Shown here piece by piece: positions 1 to 64,000 of a stretch of DNA of 64,000 nucleotides. The translations under genes and the position numbers were made by a program. The stretch covers positions 682,001-746,000 of the forward strand of contig NZ_JABWMJ010000001.1 of NCBI RefSeq assembly GCF_013366375.1, given 5' to 3'. The notes under the pieces were generated by a model. The model did no database searches. It worked only from the letters and a program-made list of their open reading frames with translations, and was not told the DNA's origin. The stretch comes from Rhizobacter koreensis. GTDB lineage: Bacteria; Pseudomonadota; Gammaproteobacteria; Burkholderiales; Burkholderiaceae_C. Within the stretch, counting starts at the first letter, position 1. Every line of letters starts with the position of its first letter.

Positions 1-297
1 CCGGCCACCCGCGAGGGCGCCGATCTGGGCACCCCGGTGCTGCCGACCAACCCCGCCGAGCGTGCGGCGATCCGCTCGCAGTCGGCGGCGGCGCGCGCGG
101 CGGCGCGCAACCGCCGGCCGGCCGACGTCGCGAGCGCCCCCGGCGCCGGTTGCCCGACGGTGGTCAACCCAGGGGCCGCGAGCAGCGTCGCCGCGCGGGC
201 GCCGCGGGCCGGCACCACGAGCACGATCGGGCGCGGCACGCCGGCACCGCTCGCCGGCGCATCGGTACGGTCGGGAACGACCGTCGACTGCCCCTAA
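1..297 (+). CDS. C-terminal end of an unrecognised protein (partial)
   Basis: The first reading frame is open from base 1 to a TAA at 295-297, giving about 98 residues with no start in view, so the 5' part lies outside the window. The segment is rich in Ala, Arg, Pro and Thr, and ends with a short Gly/Thr-rich tail finishing in VDCP. I recognise no domain or motif. A GC-rich hairpin follows directly (308-326), which fits a gene end. A second frame is also open here, so the coding call is tentative and rests on position and the hairpin. Confidence 0.35.
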   Translation, partial: PATREGADLGTPVLPTNPAERAAIRSQSAAARAAARNRRPADVASAPGAGCPTVVNPGAASSVAARAPRAGTTSTIGRGTPAPLAGASVRSGTTVDCP

Positions 298-307
298 CCA
301 GCGCGTC

Positions 308-326
308 GGCCGCGCAGCGCGCGGCC
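308..326 (+). terminator. GC hairpin after the partial gene
   Basis: GGCCGCGC at 308-315 pairs perfectly with GCGCGGCC at 319-326 across a 3-nt loop, 11 bases after the stop of the partial gene. No U-run follows, so it is at best a weak or factor-dependent terminator or an mRNA 3' end stabiliser. Confidence 0.25.
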
Positions 327-429
327 CGCGGGTGACGGCGGCGCGCTAGATTCGCACCCGCCGCGGGTCACGGCGCGCGCCGGCCGCGCTCCCGCGTCAG
401 CGCGTTTCGCCACCTCGCTCGCACGGCTC

Positions 430-1398
430 ATGCCCGCATCGATCCGCCAGTTCCGCGCCTTCGTGCTGCTGATCGACGAGCGCAACTTCACGCGCGCGGC
501 GAGCGCGATGCACCTGTCGCAGCCGGCGTACAGCGCGCTCATCGGCGCGCTCGAGGCCGACCTCGGGGTGCGCCTGTTCGATCGCAGCAAGCGGCACGTG
601 GAGCTGACGCCCGAGGGTGCCGAGCTCGAAGGCCCGGCGCGGCGCGCGCTGCTCGAGTTCGACAGCGCGGTCGCGAGCGTGCACGACCGCGCGTCGCTGC
701 GCCGCGGCCGGGTCTCGATCGCGCTGCTGCCGTCGCTCGCTGCGAACTGGCTGCCCGACCTTCTGATGCGCTACCGCAACGCGCATCCGGGCATCAGCGT
801 CGACGTGTTCGACGTGCTCTCGGAAGGCTGCATCGACCACGTGCTGAGCGGCCGCGCCGACTTCGCGCTCGCCGCGACGCGCGCCGAGACACCGGACCTG
901 CAGGCCGAGCTGTTCTGCGCCGACGACTCGCACCTCGTGTGCCGGGCCGACCATCCGCTCGCGAGCATCGAGGCGCTGCGGCTGCGCGATCTGGTGCCAT
1001 ATCCCTTCATCCACATGTCGCGCACGAGCAGCGTGCGCCAGTACCTGGATGCGGCGTTCCATCCACAGTCGATGCGGACCGTCATGGAGGTCGACCAGCT
1101 CTCCACGGTGACCGGAATGGTTCGAGCCGGACTCGGCATCAGCGTGGTGCCCGCGCTCGCGCTGTTCCACTTCGATCACCCCGAGATCGTCACCCGGCCG
1201 CTCTCGATGCCGGGGCTGCAGCGGCGGATCTACGTGGTGCGCCGTCGCGACCGAAGCCTGTCGGCGGCCGCTCAGCGCCTTCACGACCTGGCGCTGGAAA
1301 TGCGGCCGGGGACGGCGTCCAAGCAGCCTCGCAGAGCGCCCCGCGCGGCCCGCCGGACGCGTGGGCAAGCCGCAAGTGAGCCATCGGGGAAACCCTAG
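430..1398 (+). CDS. LysR-family transcriptional regulator
   Basis: A 322-residue LysR-type regulator. Residues 1-60 form the winged helix-turn-helix typical of the family (FRAFVLLIDERNFTRAA, then LSQPAYSALI and LGVRLFDRS). Residues from about 90 to 290 match the periplasmic-binding-protein-like effector domain, with the usual GLGISVVPALAL stretch near residue 237. The last 30 residues are a basic, probably disordered tail, so the protein is slightly longer than the common 300. It sits directly upstream of and codirectional with the DUF6351 lipoprotein and AtuA/Bug genes, the most likely targets. The effector cannot be read from sequence. Start chosen at ATG 430, where the family alignment begins. 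Confidence 0.9.
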   Translation: MPASIRQFRAFVLLIDERNFTRAASAMHLSQPAYSALIGALEADLGVRLFDRSKRHVELTPEGAELEGPARRALLEFDSAVASVHDRASLRRGRVSIALLPSLAANWLPDLLMRYRNAHPGISVDVFDVLSEGCIDHVLSGRADFALAATRAETPDLQAELFCADDSHLVCRADHPLASIEALRLRDLVPYPFIHMSRTSSVRQYLDAAFHPQSMRTVMEVDQLSTVTGMVRAGLGISVVPALALFHFDHPEIVTRPLSMPGLQRRIYVVRRRDRSLSAAAQRLHDLALEMRPGTASKQPRRAPRAARRTRGQAASEPSGKP

Positions 1399-1421
1399 AT
1401 TCGACGCTCAATCATTCGTTT

Positions 1422-1441
1422 TTCCGATCGGATGATCGGAA
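1422..1441. promoter_or_regulatory. Perfect 8-bp inverted repeat between LysR and DUF6351 genes
   Basis: TTCCGATC (1422-1429) and GATCGGAA (1434-1441) are perfect inverted repeats around GGAT. The repeat lies 24 bases after the LysR stop and about 140 bases before the DUF6351 start. It could be an operator (size and dyad fit a dimeric regulator) or a short terminator of the LysR gene, since CTTTG follows. The operator reading is slightly favoured because no U-run is present. Confidence 0.4.
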
Positions 1442-1583
1442 CTTTGAGTTTCCTGTCTCGAGCGGCGGCACCTAGAGTCCGCCGCGCGGCGTCATCCGGG
1501 TGGAGGCGCCGCCCGCGGCCGGCATCGCTTCGCAGGCCGTCGCGGGTACCGCGTCGGTACGGTTCGAGCTCGAAGAAGGCGAC

Positions 1584-3824
1584 ATGAAACACACGACATT
1601 CCTGCGTTGGGCACTCACCGGCTGCGCGGCTGCGGTGCTGGTCGGCTGCGGCGGCGGCGGCGGTTCGGATTCGGACGCTGGTCCGGCGGCGACCATCCGC
1701 GTACTGGGCACGCGCGCGGATCTCGTCACCAGCGGCGACGCGCTGGTCGAGATCGTTGCGCCTGCAGGCGTCGACGTCACGACGCTGAAGGTCGATGTCG
1801 ACGGCACCGATGTCACCAGCGCGTTCGCCAAGCGCGCCGATGGCCGCACAGTGGGTCTGGTCAGCGGTCTCAAGAACGGCAAGAACGTCCTGCGTGTGGC
1901 GCAGAGCGGGCGCAGCGGTGCGACGCTCGAGATCACGAACCATCCCCGCGGCGGCCCGGTGATCTCCGGCGCGCAGGTCGGCCCGTGGGTGTGCACGACG
2001 AAGGTGACCACGCCGAACGCGACGAATCCAGACCTCGGCGATCCGCTCGACGCGCAATGCAACATCGCTGCGCCGGTGTACCGCTATCAGTACCGCACGC
2101 TGAACAACACGTTCGCGGTGTACGACCCGGCCAGTCCGCCCGCCGCAAACCAGATCGCCACCGTGACGACCGAAAGCGGTCGGACCATTCCCTACATCGT
2201 GCGCATCGAGCGCGGCGTGATCAACCGGGGCAAGTACGACCTCGCCACACTCGCCGACCCGACCAATCCCACCGCGAGCTGGACGCCATGGGCAGTCTCG
2301 CCGGCTTGGAACCGCAAGCTCTACTGGAAGTTCGGCTCGGGCTGCGAGTTCGGCCGCACCCAGGCCAGCCCGCAGAGCGTGCTCGATCACGTGGCGCTGA
2401 GCCGCGGCTACATGGTCGCGAGCTCCGAGATGACCAACTACGGCTCGCACTGCAACGACGTGACGTCGGCCGAGACGGTGATGATGATCAAGGAGCACAT
2501 CACCGAGCGGTACGGCGAGATCCGCTTCACCATGAGCGAGGGCAACTCGGGTGGTGCGCATCAGCAGCACCTGCTCGCCACCGCGTATCCCGGTCTGCTG
2601 CAGGGCATGCTGCCCTGGAACGGCTGGCAGGACACCTGGACCACCGGCCGCGAGTTCGCCGACTGCGGCCTTCTCAAGCGCTTCTACGACGGCGGCGCCG
2701 GCGGGCTCACCTACACGCAGATGCAGCGCGCCAACATCGCCGGTCATCGCTGGAATCAGGTCTGCGAAGGGCCCGCGCAGATCAACATGGCCAGCCGCAC
2801 CCCGTTCTACATGGACCCGCAGGTCGGTGGCGCCGACTGCGGCACCCACCCGAACCGGTGGTCGCTGTCGAACCTCGGCGGCATCCGCTGCACGCTGCAG
2901 GACTTCAACATCGCGATCTTCGGAGCGCGCGACGCCACCGGCTACGCGAAGACGCCGCACGACAACGTCGGCATCCAGTATGGTCTGGTCGCGGTCAACA
3001 CGGGGCAGATCACGCCCGAGCAGTTCGTGCGGCTGAACGAGCAGATCGGCGGTTACGACATCAACGGCCAGTGGCAGTCGCGACGCATGGTGGCCGATCC
3101 GGGCGCACCGGAGATCGCGCACGGCTCGGGCCGGGTGGCACACGGCAAGGGACTCGGCGAGGTCGCGATCATTGCCGGCGTCAACTACAACATCACGGAG
3201 GAGCACTACGACTTCCGCAACTACGTGATCCGCAACCGCATCCTCGAGCAGTGGGGCGATCACGCGAACCAGGTGCTGTGGCGCTACAAGACCGCGCCGG
3301 CGGATCTCGACGAACGCCGCTTCGCGACCATGGACCTGTGGCTGACGCGGGTCGAGGCCGACACGACGAACCGCACGCTGCGCGAGAAGATCGTCGCCAA
3401 CAAGCCCGGTGCGGCGGTCGACTCGTGCTATCGCGCCGACCGCGGGGTCTGGAGCACCGACGCCGCGTACTGCAACACCAGCGCCAACCCGAGCATGGCA
3501 TCGACCATCACGGGCGCCGGAGCCGATGCCCTCTACAACCCTGGCCTCGACGAGTGGCCGGTGTTCCGCGACACGCGGGTCGCTGCCGGCGAGGACCTGA
3601 CGAGCGACATCATGAAGTGCCAGCTCAAGCCGCTCACGATCGCCGATTACTTTGTCAGCTTCACGCAGGCGCAGTGGAGCCGCCTGCAGGCGGTGTTTCC
3701 GAACGGTGTGTGCGACTACTCGAAGCCGGGCGTGGGTCAGGTCGTTCCGCAGCAGTGGCTGACCTTCACGGCAGGCCCCGGCGGCAAGCCGCTCGGCACC
3801 GCGCCGACCTCGCGCGCGCAGTGA
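1584..3824 (+). CDS. Exported DUF6351 lipoprotein (putative hydrolase)
   Basis: 746 residues. ATG 1584 is preferred over the upstream in-frame start at 1500 because a GAAGAAGG ribosome site sits just before it and it starts a clean lipoprotein signal (hydrophobic core, lipobox LVGC, lipid Cys about residue 22) followed by a poly-Gly linker. The rest matches the DUF6351 family over full length: an N-terminal beta-rich domain, then an alpha/beta-hydrolase-like core with a G-N-S-G-G element near residue 320 that resembles a nucleophile turn, and a C-terminal CDYSKPG segment. The function of the family is not established; relatedness to tannase/esterase hydrolases is inference. A decayed copy of the same family lies at 56.9-58.3 kb. 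Its neighbours suggest a role in processing a plant-derived or aromatic ester outside the cytoplasm. Confidence 0.85.
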   Translation: MKHTTFLRWALTGCAAAVLVGCGGGGGSDSDAGPAATIRVLGTRADLVTSGDALVEIVAPAGVDVTTLKVDVDGTDVTSAFAKRADGRTVGLVSGLKNGKNVLRVAQSGRSGATLEITNHPRGGPVISGAQVGPWVCTTKVTTPNATNPDLGDPLDAQCNIAAPVYRYQYRTLNNTFAVYDPASPPAANQIATVTTESGRTIPYIVRIERGVINRGKYDLATLADPTNPTASWTPWAVSPAWNRKLYWKFGSGCEFGRTQASPQSVLDHVALSRGYMVASSEMTNYGSHCNDVTSAETVMMIKEHITERYGEIRFTMSEGNSGGAHQQHLLATAYPGLLQGMLPWNGWQDTWTTGREFADCGLLKRFYDGGAGGLTYTQMQRANIAGHRWNQVCEGPAQINMASRTPFYMDPQVGGADCGTHPNRWSLSNLGGIRCTLQDFNIAIFGARDATGYAKTPHDNVGIQYGLVAVNTGQITPEQFVRLNEQIGGYDINGQWQSRRMVADPGAPEIAHGSGRVAHGKGLGEVAIIAGVNYNITEEHYDFRNYVIRNRILEQWGDHANQVLWRYKTAPADLDERRFATMDLWLTRVEADTTNRTLREKIVANKPGAAVDSCYRADRGVWSTDAAYCNTSANPSMASTITGAGADALYNPGLDEWPVFRDTRVAAGEDLTSDIMKCQLKPLTIADYFVSFTQAQWSRLQAVFPNGVCDYSKPGVGQVVPQQWLTFTAGPGGKPLGTAPTSRAQ

Positions 3825-3931
3825 GTGGAAGCGGGCCGGTTCGCGCCGGCTCCTGACCTGCTTCGGCGGGTCACGGAGCTCACGCGTCAGACTTCGGCTT
3901 CGACAAGCCTGGTGCCACGCACCACTTCCCC

Positions 3932-5293
3932 ATGACCGATACCCTGCTCCGCGTCGGCTGCGCCGCCGGCTTCTCCGGCGATCGCACCGATGCCGCACGG
4001 CCGGTGGTTGACGCGCTGATCGCGGCCGGCGGGCCCGCGTTCCTGCTGTTCGAGACGCTGGCCGAGCGCACGCTCGCGCTGGCCCAGCTCGCCCGCCGGT
4101 CGGACCCGCGCGGCGGCTTCGAACCCCTGCTCGCCGACCTGCTGCGGCCGGTGCTCGGCGACTGCCTCGCGAGCGGCATCCGCATCGTCAGCAACTTCGG
4201 CGCGGCCAATCCCGAAGGCGCCGCACGCCGCATCGTGCAACTCGCCCGCGAGCTCGGCCTGCGGGCGCCGCGCGTCGCGGTGGTGCACGGCGACGACGTC
4301 AGCGGCCCGGCGCATCGCACGGTGCTCGAGCGCGCGCTCGGCGCGGGCGAACATGCGCCGGCGGTGCTCGATTCACTGGTCAGCGCCAATGCCTACATCG
4401 GCGCCGACGCGATCGCCGACGCCTTGCGGGCGGGCGCCGACGTGGTCGTCACCGGGCGCGTGGCCGACCCGTCGCTGACGCTCGGGCCCGCGCTCGCGCA
4501 CTTCGGTTGGGCCGCCGACGACTGGGACCGCATCGCGCGCGGCACCATGGCCGGCCACCTGCTCGAATGCGGCGCGCAGGTGAGCGGCGGCTACTACGCC
4601 GACCCGGGCTTCAAGGACATCCCCGACCTCGCGCACGTCGGCTACCCGATCGCCGAGATCGATGCCGACGGGACCTGCACCGTCACCAAGCCGCCGCGCA
4701 CCGGCGGCCGCATCGACGCGCATACGGTGAAGGAGCAGTTGCTCTACGAGGTGCACGATCCCGCGGCCTACCTCACGCCCGACGTGGTCGCCGACATCGG
4801 CGCGGCGCGCGTCGACGAGGTCGGGCCCGACCGCGTGCGCCTCTCGGGCGTGCGCGGCCATCCGCGGCCGGACCAGCTCAAGGTCAACGCGTTCTGCGAG
4901 CAGGGCTGGCTCGCCGAGGCCGAGATCTCCTACGCGGGTCCGCGCGCGGAGGCGCGGGCACGCCTCGCCGCCGACATCCTGCGCGAGCGCCTGCGCTCGA
5001 TCGGCCGGCTGCGCGTCGACCTCATCGGCATCGCGAGCGTGCTCGGCGACGACGCCGGCAGCTGGCTGGCGGCGCAGCCCGCGGGAGAAGGCCGCGACGT
5101 GCGTCTGCGCATCGCCGCCAACCACGTCGACCGCACCGAGGCCGAGCGCCTGCCGCGCGAGATGACCGCGCTCTACACCTGCGGCCCGGCCGGTGGCGGC
5201 GGCATCCGAACCGCGCTGCGTCAGCGCCTCTCGACCCACTCGTGCTTCGTGCCGCGCGAGGCGGTGCCGACCGGCTTCTCGTTCGTCGAATGA
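3932..5293 (+). CDS. AtuA/DUF1446-family protein
   Basis: 453 residues matching the DUF1446 family, whose name-giving member AtuA belongs to the acyclic terpene utilisation cluster of Pseudomonas; its reaction is not established. Visible family features are the N-terminal RVGCAAGFSGDR turn, the SNFGAANPEGAA segment near residue 90, TGRVADPSLTLGP near residue 172 and the GGYYADPGFKDIPD block near residue 218. The gene overlaps the next one by four bases (ATGA at 5290-5293), so the two are translationally coupled. Some family members carry the ferredoxin-fold tail within the same chain; here it is a separate polypeptide. Linked to a Bug protein, so a role in carboxylate or terpenoid-acid catabolism is inferred. 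Confidence 0.85.
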   Translation: MTDTLLRVGCAAGFSGDRTDAARPVVDALIAAGGPAFLLFETLAERTLALAQLARRSDPRGGFEPLLADLLRPVLGDCLASGIRIVSNFGAANPEGAARRIVQLARELGLRAPRVAVVHGDDVSGPAHRTVLERALGAGEHAPAVLDSLVSANAYIGADAIADALRAGADVVVTGRVADPSLTLGPALAHFGWAADDWDRIARGTMAGHLLECGAQVSGGYYADPGFKDIPDLAHVGYPIAEIDADGTCTVTKPPRTGGRIDAHTVKEQLLYEVHDPAAYLTPDVVADIGAARVDEVGPDRVRLSGVRGHPRPDQLKVNAFCEQGWLAEAEISYAGPRAEARARLAADILRERLRSIGRLRVDLIGIASVLGDDAGSWLAAQPAGEGRDVRLRIAANHVDRTEAERLPREMTALYTCGPAGGGGIRTALRQRLSTHSCFVPREAVPTGFSFVE

Positions 5294-5670
5294 CCATGGC
5301 GACCTTCACCACGCCGCTCTACCGCCTGGCGCACGGCCGCACCGGCGACAAGGGCAACCGATCGAACATCAGCGTGATCGCCTGGCACCCCGAACTCTGG
5401 CCGCTGCTGGTCGAGCAGGTCACCGAGGAGCGCGTCGCCCGCCAGTTCGCGCACCGCAACCCGGCCCGCGTCACCCGCTACCTGCTGCCGCAGCTGCAGG
5501 CGATGAACTTCGTCCTCGACGAGGTGCTCGACGGCGGCGTCAACGACGCCCTCAATCTCGACAGCCACGGCAAGGCGCTCGCCTTCCTGCTGCTCGACAT
5601 GCGGGTCGCGGTTCCCGAGGCACTGCGCCCGCTGCTGGTCGGCGACGAACCGGCCCACGAATCCACTTGA
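5290..5670 (+). CDS. AtuA-like ferredoxin-fold small subunit
   Basis: 126 residues. ATG 5290 overlaps the stop of the AtuA gene (ATGA); a second ATG at 5296 is possible. The sequence LAHGRTGDKGNRSNISV near the N-terminus and NALNLDSHGKALAFLLLDM-like C-terminus are typical of the small domain often fused to the end of DUF1446 proteins. It presumably forms a complex with its upstream partner. No enzymatic motif of its own is evident. The Bug gene starts 16 bases downstream behind a good ribosome site, so all three form one operon. Confidence 0.8.
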   Translation: MTMATFTTPLYRLAHGRTGDKGNRSNISVIAWHPELWPLLVEQVTEERVARQFAHRNPARVTRYLLPQLQAMNFVLDEVLDGGVNDALNLDSHGKALAFLLLDMRVAVPEALRPLLVGDEPAHEST

Positions 5671-5686
5671 AAGAGGAGACCCGAAG

Positions 5687-6676
5687 ATGACTCACCCGTT
5701 CCACTTCTCGCGGCGAGGCCTGTTCGCGGCCGCGTTCGTCGCCGCCGCCGCGCTGGCGCAACCCACGCTCGCCCAGCAGGGCCGCTATCCGGAGAAGCCC
5801 GTCACCTTCGTGGTGCCGTTCGCCGCCGGCAGCGCGACGGACCAGCTCGCCCGCGCGCTCGGCCAGTCGCTCACCGAGCAGAGCAAGCAGCCGGTGGTGG
5901 TCGACAACAAGGCCGGCGCGAGCGGCATGATCGCGGCCCAGCAGGTGGCGCGCGCGGCGCCCGACGGCTACACGGTGCTGATCACGACCAACACCACGCA
6001 TGCCGCCAACGAGCACCTCTACAAGAAGCTGCCGTACGACCCGAACAAGGACTTCGTGCCGGTCACCGGCCTCGGCAAGGGCGGCCAGGTGCTGGTGGTG
6101 CGGACCGAGGCACCGTACAAGACGGTCGCCGACCTGATCGCCGACGCGAAGAAGCGCCCGGGCAAGCTCTCGTTCGGCAGTGGCAGCTCCTCGAGCCGGG
6201 TCGCCGGCGAGATGTTCAAGCAGCTGACCGACACGGACATCCTGCACGTTCCGTACAAGAGCAACCCGAACGCGGTGACCGACCTGCTCGGTGGCCAGAT
6301 CGACTTCATGATCACCGACACCGCCACCGGCGTCCCGCAGGTCAAGGGCGGCAAGCTGAAGGCGCTCGGCGTCTCGACCACCAAGCGCAACCCGCTGCTG
6401 CCCGACGTGCCGACGATTGCCGAGGCGGGCGTGAAGGGCTACGACATGGGCTACTGGTTCGCCGCCTATGTGCCCGCCGGCACGCCGGCACCGGTGGTTG
6501 CGCGCCTGCGCGAGCTGCTGATCGCCGGCACCAAGAGCGCCGGCGCGAAGACCTTCTTCGAAGGCACCGGCTCGGACCCGTGGACCACGACCTCCGAGGA
6601 GCTCGCGAAGTTCCAGGTCGGCGACGCGCAGAAGTGGGGCCGCGTCATCAAGGCGGCCGGCATCGAGCCCGAGTGA
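5687..6676 (+). CDS. Bug-family (TctC) solute-binding protein
   Basis: 329 residues, typical for the Bug family of periplasmic carboxylate binders. The N-terminus has SRRGLF followed by a hydrophobic stretch and an AQQG cleavage region, a signal peptide with Tat-like arginines. The family marks are visible: YPEKPVTFVVPFAAGSATD at the start of the mature protein, the VVVDNKAGASG loop, and HVPYKSN near residue 188. A strong GAGGAG site precedes ATG 5687. No TctA/TctB membrane subunits are nearby, as is common for Bug proteins. Linkage to the AtuA pair suggests that its ligand is the substrate of that enzyme. Confidence 0.93.
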   Translation: MTHPFHFSRRGLFAAAFVAAAALAQPTLAQQGRYPEKPVTFVVPFAAGSATDQLARALGQSLTEQSKQPVVVDNKAGASGMIAAQQVARAAPDGYTVLITTNTTHAANEHLYKKLPYDPNKDFVPVTGLGKGGQVLVVRTEAPYKTVADLIADAKKRPGKLSFGSGSSSSRVAGEMFKQLTDTDILHVPYKSNPNAVTDLLGGQIDFMITDTATGVPQVKGGKLKALGVSTTKRNPLLPDVPTIAEAGVKGYDMGYWFAAYVPAGTPAPVVARLRELLIAGTKSAGAKTFFEGTGSDPWTTTSEELAKFQVGDAQKWGRVIKAAGIEPE

Positions 6677-6821
6677 GCTTGCCCGGCGGCGCCGATCGAC
6701 GCCGATCGTCGCTGCCGCTTCGCCGGCCCGCAGCGCCGCGCCCGTCGCGTCGCGCAAAGGCCGTCACGCAGATCACGAACCCGCCGGTCGCCGCGCGATC
6801 CGGCACGAGAGGAGACCCGAC

Positions 6822-8471
6822 ATGATTCATCGCGAACCTTCGCGCGATATGGCGCGCCGCATGCGGCGCCACGCCCGCGCGCTCGGCGCGCTCGTCGCTG
6901 TCGCGGCGCTGGCCGCCTGCGGCGGCGGCGGCGACGACGACGACGAGGCCGCGGCGCCGACCCCGCTCGCCTGCGACGCGACTGCGCTCGCGACGCTCAA
7001 GCTCGACGCGGCGACGCTTGCGTCGGCGGCGGCGCAGCCGGCGGGCAGCTACACGCCGACCGGCTCGAACACCGCGCTCACCAACCTGCCGGCGTTCTGC
7101 CGGCTGCGCGCATCGGCAACGCCGACCAGCGACTCGCTGATCAACTTCGAGGTCTGGGTACCGAGCGGCACCGCCTGGAACGGCAAGCTCGTGACCACCG
7201 GCAACGGCGGCTACAGCCCGGCCCTCAACTACAGCGACATGGCCTACGCCATGCGCCAAGGCTACGCAGTGGTCGGCGGCGACACGGGCCATCAGTCAAC
7301 CGATCCGAACGAGATGTTCTGGGGCGTCGGGCACCCCGAGAAGATCACCGACTGGGGCAGCCGCTCGGTCCACGCGATCACGGTTCCGGCCAAGCGCCTC
7401 GTCGAGGGTCTGCAAGGCAAGCCCGCGAGCCGCGCCTACTACTACGGCTGCTCGACCGGCGGCCACCAGGGCTACGCCGAGATCCAGCGCTACCCGGACG
7501 ATTTTGACGGCGTCATCGCCGGCGCGCCCGGCAACAACCGCACGCGCCTCAACGTCGAGTTCCTGCACCGGTTCCTGTCGAACCGCGCGCCGAACACCAA
7601 CGGACCGGTGATCCTGACCGCGGCGAAGGCGTCGCTGATCACGCAGCGTGCGGTCGCCGCCTGCGACGCGCTCGACGGCGTGACCGACGGGGTGATCGAG
7701 GATCCGCGCCTCTGCACGTCGGACAAGTTCAACGTGGACTCGCTGCTCTGCACCGGCGCCGACAACGCGACCTGCCTGACCGCGGCGCAGGTCGCGGTCG
7801 CCAAGAAGATCTACGCGGGCCCGAAGAACCCGCGCACCGGCGCCCAGATCTACCCGGGGCTCGCGGTCGGCACCGAGGCCGGCTGGTCGCAGTACTGGGG
7901 CAGCACCGAGCCGGTCCGCGCCGATTACTGGCGCCTCTGGGTGTTCGACAACCCGCAGTGGAACTGGTGGAGCTTCGACTACGACCGCGACCTGACGTTC
8001 GCCGACGCCAAGGTGAGCCCGCTGGTCGACCAGACCAGCACCGACCTTTCGGCGTTCCGGGCGAGCGGCGGCAAGGCCATCGTCTACCAGGGCTGGCAGG
8101 ATCCGGTCGTCAACCCGATCGACACCATCGGCTACTACGAGCGCGTGCGCAGCGCGCAGGGCTCGCAGGCACGCACCGACGAGTTCTTCCGGCTCTTCAT
8201 GGTGCCCGGCATGGGTCACTGCGGCGGCGGGTCGGGCGCGACGGTGTTCGGCGGGCAGAGCGGCACTTCGCCGACCGTCGACCCCGAGCACGACGTGCTG
8301 CAGGCGCTCGACGCCTGGGTCGACAAGGGTCAGCCGCCGGAGCGCATCGTCGCTTCGCGCGTGGTCAGCGGCAGCGTCACGCGCACCCATCCGCTCTGCG
8401 CGTACCCGAAGAAGGCGGTCTACCGCGGCAGCGGCAGCATCGACGACGCGGCGAGCTTCGTCTGCCAGTAA
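6822..8471 (+). CDS. Exported tannase/feruloyl esterase-family lipoprotein
   Basis: 549 residues of the tannase/feruloyl esterase family (alpha/beta hydrolase with lid). ATG 6822 follows GAGGAGACCCGAC; later ATGs at residues 10 and 14 would also keep the signal peptide. The lipobox is LAAC with lipid Cys 33, followed by a Gly4-Asp4 linker. The nucleophile motif GCSTGG is near residue 210, a candidate acid Asp lies in GWQDPVVNP near 427, and the catalytic His in GMGHCGG near 465. The length and motif order match active members. It should cleave aromatic esters in the periplasm or on the outer membrane, supplying phenolic acids. It is codirectional with the preceding catabolic genes but separated by 145 bases, so it may have its own promoter. 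Confidence 0.9.
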   Translation: MIHREPSRDMARRMRRHARALGALVAVAALAACGGGGDDDDEAAAPTPLACDATALATLKLDAATLASAAAQPAGSYTPTGSNTALTNLPAFCRLRASATPTSDSLINFEVWVPSGTAWNGKLVTTGNGGYSPALNYSDMAYAMRQGYAVVGGDTGHQSTDPNEMFWGVGHPEKITDWGSRSVHAITVPAKRLVEGLQGKPASRAYYYGCSTGGHQGYAEIQRYPDDFDGVIAGAPGNNRTRLNVEFLHRFLSNRAPNTNGPVILTAAKASLITQRAVAACDALDGVTDGVIEDPRLCTSDKFNVDSLLCTGADNATCLTAAQVAVAKKIYAGPKNPRTGAQIYPGLAVGTEAGWSQYWGSTEPVRADYWRLWVFDNPQWNWWSFDYDRDLTFADAKVSPLVDQTSTDLSAFRASGGKAIVYQGWQDPVVNPIDTIGYYERVRSAQGSQARTDEFFRLFMVPGMGHCGGGSGATVFGGQSGTSPTVDPEHDVLQALDAWVDKGQPPERIVASRVVSGSVTRTHPLCAYPKKAVYRGSGSIDDAASFVCQ

Positions 8472-8657
8472 GAAAGGCTCGGGCCGGCGGCGGGCGCGCC
8501 GTGTGATCGACGCCGGCGCGACCGGTTCCGCTGAGCACCGCGCTGGCTGAACCGAATGGCCGGCCGCGCGGCGCTGCCGCGAGGGCGCCGTTGCGTTCGA
8601 CGGCAACGCCGGACGACGCGGCTGCCGACGACGCGTTCGACCTCGCGCGACGTTCGA

Positions 8658-9791
8658 TCAGCGGCGCGCGCGATCCGGAGGCACGACCGCGTTCTCGGCG
8701 GCGACCGCGGGGAACTCGGCAGCGGCTTCGCCGCGCCCCACCAGGCGCTGGCCGGCGCGCGCGGTCGCCGACACCATCGATCCGGCCGCGCCGACCACCT
8801 GGTCGGTGACGTTGGACACCGCGTCGGCGGCGGCGCGTGCTGCCTGTCCCGCCCGTGCGCCGACGTTGCGGGCGCCTTGCGCCGCGGCGTTGGCGGCGCC
8901 GCCGAGCGAGCTGCCGGCGGCCTGCAGGATCGCCTTCGACACGCGCGCCCCGCCGTCGCGGGTGACGTTGCCGAGCAGCGCCAGCGCCGCGATCGATGCC
9001 GTGCGGCGCACCGCGACCGGCTCGGGCCGCACCAGCGCCGCGCAGTAATGCTTGGTCAGCATGCCGACGCGCAGCGTGAGGAAGGCGTTGGCGGCGCCGT
9101 TGGCGAGGCTGTTGACCAGGAGGCGCGAGACGCCGCCGAGCCCCGGCACGCTGGCGGCCAGCGCCGGCGCGACGCCGGCGACGATCGGCGACGCCAGTTC
9201 GGAGAAGTCGACGTCGTCGATGCTGGTCGAGAGCAGCACCGCTGCGCCCACGTTCGAGTAGACGTAGAGCGCCTGACGCGGCGACGGCCGCACGTAGTAG
9301 AGCCCCGCGATGCGCCAGACCAGGCGGAACTGCGTCGCCAGCACGATGAGGCCGTCGAGACGGCCGTTCTGCATCAGCGCGGTCGACACGAAGGTGGCGC
9401 TCGCCGCCTGCAGCGTCGCGCGGTCGGCGGCGCGGTCGAGCACCTGCAGCGCGGCCTCGATGTGCGCCGGCTCGGTGACCGGCGTGCCCGCGAGCTCGCG
9501 GTTCGCACCGAGCCGCTGCGCGAGGGCCGCGAGATACGCCGAATACGCCGGCTCGTCGGTGCTCGCCGGCGGCGCGAGCGGCTTCGGGAGGCGCAGATAC
9601 AGCCAGACCGGCGTCGCCGCGAGCAGGGCGAACACCGCGAGCAGGCTCCAGAACACGACTGTGCCGGCACCCGGCGCGGCGCGATCCGCCGCGTCGGCGA
9701 GCAGCGACAGCGTGCCGAGGACCGACGCCACCGCGTAGAACAAAACCAGGACCGCGAGCGCGGTGACGGCGGACTTCAGGACTTTGCTCAT
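8658..9791 (-). CDS. DUF697-family inner membrane protein
   Basis: 377 residues from ATG 9791, chosen because GGAGG lies 8 bases upstream and the protein then begins MSKVLKSAVTALAVLVLF, a first membrane segment; a longer in-frame extension has no such features. Two N-terminal membrane helices (about 5-30 and 42-62) precede a cytoplasmic region and a DUF697-like domain (about 190-270) with SIDDVDFSELASPIVAG and VSRLLVNSLANGAANAFLTLR. The Ala-rich C-terminal 100 residues look amphipathic and disordered. Function is unknown. It is transcribed against its neighbours and is a lone gene. Confidence 0.75.
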   Translation of the reverse strand: MSKVLKSAVTALAVLVLFYAVASVLGTLSLLADAADRAAPGAGTVVFWSLLAVFALLAATPVWLYLRLPKPLAPPASTDEPAYSAYLAALAQRLGANRELAGTPVTEPAHIEAALQVLDRAADRATLQAASATFVSTALMQNGRLDGLIVLATQFRLVWRIAGLYYVRPSPRQALYVYSNVGAAVLLSTSIDDVDFSELASPIVAGVAPALAASVPGLGGVSRLLVNSLANGAANAFLTLRVGMLTKHYCAALVRPEPVAVRRTASIAALALLGNVTRDGGARVSKAILQAAGSSLGGAANAAAQGARNVGARAGQAARAAADAVSNVTDQVVGAAGSMVSATARAGQRLVGRGEAAAEFPAVAAENAVVPPDRARR

Positions 9792-10142
9792 GGCGGGGCC
9801 TCCGGCGGCGCAGCTTAAGCCGGTGCGGCCGGCCGCGGGCGCGCAGGGTCGCCGCGTTCCGACGGCGCGTCTGGCACCATCGGCCGGGCGGGCGCGGCGA
9901 TCGCATGGCGGCGTCGTCGACGCCCCGTGCAGAGCCGCAGCCGCCCACGGTTCGACCCAAGGAGAACGCATGACCTCGCGCACGATTCAGCGTTGCCGCT
10001 CCGGCGTGCATGGTGACCAGCGACGATCGGGCGTGCCGCGCCGCACGACCGGGCATGGCCCGGCGTGCGGCGGCCGCAACCGTACGAGGTCCTGCGGTGC
10101 CGCCCGTGCTGCACGACGCGCCGGCGCGTGCGGGAGCGTGCG
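9792..10142. other. 351-base gap with only a small candidate ORF
   Basis: The stretch between the DUF697 gene and the CoA-transferase holds the divergent start regions of both genes. Apart from the small ORF at 9970 I see no RNA gene, repeat or clear promoter hexamers. Confidence 0.4.
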
Positions 10143-10146
10143 ATGA
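9970..10146 (+). CDS. Candidate leader ORF, 58 residues
   Basis: ATG 9970 follows AAGGAGAACGC, one of the best ribosome sites in the window. The frame runs 58 codons and its TGA (10144-10146) overlaps the ATG of the CoA-transferase as ATGA. The product is Arg/Gly-rich with four Cys and matches nothing I know. It may be a leader that couples translation of the CoA-transferase, or the relic of a lost gene start. High GC makes open frames common, so only the ribosome site and the overlap support it. Confidence 0.3.
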   Translation: MTSRTIQRCRSGVHGDQRRSGVPRRTTGHGPACGGRNRTRSCGAARAARRAGACGSVR

Positions 10147-11339
10147 GCGACCCGGTCGCCACGCTCCCGCTGTCGGGCATCCGCGTGCTCGACTTCTCGC
10201 GCGTGCTCGCGGGACCGCTCTGCGGCATGGTGCTCGGCGACTTCGGCGCCGACGTGATCAAGGTCGAGCACCCGGGGCGTGGCGACGACACCCGCGACTG
10301 GGGACTGCGCATCGGGCGCACCGAGACGGCCTACTTCAACAGCGTCAACCGCAACAAGCGCTCGGTCGCGCTCGACCTGCAGGACCCGAAGGACCAGGAC
10401 GCCGCGCGCGCGCTGGCCGGTCAATGCGACGTCGTGGTCCAGAACTTCAAGTTCGGCGGCATGGCGCGCCTCGGGCTCGGCGCCGAGCAGCTGATGGCGG
10501 CGAACCCACGCCTCATCTACTGCTCGATCTCCGGCTACGACTCGAGCGGTCCGGAAGCCGCGCGCCCCGGCTACGACCTGCTCGTGCAGGGCGAGGCCGG
10601 GCTCATGGCGATGAACGGCGAGGCCGACCAGCCGCCGCTCAAGTTCGGCGTCGCGGTGGTCGACCTGATGACGGGCATGTACGCGGCGCAGGCGGTGCTC
10701 GCGGCGTTGTACGAGCGCGAGCGGACCGGGCGTGGCCGCCACATCGAGATGGCGCTGTTCGACTGCGGCGTCATGGTCACCGCGTACTACGGGCTCGAGG
10801 CGCTGCTGCTCGGGTCCGACCCGCCGCGCTACGGCAACTCGCACCCGTCGATCGTCCCCTACGGCGTCTTCGACGCCGCCGACGGGCCGCTCGTCATCAC
10901 CGTCGGCAACAACGCCCAGTTCCGGCGCTTCTGCGACGAGGTGATCGAGCGCCCCGACCTTGCCGACGACGAGCGCTTTGCCGGCAACCTCGGTCGGTCC
11001 GCGAATCGCGCGCTGCTGTTGCCGGAGCTGCATCGCGAAATCGCTCGGCGCACCCGGCAAGACCTGCTCGAACGGCTCGGACGGGCCGGCATCCCGTGCG
11101 GCGAGGTGCTCGGGCTGCACGAGGCGCTGACGTCGCCGCGCGCCCGGCGCAGCGGCCTCGTGACCGAACAGCCGCATCCGGTCGCCGGCACGACGCACGT
11201 GCTCGCGCCGCCGTACCGCATCGACGGCGCGCGCCTGCCGGTGCGGCACGCGCCGCCTGAACTCGGTGCCGACACCGCGGCGGTCCTGCGCGAGCTGCTC
11301 CGGGGTGCCGCGAAGCGGCCGCCCGAAGGCGCGGACTGA
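10143..11339 (+). CDS. CaiB/BaiF-family CoA-transferase
   Basis: 398 residues, a class III CoA-transferase that would activate a carboxylic acid by CoA transfer from another acyl-CoA. The N-terminal LSGIRVLDFSRVLAGP, the GADVIKVEHPGRGDDTR segment, and VALDLQDP are family hallmarks. The catalytic Asp is expected in VVDLMTG near residue 173. ATG 10143 has GGGAG upstream and gives the normal family start; an upstream in-frame ATG would add a basic, unaligned 26 residues. It converges on the enolase-superfamily gene and lies just before the ABC/GMC module, so it may act on the same substrate family. Confidence 0.9.
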   Translation: MSDPVATLPLSGIRVLDFSRVLAGPLCGMVLGDFGADVIKVEHPGRGDDTRDWGLRIGRTETAYFNSVNRNKRSVALDLQDPKDQDAARALAGQCDVVVQNFKFGGMARLGLGAEQLMAANPRLIYCSISGYDSSGPEAARPGYDLLVQGEAGLMAMNGEADQPPLKFGVAVVDLMTGMYAAQAVLAALYERERTGRGRHIEMALFDCGVMVTAYYGLEALLLGSDPPRYGNSHPSIVPYGVFDAADGPLVITVGNNAQFRRFCDEVIERPDLADDERFAGNLGRSANRALLLPELHREIARRTRQDLLERLGRAGIPCGEVLGLHEALTSPRARRSGLVTEQPHPVAGTTHVLAPPYRIDGARLPVRHAPPELGADTAAVLRELLRGAAKRPPEGAD

Positions 11340-11376
11340 AGGCCGGACCGGCAGCCCGCGCCAGCCTGCCGCAGCG

Positions 11377-12648
11377 CTAGCGGCAGAGCTCGCGCAGCGC
11401 CGCGAGGTCCGGCTCGACCCCGAGACCCGGGGCATCGCTCAGCGCGATCGAGCCGTCCTGCAGCGTCGCGAGCGGCGGGCAGAGCAGGGTGCGCAGCGGG
11501 TTCTCGTTCGAGTCGACCTCGAGCACGCTGTCGGCGCCGCCGCGCGCCGCGACCAGGTGCGCCGACGCGAGGAGGCCGATGCCGGCGCCGAGGTAGTGCG
11601 GGCAGTAGCGCAGGCCTGCGGCGTCGATGCGCTCGACGACGCCGAGCACGCCCGAGACGCCGCCCCACTTGGCGAGGTCGGGCTGCACGACCGAGATCGC
11701 GTTCGAGGCGATCAGCGCGGCGAAGGCGCCGTCGCCGATGGCGTTCTCGCCGGCCGCGAGAGCGACCGGGATCGAGTCGCGCAGGCGCCGCCATTCGTCC
11801 CAGGTCCGGTCGGCGCGCAGCGGCTCCTCGAGCCACACCGGGCCGAACGGCGCGAGGCGCGCCGCCATCACCGTGGCCGTGTCGAAGTCCCACGCCTGGT
11901 TCGCGTCGACCATCACCGCGGCCTCGGGCCCGGCGGCGGCGCGCACGGCCGCCAGGTTGTCGACGTCGCGGTCGACGCCGAACCCGACCTTGAGCTTGAA
12001 CGACGTGTAGCCCGCTTCGCGCAGCGCGCGCACGGCGTCGCCGGGGCCGTCCGGGTTGATGCCGCTCGCGTAGACCGGCACCCGCGGGCCCGCCGCGCCG
12101 TCACGACCGGCCGCGAGGTGGCGCCACAGCGGCAGCCCGGCGCGGCGTGCGGCGAGGTCGTGCAGCGCGGTGTCGATGCCGGCGATCGCCTGTGCGATGG
12201 GGCCCGGTTCGCCCGACTGGATGGCCAGCACCGCCGTGCGCCGGGTCAGCTCGTCCCACGCGTGCAGGGGCGACGCGAATGCCTGGCCGACCAGCAGCGG
12301 CGCGAGCACGGTCTCGACAAGTCGGACGCGGTGCTCGGCGCCGCACGACGGGAAGTTGCACCAGGCCTCGCCCCAGCCGACGGCACCGTCGGCGTCCTCG
12401 ACCCGCACCAGCACCGCGGGGCGGTCGTGCATGGTGCCGAACGAGGTGCGCACCGGCACCGCGACCGGCCAGCGCAGCACGAACGCGTCGACGCGGGCGA
12501 TCGCGATCGACGCGCTGCCGCCGCCGACGCGAGCGAGTCCCGCGTCGCCGACGGCACTGCGGCCGCCGTGCGCTGCAGCGCCGCCGGAGCCCCGAGCGGC
12601 AGGGCCGCTCGGCGGTGCGGCGGGATCTTCCCGGTGGACGTGGTTCAT
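11377..12648 (-). CDS. Enolase-superfamily enzyme (mandelate racemase/muconate lactonising type)
   Basis: 423 residues. The C-terminal barrel carries the K-x-K motif (SFKLKVG, about residue 208), metal ligands in VMVDANQAW, WLEEPL and LAAGENA, and a His in CPHYLGAG that is the second general base in mandelate-racemase-like members. The capping domain begins at IARVDAFVLRWPVAVP near residue 50; the first 45 residues from ATG 12648 are Ala/Gly-rich and unaligned, so the true start may be further in. Reactions in the family are proton abstractions next to a carboxylate (racemisation, dehydration, cycloisomerisation); the substrate cannot be read. It diverges from the ABC transporter operon and shares its promoter region. 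Confidence 0.88.
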   Translation of the reverse strand: MNHVHREDPAAPPSGPAARGSGGAAAHGGRSAVGDAGLARVGGGSASIAIARVDAFVLRWPVAVPVRTSFGTMHDRPAVLVRVEDADGAVGWGEAWCNFPSCGAEHRVRLVETVLAPLLVGQAFASPLHAWDELTRRTAVLAIQSGEPGPIAQAIAGIDTALHDLAARRAGLPLWRHLAAGRDGAAGPRVPVYASGINPDGPGDAVRALREAGYTSFKLKVGFGVDRDVDNLAAVRAAAGPEAAVMVDANQAWDFDTATVMAARLAPFGPVWLEEPLRADRTWDEWRRLRDSIPVALAAGENAIGDGAFAALIASNAISVVQPDLAKWGGVSGVLGVVERIDAAGLRYCPHYLGAGIGLLASAHLVAARGGADSVLEVDSNENPLRTLLCPPLATLQDGSIALSDAPGLGVEPDLAALRELCR

Positions 12649-12690
12649 CGGCGGCGGTATAAAGTGCTGGTCTATGGTACGTATGGTCCT
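12635..12690 (+). promoter_or_regulatory. Promoter and direct-repeat operator of the ABC operon
   Basis: TGGACG (12635-12640) and TATAAA (12658-12663) are spaced 17 bases and form a plausible sigma-70 promoter reading right. Just downstream, TATGGT occurs twice (12673-12678 and 12682-12687), nine bases apart, in the position of a repressor site. The GntR regulator at 17187, at the end of the same operon, is the natural candidate to bind there. Predicted from sequence only. Confidence 0.4.
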
Positions 12691-13467
12691 TTGAAGCCGC
12701 AAGCACGTCGGAACCGGCTGGTCACCCTCGCCCTGCTGCTGGCGCCGTGGCTCGCCATCCTGCTGCTCTGGTACGCGGTGCGTGCGAGCGGACTCGTCAA
12801 CCCCGCACTGGTGCCGGCGCCGCATGCGGTGCTCGCCAAGTTCGCCGAGCTCGCGCAAGGCCGACTCGCGATGGACGTCTGGATGTCGACCCAGCGCGTC
12901 TTCGTCGGCGTGTTCCTCGGCGTGCTGCTCGCGGTGCCGGTCGGCTTCGCGATCGGCTGGTATCGGGGCGTGCGCAGCTTCGTCGACCCGCTGATCAACT
13001 TCTTTCGCGCCCTGCCGCCGATCGCGCTGATCCCGCTCGTGATCGTCTACTTCGGGATCGGCGAGGTCGCCAAGATGGTGATCCTGTTCTACGCGTCGTT
13101 CTTCGCCGGCGTGATCGTCATGGTCGAGGGCATCGGCCAGATCAGCCCGATCTACGTGCGCGTCGCGCGCACCCTCGGCGCGAGCGACGCCGAGATCTTC
13201 ACGAAGGTGATCGTGCCGCTGACGGTGCCGCACATCCTGACCGCGGTGCGTGTCGCGCTCGGCGTCGCGTGGGCCACGCTGGTCGCGTCGGAGCTGATCG
13301 CCGCGCAGCAGGGGCTCGGCGCGCTGATCCAGAACGCGTCGTCGTTCTTCCAGCTCGACATCATCTACGTCGGCATCGTCTGCATCGGCTTCATCGCGCT
13401 CGCCATGGACCTCGCCCTGCGTGCCGCGACGCGCCGGCTCGTGGCGTGGCAGGACCGGATCGCATGA
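12691..13467 (+). CDS. NitT/TauT-type ABC transporter permease
   Basis: 258 residues from TTG 12691. The frame is open much further upstream, but alignment begins at ARRNRLVTLALLLAPWLAILLLWY and the promoter TATAAA at 12658 would leave a short leader; GTG 12664 is the alternative. Six membrane segments are visible, with the permease EAA-like loop around TLGASDAEIFTKVIVPLTVP near residue 172. The sequence FRALPPIALIPLVIVYFGIG is typical of SsuC/TauC-like permeases. It partners with the ATPase and binding protein that follow. The stop overlaps an ATG (ATGA) that opens a 27-codon mini-frame running to the ATPase start. Confidence 0.9.
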   Translation: MKPQARRNRLVTLALLLAPWLAILLLWYAVRASGLVNPALVPAPHAVLAKFAELAQGRLAMDVWMSTQRVFVGVFLGVLLAVPVGFAIGWYRGVRSFVDPLINFFRALPPIALIPLVIVYFGIGEVAKMVILFYASFFAGVIVMVEGIGQISPIYVRVARTLGASDAEIFTKVIVPLTVPHILTAVRVALGVAWATLVASELIAAQQGLGALIQNASSFFQLDIIYVGIVCIGFIALAMDLALRAATRRLVAWQDRIA

Positions 13468-13543
13468 GCGCCACCGCACGCCCGCCCGAGAGTGGCGCGC
13501 CCTCCCGCGGGGAGGTGGTCGCGCCGCGACCGGAGGGCCTTGC

Positions 13544-14353
13544 ATGAGCGCCGATCCACGCATCCGCTTCGTCGACGTCGGCGTCGACTTCCCGACGGCG
13601 AGCGGGCCGATGCGCGTCGTCGACGGCGTCAGCCTCGACATCGCGCAGGGCGAGTTCGTCTCGATCATCGGCCCGTCGGGTTGCGGCAAGACGACGCTGA
13701 TGAACATCGTCGGCGGCTTCGTCAAGCCGACGCGCGGCGAGGTGCGGCTCGACGACAAGCCGGTCGCCGCGCCGGGCCCCGATCGCGGCGTGATCTTTCA
13801 GGAATACGGCGTCTTTCCGTGGCTGACGGTGCGCGGCAACATCGAGTTCGGCCTGCGCTTGGCGGCGAACCGCGCGCGCGCCGGACAGCGCGCCGAGATC
13901 GTCGAGCGCTACCTGCGGCTGATGGGCCTCACGGACTTCGCCGACCACTTCCCGAAGCACCTGTCGGGCGGCATGCGCCAGCGCCTCGCGCTCGCCCGCG
14001 CCTACGCGGTTCAGCCCGAGTTCCTGCTGATGGACGAGCCGTTCGGCGCGCTCGACGCGCAGACGCGCAGCGCCATGCAGGACCTGCTGCTCGACGTGCT
14101 CAAGGCCGAGGGCAAGACGGTGCTGCTGATCACGCACTCGGTCGACGAGGCGATCTACCTGTCGTCGCGCATCGTCGTCGTCACCGCGCGGCCGGCGCGC
14201 GTGCGCGAGGTGATTGACGTGCCGTTCGGCTACCCGCGCGACGAGTCGGTGCACGAGGACCCGCGCTTCGCCGCGCTGCGCGCGCAGATCCGCGCCCTCG
14301 TGATGCAGGAATACGAGGCGCAGGCGCGGCTCGCCGCCCGCGTGTCGGAATAG
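13544..14353 (+). CDS. NitT/TauT-type ABC transporter ATP-binding protein
   Basis: 269 residues. ATG 13544 follows GGAGGG; an in-frame start at 13421 would overlap the permease. The Walker A motif is GPSGCGKTTL near residue 41, the Q-loop VIFQEYGVFPW, the signature LSGGMRQRLALARA, Walker B FLLMDEPFGALDAQTR and the H-loop LLITHSVDEAIYLS. This pattern is that of SsuB/TauB-type ATPases for sulfonate, nitrate and aromatic-acid uptake. It forms the transporter with its two neighbours. Confidence 0.93.
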   Translation: MSADPRIRFVDVGVDFPTASGPMRVVDGVSLDIAQGEFVSIIGPSGCGKTTLMNIVGGFVKPTRGEVRLDDKPVAAPGPDRGVIFQEYGVFPWLTVRGNIEFGLRLAANRARAGQRAEIVERYLRLMGLTDFADHFPKHLSGGMRQRLALARAYAVQPEFLLMDEPFGALDAQTRSAMQDLLLDVLKAEGKTVLLITHSVDEAIYLSSRIVVVTARPARVREVIDVPFGYPRDESVHEDPRFAALRAQIRALVMQEYEAQARLAARVSE

Positions 14354-14423
14354 GCGGGCATACCGCGGAACATCCGCCATCGACCCCGGCGAGCGCGCTG
14401 CCCGCCACCACCAGGAGACGACC

Positions 14424-15422
14424 ATGACCCTTCGCCGCAGAACCCTCCTCCAGGCCGGCGCCGCCGGCGCGGTCGCCGGCTTCGCGCCGCACGCGTTCGC
14501 GCAGCCGCGCACCAAGCTGCGCGTCGGCTACCTGCACACGCCGGCGGTCGACGGGCAGATCTGGCTCGGGCAGCAGTCGGGCGCGTGGGCCAGGCGCGGC
14601 CTCGACCTGGAGCTGATCCAGTTCACGACCGGCCTCGAGCTGTTCCAGGCCATGATCGGCGGCAGCCTCGACGTGCTGTCCACCGGCGCCGTGGTGTCCA
14701 ACTTCCCGGCGCGCGGGCAGGGCCGCGTGTTCCTGCTCAACAACATCGAGTACGCGACCGCGCAGCTCTGGGTGCGCGACGACGCGATCAAGTCGGTCGC
14801 CGATCTCAAGGGCAGGCAGATCTCGACCACGACCGGCACCACGGCGCACGTGTTCCTCGACCGCGCCCTGCGCGCGGCCAAGCTCGACCCGGGCAAGGAC
14901 GTGCAGATCGTCAACCAGCGCATGGCCGAGGCGGTGACCTCGTTCGTCTCGGGCGCGGTGCCCGCGGTCGCGCTGTGGGTCCCGTTCGACCAGACCGTGA
15001 AGCAGAAGGTGCCGAGCGCCCGCAAGATCGTCGACGCGTCGGCGTTCTTTCCGGAGGCGGCGATCATGGGCGGCTGGGCCGCGCGCAACGACTTCTACGA
15101 CGGCAACAAGGCGGCGCTCGGCCAGCTCGTCGCCGGCTGGGCCGAGGTCAACGACCAGATGCTCGCCAACTTCGACGCCGCCGCCGAGACGCTGCAGAAG
15201 ACGCAGTACAAGGACGTGCCGCTCGCCGACTTCAAGGACTCGATGAAGTTCTCGAAGTACTACACGTCGGCCGAGTGGCGAAAGCTCTACGCCGACGGCA
15301 CCGCGACGAAGTGGCTGCAGCAGGTGACCGACTTCTTCGCGACCGCCGGCAACATCGCGAGCCCGGTGCCGGCCGCGAAGTACTTCGACCCGCAGCTCTA
15401 CCTGCAGACGGTCAAGGGCTGA
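14424..15422 (+). CDS. NMT1/SsuA-type ABC substrate-binding protein
   Basis: 332 residues. The N-terminus LRRRTLLQAGAAGAVAGF with an AFAQ cleavage region reads as a Tat signal peptide. The mature part begins TKLRVGYLHTPAVDGQIWLG and shows the NMT1/SsuA fold features, including the ISTTTGTTAHVFLDRAL segment near residue 133. It is the periplasmic receptor of the ABC system. GGAGACG lies before ATG 14424. The ligand is probably a carboxylate or sulfonate handled by the adjacent GMC enzyme and CoA-transferase; this is inference from linkage. Confidence 0.9.
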   Translation: MTLRRRTLLQAGAAGAVAGFAPHAFAQPRTKLRVGYLHTPAVDGQIWLGQQSGAWARRGLDLELIQFTTGLELFQAMIGGSLDVLSTGAVVSNFPARGQGRVFLLNNIEYATAQLWVRDDAIKSVADLKGRQISTTTGTTAHVFLDRALRAAKLDPGKDVQIVNQRMAEAVTSFVSGAVPAVALWVPFDQTVKQKVPSARKIVDASAFFPEAAIMGGWAARNDFYDGNKAALGQLVAGWAEVNDQMLANFDAAAETLQKTQYKDVPLADFKDSMKFSKYYTSAEWRKLYADGTATKWLQQVTDFFATAGNIASPVPAAKYFDPQLYLQTVKG

Positions 15423-15486
15423 GCGTGCGCAGCGCCGGGGTGCGTGCGCACCGCGGAAACGTCCGACCGATGACGCGATCCACGCC

Positions 15487-17190
15487 GTGACCGCGGCCGG
15501 CTACGACTACATCGTGGTCGGCGCCGGCTCGGCCGGCTGCGTGCTCGCCAACCGGCTGAGCGCCGACCCGGCGTGCCGGGTGCTGCTCGTCGAGGCGGGG
15601 CGCGACGCGCGCCACTTCTGGCTGCGCCTGCCGGTCGGCTACTTCCGCTCGATCTACGACCCGCGCTTCTCGTGGCAGTTTCCGCTCGAGCCGGAGGCGT
15701 CGACGGCGAACCGGCCGATCGCGTGGCCGCGCGGTAAGGCGCTCGGCGGGTCGAGCGTGATCAACGGCCTGCTCTACATCCGCGGCCAGCACGCCGACTT
15801 CGACGATTGGGCCGACCGATACGGCGCCGCCGGCTGGCGCTACCGCGACGTCCTGCCGTACTTCAAGCGTTCCGAGGCGTACGAGGGTGGCGCGAGCGAG
15901 TGGCACGGCGCCGACGGCGAGCTCGGCGTCTCGGACCTGCGCAACGACCACCCGTACTGCGAGGCGTGGCTCGCCGCCGGCGCCGAAGCCGGCTACCCGC
16001 TCACCGCCGACTTCAACGGCGCGCAGTCCGACGGCCTCGGCCGCTACCAGCTCACGCTGCGCGGCCACTGGCGCTGCGACGCCGCGACCGCCTTCCTCGC
16101 CCCGGTGCGCCAGCGCGCGAATCTCACGGTGCTGACCGGCGTGCAGGTCACGCGCGTGGTCGTCGAGCACGGCCGCGCGACCGGCATCGAGTGGGTGCGC
16201 GCTGATTCCAACGCCGCGACCGCTGCAGCGAACGGCGTCACGGCCACCGCTGCGCACGGCGACGCGCGCGCCGACGCCGAGGTCATCGTCGCCGCCGGCG
16301 CGCTGCAATCGCCGCACCTGCTGCAGCTGTCGGGCATCGGCCTCGCGGCGCTGCTGCAGCGCCACGGCGTCCCGGTGGTCGTCGACGCGCCCGACGTCGG
16401 CGCCAACCTGCAGGACCACTACCAGGCGCGCGTGATCGTCAAGCTCAAGGAGCGCCGCTCGCTCAACGACGACGTGCGCAACCCGCTGCGCCTCGCGCAG
16501 ATGGGCGCGCAGTGGCTGTTCGGCAGGCGCGGCCCGCTCACGGTCGGCGCCGGCCAGGTCGGCGGCCTCGTCGCCACCGAGCACGCGAGCGGCGGCCGCG
16601 CCGACGTGCTGTTCAACGTGATGCCGCTCTCGGTCGACAAGCCCGGCGACCCGCTGCACCGCTTCTCGGGCTTTTCGGCGTCGGCTGCGCAGTGCCGGCC
16701 CGAGTCGACCGGCAGCGTCGAGCTCGCGAGCGCCGACCCGCTCGCGCTGCCGCGCATCCGCGCCGGCTACCTGACGCATCCGCACGATGCCAAGGTGCTG
16801 GTCGCGGGGCTTCGCATCCTGCGCGAGATCTACGCGCAGCCGGCGTTCCGCGGCCTCGTCACCGGCGTCGAATACCTGCCGGGCAACGACGTCGCCAGCG
16901 CCGACGCGCTCGAGGCCTTCGCGCGTGCCAAGGGCGGCACCGTGTTCCACCCGGCCGGCACCTGCCGCATGGGCGGCGACGCACGCTCGGTGGTCGACGC
17001 GCGCCTGCGCGTGCGCGGCGTCGAGCGCCTGCGCGTGATCGACGCGTCGGTGATGCCGCGCGTCGTCTCGACCAACACCAACGCGGCGGCGATCATGATC
17101 GGCGAGAAGGGCGCCGCGCTAGTGCTCGAGGACGCCGGCACGCTGCGCCGCGACGGCACGCGCGAGGCGGCCGAAGCTGCGCCGGCATGA
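15487..17190 (+). CDS. GMC-family FAD oxidoreductase (choline dehydrogenase-like)
   Basis: 567 residues from GTG 15487. The N-terminal FAD site VVGAGSAGCVLANRLS, the ARHFWLRLPVGY loop, the GMC signature around GKALGGSSVINGLLYIRG near residue 80, and the C-terminal catalytic region FHPAGTCRMGGDARSVVD with VSTNTNAAAIMIGEKGA are all present. Members oxidise alcohols to aldehydes with FAD; many Burkholderiales paralogues act on aliphatic or aromatic alcohols or polyethylene glycols. A short Ala-rich insertion near residue 245 is unusual. The stop overlaps the start of the GntR gene (ATGA), so regulator and enzyme are cotranslated. Confidence 0.92.
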   Translation: MTAAGYDYIVVGAGSAGCVLANRLSADPACRVLLVEAGRDARHFWLRLPVGYFRSIYDPRFSWQFPLEPEASTANRPIAWPRGKALGGSSVINGLLYIRGQHADFDDWADRYGAAGWRYRDVLPYFKRSEAYEGGASEWHGADGELGVSDLRNDHPYCEAWLAAGAEAGYPLTADFNGAQSDGLGRYQLTLRGHWRCDAATAFLAPVRQRANLTVLTGVQVTRVVVEHGRATGIEWVRADSNAATAAANGVTATAAHGDARADAEVIVAAGALQSPHLLQLSGIGLAALLQRHGVPVVVDAPDVGANLQDHYQARVIVKLKERRSLNDDVRNPLRLAQMGAQWLFGRRGPLTVGAGQVGGLVATEHASGGRADVLFNVMPLSVDKPGDPLHRFSGFSASAAQCRPESTGSVELASADPLALPRIRAGYLTHPHDAKVLVAGLRILREIYAQPAFRGLVTGVEYLPGNDVASADALEAFARAKGGTVFHPAGTCRMGGDARSVVDARLRVRGVERLRVIDASVMPRVVSTNTNAAAIMIGEKGAALVLEDAGTLRRDGTREAAEAAPA

Positions 17191-17906
17191 TCCTCGACAA
17201 CGCCGAGGTTCCGCTCTACGTCCAGCTCGCCGAGCTGTTCCGGCAGCGCATCGCCAAGGGCGTGTGGAAGGAGGGCGATCGCCTGCCGTCGCTCGACCAG
17301 CTGGTCGGCGAGTTCCACGTCGCGCGCGTTACGGTGCGGCAGGCGATCGAGCGACTCGCGCGCGACGGCCTCGTGTCGCCGCAGCGCGGGCGCGGCACCT
17401 TCGTCACCGGCGCGCCGCGCAGCGACCGGTGGCTGCGCGTCGAGACGTCGCTGCGCAACCTCGCCGACGTCTACCGCGACACCCAGCCGACCATCCTCAG
17501 CATCGACGAGTCGACGCGCAGCCCGCTGCTGACCGACGCCGACGGCGTCGCCGCGCCGCAGTACGTCTACATGCGGCGCGTCCACGCGCACGAGGGGCGG
17601 CCGTACTGCGTGATCGACATCTACCTCGACGCGGAGATCTTCCGGCGCGCCCCGGCGCGCTTTCGCAAGGAGACGGTGATTCCGCTGCTCACCGCACTGC
17701 CGGACGTGAGGATCGCGACCGCGCGCCAGGTGCTGACGATCTCGACCGCCGACCTCGAGATCGCGCGCCTGCTCGCGATCAGCGTCAACGCGCCGGTCGC
17801 CGACGTGCGGCGCGTGTTCACCAGCGCCGGGCGACGCGTGATCTACCTCGGCGAGGTCACCTACCGCGGCGATTTCGTCCACGTCGAGTTCGACCTCAAG
17901 GCCTGA
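17187..17906 (+). CDS. GntR-family regulator, HutC subfamily
   Basis: 239 residues. Residues 1-75 are a GntR winged helix (PLYVQLAELFRQRIAKG, EGDRLPSLDQL, VTVRQAIERLARDGLV, GRGTFV), and residues 85-239 a UTRA ligand-binding domain ending in YRGDFVHVEFDL. ATG 17187 overlaps the GMC stop. As last gene of the transporter operon it probably autoregulates it; the TATGGT repeats at 12673-12687 are a candidate site. The ligand is likely the transported compound or its product. Confidence 0.9.
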   Translation: MILDNAEVPLYVQLAELFRQRIAKGVWKEGDRLPSLDQLVGEFHVARVTVRQAIERLARDGLVSPQRGRGTFVTGAPRSDRWLRVETSLRNLADVYRDTQPTILSIDESTRSPLLTDADGVAAPQYVYMRRVHAHEGRPYCVIDIYLDAEIFRRAPARFRKETVIPLLTALPDVRIATARQVLTISTADLEIARLLAISVNAPVADVRRVFTSAGRRVIYLGEVTYRGDFVHVEFDLKA

Positions 17907-17989
17907 GCGGCCGGCGTGCCGCCAACCGAGGCGCGCCGACGTGCGTTCTTGCGCCGTCGTCGGGCGGCGTCAGGAGGGGGAGGCGGGGG

Positions 17990-18439
17990 CTACTCGCGCA
18001 CCAGCCGCAGCAGCGCGTCGCCGGTGTCGCCGAGGCCGTCGGCGACCACCCGAAAGCGCGCGTCCTCGCGCCTGAGCCGCTGCTCGTTGTCGAGCGGCAG
18101 GAAGTCGCCGTTGATGCGCCGATGCAGCTCGGCGTGGGTCACCCGGCCCTGCTTGCGGAACGCGATCGTCATCGTCTCGTCATCGAGCGACTCGGTGCGC
18201 ACGATGAGGCGGCAGAAACGCTCGCGCACGGCCAGCGTGGCGCAGACGCTGGCGCGCGGCGTCTGCGGCGGGAAAAGGAACACCTCGTCCCAGCCGAACG
18301 ACGTCACCGACGCGAGGTCGACGTGCGTCACCGCCGGGTTGCGGATCTGGCGTCCGAGCCGGCCGCTGACGGTTCCGCCGTCGAGACCACCACAGTTCGC
18401 CAGCGCGATCAACACCGCGAGGATGCCGAGGCGGGGCAT
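17990..18439 (-). CDS. Small exported lipoprotein, unknown function
   Basis: 149 residues from ATG 18439, which begins a short signal peptide with lipobox LANC and a Gly-rich linker; a GTG 12 bases upstream is possible. The mature part contains a beta-rich stretch (HVDLASVTSFGWDEVFLFPP) and a C-terminal RVVADGLGDTGDALLRLV segment. I recognise no family. It is divergent from the hydrolase at 18692 and would be anchored in the periplasm or outer membrane. Confidence 0.6.
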   Translation of the reverse strand: MPRLGILAVLIALANCGGLDGGTVSGRLGRQIRNPAVTHVDLASVTSFGWDEVFLFPPQTPRASVCATLAVRERFCRLIVRTESLDDETMTIAFRKQGRVTHAELHRRINGDFLPLDNEQRLRREDARFRVVADGLGDTGDALLRLVRE

Positions 18440-18691
18440 GAGCGTGCTCACGCGCGGAACGATACACAAGCGGTGCGCGTGTTTGCGCAACGTCGCAGTC
18501 GGCAGCAGGGTGTGGCGGCGCGGCGGGGGGTGCCGTCGCTCTCGGTCGCCGGATTGGTACGACCGACCGGCGCTGCATGGCGGCAGGGCACGCCGCCGTC
18601 GCTCGCGCTGTCGACGAGCCCGCGCGACCCCATGCATGGCAGCGGCGGCGCACTGCCGCAGCGCAGGCCGCTACGATGCGTCGACTTCGCC

Positions 18692-19531
18692 ATGCGCCCG
18701 TCGAACGTCTCGCTCGCACCCGTGCTCGTCGGCCCCTCGCGGGCCGGGCGCGCCGCGCTCGTCGCGGCGCTCATGCTGCTCGCGGGCTGCGGCGCGCTGC
18801 AGCCGACGCGCGTTCCGCTGCGCACGATCGCGCTCGCCGCGCCTTGCGCGACACCGGCGTCGACGCTGGTCGTCTTCCTCCCGGGCTCGTACTCGACGCC
18901 GGAGGACTTCGTGGCGCACGGCTTCGTCGATGCCCTGCGCCGCCAGCGCGTCGCCGCCGACCTGCTGCTGGTCGATGCCCACCTCGGCTACTACAGCGAA
19001 CGCAGCGTGCTCGAGCGGCTGCGCGCCGACGTGCTCGCGCCGGCCGGCGCGCGCGGCTACCGCGAGGTCTGGCTGGTCGGCATCTCGATCGGCGCCTACG
19101 GCGCGCTGCTGCACGCGGCGACCGCGCGCGGCGCCGAGCCGTCCGTCGCGGGCATCGTCGCGATCGCGCCGTACCTCGGCGAGTACCGCATCACGCAGTC
19201 GATCGGCAACGCAGGCGGGCTCGTGCGCTGGTCGCCGCCCGGCTGGCTCGATGCCGACGCCGCCGACGTGGCGCTCTGGCGCTGGCTGCAGCGCGCAGCG
19301 GCCGGCGCGACGTCGACGCGGCTCTACCTCGCGTACGGGCGCAGCGACCGCTTCGCGACGAGCGACCGCCTGCTCGACGCGGCACTGCCGGCGGGCCGGG
19401 CGTTCACCGCGCCGGGCGGCCACGACTGGCCGGTCTGGGAAGCGCTCTGGCGCGACCTCGCGCCGGCGCTCCCGCTGCCGCGCGATGCAGCGTGCGAGGT
19501 GCCGCGCGAGCCGGCGCGGCCCGCACGGTAG
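18692..19531 (+). CDS. Alpha/beta-hydrolase-fold lipoprotein
   Basis: 279 residues from ATG 18692. A membrane segment with lipobox LLAGC precedes the mature chain. The core starts TLVVFLPGSYSTPEDF, and WLVGISIGAYGALLHA supplies a G-I-S-I-G nucleophile elbow. A candidate His is in APGGHDWPVW near the C-terminus and an acid in the YGRSDRF strand. This is enough for a serine hydrolase call but not for a substrate. It converges on the next lipoprotein with only 19 bases between. Confidence 0.75.
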   Translation: MRPSNVSLAPVLVGPSRAGRAALVAALMLLAGCGALQPTRVPLRTIALAAPCATPASTLVVFLPGSYSTPEDFVAHGFVDALRRQRVAADLLLVDAHLGYYSERSVLERLRADVLAPAGARGYREVWLVGISIGAYGALLHAATARGAEPSVAGIVAIAPYLGEYRITQSIGNAGGLVRWSPPGWLDADAADVALWRWLQRAAAGATSTRLYLAYGRSDRFATSDRLLDAALPAGRAFTAPGGHDWPVWEALWRDLAPALPLPRDAACEVPREPARPAR

Positions 19532-19550
19532 GCGCCCGCGACGCGCCGCC

Positions 19551-20273
19551 TCAGTTGTGGCTGGCGCGCAGCTGCGGAATCAGCCGATCGACGAGCAGGC
19601 GGCCGCCGGTCTTGAACACGTTGCCGATCTCCTCGGACTTCTCCATCACGACGTCGAACGACGGCCAGGCATAGCGCGGATCGGCCACCACGGCCCAGTC
19701 CTTGCCTTCGCGCGCGTCGACCCCGTAGTACAGGTACTCGCCGTACAGCTCTTCCTTGCGTTGGGTCGAATAGAGCGTGGCGCCGATGTTCACGCGCGGC
19801 AGGTAGTCGATCGAGAAGCGTCCCGAGTAGAGCCCGACCCGGTGGTAGTACACGTGCAGCACCGCGTCGGCGTCGGTCTTCACCTTCTCGTACTCGATGT
19901 AGTCGGGATCGTCGGGCTTGCGCGGCACGTCGGTCAGCAGCACGACGCGGTAGCCGCTCTTCTCGAGCGCCTGGGTCAGGTGCGCAGTGAGCTCGCCGCC
20001 GAGGGCGAGCTTCTGCGCGGTGAGCTTCTCGACCAGCTGGCGGTTCTTGACCCGGCTGTCCTGCGCGAAGCCGACCGACGTGATCGGCGAGAACAGCGAG
20101 ATCGCGTTCAGGTTCTCGAGCGTGATCTCGGCCGGCTCGGCGACCGGCAGCAGGCCGACCGTCTTGACCACGGGCTTGGGCAATTCGGGCGCGGCGGGCC
20201 GGCTCGCGCAGCCGGCGAGCACGAGAGCCGCGAGCATCAGGCCCACGGTTCGGCGGTTCAGGATCGGGGGCAT
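19551..20273 (-). CDS. Exported lipoprotein, unknown function
   Basis: 240 residues from ATG 20273, preceded by CCGGAG. The signal peptide ends in lipobox VLAGC. The mature part shows alternating strands and helices (VKTVGLLPVAEPAEITLENL, KSGYRVVLLTDVP, ADAVLHVYYHRVGLYSGR), reminiscent of small outer-membrane-associated lipoproteins that form nucleotide-like folds, but I cannot name the family. It is divergent from a LysR gene and probably monocistronic. Confidence 0.7.
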   Translation of the reverse strand: MPPILNRRTVGLMLAALVLAGCASRPAAPELPKPVVKTVGLLPVAEPAEITLENLNAISLFSPITSVGFAQDSRVKNRQLVEKLTAQKLALGGELTAHLTQALEKSGYRVVLLTDVPRKPDDPDYIEYEKVKTDADAVLHVYYHRVGLYSGRFSIDYLPRVNIGATLYSTQRKEELYGEYLYYGVDAREGKDWAVVADPRYAWPSFDVVMEKSEEIGNVFKTGGRLLVDRLIPQLRASHN

Positions 20274-20534
20274 GGTGTCTCCGGGGCCGGCCGCAGGCTT
20301 GCGGTCGGCGGTGGCTGGGGAATGCAGCACGTCGTGGCTAACAAGGCTCGGCGAGCCGTCGATAGAAGGGTGCGTGCGACAGGTTGAAAATGCGCCGGGC
20401 AGTCTAGGTGGCCGTTCGGCCGCGTCGCGCCTTCGTTCGCCCGGACTGCCGCCGTTCGCCAACTTGTTGGCGCAGCCCGCGCGTGTCGAAGGGTGCGAGT
20501 TGCATCCGCGCGCCAGGCAAGCGCACCACTGGCC

Positions 20535-21467
20535 ATGTACGAAAACATTCGCGAACTCGTCTTCTTCCTGCGGGTGTCCGAGGAGACCAGCTTCTCGGCT
20601 GCCGCGCGCAGCCTCGACCTCGACCCGTCGACGATCAGCAAGGTCGTGCAGCGGCTCGAGAACCGGCTCGGCGTGCGTCTGTTCCATCGCACCTCGCGGG
20701 TGCTCAAGCTCACGCAGGAAGGCGAGCGGTTCCTGTCGGCGGCGCAGAAGGTGATGCAGGCGCTCGAGGAGGCCGAGGAGTCGCTCGGGCCGGCGAGCGG
20801 CGAAGTCAGCGGCACCCTGCGCGTCAGCAGCACGCCGGCGTTCGCGCGCGGGCGTCTCGCGCCGCTGATGGCGTCGTTCGTCGAGCAGTACCCGGGCTTG
20901 CGCGTCGAATTCGTGCTCGCGGCGACGCCGCCCGACCTCTTCGAGCAGCAGATCGACGTCTCGTTCCAGAGCGGCAGCATCCCCGACTCGACGCTGGTGG
21001 CACGGCGCGTTGCCAGCACGCGCTGGCGCATCTGCGCCGCCCCGGCGTATCTGGCGCGCGCCGGCGTGCCGACCACGCCCGACGACCTCGCGCACCACCA
21101 GTGCCTCAACTTCCTGCAGGGCGCCTTCCGCAGCCAATGGCCGCTGCGCCGCGGCGACGAGGTGCACACGGTGGTGCCCAAGTCCAACCTGGTCGCCAAC
21201 AACGGCGACATGCTGTGCGCGCTGGCGGTCGCGGGGAACGGCCTCGCGCGCCTTGCCGACTACCACGTCGCCGACGACCTGGCCGCCGGGCGGCTCGTGA
21301 CGGTGCTCGACGACTACGCCAACGAGAGCGAGCCGATCTTCGCGGTCTACCCGAGCCGGCGCCACCTCAGCCCGCGCGTGCGCGCGTTCCTCGATCACGT
21401 CGAGGCGCACTTCGGCGGCGAGCGGGCGCCCGACGCGGCGCCACCCGCAAGGCCGCCGGCACCGTAG
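20535..21467 (+). CDS. LysR-family transcriptional regulator
   Basis: 310 residues from ATG 20535; the upstream in-frame start adds 14 unaligned residues. The helix-turn-helix is ELVFFLRVSEETSFSAAARSL with STISKVVQRLENRLGVRLFHRT. This matches the branch of LysR proteins with short HTH and effector domain beginning GTLRVSSTPAFARGRLAP near residue 95. It heads the CoA-transferase/acyl-CoA dehydrogenase module 164 bases downstream, its probable target. Confidence 0.9.
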   Translation: MYENIRELVFFLRVSEETSFSAAARSLDLDPSTISKVVQRLENRLGVRLFHRTSRVLKLTQEGERFLSAAQKVMQALEEAEESLGPASGEVSGTLRVSSTPAFARGRLAPLMASFVEQYPGLRVEFVLAATPPDLFEQQIDVSFQSGSIPDSTLVARRVASTRWRICAAPAYLARAGVPTTPDDLAHHQCLNFLQGAFRSQWPLRRGDEVHTVVPKSNLVANNGDMLCALAVAGNGLARLADYHVADDLAAGRLVTVLDDYANESEPIFAVYPSRRHLSPRVRAFLDHVEAHFGGERAPDAAPPARPPAP

Positions 21468-21631
21468 CAGCGCCGCCTTGCCGCGCGGTCGCGTGCCCCG
21501 TAGCCGGGCTTCGCGCCGTCGAACGGCCTCCGGCCTTGCCGCCGGCGCACAGATGCTGTTCCGCCCGAGGCATTGCCGCTCCCGCCGAATCACCCGAAGC
21601 TGGCGCCTCCACTCAACCGGACCGTGGCGTC

Positions 21632-22816
21632 ATGAAACAAGCTTCGAGGCCCGACGCGCTCGCCGGCCTGCGGGTCGTCGACTTCACGATCGTGATGTCG
21701 GGGCCGATGTGCACCCGGCTGCTCGCCGATGCCGGCGCCGACGTGATCAAGATCGAGCCGCCCGACGGCGACGTGGTGCGCCAGCGCCCGCCGCTGCGCG
21801 GCGGCGTCAGCACCTACTACGCGTCGATGAACTGCGGCAAGCGCAGCATCGTGCTGGACCTGCAGAGCGACGCCGGCAAGCGCCTCGCGCGCGAGCTCGC
21901 GCTCGCCGCCGACGTGGTGGTCGAGAACTTCCGCCCGGGCGTCATGAAGCGGCTCGGCCTCGACTACGAGACGCTCGCGCGCGGCAACCCGCGCCTCGTC
22001 TATGCGTCGATTTCGGGTTTCGGTCAGACCGGCCCGAGGGCGCAGGCGCCCGCCTACGCGCCGGTCATCCACGCGGCGTCGGGTTACGAGCTCGCGTACA
22101 CCGAATACCAGCGCGGCAGCTCGCGCCCTTCGAACAACGGCATCTTCATCGCCGACGTGCTGGGCGCGTCGCACGCGTTCGGCGCGATCCAGCTCGCGCT
22201 CTACGAGCGCGAGAAGAGCGGCTCGGGCCAGTACATCGACGTCTCGCTGATGGACTCGGTGCTCTCGATGCTGATCTACGAGATGCAGGCGGCGCAGTTT
22301 CCGCCCGAGCGGCCGCGTCAGGTCTACGAGCCGGTGCAGGCGAACGACGGCTTCGTGATGGTCGCGGCGGTCACGCAGAAGAACCTGGACGTACTGTTCG
22401 ACGTGATCGGCCATCCCGAGGCGAAGACCGACCCACGCTTCGCGACGGTCGCCGACAAGGAGGCCAACTGGTCGGCGCTGCTTGCGCTGATCGAGGGCTG
22501 GACCCGCCAGCGCAGCGGCGCCGAGTGCGAGGCGGTGCTGATGAAGGCGGGCGTCCCGTGTTCGCGCTACCGCAGCGTCGCCGAGGCGATGGCCGACCCG
22601 CAGGTCGCCGAGCGCGGCGGCCTGGCGCGGCTCGGCAGCGGCGACGACAGCTTCTTGGTCGCCAACGCGCCGTTCCGGCTGTCGGCGACGCCGACTGCGG
22701 CGCGCCCGTGCGTGGCCGGTCTCGGCGAGCACGGCGCCGAGGTCCTGCACGAGGTGCTCGGCCTGTCGGACCGCCAGATCGCCGAGCTGCAGGCCGACGG
22801 CGTGGTCGGGCGATGA
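21632..22816 (+). CDS. CaiB/BaiF-family CoA-transferase
   Basis: 394 residues. LAGLRVVDFTIVMSGP, GADVIKIEPPDGD and SIVLDLQSDAGKRLA are the N-terminal family marks, and the catalytic Asp is expected in FIADVLGA near residue 175. It overlaps the following acyl-CoA dehydrogenase gene by four bases (ATGA), so the pair would make a CoA ester and then desaturate it. It differs clearly from the CoA-transferase at 10143, so the two are not a recent duplication. Confidence 0.92.
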   Translation: MKQASRPDALAGLRVVDFTIVMSGPMCTRLLADAGADVIKIEPPDGDVVRQRPPLRGGVSTYYASMNCGKRSIVLDLQSDAGKRLARELALAADVVVENFRPGVMKRLGLDYETLARGNPRLVYASISGFGQTGPRAQAPAYAPVIHAASGYELAYTEYQRGSSRPSNNGIFIADVLGASHAFGAIQLALYEREKSGSGQYIDVSLMDSVLSMLIYEMQAAQFPPERPRQVYEPVQANDGFVMVAAVTQKNLDVLFDVIGHPEAKTDPRFATVADKEANWSALLALIEGWTRQRSGAECEAVLMKAGVPCSRYRSVAEAMADPQVAERGGLARLGSGDDSFLVANAPFRLSATPTAARPCVAGLGEHGAEVLHEVLGLSDRQIAELQADGVVGR

Positions 22817-25047
22817 TGAGCGGCGTCGACCGCAGCAGCCTGCCGGGCGCCGAGGAGCGCGCCCTGCTGCGCGAGTCGCTGCGCGGCTTCCTCGAGAGCC
22901 GCGGCAGCGCCGGGCGCAACTCGGACGACGCGGCGGCATCGCTCTGGGACGGCCTGGTGGGCCAGGGCCTCGCCGGGCTCGGCGCCGACCCCGAGACCGG
23001 CGGTCTGCGCGAGCTCGCGATCGTGATGGAGGAACTCGGCCGCGCTGCCGCGCCGGTGCCGGCGCTCGGTGCGGCGCTCGTCAACCTTGCGTTGCGTGCG
23101 GAGCCGACCGCTTCGCCGATCGCGACAAGGCTGCTCGAGCGCGTGCAGACGGGTGACGCCCGCGTCGCGATGTCGCTCGGCGAGCTCGACCCCGACCCGC
23201 AGACCGCGAGCCTCGACTGGCGCGGCGAGGCGCTCTGCGGCTCGCTCCGCTTCGTCGACGCCGCCGGCGCGGCGACCGACCTCGTGGTCGCGACGCCCGA
23301 CGGCCTGGCGGTCGTCGACCTGCGCCACGCCGGCGCACGGGTGACGCCGACGCGTGCACTCGGCACCGCGGGCTGGTCCGAGATCACGCTCGACCAGGTG
23401 CCCGCCGAATCGATCGCGATCGGCGACGAGCGCCTCGCGGCGCTTCGTCTCGCGGTCGGCGTGCTGCTGATCGCGCGGGCCCATGGCGCGGCCCGACGCG
23501 CGTTCGAGATGGTGGTCGATTACGCCAAGGAGCGGCGCCAGTTCGGCCAGCCGATCGGCCGCTTCCAGGCGATCCAGCACAAGCTCGCCGACAACTTGAT
23601 CGCGCTCGAGGGCGTGCGCCTCACGATCGAGCACGCGGCCGAGGCGTTCGACTTCGGCTTGGCCGACTTCGGCTACTTCGCCGAGGCGGCGATCGCGTTC
23701 GCCGGCACGGCGCTGCGCAAGGTCGCGCTCGAGACGCAGCACGCGTTCGGCGCGATCGGCTACGCCGAGGAGCACGAGGCGCCGCGCCACTTTCGCCGGG
23801 TGCACCTCGACACCGTCGTGCTCGGCGGCGCACGCGTGGCGCGCGAGGCGCTGGCGGCGCGCCTGCTGGCGCGCGACGACGCGCGCAGCATCCCGGAGTA
23901 CGACCTCGGCCCCGCCGGCAACGCGTTCCGCGACGAGGTGCGCGCCTGGCTCGCCGAGCACTGGTCGGGCGCGCGCAAGGCGGCGTTCGACGCCAAGCCG
24001 TTCCACGACCGCGAGTTCGACCCGTCGTTCGCGCGCGACCTCGGCACCACCGGCTGGCTTGGCCTCGCCTGGCCGCGCGAGTTCGGCGGGCAGGCGCGCT
24101 CGCCGCTCGAGCAGCTCGCGTTCATCGAGGTGATGGAGCGCGCCGAGGCACCGCGCATCGGCGCGTCGGTGCAGGCCAACGCGCTGATCATGCACGGCAG
24201 CGCCGAGCAGAAGCGCCGCTACCTCCCGGAGATCCTGCGCGGCGAAGCGATGCACGGCATGGGCTACAGCGAGCCCGACAGCGGCTCCGACCTGGCGTCG
24301 CTGCGGACCAGCGCGGTTCGCGACGGCGACCAGTGGGTGATCAACGGCCAGAAGATCTGGACCACCACCTACTGGGGCAAATACATGTTCCTCGCGGCGC
24401 GCACCGACCGCGACGCCAAGCCGCCGCACGCCGGCATCAGCATGTTCATCGTGCCGATGGACACGCCCGGCATCACCGTGAAGCCGGCAGCCACCATGTA
24501 CGACGGCAGCTTCGCCAACATCTTCTACGACGGCGTGCGGATCCCGCTCGACGCGATCGTCGGCCCGGTGAACGGCGGCTGGAAGGTGCTGACCGACGCG
24601 CTCGCCAACGAGCGCGGGCTCATCGGCGGCGGCATCGTGCTGAAGGTCGCGCACGGCTTCGAGGGCCTCTGCAGCGCGCTCCGCGCCAACCCCGCGCTGC
24701 GCGACGACCCGCTGGTGCGCGACCGCATCGGTCAGCTCGCCGCCGAGATCGAGGTCGGCCGCCGGCTGATGATCCACTGCGCCGAGCTCGCGACCGGCGG
24801 CACCACGCCGCCCGAGATGGGCGCGATCAGCAAGGTGTTCTCGGGCGAGCTGATGGAGCGCTACGGCGAGGCCGCGCTCGACCTGCTCGGCCCGCGCGCC
24901 GCGCTCTCGCAGGACGCGCCGGGCGCGCTGGCGAACGGCCGCTTCGAGCAGCAGCTGCGCCACTCGCTGATGTGGGTGATCAGCATCGGCACCAACGAGA
25001 TCCAGCGCAGCCTGATCGCACAGCGCGGGCTGGGCTTGCCGCGCTGA
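22813..25047 (+). CDS. Fused double acyl-CoA dehydrogenase
   Basis: 744 residues, about twice the normal size. Residues 1-360 are one acyl-CoA dehydrogenase-like half containing RRQFGQPIGRFQAIQHKLAD, the FAD-contact segment. Residues 370-744 are a second half with the middle-domain GYSEPDSGSDLASLRTSA and the C-terminal WVISIGTNEIQRSLIAQ. In known heteromeric systems for steroids and similar bulky acyl groups, two such polypeptides form one active site; here they are joined. Two adjacent ATGs (22813, 22816) are possible, the first overlapping the CoA-transferase stop. It should act on the CoA ester made by its neighbour, perhaps branched or cyclic. Confidence 0.88.
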   Translation: MMSGVDRSSLPGAEERALLRESLRGFLESRGSAGRNSDDAAASLWDGLVGQGLAGLGADPETGGLRELAIVMEELGRAAAPVPALGAALVNLALRAEPTASPIATRLLERVQTGDARVAMSLGELDPDPQTASLDWRGEALCGSLRFVDAAGAATDLVVATPDGLAVVDLRHAGARVTPTRALGTAGWSEITLDQVPAESIAIGDERLAALRLAVGVLLIARAHGAARRAFEMVVDYAKERRQFGQPIGRFQAIQHKLADNLIALEGVRLTIEHAAEAFDFGLADFGYFAEAAIAFAGTALRKVALETQHAFGAIGYAEEHEAPRHFRRVHLDTVVLGGARVAREALAARLLARDDARSIPEYDLGPAGNAFRDEVRAWLAEHWSGARKAAFDAKPFHDREFDPSFARDLGTTGWLGLAWPREFGGQARSPLEQLAFIEVMERAEAPRIGASVQANALIMHGSAEQKRRYLPEILRGEAMHGMGYSEPDSGSDLASLRTSAVRDGDQWVINGQKIWTTTYWGKYMFLAARTDRDAKPPHAGISMFIVPMDTPGITVKPAATMYDGSFANIFYDGVRIPLDAIVGPVNGGWKVLTDALANERGLIGGGIVLKVAHGFEGLCSALRANPALRDDPLVRDRIGQLAAEIEVGRRLMIHCAELATGGTTPPEMGAISKVFSGELMERYGEAALDLLGPRAALSQDAPGALANGRFEQQLRHSLMWVISIGTNEIQRSLIAQRGLGLPR

Positions 25048-25113
25048 GCGAGGCACCGCGCGGCACCAAGGCAGGCGCCGCGGGTCGCCGGCCGATCGCC
25101 GGCCCGGACGAAA

Positions 25114-25143
25114 GCGCCCGGCGGCCCTGCAGCCGTCGGGCGC
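25114..25143. terminator. Bidirectional terminator hairpin
   Basis: GCGCCCG-G-CGGC pairs with GCCG-T-CGGGCGC around a short loop, including one G-T pair. It lies between the convergent acyl-CoA dehydrogenase and enoyl-CoA hydratase genes, with AAAG on both sides so that a CTTT tract follows on the minus strand. Confidence 0.5.
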
Positions 25144-25171
25144 AAAGGGCCGCCGCGCAGCCCGGCTCGCG

Positions 25172-25984
25172 TCAGCCCGCCTGCCCGAACCTCGGCTTGC
25201 GCTTTTCTTTAAACGAGAGCGTCGCCTCCTTGTGATCGGCGGTCTCGAAGGTCACCTGCTCGAGCGCCATCGACGCCTCGAGCAGGTGGTTGACGCGCTC
25301 CTTGACGATCTGGTTGATCGAGAGCTTGGTCCAGCGGATCGCCCAGGTCGGACCATTCGCGAGCTCGGTCGCGATCTCGCGTGCCTTGGCGAGCACCTCG
25401 CCCTTGGCGACGCAGTGGTTGACGAGGCCGATGCGCTCGGCCTCCGGCCCCTTGAGCAGGGTGCCGCGCATCAGGAACTCCTTGGCCTTCGAGACGCCGA
25501 CGAGCAGCGGCCAGATGACGGTGCCGCCGTCGCCGGCGACGAGCCCGACGCGGCTGACGTGGGTGTCGCCGATGCGCGCGGCGTCGCTCATCACCGTCAC
25601 GTCGCAGAGCAGCGCGATCGTCGCCGCGAGGCCGATGCAGTCGCCGTTGATCGCGCAGACGATCGGCTTGTCGAGCTCGAGCAGGCGGTTGACGAGGCGC
25701 CGGCTGATCATCGGATCGTGCACCTCGCCTTCCTCGAGGACGTCGCCGCCGGGCCGCTCGGACATCGCCTTGACGTCGCCGCCGACGCTGAAGAAATCGC
25801 CCGACCCGGTCACGACCACCGCGTTCACGGCCATGTCGTCGGCGAGGTCGTCCCAGATCGTGCGCAGCTCGCGGATGAGGCGCTGGTCGATCGCGTTGCG
25901 CGCCTGGGGCCGGTTCAGCGTGACGGTCGCGACCTTGTCGGCGACCTCGATCTTGAGGTCACGGTACTTCTCGTAGTTGGACAT
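25172..25984 (-). CDS. Enoyl-CoA hydratase/isomerase family protein
   Basis: 270 residues from ATG 25984, with GAGGAAAG upstream. The crotonase fold is clear: VATVTLNRPQARNAID, the oxyanion-hole strand VVVTGSGDFFSVGGDVKAMS, then INGDCIGLAATIALLCD. The usual catalytic Glu in the following helix is not obvious at its normal place (DTHVSRVGLVAGDGGTV), where a Gly/Asp-rich stretch is seen, so isomerase, hydratase or another crotonase activity is open. Transcribed against the dehydrogenase operon but likely of the same pathway. Confidence 0.88.
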   Translation of the reverse strand: MSNYEKYRDLKIEVADKVATVTLNRPQARNAIDQRLIRELRTIWDDLADDMAVNAVVVTGSGDFFSVGGDVKAMSERPGGDVLEEGEVHDPMISRRLVNRLLELDKPIVCAINGDCIGLAATIALLCDVTVMSDAARIGDTHVSRVGLVAGDGGTVIWPLLVGVSKAKEFLMRGTLLKGPEAERIGLVNHCVAKGEVLAKAREIATELANGPTWAIRWTKLSINQIVKERVNHLLEASMALEQVTFETADHKEATLSFKEKRKPRFGQAG

Positions 25985-26187
25985 GCGTCTTTCCTCGCGT
26001 GGCTGGGTTCGGGAACTTCGGGCGTGCAAGCGTAGCCACTCGGACGCCCCGAACAATCCACGCGCCCGCACACCAGCTGTGCCGGCGCGGCACGGTGCGA
26101 TCCTTGAAGCGCGATCACATGTTCTGTGCGCGACGCCCGCTTGCGGGGCGCGGCAGCGGCGCCGAACATCCGCCGAGGAGACCCGCC

Positions 26188-27147
26188 ATGCAAAGACGCT
26201 CGTTCATCGCCGCCTCGCTGATCGCCGCCTGCGTGTCCACGCCGGCGCTCGCCGCCGACCGCACCATCCGCATCGTCGTTCCCTACGCGCCGGGGGGTCC
26301 GACGGACGCGATGGCGCGCATCCTCCAGGGCCCGCTGCAGCAGGCGCTCGGCGCCACGGTGCTGATCGAGAACGTGCCGGGCGCCGGCGGTGCGCTCGGT
26401 GCGCAGCAGGTCCTGCGCGCGCCGGCCGACGGCAACACCTTCTTCCTCGGCAACAACGGGCCGAGCGCGGTCACGCCGCTGCTGCAGAAGGCCGCGAGCT
26501 TCGACCCGCTGAAGGACTTCGTGCCGGTGTCGATGATCGCCAAGGCGACCATGCAGCTCGTCGTCAGCTCGGCGGTGCCGGCCAACGACATGGCGTCGTT
26601 CATCGCCTATGCGCGCGCCAACCCCGGCAAGCTCAACTACGCGAGCGCCGGCATCGGCTCGCTCGGCCACCTCGGGTCCGAGCTGCTCGCCAAGCAGGCC
26701 GGGCTGCAGATGACGCACGTGCCGTACAAGGGCCAGGCGCCGACGCTCAACGCGCTGCTCGGCAACGAAGTGCAGGTGCTGCTCACGACGCCGACCGACG
26801 CGATGCGGGCGCACATCGCCTCGGGGCGCATCAAGCTGATCGCGGTGACCTCCGAGGAGCCGTCGCCGCTCGACCCGAAGGCCGATCTCGTGCAGCGCGC
26901 GGTGCCGGGCTTCGTCCTCTACTCGTGGTTCGCGCTGATGGCGAAGGCGGGCACGCCCGAGCCGGCGCTCGCGCCGGTGCAGAAGGCGCTCGCGAGTGCG
27001 CTCGCGACCGACGACGTGCGGCGCCGCTTCGAAGGCCTCGGCGTCGCGGTCGACACCGGCCGGCCGGCCGCCGTCACCGCCTACATCCGTCAGGACGTGA
27101 CGCGCTGGAGCGCGATCATCAGGGAGCGCGACATCCGCGCCGAATGA
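26188..27147 (+). CDS. Bug-family (TctC) solute-binding protein
   Basis: 319 residues from ATG 26188 (GAGGAG upstream). The signal peptide ends in ALAADRT. The mature part begins TIRIVVPYAPGGPTDAMAR and shows VLIENVPGAGGALG and MTHVPYKGQAPTLNALLG, the Bug signatures. It resembles the Bug protein at 29520 (shared TAGIGSLGHL-like and THVPYKGQ stretches) more than the others, so these two may be paralogues. No membrane partners are nearby. Confidence 0.93.
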   Translation: MQRRSFIAASLIAACVSTPALAADRTIRIVVPYAPGGPTDAMARILQGPLQQALGATVLIENVPGAGGALGAQQVLRAPADGNTFFLGNNGPSAVTPLLQKAASFDPLKDFVPVSMIAKATMQLVVSSAVPANDMASFIAYARANPGKLNYASAGIGSLGHLGSELLAKQAGLQMTHVPYKGQAPTLNALLGNEVQVLLTTPTDAMRAHIASGRIKLIAVTSEEPSPLDPKADLVQRAVPGFVLYSWFALMAKAGTPEPALAPVQKALASALATDDVRRRFEGLGVAVDTGRPAAVTAYIRQDVTRWSAIIRERDIRAE

Positions 27148-27241
27148 ACGCCGCCGCGCGCAGCGTGCGAGCGTGCCGCTCACGGATCGGCCGGGCCGGC
27201 AGGCCGAGGGCCGATCGGACATCGACGAACGGAGACCACCG

Positions 27242-28195
27242 ATGAAGACGATCCTCGCTGCCGTGGCGCTCGCGCTCTGCGCCACCGCGCACGCGCAGTC
27301 CGACTATCCGAACCAGGCGATCCATCTGGTCGTACCGTTCCCGCCCGGCAGCACCTCCGACATCGCGGCACGCGCGGTGGCACAGAAGATCGCCGGCCCG
27401 CTCGGCCAGCCGGTGCTGGTCGAGAATCGCCCGGGCGCGAACGGGGCACTCGGCATGCAGGCGGTGGCGCGCGCCAGGCCCGACGGCTACACGCTGGTCG
27501 TCGGCTCGGTGTCGTCGACCGCGGTGCCGGCGGCCATCATGAAGACGCCGCCGTTCGACCTGCTGCGCGAGTTCCAGCCGGTGGCGGTGATCGCCGGCAC
27601 CACGCTCGTGCTGATGGCCGCGAAGGAAGCGCCCTACGACAGCGTCGCCGACCTGCTGGCCGCCGCCCGCAAGGCACCCGGCAGCATGACCTACGGCAAC
27701 TCGGCGGGCCTGTTCCTGCTCGCGATGGAATCGCTGAAGATCCAGTCGCGCACCGACTTCCGCGCGATCGCCTACAAGGGGCCCGGCGATGCCGCCAACG
27801 ACCTGGTCGGCGGGCGCCTGTCGGTGCAGCCCGATTCGCTCGGCTCGGCGACCCGGCTGATCCAGGCCGGCCGCACCAAGCCGCTGGCGGTGCTGAGCGG
27901 CAAGCGCACGTCGGCGTTCCCGCAGGTCCCAACGATGCAGGAGCTCGGCTACAAGGACTTCGACTTCAACAGCTGGATCGGGATCCTCGCGCCGGCCGGC
28001 ACGCCCGAGCCGATCGTGGAGCGCCTGCACCGCGAGATCGCCCGGGCGGTCGCCGCCGACGACGTGCGGCAGAGCTACGTCGCCGCCGGCATGGATCCGG
28101 TATCGATGACGCCGACCGAGTACCGGGCACTGCTCGCCCGCGAGACCGCGAAGTACCAGCGCATCGTGCAGGAAGCCGGCATCGAGAAGCAGTGA
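27242..28195 (+). CDS. Bug-family (TctC) solute-binding protein
   Basis: 317 residues from ATG 27242, preceded by CGGAGACC. The signal peptide ends AHAQSDYP. Family marks are IHLVVPFPPGSTSDIAARA, VLVENRPGANGALG and the C-terminal GILAPAGTPEPIVERLH. It follows the previous Bug gene by 94 bases in the same direction, a tandem arrangement. A putative FadR-type operator follows its stop, ahead of the acyl-CoA dehydrogenase. Confidence 0.93.
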   Translation: MKTILAAVALALCATAHAQSDYPNQAIHLVVPFPPGSTSDIAARAVAQKIAGPLGQPVLVENRPGANGALGMQAVARARPDGYTLVVGSVSSTAVPAAIMKTPPFDLLREFQPVAVIAGTTLVLMAAKEAPYDSVADLLAAARKAPGSMTYGNSAGLFLLAMESLKIQSRTDFRAIAYKGPGDAANDLVGGRLSVQPDSLGSATRLIQAGRTKPLAVLSGKRTSAFPQVPTMQELGYKDFDFNSWIGILAPAGTPEPIVERLHREIARAVAADDVRQSYVAAGMDPVSMTPTEYRALLARETAKYQRIVQEAGIEKQ

Positions 28196-28252
28196 TGCCG
28201 CGCGCCGCCGCATGCGGGTCGCCGTGGGGTGACGCGGCGCGCGCGCTGTAGT

Positions 28253-28265
28253 ATGGTAGAACCAT
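28253..28265. promoter_or_regulatory. FadR-type GntR operator-like palindrome
   Basis: ATGGT-AGA-ACCAT is a perfect 13-bp dyad whose core TGGTnnnACCA is the general operator form of the FadR subfamily of GntR regulators. It overlaps a possible -10 (TAGTAT, 28249-28254) and lies about 97 bases before the acyl-CoA dehydrogenase start. No FadR-type regulator is encoded in the window. Confidence 0.4.
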
Positions 28266-28361
28266 TGATCGATCGGCATCATTGGTGTGCCGACGGCTCT
28301 CTTGGAACGCGGCGCCCGCGCCCGTAGCCTCGAATCCTCCCCTCCAGACCAGGATCCACGC

Positions 28362-29501
28362 ATGAACTTCACCGAGGAACAGATCGCCTTTCGCGACAGC
28401 ATCCGGCGCATGGTCGACCGGCACGTCGCGCCGATCGCCGCCGAGGTCGACGAGACCGACCGCTTTCCCGAGGAACTCGTCAAGCTGTACGGCGAGATGG
28501 GGCTGATGCAGCTGTGGATCCCGGAGCGCTACGGCGGGCCCGAAGGCAACCTCACGATGATGTGCATCGCGCGCGAGGAGATCTCGCGCGTCTCGCCGGC
28601 CTGCGGCTCGATCGCCGGCCTCAACACGATGTTCATCATGCCGCTGCTCCACTTCGGCACCGAGGAGCAGCGCGAGCGGTTCCTGCGACCGGTCGCCGAG
28701 GGCGGCGTGGTCACCGCGATCGCGATCTCCGAGCCGCAGGCGGGTTCGGACGTCGGCGCGATGACGACGCGCGCGGTGCGCGACGGCGATTCGTACGTCA
28801 TCAACGGTCGCAAGCAGTGGTGCAGCTACGGCGTGGTCGCCGACTACATCGTGGTGATGGCGCGCACGTCCGGGCAGTCGGGCGCCGAGGGCATCAGCGC
28901 GTTCGTCGTCGAGCCGAAGAAGATGAAGGGCGTCACCTTCGGCCGTCACGAGCGCAAGATGGGCTGGCGCGGCGCGCCCAACACGCCGATCTTCTTCGAC
29001 AACGTCCGGGTGCCGGTCGAGAACCTGATCGGCGAGGAAGGCAAGGGCTTCAAGGCGTCGATGCGCGCGCTCGACCTCAACCGGCCGACCATCGGCGCGC
29101 AGTGCGTCGGCCTCGCGCAGGGCGCCCTCGACGCGTCGATCGCCTACGCGAAGGAGCGCAAGCAGTTCAAGCGCAGCATCGCCGAGTTCCAGGGCGTGCA
29201 GTTCATGCTGGCCGACATGGCGATCGGCATCGAGGCGGCGCGTGCGCTGGTCTACGAGTGCGCGCGCGCCGGCGACACCGGCGACTGGGAGCGCCTCAAC
29301 TACCTCGCGAGCGTGGCCAAGTGCTTCGGCAGCGACATGGCGATGAAGGTCACCACCGACGCGGTGCAGATCTTCGGCGGCTACGGCTACACGATGGACT
29401 ACCCGGTCGAGCGGATGATGCGCGACGCCAAGCTCGCGCAGATCTTCGAGGGTACCAACCAGATCCAGCGCGTCGTGATCGCCAAGCAGCTGCTCGCCTG
29501 A
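28362..29501 (+). CDS. Acyl-CoA dehydrogenase
   Basis: 379 residues from ATG 28362; the longer frame adds unaligned residues. All usual parts are present: the N-terminal helical domain, [20 protein letters not shown] with FAD contacts, [55 protein letters not shown] and the C-terminal [11 protein letters not shown], whose Glu is the catalytic base position of short-chain-type enzymes. It should oxidise a short or branched acyl-CoA and pass electrons to ETF. A Bug gene follows 18 bases downstream in the same operon. Confidence 0.93.
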
Positions 29502-29519
29502 CGCAGGGAGACGTCGACG

Positions 29520-30482
29520 ATGCGCACCATCCGTGGCTACCTGCTCGCCCTGCTCGCCGTGCTGAGCGGCGCCGCCGCGGCGCAGCCGGCATTCCCCGAC
29601 AAGCCGATCCGGCTCGTCATCCCGTTCGCCGCCGGCGGCACGACCGACATCATGGCGCGCGTGCTGCAGGAGCCGCTGCAGAAGTCGCTCGGGCAGACGC
29701 TGATCGTCGACAACAAGCCGGGCGCCTCGGGCGTGCTCGCCGCGCGCGAGGTGATCCGCGCCAGGCCCGACGGCCACACCCTCTTCTTCGTCAACAACGG
29801 CAACGTCGCGGTCGCGCCGGCGGTGGTGAAGGATGCGAACTACGACGGCCTCAAGGACTTCACCCCGGTCACGCTGGTGGCGACCGCGCCGCTGATGGCC
29901 GTGGTGCCGGCCGCGCTGCCGGTCGACGACCTGCGCGGCTTCATCGAGTACGCGAAGAAGCAGCCGGTCGCCTACGCCACGGCAGGCATCGGCTCGTTCG
30001 GCCATCTCGCGACCGAGCTGTTCGCACGGCGCGCCGGCATCAAGATGACGCACGTGCCGTACAAGGGCCAGGGCCCGACGACGAACGCGGTGATCGCCGG
30101 CGAGGTGCAGCTCCTCATCACCACGGCGTCGGCGGCGATGAACGAGTTCATCGCCAACAAGCGCCTCAAGCTGCTCGCGGTGACCTCGCCCGAGCCGTCG
30201 CCGATCGTGCCCGGTGCGCCGACGATGGCGTCGGTGCTGCCGGGCTATGCCGCCGAGAGCTGGTTCGCGATCATCGGCCCGGCCGGCATGCCCGCCGACG
30301 TGGTCGACAAGCTCAACGACGCAATCGCCCGGGCGCTGCAGATCCCCGACGTGCAGCAGCGCTTCACCGGTTTCGGCGTGCTCGCGAAGTCGTCCACGCC
30401 GCGCCAGCTCGCCGACCGCACCGCGGCCGAGATCGCGCGCTGGGCGCCGGTCATCCGCGAGAGCAACATCCGCGCGGAGTAG
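29520..30482 (+). CDS. Bug-family (TctC) solute-binding protein
   Basis: 320 residues from ATG 29520, with GGGAGACG upstream. Signal peptide ends AAAAQPAFP. Visible marks are IRLVIPFAAGGTTDIMAR, LIVDNKPGASGVLAARE, and TAGIGSFGHLATELFARRAG. In operon with the acyl-CoA dehydrogenase, so its ligand is probably the free acid whose CoA ester that enzyme oxidises. It is the fourth Bug protein in the window. Confidence 0.93.
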   Translation: MRTIRGYLLALLAVLSGAAAAQPAFPDKPIRLVIPFAAGGTTDIMARVLQEPLQKSLGQTLIVDNKPGASGVLAAREVIRARPDGHTLFFVNNGNVAVAPAVVKDANYDGLKDFTPVTLVATAPLMAVVPAALPVDDLRGFIEYAKKQPVAYATAGIGSFGHLATELFARRAGIKMTHVPYKGQGPTTNAVIAGEVQLLITTASAAMNEFIANKRLKLLAVTSPEPSPIVPGAPTMASVLPGYAAESWFAIIGPAGMPADVVDKLNDAIARALQIPDVQQRFTGFGVLAKSSTPRQLADRTAAEIARWAPVIRESNIRAE

Positions 30483-30490
30483 CGAACGCA

Positions 30491-30529
30491 GCGGGCGCCT
30501 GCTGGGTGTCGGAGCCGGCGGGCGCCCGC
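30491..30529. terminator. GC-rich inverted repeat between convergent genes
   Basis: GCGGGCGCC (30491-30499) and GGCGCCCGC (30521-30529) are perfect inverted repeats in the gap between the convergent Bug and nitroreductase genes. No U-run follows on either strand, so the terminator role is inferred from position. Confidence 0.35.
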
Positions 30530-30585
30530 CGCCTGCACGCGAAAGCCGCGGCAGCCGACGTCGCGACCGCGTCGAAAGCTCCGGC

Positions 30586-31344
30586 CTAAGCCGCGGGCGC
30601 GGGCGGTGCCGCCGGCGCGTCCGACACCCACTCGACCACCTCGCCGAGCGCCGCACGCTCGGTGCGGAACGCGTTCGCAGGGTGTGCGGGGTCGGCGTAC
30701 CCGAACGAGACACCGCAGACCACGAGCCGGTCGCTGCGGATGCCGAGGCGCCCGCGCCAGAAGCCGGGATACGCCGCGAGGGCCGCCTGCGCGATCGACG
30801 CCACGCCGGCCGCCCGCGCGGCCAGCATGAAGGTCGAGACCCAGGCGCCGCAATCGACCGCGCCGTAGACGCCGAGCTCGCGATCGGTGGTGACCAAGGC
30901 GACGTGCGGGGCGCCGAACAAGCGGAAGTTCTCCGCCGCCTGGCGCGCGCCGCCGGCGCGGTCGCCGCGCGCCACGCCGACCGCTTCGTAGAGCTGGAAG
31001 CCGCAGCGCCGGCGCCGCTCGAGGTAGATGCCCTGGTACTCGGCCGGCCACGCGAAGTCGGGGTCGGGCGCGTGCGCCTCGGCGTGGCGTGGCAACGCCT
31101 CGCGTGCGGCCTCGATAGCGGCGCCGCTCAGGAGGTGCACGCGCCAGGGCTGCGCGTTGCACCACGACGCCGTGCGCTGGGCCGCGGCGAGGATGCGCTC
31201 GATCGTCGCGTGCGGCACCGGGTCGGGCCGAAAGCCGCGGCAGCTGCCGCGCTCGGCGAGCAGCGCGGCGAGCGCCGGCAGGCGATCGCCCGACGCGGTC
31301 ACGTCAGCGCCCGGTTCAGTGCCGCTTTCGGTGTCGCGCCGCAT
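30586..31344 (-). CDS. Nitroreductase-family protein
   Basis: 252 residues. The FMN-binding pattern is visible: RGSCRGFRPDPVP near residue 33, ASWCNAQPWRVHLL near 60, GVYGAVDCGAWVSTFMLAA near 155, and the C-terminal VVCGVSFGYADPAHPAN. Members reduce nitro groups, quinones or other acceptors with NAD(P)H. It starts 7 bases after boxA and is probably the last gene of the boxRCBA transcript. With the DUF4863 gene nearby, a role in entry of nitro-substituted benzoates is a hypothesis; a flavin-reductase or redox-support role is equally possible. Confidence 0.85.
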   Translation of the reverse strand: MRRDTESGTEPGADVTASGDRLPALAALLAERGSCRGFRPDPVPHATIERILAAAQRTASWCNAQPWRVHLLSGAAIEAAREALPRHAEAHAPDPDFAWPAEYQGIYLERRRRCGFQLYEAVGVARGDRAGGARQAAENFRLFGAPHVALVTTDRELGVYGAVDCGAWVSTFMLAARAAGVASIAQAALAAYPGFWRGRLGIRSDRLVVCGVSFGYADPAHPANAFRTERAALGEVVEWVSDAPAAPPAPAA

Positions 31345-31351
31345 GCCGGCG

Positions 31352-32635
31352 TCAGTACGTCTCGAGGTGCAGCCGGCCTTCGGCCTTGAGCGCCGGGCCG
31401 AGCCCGTCCCAGCCGATGCCGGCTTCCTCGGCGACGTCGCGCAACGCGAGCACGACGCCTTCTTCCATGCTCTTGAGCCCGCACACGTAGATGTACGTGT
31501 TGGCGTCCTTCAGCAGCGCGGCGAGATCGACCGCGCGCTCTCGCATCAGGTCCTGCACATAGCGCCTGGGCTGCCCCGGCACGCGCGAGAACGCGAGGTT
31601 GATGTCGATGAAGTCCTTCGGCAGGTTCTGCAGCGGCCCGAAGTAGGGCAGCTCCTGCGGCGAGCGCGCGCCGAAGAACAGCATCAGCTTGCCGCTCGCG
31701 AACTTGCCCGACTTGCGCAGGCGCCGGCGCCACTCGGTCATCGCGCGCATCGGCGCGCTGCCGGTGCCGGTGCAGATCATCACGATGTTCGAGTGCGGGT
31801 GGTTCGGCATCAGGAAGCTGCTGCCGAACGGGCCGATCACCTGCACGGTGTCGCCGACCTTGAGGTCGCACACGTAGTTCGAGCACACGCCGGCGGTCGG
31901 CCGGCCCTGGTGGTCCTCGGTCACGCGCTTGACCGTGAGCGAGACGTTGTTGTAGCCGGGGCGCTCGCCGTTGCGCGGGCTCGCGATCGAGTACTGGCGT
32001 GCCACGTGCGGCTTGCCGCGCGCGTCGACGCCGGGCGGCACGATGCCGATCGACTGGCCTTCGAGCACCGGGAACGGCATGTTGCCGAAGTCGAGCACGA
32101 CGTGATGCGTCTCGCTCGCGAAGCCGGCCTCGGTGCAGTTGAAGTTGCCGGTGACGGTGGCGGTGATCGGGTTCTTCGGGCCCCACACGTTCACGTACGC
32201 GCGCGCCGCCGACCACGGCGGCAGCGTCGAGCCCCAGGCGGCCGAGTTGAACGGCGCTTCGCCCGCGGCCGCGTCGGGGTCGACCGCGAGCACCGGCTCG
32301 GGCTCGACGGCCAGCGCGGTGTCGTGCGGCACGCCTTCAACTTCGAGCTGCTCGGGCGAGAGCTCGGCGGGCAGCTCGTCCCAGACCAGCTGCTCCTCGA
32401 CCGAGTACGCGCGCACCTGCGGCACGAGGCGCCAGTTGTCGATCGACCCGGTCGGGCACGGCGAGATGCAGTCCATGCAGAAGTTGCACTTGGTCGCGTC
32501 GACCACATAGTTGCGGTCGTCGTGGGTCACCGCGCCGACCGGGCAGGTCGCCTCGCAGGTGTTGCAGCGGATGCAGATCTCGGGGTCGATCAGGTGCTGC
32601 TTGAGCAACCCGGCCGGCGTCGCGGCGATGTCCAT
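31352..32635 (-). CDS. boxA: Benzoyl-CoA 2,3-epoxidase subunit A (reductase)
   Basis: 427 residues. The N-terminus carries two [4Fe-4S] clusters (C21-x2-C-x2-C-x3-C31 and C50-x2-C-x2-C-x3-C60). After a linker rich in Glu/Pro/Ala, a ferredoxin-NADP reductase-like module follows, with [12 protein letters not shown] for FAD and [14 protein letters not shown] for NADPH. BoxA passes electrons from NADPH to BoxB in the cytoplasm. Order boxC-boxB-boxA and near-normal length support a working protein. It lies 49 bases after boxB in the same operon. Confidence 0.96.
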
Positions 32636-32684
32636 GCGTGTGGGTGTCGTGGAGCCGGGCGAAGGGCGCCCGGCCCGCGCGATA

Positions 32685-34109
32685 TCAGTTAAAGCGGACG
32701 TACTCGAAGTCGATCGGCTGGCGGTTGATGCCCATCGCCGGCGGCGCGATCCAGTTGGCGAACCGGCCGGGCTCGACGACGCGCCCCATCAGCGAGCCGA
32801 CGAACGCGAAGTCCTCGGCCGACGGCAGCCACTCGTCGCGCCGGGCGGCCCATTCGGCCTCGCTGACCACCCGGCCGTCAGGCGACATCTTGATGCCCGC
32901 GAGGGCGCCGATCTGCCGGTTGAACGCCTTGTGCGGCACGGTCAGACGGGTCGGGATGCCCGCCTTTTCGAGCACCTTGTTCCAGCGCGCCACGCCGGCG
33001 ACCGAGTCCTTGATGAAGTCGTCGCGCAGCACCTCGTTGAGGGCGTTGAGCATCGGCACTTCCTTCTCGACCAGCTGGCCGTTCTGGACTTCGAGCACCT
33101 TGTAGGTCTGACCCTTGAGCACGTGGTCGTCGGTGCGCTTGCCTTCCTCGTAGCGGCCCTTGAGGCCCGAGCTGTAGAAGGTGGCGGCGTTGCTCGACTG
33201 GTCGGCGCCGAACAGGTCGATCGTGACGCTGTAGTGGAAGTTGAGGTAGCGCTGGATCGTCGGAAGGTCGATCGCGCCGGCCTCGCGGATCGTCTTCGGG
33301 TCGTCGGTCCTGAGCTCGTTCATCAGCTGTGCGGTGCGCTGCAGCACGCGCGAGACGCCGCTCTCGCCGACGAACATGTGGTGCGCTTCCTCGGTCAGCA
33401 TGAACTTGGTCGTGCGGGCCAGCGGGTCGAACGCGCTTTCCGAAAGCGCGGCGAGCTGGAACTTGCCGTCGCGGTCGGTGAAGTAGGTGAACATGAAGAA
33501 CGCCAGCCAGTCGGGCGTCTTCTCGTTGAACGCGCCGAGGATGCGCGGGTTGTTCTGGTCGCCCGACTGGCGCTCGAGCAGCGCGCCGGCCTCCTCGCGG
33601 CCGTCGCGGCCGAAGTGCTTCTGCAGCAGGTAGACCATCGCCCAGAGGTGACGGCCTTCCTCGACGTTGATCTGGAACAGGTTGCGCAGGTCGTACATCG
33701 ACGGCGCGGTGAGGCCGAGGTGGCGCTGCTGCTCGACCGACGCCGGCTCGGTGTCACCCTGCGTGACGATGATGCGGCGCAGGTTGGCGCGGTACTCGCC
33801 GGGCACGTCGGTCCACGCCTTCTCGCCCTTGTGATCGCCGAAGTGGATGGTGCGCTCGCTGCCGGGGTTGAGGAAGATGCCCCAGCGGTAGTCGCGCATC
33901 TTCACGTAGTCGAACTGGGCCCAGCCCTGCGGGTCGACGCTGACGGCGGTGCGCAGGTAGACGTCGAAGTCGGTCGAGCCCTCGGGGCCGACCTCGTCCC
34001 ACCAGTTGATGAAGTTGGGCTGCCACTGCTCGAGCGCGCGCTGCAGCGTGCGGTCCTCGGCGAGGTTGACGTTGTTGGGGATCTTTTCGCTGTAGTTGAT
34101 CGTCGACAT
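32685..34109 (-). CDS. boxB: Benzoyl-CoA 2,3-epoxidase subunit B (oxygenase)
   Basis: 474 residues from ATG 34109; upstream frame is shadow. BoxB is the diiron oxygenase that forms 2,3-epoxybenzoyl-CoA from benzoyl-CoA and O2. The carboxylate-bridged diiron ligands are seen in [14 protein letters not shown] near residue 150 and [15 protein letters not shown] near 240. The conserved start [13 protein letters not shown] and the C-terminal [21 protein letters not shown] match the family closely. It follows boxC by 44 bases. Confidence 0.97.
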
Positions 34110-34153
34110 GAGATGTTCCGTTTCGGTGTGGGGGCGGCGCGGCGGGCGGAGCG

Positions 34154-35827
34154 CTAGACGCGGTCGAAGTCGAACTGGGCCTTGTCGCCCTTGCCGTAGA
34201 CCTTGAGCGCGCCCTTCTCGCCGACGGCGTTGGGGCGCTGGAAGATCCAGTTCTGCCAGGCCGTGAGGCGCCCGAAGATGCGCGTGAACATGTTCTCCGG
34301 GCCGTTGAAGCGCAGGTTCGCCTCCATGCCCGTCAGCGCGTCGGGCGACATCGCGGCGCGCTCCTCGAGCGCGATGCGGATCTCGTCGTCCCAGTCGATG
34401 TCGTCCGGGGCCGCGGTGGCCAGGCCGACCGCGAACGCGGCGTCGGCGTCGAGCCTGGTGCCGACGGTCGCGCGCACCGCGTCGAGCGCCGGCGCCTCCG
34501 CGTAGAAGCGGCGCTCGAGGCGCGACTGGCCGGTGACCATCGGGAAGAGGCCGAAGTTGGCCTCGCCGACCGCGATGGCCGGCGCGCGCTCGGGCTCGTC
34601 GGGCAAGGCGAGGTGGTAGATGCGGTCGGCGGCGAGCGCCAGTTCGAGCAGCGTGCCGGCGAAGCACGAGCCCGGCTCGACCAGCGCGAACAGGCTGCGC
34701 GACGACACGTCGAGGCGCGCGAAGGTGCGGCGCAGGAGGCCGATCGTCTCGCGCACCAGCCAGTGGCCGGCGTGCTCGGCGAGCACCGCGTCGATCGCGA
34801 GCACCGCGTCGGCCGCACCTTCCGTCTTGAGCAGCCAGGTGCCGATCTCGAGCTCGTTGGTGCGCATCTGCAGGATGGCGTCGTCGAGCTGGCGACCCAT
34901 CGCGAGCGGCCACCAGGCGGCGCCGGCGGCCTCGATCTCCGCCGGCGTGGTCGGTTGCGCGGCGCTCGGCGCCTTCACCGTGAACGTGGCGAGACGGCGC
35001 GCGCGGTCGATCTCGACGGTCACGAACTCGTAGACCAGCCGGTCGGCGTCGTACTCGGCCTCGAGCGGCGTCAGCGCGACGCCGCGCGCGTCGGCCGGGC
35101 GGTCGCTCTGCGCGGCGAGCTCCTCGGCGCGCTGCTGCACGCGGGCGGCGAACTGCTGCGGCTTGACCACCTCGTCGACAAGGCGCCATTCCTGCGCGCG
35201 CTTGCCGCGCACGCCTTCGCTGGTGGTGCAGAAGATGTCGGCGAGGTCGTGGCGGACCTTGCGCTTGTCGGTGACGCGGGTCAGGCCGCCGGTGCCCGGC
35301 AGCACGCCGAGCAGCGGCACTTCCGGGAGGCTCACCGCCGACGAGCGGTCGTCGATCAGCAGGATCTCGTCGCAGGCGAGGGCGAGCTCGTAGCCGCCGC
35401 CGGCGCAGGCGCCATTGACCGCGGCGATGAACTTGACCCCCGAGTGGGTCGACGAGTCCTCGATGCCGTTGCGCGTCTCGTTGGTGAACTTGCAGAAGTT
35501 CACCTTCCAGGCGTGGCTCGACAGGCCCAGCATGAAGATGTTCGCGCCGGAGCAGAACACGCGATCGCGCAGGCTGGTCACGACGACCGTGCGCACCTCC
35601 GGGTGCTCGAAGCGGACGCGGTTCAGCGCGTCGTGCAGCTCGATGTCGACGCCGAGGTCGTAGCTGTTGAGCTTGAGCTTGTAGCCGGGCTTCAGGCCCG
35701 CGTCCTCGTCGACCTTCATCGCGAGCGTCGCCACCGCGCCCTCGGTCGTCAGCGTCCAGTGACGGTAGTCGGCGGGCGACGTTCGGTAGTCGACGCGGTC
35801 GAGGCGGGTGCGGTCCGGTGCGTTCAT
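34154..35827 (-). CDS. boxC: Benzoyl-CoA-dihydrodiol lyase (2,3-epoxybenzoyl-CoA dihydrolase)
   Basis: 557 residues from ATG 35827, with CAGGAGACCGC just upstream; a longer frame starts 13 codons earlier. BoxC belongs to the crotonase superfamily with a duplicated domain. It hydrolyses the epoxide and opens the ring to 3,4-dehydroadipyl-CoA semialdehyde and formate. Visible are RTVVVTSLRDRVFCSGANIF with the first oxyanion hole, AAVNGACAGGGYELALACDE, and ALVEPGSCFAGTLLELALA in the second half. It is the first gene after boxR, behind its own promoter with an operator-like site. Confidence 0.97.
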   Translation of the reverse strand: MNAPDRTRLDRVDYRTSPADYRHWTLTTEGAVATLAMKVDEDAGLKPGYKLKLNSYDLGVDIELHDALNRVRFEHPEVRTVVVTSLRDRVFCSGANIFMLGLSSHAWKVNFCKFTNETRNGIEDSSTHSGVKFIAAVNGACAGGGYELALACDEILLIDDRSSAVSLPEVPLLGVLPGTGGLTRVTDKRKVRHDLADIFCTTSEGVRGKRAQEWRLVDEVVKPQQFAARVQQRAEELAAQSDRPADARGVALTPLEAEYDADRLVYEFVTVEIDRARRLATFTVKAPSAAQPTTPAEIEAAGAAWWPLAMGRQLDDAILQMRTNELEIGTWLLKTEGAADAVLAIDAVLAEHAGHWLVRETIGLLRRTFARLDVSSRSLFALVEPGSCFAGTLLELALAADRIYHLALPDEPERAPAIAVGEANFGLFPMVTGQSRLERRFYAEAPALDAVRATVGTRLDADAAFAVGLATAAPDDIDWDDEIRIALEERAAMSPDALTGMEANLRFNGPENMFTRIFGRLTAWQNWIFQRPNAVGEKGALKVYGKGDKAQFDFDRV

Positions 35828-35861
35828 GCGGTCTCCTGAGCTGACGGGCTGGCCAACCGCG

Positions 35862-35909
35862 TGCACTTTACTGCAATTGATCGCCGTGTCAAGCGGGCAC
35901 TTTAATGCT
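35862..35909 (-). promoter_or_regulatory. boxC promoter with BoxR operator-like sites
   Basis: On the minus strand TTGACA (35892-35887) and TAAAGT (35870-35865) are spaced 16 bases, a good sigma-70 promoter. TGCA-N6-TGCA (35862-35875) covers the -10, and a related 14-mer (35896-35909, 11 of 14 matches) lies just upstream of the -35 inside the end of boxR. The related regulator BzdR is known to recognise TGCA repeats of this form, so repression by BoxR relieved by benzoyl-CoA is expected. Confidence 0.65.
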
Positions 35910-36914
35910 TCTCGTCTGGGCGGCCGCCGGCAGCAGACTGCGCAGGCCGTCGATCGCCTGCCGCAGCGTCTTGCCCGAGGTGTCGAAGGTCGCGTCGGCC
36001 TTGCCGTAGAACGCCGCGCGACCGTCGAGGATGCGCTTGAGGTCCTGCATCGCCTCGCTGTTGCCGGCCATCGGGCGGAAGTCGCCCTGTGCGATCACGC
36101 GCTGCATGTGCTCTTCGGGGGACGCCTGCAGCCAGACCGTGAAGCAGCGCGACAGCAGCAGGTTGAAGGTCGCCGGCTCCGACACGATGCCGCCCGGCGT
36201 CGCGATCACCGCCTCCGGGTGCAGCTGCGTCGCTTCCTCGAGCGCGCGGCGCTCGTAGCGGCGGTACGCGGTCTGGCCGAGCAGCGAGTGGATCTCGTCG
36301 ACGCGGCAGCCGGCAAGGCGCTCGATCTCCTGGTTGAGCTCGACGAACGGCACCTGCATCGAGTCGGCAAGGGCGCGGCCGAGGGTCGACTTGCCGGCCC
36401 CGCGCAGCCCCACGAGCGCAATGCGGCGCAGGCGCTGGTCGGGCGCGGTGCTCGGGCCGAACGTGCCGGCGAGGAGCAGCCGCGCGCGGCGCAGCTCGTC
36501 GTCGTCGCGCCCGCGCAGCAGGTCGCGGATCAGCAGCCACTCGGGCGACGCGGTGGTCTCGTCGCCCACCAGCTCGGCGAGCGAGCAGTCGAGCGCCTGC
36601 GCGATCTGGCGCAGCACCAGCACCGACGCGTTGCCGACGCCGAGCTCGAGGTTGGCGAGGTGGCGCTCCGAGACGTCGGACTGCGCGGCGAGCGCGCGCC
36701 GCGTCATGCCCTTGCGCAGGCGCAGCGCGCGCGCGCGTTCGCCGAGCGCGGCGAGGAAGGGGCTGCGCTCGGCATCGCGCGGCTGCGCGGTCTCGGACGG
36801 GTCCGCCGGCGGGCCGTCAGGCGTGCCCCTCCCGGCGTCGGCTGCCGTGTCCGCGGCCGCCGCCGCATCTCCCGTCGAGTCGCCGACGCGATCCGGATCG
36901 AGTTCGCTGCTCAT
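35889..36914 (-). CDS. boxR: BoxR transcriptional regulator (XRE-shikimate kinase fusion)
   Basis: 341 residues. After an Ala/Asp-rich N-terminal 50 residues comes an XRE helix-turn-helix (LRLRKGMTRRALAAQSDVSE, then LANLELGVGNASVLVLRQIA). A linker leads to a shikimate-kinase-like domain with P-loop GLRGAGKSTLGRAL near residue 170 and IATPGGIVSEP. This architecture is that of BzdR/BoxR, which bind benzoyl-CoA as inducer. The N-terminal extension is longer than needed; a start at a later codon is possible. It lies 61 bases before boxC in the same direction and diverges from the DUF4863-ligase operon. Confidence 0.95.
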   Translation of the reverse strand: MSSELDPDRVGDSTGDAAAAADTAADAGRGTPDGPPADPSETAQPRDAERSPFLAALGERARALRLRKGMTRRALAAQSDVSERHLANLELGVGNASVLVLRQIAQALDCSLAELVGDETTASPEWLLIRDLLRGRDDDELRRARLLLAGTFGPSTAPDQRLRRIALVGLRGAGKSTLGRALADSMQVPFVELNQEIERLAGCRVDEIHSLLGQTAYRRYERRALEEATQLHPEAVIATPGGIVSEPATFNLLLSRCFTVWLQASPEEHMQRVIAQGDFRPMAGNSEAMQDLKRILDGRAAFYGKADATFDTSGKTLRQAIDGLRSLLPAAAQTRSIKVPA

Positions 36915-36931
36915 CAGTACTTACCCCGAAA

Positions 36932-36981
36932 TGCACTATATTGCTCTGATTTTGGGAGCGGTGCGGCTAAGATCGCGTGCA
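36932..36981. promoter_or_regulatory. boxR/DUF4863 divergent promoter with operator-like sites
   Basis: TGCACTATATTGCT (36932-36945) is TGCA-N6-TGCT, 11 of 14 matches to the boxC site, and it contains the likely boxR -10 (TATAGT on the minus strand, 36940-36935). A further half-site TGCAGTTTAGTACC starts at 36978, 30 bases before the DUF4863 start. The arrangement suggests BoxR represses itself and the divergent ligase/transporter operon. Confidence 0.55.
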
Positions 36982-37007
36982 GTTTAGTACCCGGTCCCGC
37001 CTGAACC

Positions 37008-37493
37008 ATGTTCGAACCCGAATTCGCGACCCTCGTCGCCGAACTCACGCAGCAGCTGCGCGGCGTGCCGCTCGATGCGGCGCTCGAGCAGCGCTTGAAC
37101 GCCGAGCACGGCCCGGGCACGCCCACGTTCGAGCGCCTGGCGGCGGCGTGCCGCGCCGGCGTCGCCGAGGGCTGGATGTGCCGCCAGGAAGCCGGCGGCA
37201 TCCGCTACGGCCGCGTGATCGCGGCGACGCCGGCGACCGGCGGCTTCTCGGTCGACGTCGTCGACATGAACGACGTCGCCGGGCCGAACCACGTCCACCC
37301 CAACGGCGAGATCGACATGGTGGTGCCGATGGACGGCGCGCCGACCTTCGACGGCCAGGGCGCCGGCTGGAAGGTCTACCCGCCCGGCAGCATGCATCAG
37401 CCGACCGTCACCGGCGGCCGCGCGCTGGTGCTCTACCTGCTGCCCGAAGGCAGCATCCGCTTCACCCGCGAGCGAGCCGCCGTCGCGGCCTGA
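37008..37493 (+). CDS. DUF4863-family protein
   Basis: 161 residues with a C-terminal cupin-like half: GPNHVHPNGEIDMVVPMDG supplies His and Glu at metal-ligand positions and PPGSMHQPTVTGG a second His. The DUF4863 family includes, to my knowledge, the 4-hydroxylaminobenzoate lyase PnbB; whether this member has that reaction is not shown. It is often found in box clusters. First gene of the rightward operon, 46 bases before the ligase. Likely a small cytoplasmic metal-dependent enzyme acting on benzoate derivatives. Confidence 0.8.
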   Translation: MFEPEFATLVAELTQQLRGVPLDAALEQRLNAEHGPGTPTFERLAAACRAGVAEGWMCRQEAGGIRYGRVIAATPATGGFSVDVVDMNDVAGPNHVHPNGEIDMVVPMDGAPTFDGQGAGWKVYPPGSMHQPTVTGGRALVLYLLPEGSIRFTRERAAVAA

Positions 37494-37539
37494 CGCGGCC
37501 GGCGGCCGCCCGCTGATCGCCTTTCTTTCCAAGCACCCG

Positions 37540-39153
37540 ATGGCCCATTCCGCTGCCGACGTCGCACCGCCGCCCGAGTCGTTCAACTTCGCGCGTCACC
37601 TGCTCGACGCCAACGCCGCGCGCGGCGCCAAGCCGGCGTACGTCGACGACGTCGGCGTGCTGGGCTACGACGCGCTCGCCGACGGCGTACGACGCGTCGC
37701 CGCGGCGCTGCAGGCGCTCGGCCTGCGCCGCGAGGAGCGCGTGCTGCTGCTGATGCACGACTGCGCACACTGGCCGCAGGCCTTCCTCGGCTGCCTGTAC
37801 GCGGGGGTCGTCCCGGTCGCCGTCAACACCATGCTCCCGGCGAGCGACTACGCCTACATGCTGCAGCACTCGCGCGCGCAGGCCGCGCTGGTCTCCGCGG
37901 CGCTGCTGCCGACGCTGCAGAGCGCGCTGGCGAGCGCGCCGCACGAGGTCGGCGCGCTCGTGGTCTCGCGCGGCGATGCCGGCGCGCTGCCGGCGAACGC
38001 GCACGACTTCGACGCGCTGCTCGCCGCCCACGCGCCGGCGGTGGCGCCAGCATCGACCTGTGCCGACGATCCGGCGTTCTGGCTCTACTCGTCGGGCTCG
38101 ACCGGCCGGCCCAAGGGCACCGTGCACTCGCACGCCAATCTCTACTGGACCGCCGAGCTCTACGCCAAGCCGGTGCTCGCGCTGCGCGAGAGCGACGTCT
38201 GCTTCTCAGCGGCCAAGCTGTTCTTCGCCTACGGCCTCGGCAACGCGCTGACGTTCCCGCTCGCGGTCGGCGCGACGACCATCCTGATGGCCGAGCGGCC
38301 GACGCCCGACGCCGTGTTCCGGCGCTGGACCGGGCAGACGCCGGTCCAGGCGGGCGCGTTCAGGCCGACGGTGTTCTTCGGTGCCCCGACCGGCTACGCC
38401 GGCATGCTGGCCTCGCCCAACCTGCCGGCGCGCAGCGAGGTGGCGCTGCGCCTCTGCTCGTCGGCGGGCGAGGCGCTGCCGCGCGACATCGGCGATCGTT
38501 TCACCGCCCGCTTCGGCGCCGAGATCATCGACGGCATCGGCTCGACCGAGATGCTGCACATCTTCCTGTCGAACCGCCCCGGGGACGTGCGCTACGGCAC
38601 CACCGGCAAGCCGGTGCCCGGCTACACGGTCGAGCTGCGCGACGAGGCCGGCCGCGTGATCGACGGCGCCGACCAGATCGGCGACCTCTTCATCGACGGT
38701 CCGTCGGCCGCGCTCATGTACTGGGGCAACCGCGAGAAGAGCCGCGACACCTTCCGCGGCTGCTGGACCAAGAGCGGCGACAAGTACGTGCGCGACGCCG
38801 ACGGCTACTACATCTACGCCGGGCGCGGCGACGACATGCTCAAGGTGAGCGGCCAGTACGTCTCGCCGTTCGAGGTCGAGTCGACGCTGATGCAGCACCC
38901 GTCGGTGCTCGAGGCGGCGGTGATCGGCGTCGCCGACGAGCAGGGGCTGACGCGCGCCAAGGCGTACGTGGTGCTCAAGGACGCCGGCCTCGCAGACGAC
39001 GCGTTCGCCGACGAGCTGCGCCAGTTCGTCAAGAGCCGGCTCGCGCCGCACAAGTACCCGCGCCTGGTGGAGTTCGTGGCCGAGTTGCCGAAGACGGCCA
39101 CCGGCAAGATCCAGCGCTTCCGGCTGCGCGAGCAGGCGCAAGCCGCTTCATGA
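37540..39153 (+). CDS. bclA: Benzoate-CoA ligase
   Basis: 537 residues of the ANL adenylation superfamily. Motifs seen: P-loop-like YSSGSTGRPKGTVHSH near residue 185, the aromatic-binding KLFFAYGLGNALTFP, DGIGSTEMLHIFLSN (A5), the YYIYAGRGDDMLKVSGQYVSP hinge and the catalytic Lys in TGKIQRFRLRE near the C-terminus. The set KLFFAYGLGN and GSTEMLHIFLSN are typical of benzoate-CoA ligases rather than acetyl-CoA or fatty acyl-CoA enzymes. It makes benzoyl-CoA from benzoate, CoA and ATP in the cytoplasm, the entry step of the box route. Overlaps the next gene by ATGA. Confidence 0.93.
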   Translation: MAHSAADVAPPPESFNFARHLLDANAARGAKPAYVDDVGVLGYDALADGVRRVAAALQALGLRREERVLLLMHDCAHWPQAFLGCLYAGVVPVAVNTMLPASDYAYMLQHSRAQAALVSAALLPTLQSALASAPHEVGALVVSRGDAGALPANAHDFDALLAAHAPAVAPASTCADDPAFWLYSSGSTGRPKGTVHSHANLYWTAELYAKPVLALRESDVCFSAAKLFFAYGLGNALTFPLAVGATTILMAERPTPDAVFRRWTGQTPVQAGAFRPTVFFGAPTGYAGMLASPNLPARSEVALRLCSSAGEALPRDIGDRFTARFGAEIIDGIGSTEMLHIFLSNRPGDVRYGTTGKPVPGYTVELRDEAGRVIDGADQIGDLFIDGPSAALMYWGNREKSRDTFRGCWTKSGDKYVRDADGYYIYAGRGDDMLKVSGQYVSPFEVESTLMQHPSVLEAAVIGVADEQGLTRAKAYVVLKDAGLADDAFADELRQFVKSRLAPHKYPRLVEFVAELPKTATGKIQRFRLREQAQAAS

Positions 39154-39956
39154 GCGGCCCGGAGCGCGTCACCCTCGACCTTGCGGGACGCCGGCTCGAG
39201 ATCGAGGTCGACTGGGTCGGGCCTCGCGATGCCGATCGGCCGCTCCTCGTCTTCCTGCACGAGGGCCTCGGGTCGGTCGCGATGTGGAAGGACTTCCCGG
39301 CCGCGCTCTGCGACGCCTGCGGCGTGCGCGGCCTCGTCTACTCGCGTCCGGGCTACGGCCGGTCGACGCCGCGTGCGCCCGGCGAGCGCTGGGGCGTCGA
39401 CTTCATGCATCGCGAGGCCGAACAGGTGCTGCCGGCGCTGCTCGATGCGCTCGGCGTCGACGCGCCGTATGCCCTTTTCGGTCACAGCGACGGCGGCTCG
39501 ATCGCGCTGATCCACGCCGCGCGCTTCGCGCCCCGGGTGAGTGCCGCCGTCGTGATGGCGCCGCACTGGGTCGTCGAGGCGTTCGGCCTCGTCAGCATCC
39601 GTGCCGCGCGCGAGGCCTACGAGCACGGCGATCTGCGGGAAAAGCTGGCGAAGTACCACGCCGACGTCGACTCCGCGTTCTATGGCTGGAACGACATCTG
39701 GCTTAATCACGCCTTCGAGTCGTGGACCATCGAGAGCCTGCTGGCGCAGATCGCGTGTCCGGTGCTCGCGATCCAGGGCACAGGCGATCCGTACGGCACC
39801 ATGCGGCAGATCGAGCGGATCGCCGAGGCCGTGCCCGCGACGCGTCTCGTCAAGCTCGCCGAGTGCGGCCATTCGCCGCACCGCGACCGACCCGATGCGG
39901 TGATTGCCGCCACCCGAGATTTCCTGAACCAAGCCATCACTGGGAGACAACGATGA
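39150..39956 (+). CDS. Alpha/beta hydrolase of the box cluster
   Basis: 268 residues. LLVFLHEGLGSVAMWKDFP gives the oxyanion strand, FGHSDGGSIAL near residue 112 the nucleophile Ser, and AECGHSPHRDRPD near the C-terminus the His; an Asp candidate lies in QGTGDPYGTM. The full triad makes it a likely active hydrolase, perhaps a thioesterase that rescues CoA from dead-end aromatic CoA esters or an esterase for benzoate esters. It overlaps both neighbours (ATGA at 39150 and 39953), so it is strictly coexpressed with the ligase and the binding protein. Confidence 0.82.
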   Translation: MSGPERVTLDLAGRRLEIEVDWVGPRDADRPLLVFLHEGLGSVAMWKDFPAALCDACGVRGLVYSRPGYGRSTPRAPGERWGVDFMHREAEQVLPALLDALGVDAPYALFGHSDGGSIALIHAARFAPRVSAAVVMAPHWVVEAFGLVSIRAAREAYEHGDLREKLAKYHADVDSAFYGWNDIWLNHAFESWTIESLLAQIACPVLAIQGTGDPYGTMRQIERIAEAVPATRLVKLAECGHSPHRDRPDAVIAATRDFLNQAITGRQR

Positions 39957-41119
39957 AGCGCATCACCCTCGTCGCCGCCGCGACGCTCGCCCTCGCCGCC
40001 GGTTCGGCGCTCGCGCAACCGGCCGCCGACAAGGTCAAGGTAGGCCTGATGCTGCCGTACAGCGGCACCTACGCGGCGCTCGGCACCGCCATCGAGAACG
40101 GCTTTCGCCTCTACATGCAGGAGAACGGCGGCAAGCTCGGCGGCAAGACGGTCGAGTTCTTCAAGGTCGACGACGAGTCCGATCCGGCCAAGGCGGTCGA
40201 GAACGCCAACAAGCTGGTCAAGCGCGACAACGTCGACGTGCTGGTCGGCACGGTCCACTCGGGCGTCGTGATGGCGATGGCCAAGGTGGCCAAGGACAAC
40301 AACACGCTGCTCATCGTTCCGAACGCCGGCGCCGATGCCGTGACCGGCCCGATGTGCGGCCCGAACATCTTCCGCACCTCGTTCTCGAACTGGCAGCCGG
40401 CCTACGCGATGGGCGTGGTCGCCGCCGAGCAGCAAAAGCACAAGACGGCGGTCACCATCACCTGGAAGTACGCCGCCGGCGAGGAGTCGGTGAAGGGCTT
40501 CAAGGAAGGCTTCGAGGCCAAGGGTGGCAAGGTCGTCAAGGAACTCAACCTGCCGTTCCCCGGCGTCGAGTTCCAGGCGCTGCTGACCGAGATCGCGTCG
40601 ACCCGGCCGGACGCGGTTTACGCGTTCTTCGCGGGCGGCGGCGCGGTCAAGTTCGTCAAGGACTACGACGCGTCGGGCCTGAAGGCGCGCATTCCGCTCT
40701 ACGGCCCCGGCTTCCTGACCGACGGCACGCTCGAGGCGCAGGGCAGCTCGGCCGCCGGCATGCTGACCACGCTGCACTACGCCGACGAGCTGAACAACCC
40801 GGTCGACCGCCAGTTCCGTCTCGCCTACGCGAAGACCTTCAAGCTGCAGCCCGACGTGTACGCGGTGCAGGGCTACGACGCGGCGCAGCTGCTCGCCGCC
40901 GGCCTCAATGCCGTCAAGGGCGACCTGAGCAAGCGCGACGCGCTCGTCAAGGGCATGGAGTCGGCGCGCCTCAACAGCCCGCGCGGCACCTGGACGCTGT
41001 CAAAGGCGCACAACCCGGTGCAGGACATCTACCTGCGCAAGGTCGACGGCAACGCCAACAAGCTGGTCGGCGTTGCCGCCAAGCAGCTCGCCGACCCGGC
41101 GCGCGGCTGCCGCATGTGA
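39953..41119 (+). CDS. Branched-chain-type ABC substrate-binding protein (probable benzoate)
   Basis: 388 residues. Signal peptide MKRITLVAAATLALAAGS ends at ALAQ. The mature chain starts VKVGLMLPYSGTYAALG and has the LivJ/HAAT fold; LLIVPNAGADAVTGPMCGPN and FPGVEFQALLTEIAS are typical of members that bind aromatic acids. Being in the box operon, it most likely delivers benzoate or a relative to the LivHM-type permease. ATG 39953 overlaps the hydrolase stop; GGGAGAC is upstream. Confidence 0.92.
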   Translation: MKRITLVAAATLALAAGSALAQPAADKVKVGLMLPYSGTYAALGTAIENGFRLYMQENGGKLGGKTVEFFKVDDESDPAKAVENANKLVKRDNVDVLVGTVHSGVVMAMAKVAKDNNTLLIVPNAGADAVTGPMCGPNIFRTSFSNWQPAYAMGVVAAEQQKHKTAVTITWKYAAGEESVKGFKEGFEAKGGKVVKELNLPFPGVEFQALLTEIASTRPDAVYAFFAGGGAVKFVKDYDASGLKARIPLYGPGFLTDGTLEAQGSSAAGMLTTLHYADELNNPVDRQFRLAYAKTFKLQPDVYAVQGYDAAQLLAAGLNAVKGDLSKRDALVKGMESARLNSPRGTWTLSKAHNPVQDIYLRKVDGNANKLVGVAAKQLADPARGCRM

Positions 41120-41191
41120 GCCGGAGAGGGTGTGAACGAACCGAGAATGGCCGCCCGATTCGGCCGGATGCCTTCACACCTTCTGCCCTGA

Positions 41192-42076
41192 ATGGACGCC
41201 GTCACCTTCCTGATCCAGTGCCTCAACTCCGTCCAGTACGGACTGCTGCTGTTCCTGGTGGCGTCGGGTCTGACGCTGATCTTCGGAATCATGGGCGTGA
41301 TCAACCTCGCCCACGGCAGCTTCTACATGATCGGCGCGTACATGGCGTACGCGCTCGCGCCGCTGGTCGAGCGCTGGATCGGGGGCGGCTTCTTCGTCGT
41401 GGTGGGCGTCGGCATTGCGCTCTCGGTCGCGCTCGGCTACCTGCTCGAGTGGCTGTTCTTCAGCTATCTGTACGAGCGCGAACACCTGCAGCAGGTGCTG
41501 ATGACCTACGCGCTGATCCTGGTCTTCGAGGAGCTGCGCAGCATCCTGCTCGGTGACGAGGTGCACGGCGTTCCGGTCCCCGGCTGGCTCGCCGGGAGCC
41601 TGCCGCTCTCGGACCTGATGACCTATCCGGTGTACCGGCTTTTCGTCTCGGTGGTGTGCCTCGCCGTCGCGGCCGGCATGTGGGCGGTGATCACCCGCAC
41701 GCGGCTCGGCATGCGCATCCGCGCCGGCGCGACCAACCGCGAAATGGTCCAGGCGATGGGCGTGCCGATCAAGCTGCTCTACCGCATCGTGTTCGCGGTC
41801 GGCGTCGCGCTCGCCGCGCTCGCCGGCATGATCGCCGCGCCGATCAGCTCGGTATATCCAGGCATGGGCGGGCAGGTGCTGATCATCTGCTTCGTCGTCG
41901 TCGTGATCGGCGGCATCGGCTCGATCCGCGGGGCCTTCATTGCCGCGCTGCTCGTCGGCTTCGTCGACACCTTCGGCAAGGTGCTGTTCCCGGCGATCGC
42001 CGGCATGCTGGTCTACCTGCTGATGGCCGCGATGCTGCTGTGGAAGCCCGAAGGTCTCTTCAAGGCGGGCTCGTGA
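41192..42076 (+). CDS. livH: LivH-type ABC permease
   Basis: 294 residues, about eight membrane segments. The family landmark GLTLIFGIMGVINLAHGSFYMIGAYMA-type stretch near residue 30, ATNREMVQAMGVPIKLLYRIVF (cytoplasmic coupling loop) near 178, and VVVIGGIGSIRGAFIAALLVG near 233 are present. With LivM it forms the channel of the aromatic-acid importer. The symbol reflects the family, not a leucine function. The stop overlaps the GTG start of livM. Confidence 0.92.
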   Translation: MDAVTFLIQCLNSVQYGLLLFLVASGLTLIFGIMGVINLAHGSFYMIGAYMAYALAPLVERWIGGGFFVVVGVGIALSVALGYLLEWLFFSYLYEREHLQQVLMTYALILVFEELRSILLGDEVHGVPVPGWLAGSLPLSDLMTYPVYRLFVSVVCLAVAAGMWAVITRTRLGMRIRAGATNREMVQAMGVPIKLLYRIVFAVGVALAALAGMIAAPISSVYPGMGGQVLIICFVVVVIGGIGSIRGAFIAALLVGFVDTFGKVLFPAIAGMLVYLLMAAMLLWKPEGLFKAGS

Positions 42077-43074
42077 GCAGGGCCGATCTGCTGCGCCTGG
42101 TGCCGGTGCTCGTCGCGTTCGCGGCGCTCGCGTTCTTCCCGCTCGCGGGCTCGGCGTTCTACACGCAGCTGGTGCTCAAGATCATGATCTTCGCGATCTT
42201 CGCGCTCAGCCTCGAGCTGCTGGTCGGTCAGACCGGTCTCGTCAGCTTCGGCCACGCGGCGTTCTTCGGCATCGCCGCCTACGTGACCGTGCTGATGACC
42301 AAGGCCGAGATCACGTCGCTCTGGCTGGTGCTGCCGGCGGCACTGCTCGCGAGCGCGGCGTACGCGCTCGCAGTGGGGGCGCTCTCGCTGCGCACCCGAG
42401 GCATCTACTTCATCATGATCACGCTCGCGTTCGCGCAGATGGCGTACTTCGTGTTCCACGACACGCCCGTCGGCGGCGGCAGCGACGGCATCTACCTGAT
42501 GGGTTCGCCGATCGCGGCCGTCGGCGGCGCGACGCTGCTCGACCTCGGCCACGGACCGACGCTCTACTACGTGGCGCTCGTGCTGCTGGTCGCGACCTTC
42601 GGCTTTCTCGCGGTGATGCTGCGCAGCCGCTTCGGCCGCGCCCTCGCCGGCATCAAGGCGAACGAGCAGCGCATGCGCGCGGCGGGGTTTCGCACCTACG
42701 GCTACAAGCTCGCGGCATTCGTGCTGTCGGCCGCGCTCGCCGGCATTGCCGGCTTCCTGTTCGCGGTGAAGGACGGCCTCGTCAACCCCGAGCTGCTGTC
42801 GTGGCACTTCAGCGGATCGGTGCTCCTGATGATCATCCTCGGCGGCATCGGTCATCTGCGCGGCGCCATGCTCGGCGCGCTCGCGCTCACGCTGCTGCAG
42901 GAGCTGTTCCAGTCGGAGGCGCTGTTCGGGTCGTTCGCCAAGCACTGGCAGTTGCTGCTCGGGCTCGCGATCATCGCGTGCGTCGCGCTGATGCCGAACG
43001 GTCTGATCGGGCTGGTGCGCATCCCGCGGGCCGCCGATCGCGCGGCGGGCGGCGTTGATGGGGACGGCGCATGA
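42073..43074 (+). CDS. livM: LivM-type ABC permease
   Basis: 333 residues from GTG 42073, which overlaps the livH stop (GTGA). LELLVGQTGLVSFGHAAFFG, LRTRGIYFIMITLAFAQM, RSRFGRALAGIKANEQRMRA and GGIGHLRGAMLGALAL are the LivM hallmarks. The second channel subunit. Its stop overlaps the start of livG, so the four membrane and ATPase genes are coupled. Confidence 0.92.
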   Translation: MSRADLLRLVPVLVAFAALAFFPLAGSAFYTQLVLKIMIFAIFALSLELLVGQTGLVSFGHAAFFGIAAYVTVLMTKAEITSLWLVLPAALLASAAYALAVGALSLRTRGIYFIMITLAFAQMAYFVFHDTPVGGGSDGIYLMGSPIAAVGGATLLDLGHGPTLYYVALVLLVATFGFLAVMLRSRFGRALAGIKANEQRMRAAGFRTYGYKLAAFVLSAALAGIAGFLFAVKDGLVNPELLSWHFSGSVLLMIILGGIGHLRGAMLGALALTLLQELFQSEALFGSFAKHWQLLLGLAIIACVALMPNGLIGLVRIPRAADRAAGGVDGDGA

Positions 43075-43868
43075 GCGCGGTGCTCGCGCCGCGGCCCGAG
43101 GCGTCGTCGGGCGACGTGGCGCCGAAGGCGCTGCTCGTCGCCAGCCACGTCTCGCGCCACTTCGGCGGCCTCAAGGCGGTCGACGACGTCTCGCTCACGC
43201 TGACGCGCGGCGCGGTGCACGCGGTCATCGGCACCAACGGCGCCGGCAAGTCGACGCTGATCAACGTGCTGTCGGGCGAGATCCCGGTCACGTCGGGTCG
43301 CGTCGAGCTGATGGGCAGCGACGTCACGCGCATGAGCCAGCCGCTGCGCGCGCGAAGGGGGCTCGGCCGCAGCTACCAGCGCAACACCATCTTCCCGGCG
43401 TTCAGCGTGTTCGAGAACTGCCGCCTCAGCGCCCAGGCGAGCAAGCCGCGGCCATGGGACTGGTGGTCGTCGGCAGCGCGGTGCGAGGCGAGCTGCGAGG
43501 CCGCCTTCGCCGCGCTCGACAAGGCCGGCCTCGCCGCACTCGCGGAGCGCACCGCGGGAGCGCTCTCGCACGGCCAGAAGCGCCAGCTCGAGATCGCGAT
43601 GTGCCTGGCGACCGCGCCCGAGGTGCTGCTGCTCGACGAGCCGCTGGCCGGCATGGGCGCCGAGGAGACCGAGCGCATGCTCGCGCTGCTCGCCGAGCTG
43701 AAGCCGGGCCACGCCGTGATGCTGGTCGAGCACGACATGGACGCGGTGTTCCGCGTGGCCGATCGCATCACCGTGATGGTGAACGGCCGCGTGATCGCGA
43801 GCGACGAGCCGGCCGCGGTGCGCGCGAACCGCGAGGTCCAGGTCGCCTACCTCGGCGAAGCGGCATGA
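43071..43868 (+). CDS. livG: LivG-type ABC ATPase
   Basis: 265 residues. Walker A GTNGAGKSTLINVLSG near residue 55, GLGRSYQRNTIFPAFSVFEN, the signature LSHGQKRQLEIAM in place of LSGGQ, Walker B VLLLDEPLAGMG, and VMLVEHDMDAVFRVADRITV. The region between Q-loop and signature is shorter than in Escherichia coli LivG. The stop overlaps an ATG opening a 21-codon mini-frame that ends at the livF start. Confidence 0.92.
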   Translation: MSAVLAPRPEASSGDVAPKALLVASHVSRHFGGLKAVDDVSLTLTRGAVHAVIGTNGAGKSTLINVLSGEIPVTSGRVELMGSDVTRMSQPLRARRGLGRSYQRNTIFPAFSVFENCRLSAQASKPRPWDWWSSAARCEASCEAAFAALDKAGLAALAERTAGALSHGQKRQLEIAMCLATAPEVLLLDEPLAGMGAEETERMLALLAELKPGHAVMLVEHDMDAVFRVADRITVMVNGRVIASDEPAAVRANREVQVAYLGEAA

Positions 43869-43926
43869 GCGGACCCGGCCGCCTGGAAGCCGTGGTCGCG
43901 CGGCGCGCCGCGCGAAGGGTTCTCCC

Positions 43927-44643
43927 ATGAGTGCCGTGCCGCTGCTCGACGTGCAGGGCGTGCACGCGCACTATGGCCAGAGCCACGTACTACACGGGGC
44001 ATCGCTCAGCATCAAGCCGGGCGAGGGCGTCGGTCTTCTCGGCCGCAACGGCATGGGCAAGACCACGCTGATCCGCACCGTGCTCGGCCTCATGCGCGCG
44101 ACCGGCGGCAGCGTGCGCATGCACGGCCGCGAGATCACGCGCGACGCGCCGGACCGTATCGCCCGCCTGGGCGTCGGCTACGTCCCCGAAGGGCGCGGCA
44201 TTTTCCCCACGCTGACGGTGCGCGAGAACCTCGTCATGGCCGCGCGCCCCGGCGTGCGCGGCCAGCGCGACTGGACCCTCGATCGGGTGCTGCAGCTGTT
44301 CCCGCGCCTGGCCGAGCGCATCGGCAACTGCGGCGCGCAGCTCTCGGGCGGCGAGCAGCAGATGCTCGCGATCGGCCGCGCGCTGATGACCAACCCCGAC
44401 CTCGTCATCCTCGACGAGGCCACCGAAGGCCTGGCGCCACTGGTCGTCGCCGAGATCTGGCGCACCATCGGCCTCATCCGCTCGAGCGGCATCGCCTCGC
44501 TGGTGGTCGACCGCAACTTCCGCGCCGTGCTCGCCCACACCGACAAGGCGGTGGTGCTGGAAAAGGGCAAGGTCGTGATGCAGGGATCGTCAGCGGAGCT
44601 GGCGGGCAACGAGGATGCGCTGCATCGGGTGCTGGGGGTTTGA
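43927..44643 (+). CDS. livF: LivF-type ABC ATPase
   Basis: 238 residues. Walker A GRNGMGKTTLIRTVLG near residue 37, IARLGVGYVPEGRGIFPTLTV, signature LSGGEQQMLAIGRALM, Walker B LVILDEATEGLAP, and the LivF-specific SLVVDRNFRAVLAHTDKAVVLEKG ending. Last gene of the importer operon; a compound repeat region follows. Confidence 0.93.
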   Translation: MSAVPLLDVQGVHAHYGQSHVLHGASLSIKPGEGVGLLGRNGMGKTTLIRTVLGLMRATGGSVRMHGREITRDAPDRIARLGVGYVPEGRGIFPTLTVRENLVMAARPGVRGQRDWTLDRVLQLFPRLAERIGNCGAQLSGGEQQMLAIGRALMTNPDLVILDEATEGLAPLVVAEIWRTIGLIRSSGIASLVVDRNFRAVLAHTDKAVVLEKGKVVMQGSSAELAGNEDALHRVLGV

Positions 44644-44691
44644 GCCGCCCACCTGATCCGCTTTCAAGACCTTCGGGGGCTCGGGCCGGCA

Positions 44692-44771
44692 GGGCATGCT
44701 GCTCCGCTCATGTCCCCCGGCCCGTGGCTTCGCCCCGGACCTCCTCCTTAACTTCGCTGCGCAGCACGCCC
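44692..44771. repeat. REP-like element, left copy
   Basis: An approximately 80-bp palindromic unit with imperfect ends GGGCATGCTG (44692-44701) and CAGCACGCCC (44762-44771). It contains GCTCCGCTCATGTCC near its left end and CTCCTTAACTTCGCTGCG near its right end. The same words recur in reverse complement in the right copy, so the two elements are inverted relatives. No transposase is seen. Confidence 0.5.
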
Positions 44772-44830
44772 TACCGTCCCGAGGCGTAGCGCACAGCCAG
44801 CGTCACATGAGGCACGGCTCCGGTGGTGGA

Positions 44831-44911
44831 GGGTGACCGGCGTAGCGAAGTAAAGGGGGAGGGACGCGGTGTAAACCGCGTCCCGGAGGACATGAGCGGA
44901 GCCGGTCACCC
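44831..44911. repeat. REP-like element, right copy (inverted)
   Basis: Ends GGGTGACCGGC (44831-44841) and GCCGGTCACCC (44901-44911) are perfect inverted repeats, and an inner hairpin GGGACGCGGT/ACCGCGTCCC (44861-44870, 44875-44884) has a 4-nt loop. Together with the left copy it fills most of the 328-base gap between livF and the aldehyde dehydrogenase; nothing else is visible there. The nested palindromes could also stop transcription from both sides. Confidence 0.55.
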
Positions 44912-44971
44912 TGCGCCGCCGGCGCTAACCCCTACGATGGCCGGCCTGACACGTGCTCGGCCAAGGGTTCC

Positions 44972-46417
44972 TCAAACCGCCATGATCGACACGGCCTTCG
45001 TCACCACGTAGGCCTCCATGGCCTCCGGGCCGCCTTCCGAGCCGTAGCCGGAATCCTTGACGCCGCCGAACGGCATCTCGGGGCTGGGGGCGGCGGGCTG
45101 GTTGATCCAGAGCATGCCCACTTCGACTTCCTGCGAGAGCTGGTGCGCGTTCTTGATCGAGCGGGTGAAGGCGTAGCCGGCAAGGCCATACGGCAGGCGG
45201 TTCGATTCCGCGATCGCCTCGTCGAGCGTGTCGAAGCCGCGGATCGCCGCGATCGGGCCGAACGGCTCCTCGTTGAAGACGTCGGCCTCGAGCGGCACGT
45301 CGGTCAGCACGGTGGGCGCGAAGAAGTTGCCGGCGCTGCCGACGCGGTCGCCACCGGTGGCGATGGTCGCGCCCTTGGCGCGCGCGTTCTCGAGCACCTT
45401 GCTCATGGCCTGCAGGCGGCGCGTGTTGGCGAGCGGGCCGAGCGTGGTGCCTTCGGCGAGGCCGTCGCCGAGCTTGAGGCCCTCGGCGTGCTTGACCAGC
45501 GCCTCGGCGAACTCGCGCTTGATGCTGTTGTGGACCAGGAAACGGGTCGGCGAGATGCACACCTGGCCCGCGTTGCGGAACTTGGCGCCGCCCGACGCCT
45601 TGACCGCCAGCGCGACGTCGGCGTCGTCGCAGACGATCACCGGCGCGTGGCCGCCGAGCTCCATCGTGGCCCGCTTCATGTGCTGGCCGGCCATCGCGGC
45701 GAGCTGCTTGCCGACCGCAGTCGAGCCGGTGAACGTGACCTTGCGGATGATCGGGTGCGGAATCAGGTAGCTCGAGATCTCGGCCGGGTTGCCGAACACG
45801 AGGCCGATCACGCCCTTCGGAATGCCAGCGTCGACGAAGGCCTGCAGCAGCGCGGCGGGCGAGGCGGGGGTCTCTTCCGGCGCCTTCACGAGAAACGAGC
45901 AGCCGGTCGCCAGCGACGCGGCGAGCTTGCGGACGACCTGGTTGATCGGGAAGTTCCACGGCGTGAACGCCGCGACCGGGCCGATCGGCTCCTTCAGCAC
46001 GAGCTGCTGCGCGGCGAGGTTGCGCGACGGCACGATGCGGCCGTAGACGCGGCGGCCCTCGTCGGCGAACCACTCGATGATGTCGGCCGCGGCGAGTGCC
46101 TCGATGCGGGCCTCGGCGTACGGCTTGCCCTGTTCCTGGGTCAGCACGCGGCCGATGTCCGCGGCGCGCTCGCGCACCAGGCCGGCGGCCTTGCGCATGA
46201 TCGCGGCGCGCTCGTTGGCGGGCACCTTGCGCCACGTCTCGAAGCCCCGCTGCGCGGCGGCCAGCGCCCGGTCGAGATCGGGAATGCCGGCGTGCGCAAC
46301 CTTGCCGATCGGCTCGCCGGTGGCCGGGTTGTGCACGTCGAGCGTCTTGCCGCTCGCGGCGTCGCACCACTCGTTGTCGATCAGGAGGCGGGTATCGGGG
46401 TAGCGGGACGCGGTCAT
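44972..46417 (-). CDS. NAD(P)-dependent aldehyde dehydrogenase (GabD-like)
   Basis: 481 residues from ATG 46417. Catalytic Glu is in [11 protein letters not shown] near residue 253 and catalytic Cys in [14 protein letters not shown] near 287; [10 protein letters not shown] and [11 protein letters not shown] are typical cofactor and fold motifs. The overall pattern, including TLGPLAN and the C-terminal [13 protein letters not shown], is that of succinate- or glutarate-semialdehyde dehydrogenases. BoxD, the aldehyde dehydrogenase of the box route, is of a different aldehyde dehydrogenase type, but none is present here; this gene next to the cluster may oxidise a semialdehyde from it. That is inference. 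Confidence 0.9.
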
Positions 46418-46522
46418 GCGAGGCTCCGGAGCAAAACCAGCATGATGCCGCGAGACGCCTGCCCCGTGCAGACGCAAGGCTTGCCGCGGCCGCCCGACCG
46501 CGCGTCGCGCGGCCGGCCGTCG

Positions 46523-46972
46523 TCAGGCGAGCGTGCGTCCACGCGCCCCGTCGACGCTCCAGGCGCCCGGGCCGGCCGCGGCGAAGAACAGGAACACGAA
46601 GCAATAGAGCGCGGCGAGCTCGCCGCCGTTCAGCATCGGCACCAGCACGCTGCCCTTGGACGCGTGCGCCATGAAGTAGGCGACCGCCATCTCGCCCGAC
46701 AGGATGAACGCCGAAAAGCGCGTGAAGAGGCCGATCAGCAGCAGCACGCCGAACACGATCTCGATGAGGCCGGCGATGCCGGTCAGCGACATCAGCTGCA
46801 CGTTGTCGAACATCGCGACGTGCGGCACGTGCAGCAGCTTGGCGGTGCCGTGCTGCAGGAACAGGTAGGCACTCACGATGCGAAGCAGCGCTTGCGCCTC
46901 CGGAGCCCATCGCTCCGGACGAAAGCCGCTGGCGGTGGCGGGATACGAGGTGCTGCTGCGGGTGTCTGCCAT
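46523..46972 (-). CDS. DoxX-family membrane protein
   Basis: 149 residues with four membrane segments. LRIVSAYLFLQHGTAKLL, GIAGLIEIVFGVLLLIGLFTR, GEMAVAYFMAHA and GELAALYCFVFLFFAAAG-like stretches are the DoxX hallmarks. Function is generally unknown, with links to redox and thiosulfate metabolism in distant relatives. Single gene, same strand as its neighbours. Confidence 0.88.
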   Translation of the reverse strand: MADTRSSTSYPATASGFRPERWAPEAQALLRIVSAYLFLQHGTAKLLHVPHVAMFDNVQLMSLTGIAGLIEIVFGVLLLIGLFTRFSAFILSGEMAVAYFMAHASKGSVLVPMLNGGELAALYCFVFLFFAAAGPGAWSVDGARGRTLA

Positions 46973-47045
46973 GGGCCTGCTCCGAGTGGGAAAGGCCCGA
47001 CGATACGAGACGCGGCGCCGCGCCGCGCCCGAGGATGTACCCGCG

Positions 47046-47477
47046 TCAGACCTTGCTGCTGACGGACGCCGTCGCCACGAGCTCGTTCAGCAGCGCGAGC
47101 GATGCCTTGCCCGCCACTGCGTACGGATCGAGGATCGCCGAGTCCGAATACTTCAGCAGCAGCGACGGGTTGAGGCGGCTCATGTTGACCTGCCCCATCG
47201 ACCAGCCCGAGAAGCTCCGCTCGGCGATCTCCTCGTAGCTCAGCAGCACGACATCGCGATGGCGGGCATCGTTGACGATGCGGTTGTAGATGGTGCTGAC
47301 CGGCTGGCGGCCGCCTTCGAGCACTTGAAGGAAGACCCGCGCGTTCGAGCAGAAGCAGAGCACGCCGGTCACGCCGGCGGCCTGGTTGTGCTGGCGCGAG
47401 ACGTTCAGGATGGCGCCGACCGCGTCGTTGCCCACCTCGTCGGCGGCGCGGCTCGCATACAGCAGTCGGACCAGCAT
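47046..47477 (-). CDS. BLUF-domain blue-light photoreceptor
   Basis: 143 residues, essentially one BLUF domain with a short C-terminal helix pair. The flavin-proximal Tyr is Y7 (LVRLLYASRA), the Gln in VFLQVLEGG near residue 52, and the Trp/Met region is FSGWSMGQ near 95. Asn and Gly in HNQAAGVTGVLCF are also conserved. Such short BLUF proteins bind FAD and act by protein contact, having no output domain. GAGGAG lies upstream of ATG 47477. It follows folE by 27 bases and is probably cotranscribed. Confidence 0.92.
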   Translation of the reverse strand: MLVRLLYASRAADEVGNDAVGAILNVSRQHNQAAGVTGVLCFCSNARVFLQVLEGGRQPVSTIYNRIVNDARHRDVVLLSYEEIAERSFSGWSMGQVNMSRLNPSLLLKYSDSAILDPYAVAGKASLALLNELVATASVSSKV

Positions 47478-47504
47478 GCTCGGCTCCTCGGGGCGTTCAG
47501 ACGT

Positions 47505-48233
47505 TCAGATCTTCTTCGACAGCAGCGACAGGAATTCGCGGCGCAGGTTCGGGTCCTTCAGGAACGAGCCGCGCATCACGCTGTTGGTCATCATCGACTC
47601 GTCGTCCTTGACGCCGCGCCAGTGCATGCAGAAGTGGTCGGCCTCCATGACGATCGCGAGACCGTCGGGTTTCACGCGCGCCTGCAGCTCGTTGGCGAGC
47701 ATGGTGACCGCCTCCTCCTGGATCTGCGGCCGGCTCATGATCCAGTCGCAGATGCGCGCGTACTTCGACAGGCCGATCAGGTTCGAGTGCTCGTTCGGCA
47801 GCACGCCGATCCACACCTTGCCGAGGATCGGGCAGAGGTGGTGCGAGCAGGCACTGCGCACCTTCACCGGGCCGACGATCATCAGCTCGTTGAGGCGCGA
47901 CGCGTTCGGGAACTCGGTGACCGACGGCATGCCGACGTAGCGGCCCTTGAACACCTCGTTGACGAACATCTTGGCGACGCGGCGCGCGGTGTCGTTGGTG
48001 TTGTGGTCGCTCTCGGTGTCGATGACGAGCGAGCGCAGCACCTCCTGCATCTTCGCCTCGACCTCGGCGCGCAGCTCGTCGAGCTCGCCGGGCTCGATAT
48101 GCTCGGCGATGTTGTCGTTGGCGTGGTAGCGGCAGCCGGCGTTGACGAGCCGGTAGCGGATGCGCTCGGACGCCGGCAGCCGGGCCAGGTCGGCCGCGGT
48201 GCGGAACATTCGCGTGGGTTGCTCAGCGGCCAT
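47505..48233 (-). CDS. folE: GTP cyclohydrolase I
   Basis: 242 residues. It converts GTP to 7,8-dihydroneopterin triphosphate, the first step of folate (and pterin) synthesis. Zinc ligands are in VRSACSHHLCPILGKVWIG (Cys, His, with the second Cys in DHFCMHWRG), and NTNDTARRVAKMFVNEVF and the SRPQIQEEAVTMLANEL helix match. N-terminal 45 residues extend beyond the core, as in many betaproteobacterial forms. In an apparent operon with the BLUF gene. Confidence 0.95.
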   Translation of the reverse strand: MAAEQPTRMFRTAADLARLPASERIRYRLVNAGCRYHANDNIAEHIEPGELDELRAEVEAKMQEVLRSLVIDTESDHNTNDTARRVAKMFVNEVFKGRYVGMPSVTEFPNASRLNELMIVGPVKVRSACSHHLCPILGKVWIGVLPNEHSNLIGLSKYARICDWIMSRPQIQEEAVTMLANELQARVKPDGLAIVMEADHFCMHWRGVKDDESMMTNSVMRGSFLKDPNLRREFLSLLSKKI

Positions 48234-48339
48234 CGCAGGTCGTGGTCGGCATGGGAACGCGAGCGTACCGCAGGCGGCAAAGCCCGCGGCCGCGACGCTG
48301 GCGCGACGGCGAGAAGCCGCCGGCGCGCCCCGCCAGGCG

Positions 48340-48687
48340 TCAGCCCGCGAGCCGGTGCAGCGCCGCGACGAACGGCAGTCGCAGCAGCACGTTGCGCTCG
48401 CTCGTCACCGGCCCGGTGGCCAGTGCGAGCGGGCAGAACGACGCCGGCAGCGCGATCGAATGCAGCGGCGAGCCCGGCTTCTGGCGATCGCAGAGCGACG
48501 CCTCGCTCTCGACGAACCGCATGCCGAGTGCCGGGCTGCGCTTGACCAGCAGGGTGGCGCGCTTCTCGGGCACGTCGAGCACCAGCAGCGTGACGCGGCG
48601 CGCGGCGACGAGCGCCAGCACCATGACGAGCAGCAGGGCGCCGGCGCCGACGAGCAGGCCGCGGCGCCGTGCTGGTGCCCTCGCCAT
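48340..48687 (-). CDS. Small single-pass membrane protein, unknown
   Basis: 115 residues from ATG 48687, which overlaps the stop of the penicillin-acylase gene by one base (TGATG). The chain has a basic start MARAPARRRG, one long hydrophobic segment (about 10-30), and a periplasmic part with two Cys (SLCDRQKPG, ASFCPLALA) that could form a disulfide. I recognise no family. Tight coupling suggests it works with or protects the acylase. Confidence 0.65.
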   Translation of the reverse strand: MARAPARRRGLLVGAGALLLVMVLALVAARRVTLLVLDVPEKRATLLVKRSPALGMRFVESEASLCDRQKPGSPLHSIALPASFCPLALATGPVTSERNVLLRLPFVAALHRLAG

Positions 48688-51149
48688 CAACGCGCCGGGC
48701 GCAGCGTCAGGGTGTCGCCGCGCTTCGATTCGACCGCCGCGCGGCTGAACACCATCGGGAAGTACTCGCCCTTCGACCAGGCCTCTAGCAGGTTCTTGTA
48801 GTACGGGCTCTTGGGGTCGCTGGACTGCCCCGGCACGTTGATCCAGATCGACTTGTCCCAGTCGGAGAGGTCGACCACTTGCCGGTACGACGCGCCGCTG
48901 GTGACGCGGAAGTCCGACGTGCGGTACGACGCGCGGTGCACCGTGTCGCCCGAGCCGCCGACCGGGAAGCGCTCGGTCGCGAACGACGCCGCGGTCGCCG
49001 GGGCGAGGAAGCTGCTCAATTCGTGCTCGAACTGGATGTGATGGAGCTTGCCCCACTGCCAGTTCGCCGGGTCGTTGCCCTGACGCGTGCGCAGGTCGGT
49101 CATGGTCGCTTTCAGCGTCTCGAGCAGCGCGGCGTTGCGGCCGGCGATCGGATCGGACCCGAACGTCGAGTTCGGCGTCGCCAGGTAGCGGAACACGACC
49201 GGCCGCGACAGCGTGCCGATGAGCGCGCGGGCGCTCTGCGGCACCACCGTCTGCGACACGCGCGTCAGCACGCGCGGCAGCCACAGCTCGAAGATCGTCG
49301 CGGCGACCGAATCGACGCTCTCGACGTAGTTCCAGGCGCGCAGGCGGTTCAGCGCGTCGGTCACGTCGGGATCGGTCGAGGTGAGGCCGGTCAGCATCGG
49401 CACCAGCGTGCGCGCCGGGATCGACAGCTCGTCGAACTGCAGCTTCGCGGAGTCCGCGACGGTCTGCCGGTTGTTCGCCGCGAGCACCTCCTGGATGCGC
49501 TGCTGGCGGTACGGGTCGGCCCAGCCGCGCGTGTTGGTCAGACCTTTGTACGCGTAGTTGTCGGGCACGTTGTACTCGTTGGCCGACGAGTAGAACCCCG
49601 GCGCCGGGTTGAGGATGCGCGGCAGCAGGTTGCCGCTCAGGTAGCCGGCCCATTCGTAGCGACCGTCGCCCGGCACCGGCAGCAGCCCGCTCCAGTCGGC
49701 GTTCGGCCGGATCGGCGCGAGCGCGCCGCCGAACCACGCGATGTTGCCGTCGACGTCGGCGTAGACCATGTTCTCGCCCGGCGTCAGGTGGCGCGCCATG
49801 CCTTCGCTGAACTCGCTCCAGTTGCGCGCCTGGTTGAGGCGCAGGCTGGCGAGGTACGCGGCGGTGCCGGGGAACTCGAGGTACGCGGCGCGCACCGCGA
49901 AGGCACGGCGATTCGCCGTGTCCTCGAACACCACCGGGCCGTGGCGGGTGAACTTCAGCGGCGCCGTCTGCGCGGCCTGGCCGCGCACCGGGATCGACTC
50001 GTTGACGACGCGCATCGATTCCCAGCCGCCCTGGTAGCGGTACTGGTTCGGGTCGGCCGGGTTGGTGTCGTAGACGTAGAGGTCTTCCTCGTCGCCGAAC
50101 GCGAAGATCGTCAGGCCGAACGCGACACGTTCGTTGTGCCCGATCGAGACGCCGGGCAGCGCCGGCTCGCCGGCGCCGATCACGTTCCAGCCCGGCGCGT
50201 TCAGGTGGACCATGTAGCGCAACGACGGCATGTCGATGTTGCGGTGCGGGTCGTTGGCGAGGATCGGCTTGCCGGTCGCGGTGCGCGACCCCGAGATCGT
50301 CCAGTTGTTGCTCTCGTGGCGCAGCGCCTCGATCTCCTCGGGGCTGCGCTCGATCGTCCGGTTCGCCGCCGACAGCGCGTCGGCGAGCCGCTCGCGGTCG
50401 ACCGCGCCGAGCGGGCTGCGCGGGAAGTCGCTGGCCTGGAACGCCATGCCGTTGCGCGCCAGGTTGTACTCGGCCAGGATCGCCGTCGTGATCACCGACG
50501 GGTCGCTGCCGGCCGGCACCTGGATCGGCTTTTCCGGAATGCGGTCGGACCATTGCTCGGTGGTCGCGACGCCGAGGCCGGCGACCCGCCGCGCCATCGT
50601 CACTTCGTCGCTCACGTTGCGCGTGATGCCGTAGATGCGGATCAGCGACGAGGTCACCGACCAGCGCCCGGGCGACGTGCCGGTGAGCTGGAACTCGACC
50701 GGCAGCTTGGTCGGGTCGGCCTGCACCTCGTCGACGTAGGCGTTGATGCCGTCGGCGAACGCCGTCAGGATCGCCTTGCCGTCCGGGTGATAGCTCGCGT
50801 ACTCGGCTTCGAGGTCGCCGCGGAACAGGAACTTGCGCGCGGCGGCGTCGGCGGCCACGAAGCGCGGCCCGAACTGCTCGGCCATCTTCCCTTCGCCGCG
50901 CCGGCGCCACTGGTCGAGCTGCCAGAGGCGGTCGCGCGCTGCGCTGTAGCCCTGGGCGAAGAAGAGGTCGCGCTGGTTCTGGGCGTAGATGTGCGAGACG
51001 CCGGTGGTGTCGCGGACGATCTCGACCGACTGGCTGACCCCGGGGACGCTGACCCCGGGGCCGTCGTCGTCGCCGCCACCGCCGCCGCACGCGCCGAGCA
51101 GCAGCAGCGGAGCGGCGAGCGCCGCGTGAACTCTCGATAGGAACGCCAT
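48687..51149 (-). CDS. Penicillin acylase-family lipoprotein (Ntn hydrolase)
   Basis: 820 residues from ATG 51149 with CGAGGAGACACG upstream. Lipobox LLGAC and a Gly5-Asp3 linker precede the mature chain. VEIVRDTTGVSHIYAQN and GYSAARDRLWQLDQWRRRGEG are the alpha-chain marks. The Ntn nucleophile is the Ser of HESNNWTISGSRT near residue 280, where autocleavage should release the beta chain; NDPHRNIDMPSLRY and GVSIGHNERVAFGLT follow. The residue before the Ser is Glu instead of the usual Gly, which may affect processing. Members hydrolyse amides such as acyl-homoserine lactones or beta-lactam side chains; the substrate is not readable. Confidence 0.9.
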   Translation of the reverse strand: MAFLSRVHAALAAPLLLLGACGGGGGDDDGPGVSVPGVSQSVEIVRDTTGVSHIYAQNQRDLFFAQGYSAARDRLWQLDQWRRRGEGKMAEQFGPRFVAADAAARKFLFRGDLEAEYASYHPDGKAILTAFADGINAYVDEVQADPTKLPVEFQLTGTSPGRWSVTSSLIRIYGITRNVSDEVTMARRVAGLGVATTEQWSDRIPEKPIQVPAGSDPSVITTAILAEYNLARNGMAFQASDFPRSPLGAVDRERLADALSAANRTIERSPEEIEALRHESNNWTISGSRTATGKPILANDPHRNIDMPSLRYMVHLNAPGWNVIGAGEPALPGVSIGHNERVAFGLTIFAFGDEEDLYVYDTNPADPNQYRYQGGWESMRVVNESIPVRGQAAQTAPLKFTRHGPVVFEDTANRRAFAVRAAYLEFPGTAAYLASLRLNQARNWSEFSEGMARHLTPGENMVYADVDGNIAWFGGALAPIRPNADWSGLLPVPGDGRYEWAGYLSGNLLPRILNPAPGFYSSANEYNVPDNYAYKGLTNTRGWADPYRQQRIQEVLAANNRQTVADSAKLQFDELSIPARTLVPMLTGLTSTDPDVTDALNRLRAWNYVESVDSVAATIFELWLPRVLTRVSQTVVPQSARALIGTLSRPVVFRYLATPNSTFGSDPIAGRNAALLETLKATMTDLRTRQGNDPANWQWGKLHHIQFEHELSSFLAPATAASFATERFPVGGSGDTVHRASYRTSDFRVTSGASYRQVVDLSDWDKSIWINVPGQSSDPKSPYYKNLLEAWSKGEYFPMVFSRAAVESKRGDTLTLRPAR

Positions 51150-51415
51150 GGACGTGTCTCCTCGGTTGCCGTCGCGGGATCGGGAACCGTCCGGCAAGCC
51201 GCGGCAGGCTCGTGCGGAGGGTCCGCGGCCTTTCTAACCGCCGAAGGCCGCCGGGGCGAACGAACGACGGCTTTGGTTACAACGTTCACGCAATCTGTGC
51301 ATGCCTCCGGGTTAACCCAGGTTCCTGGCGCGCCATGGACGTGCATGGACCTCGAGAACTGTCACGCCACTGTGACGGTGCCGGTCGAAGCCGAAGCCGA
51401 CCGTAGACTCCCCCC

Positions 51416-52891
51416 GTGAATGCCGCCCCCGCGCCGAAGCGCCGAACCCGCTCCGGCCCGGGGCCGAAGCAGCAACCGCCCGCCGGCGGCACCCCCACCC
51501 CAGGCGCCGACACGGCGCCGCTCGCGCGCCTGCTGAACCACACCGCCGACCTCGTGCAGGCGGTGCGCGCCGGCCGCTCGCTGACCGACGCGCTCGGCGG
51601 CGTTCCGGGCGCGGTGCGGCCGGCAGTGCAGGCGCTCGCCTTCCACGCGATGCGCTGGCTGGGCTCGGCCGAGGTGCTGCGTCGCACGCTCGCGCCGAAG
51701 GCGCCGCCCACGGCGGTCGACGCGCTGCTGCTGACCGCGCTCGCGCTGCTGTGGCCGCCGAGCACGCCGCCGTACCCCGATCACACGCTGGTCGACCAGG
51801 CGGTCGAGGCGACGCGCACGCGGGCCGCGCGCGCCGCAGGGTTCGTCAACGCGGTGCTGCGCCGCTTCCTGCGCGAGCGCGACGCCCTCGTCGCGGCGGC
51901 GCTCGCCGACCCGCTGGCGCGCACCAATCACCCGGCGTGGTGGGTCGAGCGCCTGCGTGCCGACTGGCCGGACCGGTGGGAGGCGCTGCTCCAGGCCAAC
52001 CAGCAGCACCCGCCGATGACGCTGCGCGTCAACGCGCGGCGGTCCAGCGCCGCCGCGTACGTCGAGCGCCTGGCGCAGCACGGCATCGTCGGCCATGCGG
52101 GCGCCGGGCACGCCGTGACGCTGGAGCGCCCGCTGCCCGTGACGCGTCTGCCGGGCTTCGCTGCCGGGGACGTGTCGGTGCAGGACGCCGCCGCGCAGTG
52201 GCCGGCGCGACTGCTGGTCGGCGGCGATCCGTCGGTCGCTTCGCCCGACGAGGGGCCCGAGCCGCGCTCCGACGTCGAGCGCCCGCCGGCTCCGAGCCGC
52301 GCTTGGCTCGCCCCCGGCTCGCGCGTGCTCGACGCCTGCGCCGCGCCCGGCGGCAAGACCGCGCAGCTGCTCGAGCTGGCCGACCTCGACCTGCTCGCGA
52401 TCGACGCCAGCCCGGCGCGCCTGGAGCGCGTCGACGAGACGCTCGCGCGGCTCGGCCTCGCGGCGCGCACGCTCGCCGCCGACGCCGGCGAGCCTGCGGC
52501 CTGGTGGGACGGGCGGCCGTTCGACGCGATCCTGCTCGATGCGCCGTGCACCGCGTCGGGCATCGTGCGGCGCCACCCCGACGTGCGCTGGCTGCGCCGC
52601 CCCGACGACGTCGCCGCCCTGGTGGCGACGCAGCGCCGCCTGCTCGACGCGCTGTGGCCGTTGCTGCGGCCGGGCGGGCGTCTGCTCTACTGCACCTGCT
52701 CGCTGTTCAAGGACGAGGGCGAGCACCAGCTCGACGCTTTTTTGCAACGCCACGCCGACGCCCGCACCGTTGCGGAGCCCGCGGCTCCCGGTCACCTTCT
52801 GCCGCTGGCCGACAATCGCGCGGTCGGTCCGGCAGCCAGTGCGGCCTTCGCAGGCGATGGCTTCTTCATCGCGCTGGTCGAGAAAACCTGA
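51416..52891 (+). CDS. rsmB: 16S rRNA (cytosine967-C5)-methyltransferase
   Basis: 491 residues from GTG 51416, longer than the usual 430 mainly from a Pro/Arg-rich N-terminus and a loop near residue 275. An N-terminal NusB-like RNA-binding domain is followed by the SAM-binding LDACAAPGGKTAQLLELAD and the two catalytic Cys in LLDAPCTASGIVRRHPDVRW and LLYCTCSLFKDEGEHQ. It methylates C967 in 16S rRNA. Heads the conserved rsmB-DUF4390-ntrYX block. Confidence 0.94.
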   Translation: MNAAPAPKRRTRSGPGPKQQPPAGGTPTPGADTAPLARLLNHTADLVQAVRAGRSLTDALGGVPGAVRPAVQALAFHAMRWLGSAEVLRRTLAPKAPPTAVDALLLTALALLWPPSTPPYPDHTLVDQAVEATRTRAARAAGFVNAVLRRFLRERDALVAAALADPLARTNHPAWWVERLRADWPDRWEALLQANQQHPPMTLRVNARRSSAAAYVERLAQHGIVGHAGAGHAVTLERPLPVTRLPGFAAGDVSVQDAAAQWPARLLVGGDPSVASPDEGPEPRSDVERPPAPSRAWLAPGSRVLDACAAPGGKTAQLLELADLDLLAIDASPARLERVDETLARLGLAARTLAADAGEPAAWWDGRPFDAILLDAPCTASGIVRRHPDVRWLRRPDDVAALVATQRRLLDALWPLLRPGGRLLYCTCSLFKDEGEHQLDAFLQRHADARTVAEPAAPGHLLPLADNRAVGPAASAAFAGDGFFIALVEKT

Positions 52892-52909
52892 GGTTCCCGA
52901 ACGCATCTC

Positions 52910-53521
52910 ATGACCCGAGCCCTGGTGCATCGGCCTTCGCGGTCGTACGCGACACGGGCCTTGCGCCGTGCGCAGGGCGCGCTCGCCGGCACGCTGCTGT
53001 TGCTGGCGACCTTGCTGGCGCTGCTCGCGGCCGTGCCGGCCCGCGCCGCCGAGCCCGAGCTCACGAGCTTCGGCGTGACGCGCGAGGAGGACGGCGTCTA
53101 CCTGCACTACGCCGTCGAGTTCGAACTCTCGAAGAGCGTCGAGGACGCGCTCGCCAAGGGCGTGCCGCTCTTCTTCGTGGCCGAGGCCGACGTGCTGCGC
53201 GACCGCTGGTACTGGAGCGATCACCGCGTCTCGCAGGCCACGCGCACCTGGCGCATCGTCTACCAGCCGCTCACGTCGAGCTACCGCGTCACCTACGGCG
53301 GCCTCAGCCAGACCTACGCGTCGCGCACCGAGGCGCTGGCCGCCGTGAGCCGCAGCGCGCGCTGGAAGATCGCCGATGCCAACCAGGTCGGCGACGGGGG
53401 CGGCCACTACGTCGAGTTCAGCTATCGCCTCGACACCTCGCTGATGCCGCGCCCGATGCAGATCGGCATCGGCGGCCAACCCGACTGGACGCTGGTGGTC
53501 AAGCGGACCCAGCGCTTTTGA
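52910..53521 (+). CDS. DUF4390-family exported protein
   Basis: 203 residues. A signal peptide or anchor (LAGTLLLLATLLALLAAVPA) ends near residue 46. The mature part is the DUF4390 domain with GVYLHYAVEFELSKSVEDAL, DRWYWSDHRV, WRIVYQPLTSSYRVTYGGLS and a C-terminal GQPDWTLVVKRT. Function is not established; constant linkage to ntrYX suggests an envelope role connected with that system. Confidence 0.9.
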   Translation: MTRALVHRPSRSYATRALRRAQGALAGTLLLLATLLALLAAVPARAAEPELTSFGVTREEDGVYLHYAVEFELSKSVEDALAKGVPLFFVAEADVLRDRWYWSDHRVSQATRTWRIVYQPLTSSYRVTYGGLSQTYASRTEALAAVSRSARWKIADANQVGDGGGHYVEFSYRLDTSLMPRPMQIGIGGQPDWTLVVKRTQRF

Positions 53522-53603
53522 CGACCATGGGCGCCCCGCGCGCGAGCTGCGAACTCGCCGTGCCGGCGGCGGGCGGCACGCTGCGCGAGCCGGCAGGTCC
53601 GGC

Positions 53604-55916
53604 ATGACCAAGCAGGCACGCTGGACCTGGATCGTCGCGAGCTTCGCGATGACCGGCGCCGGGCTGGTGCTCGCGTTCCTGCTTTCGGTCGCGACCAACC
53701 CGGCGCTCTACGAGCGCCACTACGTGTGGCTGTTCTGGGTGAACGTCGCGGTCGCGACCGCGCTGCTCATCGTCATCACGATCGCCGGCGTGCGCCTGCT
53801 GGTGCGGGTGTCGCGCGGCAAGTTCGGCAGCAAGCTGCTGCTCAAGCTGGCGGCGATCCTGGCGCTGGTGGGCGTGGTGCCGGGCGTGCTGATCTATACG
53901 GTGAGCTACCAGTTCGTCTCGCGCACCATCGAGAGCTGGTTCGACGAGCGCGTCGAGGGCGCGCTCGAGTCGGGCCTCAAGCTCGGCCGGGGCACCCTCG
54001 ACGCGCTGGTGTCCGACCTCGCGACCAAGACGCGGCTGGCGGCCGAGCGCCTGGGTGAAGCGGGCGGCTCGGAACCGCTCGCGCTCGAACGCATCCGCGA
54101 GCAGCTCTCGGCGCAGGACGTCGCCATCCTCGGCGCCGCCGGGCAGACGCTGCTCACCACCGGCAGCACCACCGCCGACACCTGGATGCCCGAGCGTCCG
54201 TCGCCGACCCTGCTGCGCCAGGTGCGCAACGCGCGCGTGGTGAGCCAGCTGGAAGGGCTCGACGAGGACGCGGCGGCGACCGGCGTTGCGGCGCGCGTGC
54301 GCGCCATCGCGAGCATCCCCAGCACCACCTTCGCGCTCGGCGACCAGGAGCGCTACCTGGTGGTGACGCAGGCCATCGCGCCGGCGCTCGCGGCCAACGC
54401 GCTGGCGGTGCAGAGCGCGTACCGCGACTACCAGCAGCGGGCTCTCGCGCGCTCGGGCCTCCGGAAGATGTACATCGGCACCCTGACGCTCGCGCTGGTG
54501 CTGGCGGTGTTCGGCGCGCTGCTGCTCTCGGTGGCGCTCAGCAACCAGATCGTGCGGCCGCTGCTGCTGCTCGCCGAGGGCGTGCGCCAGGTGGCGCGCG
54601 GTGACCTCAGCTCGAAGGCCGTGTTCGCGTCGCGCGACGAGCTCGGCGGCCTGACGCGCTCGTTCGCCGAGATGACGGCGCAGCTCTCGGAGGCGCGCGA
54701 CCTTGTCGAGCGCAGCGTCTCGCAGCTCGAGGGCGCGCGCGCCAACCTGCAGACCATCCTCGACAACCTGACCGCCGGCGTGATCGTGTTCGACCGCGAC
54801 GGCCGCATCGACACCGTGAACCCCGGCGCGACGCGGATCATGCAGCTGCCGCTGTCGGCGTACGTCGGCAAGCGTCTCGACGAGATCGCCGGCCTCGGCG
54901 ACTTCGCGCAGGCGGTGTGGCAGCGCTTCGAGATGCACGCGGCGAGCCCCGAGGCCGGCGAGCGCGACCACTGGCAGGAGGCGTTCGAGCTGCAGACGTC
55001 GACCCTCGACGGCCGGGAGCGCGCGTCGATCACGCTGCTGGTGCGCGGCGCCGACATGCCGCAGGGCGCGCGCCTGATGGTGTTCGACGACATCAGCGAG
55101 CTGGTGTCGGCGCAGCGCGTCGAGGCGTGGAGCGAGGTCGCGCGGCGCCTGGCGCACGAGATCAAGAACCCGCTCACGCCGATCCAGCTGTCGGCCGAGC
55201 GCCTGCAGATGAAGATCGCGCCCAAGCTCGAGGGCACCGAGAAGGCGATGCTCGAGCGCTCGGTGACCACCATCGTGAACCAGGTGCAGGCGATGAAGAC
55301 GCTCGTCAACGAGTTCCGCGACTACGCGCGCCTGCCGGCGACGCAGTTCGAGGCCGTCGACCTGAACGCGCTGGTCCACGAGGTGCTCGGCCTCTACGGC
55401 AGCCAGCAGGAGGCCGGGCGCCTGCACGCCGACCTCGACGCCGGGCTGCCGCCCATCGTCGGCGACACCACCCAGCTGCGGCAGGTGATCCACAACCTGG
55501 TCCAGAACGCGCTCGACGCCGTGGCCGACCGGCCCGACGGCCGCGTCACCGTGCGGACCGAGGCGCCGCGCAGCGACAGCGGCACGGTGCGCCTGGTTCG
55601 CCTGCACGTCGTCGACAACGGCACCGGCTTTGCCGACAAGGTGCTCAAGCGCGCGTTCGAGCCCTACGTGACGACCAAGAGCAAGGGCACCGGCCTCGGG
55701 CTGGCGGTGGTCAAGAAGATCGCCGACGAGCACGGCGCCCGGGTGCGCATCACCAACCTGCATGCACCGGCCACGGGCGGGGATGCCGGGGGCGAGCCCC
55801 GGGTATCCGGAGCCCAAGTTTCGCTATCATTTTCGAAGCTCGCACCGGCCTCGGCATCCGGTGCGGTCGCCACCGTCAGCGCTGCGGCGGCGCCCGCCAC
55901 AGCCCGGATTCCGTAG
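53604..55916 (+). CDS. ntrY: NtrY-type sensor histidine kinase
   Basis: 770 residues. Two membrane segments near the N-terminus (about 10-30 and 38-65), a third with a periplasmic region (about 75-300), and a fourth (about 290-315) followed by a HAMP linker (SNQIVRPLLLLAEGVRQVARG), a PAS domain around IVFDRDGRIDTVNPGATRIM, the phospho-acceptor His near residue 518 in HEIKNPLTPIQLSAERL, and the ATPase with NLVQNALDAV, VVDNGTGF and GTGLGLAVVKKIADEHGA. NtrYX responds to nitrogen and redox state. Overlap with the leading frame is absent; ntrX follows 19 bases after. Confidence 0.95.
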   Translation: MTKQARWTWIVASFAMTGAGLVLAFLLSVATNPALYERHYVWLFWVNVAVATALLIVITIAGVRLLVRVSRGKFGSKLLLKLAAILALVGVVPGVLIYTVSYQFVSRTIESWFDERVEGALESGLKLGRGTLDALVSDLATKTRLAAERLGEAGGSEPLALERIREQLSAQDVAILGAAGQTLLTTGSTTADTWMPERPSPTLLRQVRNARVVSQLEGLDEDAAATGVAARVRAIASIPSTTFALGDQERYLVVTQAIAPALAANALAVQSAYRDYQQRALARSGLRKMYIGTLTLALVLAVFGALLLSVALSNQIVRPLLLLAEGVRQVARGDLSSKAVFASRDELGGLTRSFAEMTAQLSEARDLVERSVSQLEGARANLQTILDNLTAGVIVFDRDGRIDTVNPGATRIMQLPLSAYVGKRLDEIAGLGDFAQAVWQRFEMHAASPEAGERDHWQEAFELQTSTLDGRERASITLLVRGADMPQGARLMVFDDISELVSAQRVEAWSEVARRLAHEIKNPLTPIQLSAERLQMKIAPKLEGTEKAMLERSVTTIVNQVQAMKTLVNEFRDYARLPATQFEAVDLNALVHEVLGLYGSQQEAGRLHADLDAGLPPIVGDTTQLRQVIHNLVQNALDAVADRPDGRVTVRTEAPRSDSGTVRLVRLHVVDNGTGFADKVLKRAFEPYVTTKSKGTGLGLAVVKKIADEHGARVRITNLHAPATGGDAGGEPRVSGAQVSLSFSKLAPASASGAVATVSAAAAPATARIP

Positions 55917-55935
55917 ACGCAGGTTCTCCTGACCC

Positions 55936-56649
55936 ATGGCCACCATTCTTGTAGTCGACGACGAACTCGGGATCCGGGCGCTGCTGTCGGAGATCCTGGC
56001 CGACGAGGGCCACACCATCGAGCTGGCCGAGAACGCCGCCCAGGCCCGCGCCTGCCGCGAGCGCATCCGCCCCGACCTGGTGCTGCTCGACATCTGGATG
56101 CCCGACGTCGACGGCATCACGCTGCTCAAGGAGTGGGGCGCCACCGGCCAGCTGACCATGCCGGTGATCATGATGAGCGGCCACGGCACCATCGACACCG
56201 CCGTCGAGGCCATCAAGTTCGGCGCGATGGCGTTCCTGGAAAAGCCGATTACTCTGCAGAAGCTGCTGCGCGCGGTGGAGCAGGGCCTGGCCAAGCCGGC
56301 GGCCGGCCGCGGCGCCCCGGCCGCACCGGCGGCGACCACCCACACCAATGGCGAAGCCAGCCTCACCGTCGAAGCCGCCATGACCGGCGGCGCCATGCTC
56401 CCCAGCCCGCCGCTGATGCTGGGCCCCCAGGCCGAGCAGAGCTTCGACCTCGACCGGCCGCTGCGCGAAGCGCGCGACTCGTTCGAGAAGAGCTACTTCG
56501 AGTTCCACCTGGCGCAGGAGAACGGCAGCATGACGCGGGTGGCCGAGAAGACCGGGCTGGAGCGGACGCACCTGTACCGGAAGCTGAAGCAGCTGGGGGT
56601 GGATCTGTCTCGGGGGAAGCGGAACGGCGGGGGTGGCGGGGGCGCCTGA
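55936..56649 (+). CDS. ntrX: NtrX-type response regulator lacking the AAA+ domain
   Basis: 237 residues. The receiver (1-120) has acidic pocket D8-D9, phospho-acceptor D52 in LLDIWMPDVDG, and Thr/Lys switch residues in MMSGHGTIDTA and FLEKPI. A Pro/Ala-rich linker leads to a Fis-like helix-turn-helix at about 195-225 (NGSMTRVAEKTGLERTHLYRKLK). The sigma-54 activation domain found in alphaproteobacterial NtrX is missing, so it must act by direct DNA binding; this short form is usual in Burkholderiales. The tail is poly-Gly. Confidence 0.94.
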   Translation: MATILVVDDELGIRALLSEILADEGHTIELAENAAQARACRERIRPDLVLLDIWMPDVDGITLLKEWGATGQLTMPVIMMSGHGTIDTAVEAIKFGAMAFLEKPITLQKLLRAVEQGLAKPAAGRGAPAAPAATTHTNGEASLTVEAAMTGGAMLPSPPLMLGPQAEQSFDLDRPLREARDSFEKSYFEFHLAQENGSMTRVAEKTGLERTHLYRKLKQLGVDLSRGKRNGGGGGGA

Positions 56650-56711
56650 TCACGGGCACCTAGGCGGAGGCGGTGGGCCGCTGGGGTGCAGGAAGGCAGG
56701 CGCGAGGACGC

Positions 56712-56717
56712 TATACT
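56712..56717 (+). promoter_or_regulatory. Likely -10 of tRNA-Phe
   Basis: TATACT lies 10 bases before the mature 5' end of tRNA-Phe, as expected for a -10 element. The -35 is weak. Confidence 0.45.
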
Positions 56718-56727
56718 TCGCGGCTCA

Positions 56728-56803
56728 GGCCAAGTAGCTCAGTTGGTAGAGCAGCGGATTGAAAATCCGCGTGTCGGTGGTTCGATTCCGCCCTTGGCCA
56801 CCA
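56728..56803 (+). tRNA. tRNA-Phe (GAA)
   Basis: A full cloverleaf of 76 bases with encoded CCA: acceptor GGCCAAG/CTTGGCC, D-arm AGCTCAGTTGGTAGAGC, anticodon stem GCGGA/TCCGC with loop TTGAAAA (anticodon GAA at 56761-56763), and T-loop TTCGATT. No second copy of its 3' end is visible downstream, so no attachment site is apparent. Confidence 0.97.
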
Positions 56804-56870
56804 ACCAGCCCGAGCGTGAGCGGGCCTGGCGGTTTGGTGGTTGATGTGCATGCCTCCTTCGTTCAAAGAA

Positions 56871-56905
56871 CAACGCCCTGCCGTGCATCGCACGGCAGGG
56901 CGTTG
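56871..56905 (-). terminator. Strong hairpin terminator
   Basis: CAACGCCCTGCCGTG (56871-56885) and its perfect complement (56891-56905) form a 15-bp stem with a 5-nt loop. On the minus strand TTCTTTG follows, so it is the intrinsic terminator of the DUF6351 remnant; it may also serve tRNA-Phe from the other side. Confidence 0.7.
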
Positions 56906-56933
56906 GGACCTGTTCTCAGCGTTGTTAGGCCGA

Positions 56934-58282
56934 TCAGGCCCCCGGCTTCCCCATATCCGGCTTGCCGTAATCACAAACCCCCGTCGCAAAGATCGTCCTC
57001 AACCGCCCCTTCTCCGCATCGCTGAACGTCCGCGACCCATACGTCCCATCGGTCAGCGCCGTATCGAGGGTCTTCAACGCACACTTGAAGATGCCGCCCT
57101 CCAGCGGCGCCCCCGCCACGATCCGCGAGGTCGTGTACGTCGGGAACAGCGCCGCACACGCGCCCTTGGGCTTGCTTGGATCGATGAGCCCGTCCCACAC
57201 CGTCGGTCGATCACGTCCAGGCCCATGGGCACCTGGTCGAAGTCGCTGGTGGCGCCGCGGGTCTCGGTCATCCAGATCGCCTGGCGGTTGGTGTTGGCGC
57301 CGGCGGCGGCGATGCGCTTCCGGATCGCGAACGACTGGTGCACGTTGTGCATGTCGAGGCGGTGCTCCAGGTACGGATGCCAGTCAATGACCGGGATGTC
57401 GCCTTCACCGCGGAACACCAGGCCCGACTTGTACGCGGCCTGGGCGGCCTCGATGCTGCCGATGGTGCGCTGGGCCGGCACGTCGGGCGTGGCTGGGTTC
57501 CAGCGGTTCATGTTGCGGTAGCCCCAGGGGTCGAAGTAGCTCACGTCGGCCAGCACCTTGGCCTGCTCGGCCGCGCTGGTACCGTAGAACGGGAAGCCCT
57601 CGGCGATCACGTCCTTGGGCTGCTTCCAGCCACCGATCTTCAGATTCAGGTCAAGGAACTCGGCGTTGGAGATCCTGCCGTCCTTGAGTGCCTGCAGGCC
57701 GTACTGCACGCCCACGTTGTCCCAGTGCGAGCGCGGATAGCCGTCGGCGCCCACGCCGTACACGTTCCTCACGTCGTCGAAGTGGCCGAACGGAATGGTC
57801 GGCCATTTCGAGAGGTCGAGCCGGCCGGCGGCCTTGGCGACGATGCCATCGGCGTCGAACTTGGGGTTCAGCGCGCCGGCGGTCAGGCCCTGCCACGCCT
57901 CGCGCCACTCGGTGGAGCCGGGCGCCATGTTGGTCGGCATGCCCAGCTGCTGCAGCGTGGTCTGGAACACCTTGTACGGGTTCACGACGCTGTCCTCGGC
58001 GTTCATGCCGACGAGCCAGGTGCGGTTCTTGGTCGTCGCCCACTTCGCATTGGTGCGGTCGGTGACGTCCATGTAGTACTCGAGCAGCTCGCAGTCGCCG
58101 ACGTGCGGGATCTGGCCCACCATGTCGGGGTAGGGCTGCGACGCCACGCCGGCATCGAGGAGCCCGGGGTGGTTCTGCGGGTAGAGGTACTGCTGGATGC
58201 CGCCACCCGATGCGCCCACGCCCACGGTGTAGAGCGGCACGCCGTAGCGCTTGACGAAGCCTTCCTTGGTCATCATGCGCAT
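56934..58282 (-). pseudogene. Decayed DUF6351 gene
   Basis: Reading leftward from about 58282, MRMMTKEGFVKRYG and GVGASGGGIQQYLYPQNHPG align with the core of the intact DUF6351 protein at 1584 (MMIKEHITERYG, GNSGGAHQQH). Homology runs to about 57205 (GLDVID), then the frame breaks; the C-terminal part resumes in another frame (56934-57200) as WDGLIDPSKPKGAC and ends ATGVCDYGKPDMGKPG, matching CDYSKPGVG of the intact copy. The N-terminal 300 residues with the signal peptide are missing, and roughly 70 codons between the two pieces are lost. The gene is thus truncated, deleted and frameshifted, and cannot make an exported enzyme. Confidence 0.8.
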
Positions 58283-58554
58283 CGACCTGCGGCCCGTCGT
58301 CGAAAACGACAGGACGCGCCAGCGGCAAGTCGTGCGGGTTCGTGTGCCGGTGGTCGGCACGGCCGGCCAGGCAGCGCATGGCGAGGACGATCTGCACTGA
58401 CCGTTGATGCGTTGCGCGTGGCAGGCGCCCGATGGCGCACACTGGCGCCCGGCGCGTGACGGCCGACCCGCAACGGCTCGGCCGTCGCAAATCTCGGCGA
58501 TCCGCGCCGCCGCCGACCAACCCTCCAATGACCTCGACTGCGACCGCCCGACCC

Positions 58555-58878
58555 ATGGCCTGGATCTACCTGCTGATCGCTTCCGTGTTCGAGGTGCAGT
58601 GGGCGATCACGATGAAGTACACCGACGGCTTTTCGCGGCTGTGGCCGAGCGTGGCGTGCATCGTCGGCATGGTGCTGAGCGTGATCTTCCTCGCCATGGC
58701 GGTGAAGACGCTGCCGATCGGCACCGCCTACGCGGTGTGGACCGGCATCGGTGCGGCGCTGACCGCGCTGCTCGGAATGGTCCTGTTCCACGAGCCGCGC
58801 GATGCCGCGCGCCTCGTGTGCCTGCTGCTGATCGTGGTCGGCGTGGTCGGGCTCAAGCTCGTGTCGCCCGCCGACTGA
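58555..58878 (+). CDS. sugE: SMR-family exporter, SugE/Gdx type
   Basis: 107 residues, four membrane helices, the normal size of small multidrug-resistance proteins. ATG 58555 begins MAWIYLLIASVFEVQWA, placing the essential Glu at position 13; an upstream start at 58528 would add nine residues. MKYTDGFSRLWPSV and LPIGTAYAVWTGIGA match SugE, whose members export guanidinium as Gdx. I found no clear guanidine riboswitch in the 275 bases upstream. A terminator follows 13 bases after the stop. Confidence 0.9.
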   Translation: MAWIYLLIASVFEVQWAITMKYTDGFSRLWPSVACIVGMVLSVIFLAMAVKTLPIGTAYAVWTGIGAALTALLGMVLFHEPRDAARLVCLLLIVVGVVGLKLVSPAD

Positions 58879-58890
58879 ACGCTGCGGCAG

Positions 58891-58925
58891 GCAGCAAAAA
58901 GCCCTCGCGAGGAGGGCCTTGCTGC
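58891..58925. terminator. Bidirectional terminator
   Basis: GCAGCAA...TTGCTGC and the inner GCCCTC/GAGGGC pair around GCGAG. On the minus strand TTTTT follows the inner stem, so it ends the small basic gene at 58946; its outer stem also fits the end of the SMR gene. Confidence 0.65.
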
Positions 58926-58945
58926 GGGCTGTCGGGAGCGCCGCC

Positions 58946-59089
58946 TCAGGTGGGTTGCTGGCCGGCCGGGCTGGTGGCGAGCGGGCCGCCGCTGCGGGGG
59001 GCCTGGTTCTGCCGCTTGGCGGCCTTCTTCATCTGCTTGGCCCGCTTCTGCTTCTGGCGGCGGATGCCGCGGTCCCGGTCTGCGCTCAT
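58946..59089 (-). CDS. 47-residue basic protein
   Basis: ATG 59089 follows GGAGAT at proper distance and opens 47 codons to a TGA at 58946. The protein begins MSADRDRGIRRQKQKRAKQM, continues with a Lys/Arg helix and ends in a Gly/Pro/Ala/Gln tail. About one third of the first 30 residues are Lys or Arg, suggesting RNA or ribosome binding. The rho-independent terminator 20 bases after the stop supports a separate transcript. I do not recognise a family. Confidence 0.65.
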   Translation of the reverse strand: MSADRDRGIRRQKQKRAKQMKKAAKRQNQAPRSGGPLATSPAGQQPT

Positions 59090-59218
59090 GTCGGATCTCC
59101 GATCGTTGCTGGGCCGCGAGGGTAGCAGCCTCGGGGAGTTCGAGCTCAGGATCGAGAGGCTCGCGCCGCAGCAGGCGGCCGACGAGCCGGCGCTTGGCGC
59201 GCCGTCCGGGTCGGGCGC

Positions 59219-60367
59219 TCAGCCCGCCGCCTCGCCGCCGCGCGGCGCGCGCCGGTCGGAGCGGCGGTGCCGCAACAGCATCCACAGGGCCGCGGCCGCC
59301 GCGACGACGCTGAGGACGAGCCCGCCGATCAGGCCGGTGCGCTGCGACACCCAGCCGTTCCCGCGTGCCGCCTCGGCGTCCCACACCATCAGCTCGGGGC
59401 CGCTTGTCTGCCCGGCGCCGGTCAGCGCCAGCACGCGTGCCCCTCCGACCACGCCGCCCGGGACGCCGTTGCCGATGCGCACACCTTCGATCGGTCCGAC
59501 CACCGCGATCACGCGGTGCTGCGCGTTGGTGACGATCGCGCGCTCGAAGTACTTCAGCGCCGCGAAGGCTTCGAGCTCGGCCTGGACCTCGCCGTAGTCG
59601 CCGCCGCGCAGCACCTCGCCGAGCCGCATGCTCATCACGGCGTCGGCCTGCCCGCGCAGGCGCAGGACCTCGCGCTCCGACGCGTGGAGGCCGCGCAGGG
59701 CGGTCCCGAAGATCGCCGCTGCCGCCAGGCAGAGCACCACCAGCACGAGCATGCCGATCCGCAGCGGCGTGCGCCGGCGGTTCGGGGTGTCGGCCGCCGC
59801 GCTCGCGGGGGCGACGGCAAGCGGGTCCAGGGGGGTAGGACGCGTGCGCTGAGCGGCGCCGCTGCCGGCGATGTTCGCTGGCGCCGCCGGCAGGTCGCCG
59901 GGAGCGGTGTCGGTCGGTACCGGCAGCTGCAGCCCGCCGTTGCAGATGCTGCGCAGCAGGCGGGCGTCGGACTCGGGCAGCCCGGCGTGCGCGAGCCGGA
60001 AGTACGCCTCGGTGACCACCACCCGGTGCGCGTCGACGCGCCATGCGAACGCCCACAGCCGTGGGCCGAGCTGGCGCGACAGGATGCCCGTCGCCGGCGT
60101 GTGCTCGAGCTGCGCGATCGAGCCCATCACCGTCGGCAGGCTCGGGTCGAAGCTGCCGTCGTCGGCGACCAGCGCCGACTTGCCGAGCTCGTTAATGTTC
60201 CAGCGCTTGTCGCACGTGCGCGCGGCCAGGTCGATCAGCGAGACCTGGAGCGTCTTGATGCCGAGGCGCACCAGCAGCAGTGCGACCTCGAGGTTGGGCT
60301 CGAGCGGCGGACTGGTGGGCGCGAAGCCCGACTCCGGGCCCGAGTCGGGCGGGAACTCGCGGTTCAT
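59219..60367 (-). CDS. Two-TM sensor-like membrane protein with cytoplasmic N-domain
   Basis: 382 residues from ATG 60367; a GTG at 60412 would overlap the upstream gene. Residues 15-150 form a soluble domain (VALLLVRLGIKTLQVSLIDLAA, GSIAQLEHTPATGILSRQLG), then a Pro/Ala linker, a membrane helix (about 200-222), a periplasmic region of about 125 residues with sensor-like FERAIVTNAQHRVIAVVG, and a second helix ending in a short basic tail. This resembles the membrane-sensor-membrane unit of receptors but with the cytoplasmic domain at the N-terminus and no output domain after it. It follows the LysM-PhnD gene by 31 bases and may be its partner. No family recognised. Confidence 0.7.
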   Translation of the reverse strand: MNREFPPDSGPESGFAPTSPPLEPNLEVALLLVRLGIKTLQVSLIDLAARTCDKRWNINELGKSALVADDGSFDPSLPTVMGSIAQLEHTPATGILSRQLGPRLWAFAWRVDAHRVVVTEAYFRLAHAGLPESDARLLRSICNGGLQLPVPTDTAPGDLPAAPANIAGSGAAQRTRPTPLDPLAVAPASAAADTPNRRRTPLRIGMLVLVVLCLAAAAIFGTALRGLHASEREVLRLRGQADAVMSMRLGEVLRGGDYGEVQAELEAFAALKYFERAIVTNAQHRVIAVVGPIEGVRIGNGVPGGVVGGARVLALTGAGQTSGPELMVWDAEAARGNGWVSQRTGLIGGLVLSVVAAAAALWMLLRHRRSDRRAPRGGEAAG

Positions 60368-60398
60368 CGCCTGCGGCGGCGGATGCGCGGGTCGTCGA

Positions 60399-61631
60399 TC
60401 AGTTGCCGACACCCATCGCGCGCCGCGTCGCGGGGGCGAAGGCGTCGAGCTCGTTCATGGTCGAGCTGTCGACGTCGACGATGCCGGTGAAGCCCGACGC
60501 CTGCGAGAAGGGCGCGCCTTCCTCCGGGTCGGCGAGGAAGCCCTTGAGCTGGCCCTTGACGCGGTTCAGCTGGTTCGGGTCGATGCGCGGATGGGCGACG
60601 ATGATGAAGTTCGGCATCTTGGCGATCACGTCGACCACCTTGAGGCGCGACGACTCGTCGCCGGGAAGCGCGCGGAACTCGCCGTTGCTCATGATCGCGG
60701 CGGCGGCGTCGCCCGACAGCAGCATGCGACCGACCCCGAGGTCGGTGCGCGCGGGGCGGATCTCGTAGTCGGTCTTGGGCTCGAGGCCGGCCTGCTTGAG
60801 CCATTGCTGGCCGTACATCGCGACCAGCGAGGTCGGGTTCGCGAACCCGACCGCGGCGCCGCGCACGTCGCGCGCGCCGGCGACCTTCGAATCGTTGGGG
60901 GCCACGAACAGCGCGTTGATCTGCGGCTGGTAGACCACCAGCGGGATCATGTTGCGGTCGACCTGGGCCACGCGCGCGAAGTGCGGCGCGGCGACGGCGA
61001 GGTCGTAGTCGCCGCGCATCGTGGCGTCGAAGAAGTCCTTGAAGGTGCGCGGCACGACGATGGTCACCTTCTGGGCGCCGCCGCGTTCCAGGTAGCGCTG
61101 CATGCGCTCGTACTGCGCCGTCAGCGCAGCGGCCGGGATGTTCGGCAGCACGCCGATCACGAGCGGATCGCGCACGCTGGTGGCGGCCGCCGGCACGGCC
61201 GCGGTCGTCGCGGGAGCGGCCGGAGCCGCGGGCGTGGTGGCCGGAGCCGGCGCGGTGCCGGTCGCGACCCGCGTGGACGCATCGGCGCTCGCCTGGTGCG
61301 GGCCGGGCGCGAGCAGGCGCAGGTAGCGTCCGCCGCGCGCGTCGCTCGCGAGCTCGAAGCGCATGCCGACGGTGATGCGGTTCGGGTTGGCAAGGCCCGT
61401 TCGGTCGGCGCGGTAGAGCTTGCGCCACTGGTTGGCGCTGCCGGTGAAGCGGGCCGCGATCGCCGAGAACGTGTCGCCGGGCTGCACCTCGACCACCGAC
61501 GGCGCCTGCGCCGAGACCGGCGCGACGCCGAAGCCGGCGACAAGCGCGCCGATCACCGCGAGTCGACCGACCCGTCGCGTCGATCGGGAGGCGCGAAGCC
61601 GCGCGCGTGCAGGTGCCGAAAAGATCGTCAT
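60399..61631 (-). CDS. LysM domain fused to PhnD-type binding protein
   Basis: 410 residues from ATG 61631. A basic start and signal peptide end near SAQAPS (about residue 45). Then a LysM-like peptidoglycan-binding segment, VVEVQPGDTFSAIAARFTGS with ANQWRKLYRAD (about 47-100), an Ala/Pro/Thr linker, and from about 150 a PhnD/phosphate-binding-like protein: PLVIGVLPNIPAAALTAQYE, VPRTFKDFFDATMRGDYDLA, ATRRAM end. The fusion would tether a periplasmic binder to the cell wall. No phosphonate permease or ATPase is nearby, so a sensing role with the next gene is inferred. Confidence 0.82.
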   Translation of the reverse strand: MTIFSAPARARLRASRSTRRVGRLAVIGALVAGFGVAPVSAQAPSVVEVQPGDTFSAIAARFTGSANQWRKLYRADRTGLANPNRITVGMRFELASDARGGRYLRLLAPGPHQASADASTRVATGTAPAPATTPAAPAAPATTAAVPAAATSVRDPLVIGVLPNIPAAALTAQYERMQRYLERGGAQKVTIVVPRTFKDFFDATMRGDYDLAVAAPHFARVAQVDRNMIPLVVYQPQINALFVAPNDSKVAGARDVRGAAVGFANPTSLVAMYGQQWLKQAGLEPKTDYEIRPARTDLGVGRMLLSGDAAAAIMSNGEFRALPGDESSRLKVVDVIAKMPNFIIVAHPRIDPNQLNRVKGQLKGFLADPEEGAPFSQASGFTGIVDVDSSTMNELDAFAPATRRAMGVGN

Positions 61632-61686
61632 CGAATGATTCCCAGGTTGCTCGTCGGCGCTGCTCCATCGGCAGCGCGGGCGCCGA

Positions 61687-63642
61687 TCATAGGTTCTGGC
61701 ACTGATCTTCCTTGGCACCCTGGTTGTACGAGCCCACCGGCGCCGGCTGGTTGCCCTGGCACTGGAGCTTGCGACCGGCATTGCGGAGCAGCCACGACGA
61801 GCCCTGGTTGTAGTAGAGCTGGATGTCGCCCCGGACCCGCAGATCCGAGAGCGCCAGCGGCCCGGCATTGCCGCCGAGCTGGACCGAGCCGCCGACGCTG
61901 GTGCCGGCGAGGGTCGCGACCTTGCCGAGATAGACCACGATCGAGCCGTTGACGCTGCCGCCCGTCACGTTGACGGCGGCCGCCGCCTGCCCGGTGACGT
62001 CGCCCTCGACGTTAGCGTCGCTCATGTCGATGCTGGCGCCGGAGCCGAGGTCGATCGGGCCCCTCACCCGGGTGCCGGCCAGCACGCAGCGCGCGCCGGC
62101 GGGCACGGTGACGCTCGCGTAGGTCTGCTCGAGCAGCATCTGGTTCTGGCAGGTGACCTTGCTGCCGCTCGCGTAGGTGGCGACCGGGAGCGCGCCCGTG
62201 AACAGGGTGAACGATTTCAGCCAGGCCGCCTTGCCGCTGAGGTTGCCGAGCATCTGCCCGTCCTTGTTGTCATCGGCGAAGTGGATGCCGGCGTAGAGGC
62301 GCGACATCCCGGCTTCGGTCACCGCGTCGGTGTACGTCGGGTAGCTCAGGGTGGTCGGCACTGCCGGCACGCCCGGCTCGACGCGCCCGTAGTTGGCCGG
62401 TATCACGGTCGAGAGCCCGAAGAGGTCGGTGCCGGTGAAGGCGCGCAGCGCGGTCGCGCTCGCTGCCGAGAACGTCGAATGGCCCGACAGGTAGCCCGGG
62501 AACGACGGCGTCAGGTTGCTTCCGGGGTTGTACGGCGACCACTTGCCGCCGTCGATCGTCTCGATCGGCCGCCCCGGCCCGCCCCACGCCTGCACCTGCG
62601 TGCCCTGCTTCAGGTAGCGGATCGCGGTGATCGGCCGCACGCCGTCGAACTTGCGCTTGAGGTGCCAGGCCACGATGCCGGCGTCGAACGAGGCGTTCTG
62701 CATCGCGAAGAACATCTTCACGTCCTTGTCGATGCTGTTGGCGTCGCGCTGCGACACGTACTGCGCGAACATCGACCAGTGTCCCGGCGGCAGCTCGGAC
62801 GCCGGGCCGTCGGCCCAGTACTCGACGATCAGCTTCTGCTGCGCGGTGAGGTTCCGGCTGTACGAGAGGATGTTGTCGACGTCGGCCTTGTAGGGCTTGT
62901 CGCCGCGCGCGTAGGCCGGGCCGTCGGCGATCTCCTTCAGGGTGTCGAACTGCGCCGCCGAGGTGAGCGCGAACGGCCGCACGTTCTCCCAGTGCGGCGC
63001 CACGAACGACTGGAGCACGCCCTTGTCGTTGATCAGCGGCTGCCAGTGCAGCGCATCGGCGATGTTGACCGGGCACGTACCGACCGTTGTCGGCAGGCAG
63101 AACGCCATCGGCGCGTTGCGCGGCATGTAGCCGCTGGTGTCGGCATAGCCGCCGGCCTGGTTGGCGCCGTCGTTGCTGCGCGACGCGATCACGCCGGCAG
63201 CGGCGCTGTTGCCGACGCCGGCCGGCGTCGACGGATCGGTGGTCGTGACGGCCGGGTCGTAGCCGAGCGAGCTCATCACGTTCGTCAGCCGCGTCGTCGA
63301 GGCGGCAGACGGAAACAGATTCGCGAGGCACCGGTACGCGGCGTAGCTGACCGCCGCGGCCTTAGACGCGGCGGTCTGCTCCGAGGCCGGCCGACGTGCG
63401 ATCGACGTCGTCGACGCCACCGCACGCGCGTCGTACGGAACCCAGGCGTCGTACATGCAGGTGTGCGCCACCGCCAGGGCACGGGCGACCACCGGGGGGC
63501 CCAACTTGCTGAGCCGGATCTCCTGCAGGGCAGCCTCGTTCCAGACCGCGACGACGCTCGCGTTGGCCGGGAGCGCACCGGCGCTGCCGCAAAGTCCGAG
63601 GAAGGCCCCGGCAGCCAGCGCAGCCGCGCGGAATGAAGACAT
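61687..63642 (-). CDS. Vanadium haloperoxidase-like protein with C-terminal repeat domain
   Basis: 651 residues from ATG 63642 (GAAAGGAAA upstream), with a signal peptide ending at about GALPANA. Residues 30-490 match the vanadium-dependent haloperoxidase/PAP2 family: KRKFDGVRPITAIRY near 335, PGYLSGHSTFSAAS with His near 388, and SRLYAGIHFADDNKDG with the vanadate-ligand-type His near 454. Residues 510-605 consist of short strands alternating with V-x-G or L-x-G turns (VRGPIDLGSGASIDMSDANV, VEGDVTGQAAAAVNVTGG), as in a right-handed beta-helix. The catalytic residues appear intact, so halogenation or phosphatase activity outside the cytoplasm is possible. Confidence 0.85.
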   Translation of the reverse strand: MSSFRAAALAAGAFLGLCGSAGALPANASVVAVWNEAALQEIRLSKLGPPVVARALAVAHTCMYDAWVPYDARAVASTTSIARRPASEQTAASKAAAVSYAAYRCLANLFPSAASTTRLTNVMSSLGYDPAVTTTDPSTPAGVGNSAAAGVIASRSNDGANQAGGYADTSGYMPRNAPMAFCLPTTVGTCPVNIADALHWQPLINDKGVLQSFVAPHWENVRPFALTSAAQFDTLKEIADGPAYARGDKPYKADVDNILSYSRNLTAQQKLIVEYWADGPASELPPGHWSMFAQYVSQRDANSIDKDVKMFFAMQNASFDAGIVAWHLKRKFDGVRPITAIRYLKQGTQVQAWGGPGRPIETIDGGKWSPYNPGSNLTPSFPGYLSGHSTFSAASATALRAFTGTDLFGLSTVIPANYGRVEPGVPAVPTTLSYPTYTDAVTEAGMSRLYAGIHFADDNKDGQMLGNLSGKAAWLKSFTLFTGALPVATYASGSKVTCQNQMLLEQTYASVTVPAGARCVLAGTRVRGPIDLGSGASIDMSDANVEGDVTGQAAAAVNVTGGSVNGSIVVYLGKVATLAGTSVGGSVQLGGNAGPLALSDLRVRGDIQLYYNQGSSWLLRNAGRKLQCQGNQPAPVGSYNQGAKEDQCQNL

Positions 63643-63928
63643 GATTTTTCCTTTCGCGGAACTGCGGACGGGGCGTGGAACTTACCCCGCGCGAGCCGGC
63701 GAGGGCCATCGGGAGTTGCGTGATTTTCGACGAGCGGCCTCTTCGGCTGCGACCGGCGGTCCGGAACGTTGCCATTGGTTGCAGCGCTGTGGACCGGGAA
63801 CCACGGGGAGGCGGTCGCCGTGCGGCTGGCGCGCCCACCGCGAACCGCGCTCGGCGCCCGTCGGCGCAACCCGGCGCAAGCCCCTCCGGCCCCGTGCTTC
63901 GCGGCGCCGATTAACATCGTCGAGCTTG

Positions 63929-64000
63929 TCGGGGCGCCGGGGCGAATGCTCGGGCTGAGACCACCCACCGGTGGAACCCGCTGAACCTGATCGGGGTCGT
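63929..64000 (+). ncRNA. TPP riboswitch (THI element), truncated by the window end
   Basis: The conserved GGGCTGAGACC and ACCCGCTGAACCTGATC words of the thiamine-pyrophosphate riboswitch appear in order, preceded by TCGGGGCGCC. The 3' part of the fold lies outside. The downstream gene, not in view, should be a thiamine synthesis or transport gene such as thiC. Confidence 0.9.

Follow-up and report, generated by a model that had tools for sequence, protein, structure and literature searches.

Are the TGCA palindromes at the promoters of this benzoate-degradation (box) locus operators of its regulator BoxR, and how are they placed relative to the promoter elements? The locus lies within the window, the whole 64 kb stretch of DNA analyzed here, and positions 35862-36981 span the boxC upstream region, boxR, and then the gap to a divergent plus-strand gene. 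The relevant genes are as follows.

31352-32635, minus strand: boxA (TIGR03224, 732.2 bits; cut-off 459.2)
34154-35827, minus strand: boxC, 2,3-epoxybenzoyl-CoA dihydrolase (TIGR03222, 964.6 bits; cut-off 712.3)
35889-36914, minus strand: boxR (PF01381 at 62-115, PF01202 at 171-320; NF006015, 446.9 bits; cut-off 204)
37008-37493, plus strand: pnbB-like gene of the PnbB family, called DUF4863 in the sequence-only reading (PF16155, E 3.1e-54)
37540-39153, plus strand: bclA, benzoate-CoA ligase family (TIGR02262, 782.9 bits; cut-off 375.25)

The boxR product is an XRE helix-turn-helix domain (HTH_3) fused to a shikimate-kinase-like domain, and box genes named by curated models (boxC, boxA, and bclA) adjoin its gene. 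The genome contains one full-length boxR match, the other four matches being partial, and across the 119 context loci BoxR keeps a conserved helix-turn-helix segment that includes SERhlAnlE-G-GN-S. The sole genome match above the cut-off of NF008868, which we take to be the model for boxD, is on another contig (C12:72854-74383; L214, L223); 2 of 14 control genomes also have a match above the cut-off of this model. An aldehyde dehydrogenase in the window (44972-46477, minus strand) scores 80.8 bits against NF008868 (cut-off 444), and its best NCBIfam model is succinate-semialdehyde dehydrogenase, at 468.7 bits, below the cut-off of 646.35. The contig C12 dehydrogenase adjoins a frame judged by eye to encode an ABC transporter substrate-binding protein, and no place above 3.1 bits by the BoxR matrix described below was found near it in the 7 kb taken.

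Much of the architecture to be expected at such a locus has been published. The accessible text of Suvorova and Gelfand 2019 (PMC6449761), which cites Valderrama et al. 2012 for BoxR, gives a BoxR/BzdR palindrome, ATGCACTATAGTGCAT, present as multiple sites mainly three to five turns apart, and a divergon of boxR-boxCBA versus an operon with bclA, a pfam16155 gene, and a lactonase, of which some genes may be missing. Repression by BoxR depends on benzoyl-CoA according to the available portion of PMC4424350. For the related regulator BzdR of Azoarcus sp. CIB, the accessible portion of PMC6678401 describes operators over the PN promoter and four to five dimers forming a superstructure; one of the operator regions has a TGCA(N15)TGCA element and is footprinted from -32 to +31.

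The sequence-only reading had proposed four TGCA-N6-TGCA operators or relatives at this locus, all of which were found where it had placed them. The window has one perfect copy of the bare formula where 0.69 are expected, and allowing one mismatch gives 17 copies where 18.8 are expected; the formula was rejected as evidence because these counts are at chance, and it would therefore not carry the claim. A symmetric weight matrix was built instead from 363 sites found upstream of boxR and boxC in 118 related loci, with the window excluded; input sites matched the published consensus at 12 or more of 16 positions, and the matrix is thus seeded with that palindrome. By this matrix the four sites are the four best-scoring places in the 64 kb window.

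35861-35876, no strand: boxC operator 1 (16.8 bits, rank 2), containing the boxC -10; core 35862-35875, TGCACTTTACTGCA
35895-35910, no strand: boxC operator 2 (16.5 bits, rank 3), inside the boxR 3' end and just upstream of the boxC -35; core 35896-35909, AGCATTAAAGTGCC on the minus strand
36931-36946, no strand: boxR-proximal operator (24.2 bits, rank 1); core 36932-36945, TGCACTATATTGCT
36977-36992, no strand: distal site, where the divergent operon is predicted to start (6.8 bits, rank 4); core 36978-36991, TGCAGTTTAGTACC

In 6 Mb of first-order Markov sequence, the numbers expected per 64 kb at scores of 24.2, 16.8, 16.5, and 6.8 bits were 0.0000 (none seen), 0.03, 0.04, and 4.0, respectively. 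Three sites are thus strong and match the published palindrome ATGCACTATAGTGCAT; the sequence of the fourth scores no better than chance. The TGCACTTTACTGCA core of operator 1 is the only perfect TGCA-N6-TGCA in the window. The site described as an 11/14 relative inside boxR was recovered as operator 2, whose core lies in the last boxR codons and is identical to TGCAGTAAAGTGCA at 11 of 14 positions. The site reported over the boxR TATAGT (36935-36940, minus strand) has the top score in the window, so that the strongest site is the boxR one and not the boxC one, which corrects the sequence-only reading. The site said to face the PnbB/DUF4863 gene does precede that gene, 46 bp from the proximal operator, and the distal site of relatives is similarly placed (most commonly at 49-51 bp); it is credible only by its place, because its score is one that chance supplies.

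Across the 5.58 Mb genome, the core GCANTWTANTGC occurs at four places, three of them at the box locus, and the control gave none forward and one in reverse. The looser TGCACTWTANTGCA with up to two mismatches gave 10+9 matches genome-wide, against 10+10 for the control; its sole perfect and sole single-mismatch matches are both at the box locus and, since the two-mismatch set is at control level, only these stand out. The fourth core match, C41:98676, between frames read by eye as carB and greA, scores 11.6 bits; it was taken as chance and rejected as a regulon member. Outside the box locus there are 12 two-mismatch places, and the six that were scored (L118, L119, L122, L125, L127, and L129) have 5.9-11.6 bits. 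Bases 1567-1582 of L127 (G000 contig C38) score 10.9 bits, and one of the two-mismatch matches, at 6.2 bits, lies 67 bases away.

Orthologous regions were compared, the check that the sequence-only reading had suggested. Loci came from the best 80 of 90 relatives; from a family search matching 210 of 399 genomes, which supplied 29 new loci and the window's own; from a further 80 regions hand-picked among the family matches listed, roughly by rank and with some matches skipped; and from another search (5) and a motif search (15). Of 209 collected, the 15 from the motif search were set aside; 190 loci passed the boxR filter, and removal of 4 near-duplicates left 186. In 119 of the 186, including the window, boxC is codirectional and at most 400 bases from the boxR stop, and the other 67 were counted separately.

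The motif is well kept in these relatives. A site matching at least 12 of 16 positions is present before boxR in 113 of 118 loci, before boxC in 109, and before both in 105, counts that are neither independent nor probabilities, since the loci are related and no tree correction was applied; 60 scrambled palindromes gave means of 0.8, 1.1, and 0.03 loci, respectively, with maxima of 5, 22, and 1. At a 9-bit cut-off, two or more sites are found on the boxR side in 101 of 119 loci and on the boxC side in 111, none being found in 3 and 2 loci, respectively. At this cut-off the two flanks of the 119 loci hold 242 and 295 sites, versus 3 inside the boxR coding bodies. A boxC-side site centered at or before the boxR stop occurs in 32 of the 119 loci (window included), and the intragenic operator of the window is therefore not unusual. 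Among the 67 boxR homologs outside the strict box arrangement, 44 have an upstream site of at least 12 bits; the 23 without one are all 39-56% identical to the window's BoxR.

These data bear directly on what the four sites are. That the palindromes arose by chance, or merely reflect the AT-richness of promoter cores in a GC-rich genome and are not used by BoxR, could draw on the chance-level counts of the bare formula in the window and of the two-mismatch motif genome-wide, and on the -10 hexamers that form part of the sites. Against this, the full palindrome precedes both genes in most relatives, far above the scrambled controls, and usually at two or more sites per side, which is more than a single -10 would need; we consider this reading extremely improbable. 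Hardly more probable is binding by another regulator, for example an activator of the XylS/BenR type, whose published site, TGCA-N6-GGNTA, resembles the palindrome in one half-site in the accessible parts of PMC6449761 and PMC6678401. The palindrome that describes the sites of relatives ends in TGCA on both sides, within the limit that it also served as the seed of the matrix, and the motif accompanies boxR homologs outside the strict box arrangement, in the 44 of 67 cases given above. The four sites are therefore very probably BoxR operators, which would act by promoter-overlapping repression. Sequence conservation strongly supports a BoxR regulon that takes in boxR, boxCBA, and the divergent pnbB-bclA operon, and the published motif and divergon agree with it; of the regulon of both divergent operons that had been proposed, it is the divergent side that is weak in the window compared with many relatives.

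The boxC promoter is the clearest case of overlap between operator and promoter.

35887-35892, minus strand: boxC -35, TTGACA (from the sequence and a promoter scan), containing the boxR stop TGA (35889-35891)
35865-35870, minus strand: boxC -10, TAAAGT, spacer 16 (promoter scan), inside operator 1

A TGCA-N6-TGCA does lie, as had been claimed, on the -10 of a TTGACA-16-TAAAGT boxC promoter (minus strand, 35892-35865), which is the only sigma-70-like site in 35700-37100 (shuffles average 0.0). In 78 of 118 relatives, a TTGACA matching at 5 or more positions of 6 starts 16-18 bases before a boxC-side operator (offset -17 in 43 loci, -18 in 24, and -16 in 11), a distance at which operator bases 7-12 would be the -10; a -35 of this quality is absent at the boxC distance in the other 40. 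TAnnnT stands at operator bases 7-12 in at least 52 of the 78 (52 among the 76 tabulated), and poor -10s at this position include CATGAT (7) and GATGAT (4). A stricter search found a TTG-type promoter with TAnnnT in 63 of 119 loci, window included, and in 59 of these 63 the -10 is exactly operator bases 7-12. Other -35 offsets on the boxC side are -50 (21 loci), 24 (18), 14 (17), -5 (13), and -59 (12), with 15 (21) on the other strand; those near -50 and 14 fit a neighboring operator about 32 bp away, and the rest are unexplained.

On the boxR side, one operator appears to serve two promoters.

36945-36950, plus strand: place of the divergent -35, reading TCTGAT, a 1/6 match to TTGACA that is unrecognizable as a -35
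36968-36973, plus strand: TAAGAT, predicted to be the -10 of the divergent pnbB-bclA operon, at a spacing of exactly 17 bp from the conserved -35 place

Bases 7-12 of the boxR-proximal operator read TATAGT (37 loci), TATATT (24), TAAAGT (15), or TATAAT (11) in 87 of the 116 loci with the site. In 70 of 115 relatives, though not in the window, the reverse strand has a TTGACA-like hexamer (at least 5/6) that shares two bases with this operator, and no other offset of a reverse -35 within 60 bases is used by more than 6 loci. In the 70 loci with the divergent -35, TAnnnT follows exactly 17 bp on in 56, 16 bp on in 5, and 18 bp on in 6. A looser test with the -35 at 4/6 (116 loci, window included) gave both elements in 53, the -35 only in 22, the -10 only in 6, among them the window, and neither in 35. 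The boxC-side logos lack the TGTC extension, which was therefore read as a promoter element rather than an operator part. The promoter scan of 35700-37100 gave no sigma-70-like boxR promoter or boxR -35, and the logo of relatives has no conserved boxR -35. With TCTGAT at the -35 place and a weak distal site at 46 bp, the divergent side of the window looks partly decayed, or otherwise served.

On balance, the alignments favor a conserved interlock, in which the boxR-proximal operator holds the boxR -10 and overlaps the divergent -35, and the center of a boxC operator is the -10, an arrangement that would be partly decayed in the window. If this is true, one dimer sets the repressor level together with the production of the ligase, and hence of the inducer; the divergent operon holds a benzoate-CoA ligase in the window and in many relatives. 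No description of the -10/-35 interlock was met in the accessible literature, including PMC6449761, and one may be published elsewhere. Only in the interlock do the results go further than both the sequence-only reading and the literature examined. Motif, multiplicity, spacing, and divergon are already published in the accessible text of PMC6449761, and the window holds a correctly recognized and conserved feature of a known kind.

Within each pair, the sites of the window are 34 bp (boxC) and 46 bp (boxR) apart center to center, roughly 3.2 and 4.4 turns, which agrees with the published spacing of mainly three to five turns. In relatives, boxC-side spacings peak at 30-34 bp (94 of 178); on the boxR side the peak is at 49-51 bp (51 of 126), and lesser clusters occur around 26 and 30. 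The vector strength of neighboring sites at 10.5 bp is 0.34 on the boxR side (126 spacings) and 0.50 on the boxC side (178), and it is similar at neighboring periods, so helical phasing of adjacent sites is not decisive. Side-by-side BoxR binding at adjacent sites, one of two modes suggested earlier, is plausible from these distances. The other, looping across boxR (1070 bp), found no support. A repression loop in which BoxR on the boxC pair and the boxR pair bridges 1.07 kb has in its favor the two site clusters of the window and the example of BzdR, which wraps PN with four to five dimers on three operator regions (accessible text of PMC6678401), but the distance between the clusters varies from 888 to 1251 bp among 114 loci and is without helical phasing (vector strength 0.10 at 10.5 bp; highest value, 0.19, at 11.25), and we regard such a loop as unlikely.

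As far as the accessible texts go, the locus is like the BoxR divergon of Betaproteobacteria (PMC6449761) in its palindrome, several sites, and divergent layout, and it differs in that its distal site and divergent -35 are weak and its boxD candidate is on another contig. It shares with BzdR/PN of Azoarcus sp. CIB (PMC6678401) a related regulator, TGCA(N6)TGCA operators, an operator over the promoter, and, if BoxR binds as predicted, several dimers per promoter, whereas that system governs anaerobic bzd genes through three operator regions and the box sites of the window form two separate pairs. The sites, their conservation, and their alignment with promoter-like elements are observed in the DNA; for binding, repression, and inducer we rely on the published Azoarcus BoxR/BzdR work. 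By that precedent, BoxR dimers would occupy palindromes whose AT-rich center is at the same time a -10 element. At boxC, RNA polymerase would be kept off boxCBA by two dimers, one covering the -10 and the other bound immediately upstream of the -35. At boxR, a dimer on the -10 would bring about autorepression and, without moving, would also overlap the -35 place of the promoter of pnbB-bclA, the divergent operon; the weak fourth site lies where that operon starts. BclA would supply benzoyl-CoA, which by analogy is expected to release BoxR.

The comparison thus confirms a predicted benzoate switch in a new genome, one that would turn on the benzoate-degrading genes only when needed. It also suggests a design rule, in which operator centers are -10 elements and one operator couples the repressor promoter to the inducer-making operon; such a rule would explain the constrained spacing of the sites and could help in building benzoyl-CoA sensor promoters.

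Two minor observations concern the bases just past the boxR-proximal operator. A loose GGGG-TTAN-CCCC consensus is found there in 25 relatives with 49 bp pairs; the window has the GGGG and lacks the CCCC. In four loci of the same genus (L103, L108, L111, and L130), an in-frame ATG lies 1-2 bases past the operator, near the expected transcription start, and the boxR message may be leaderless in these four.
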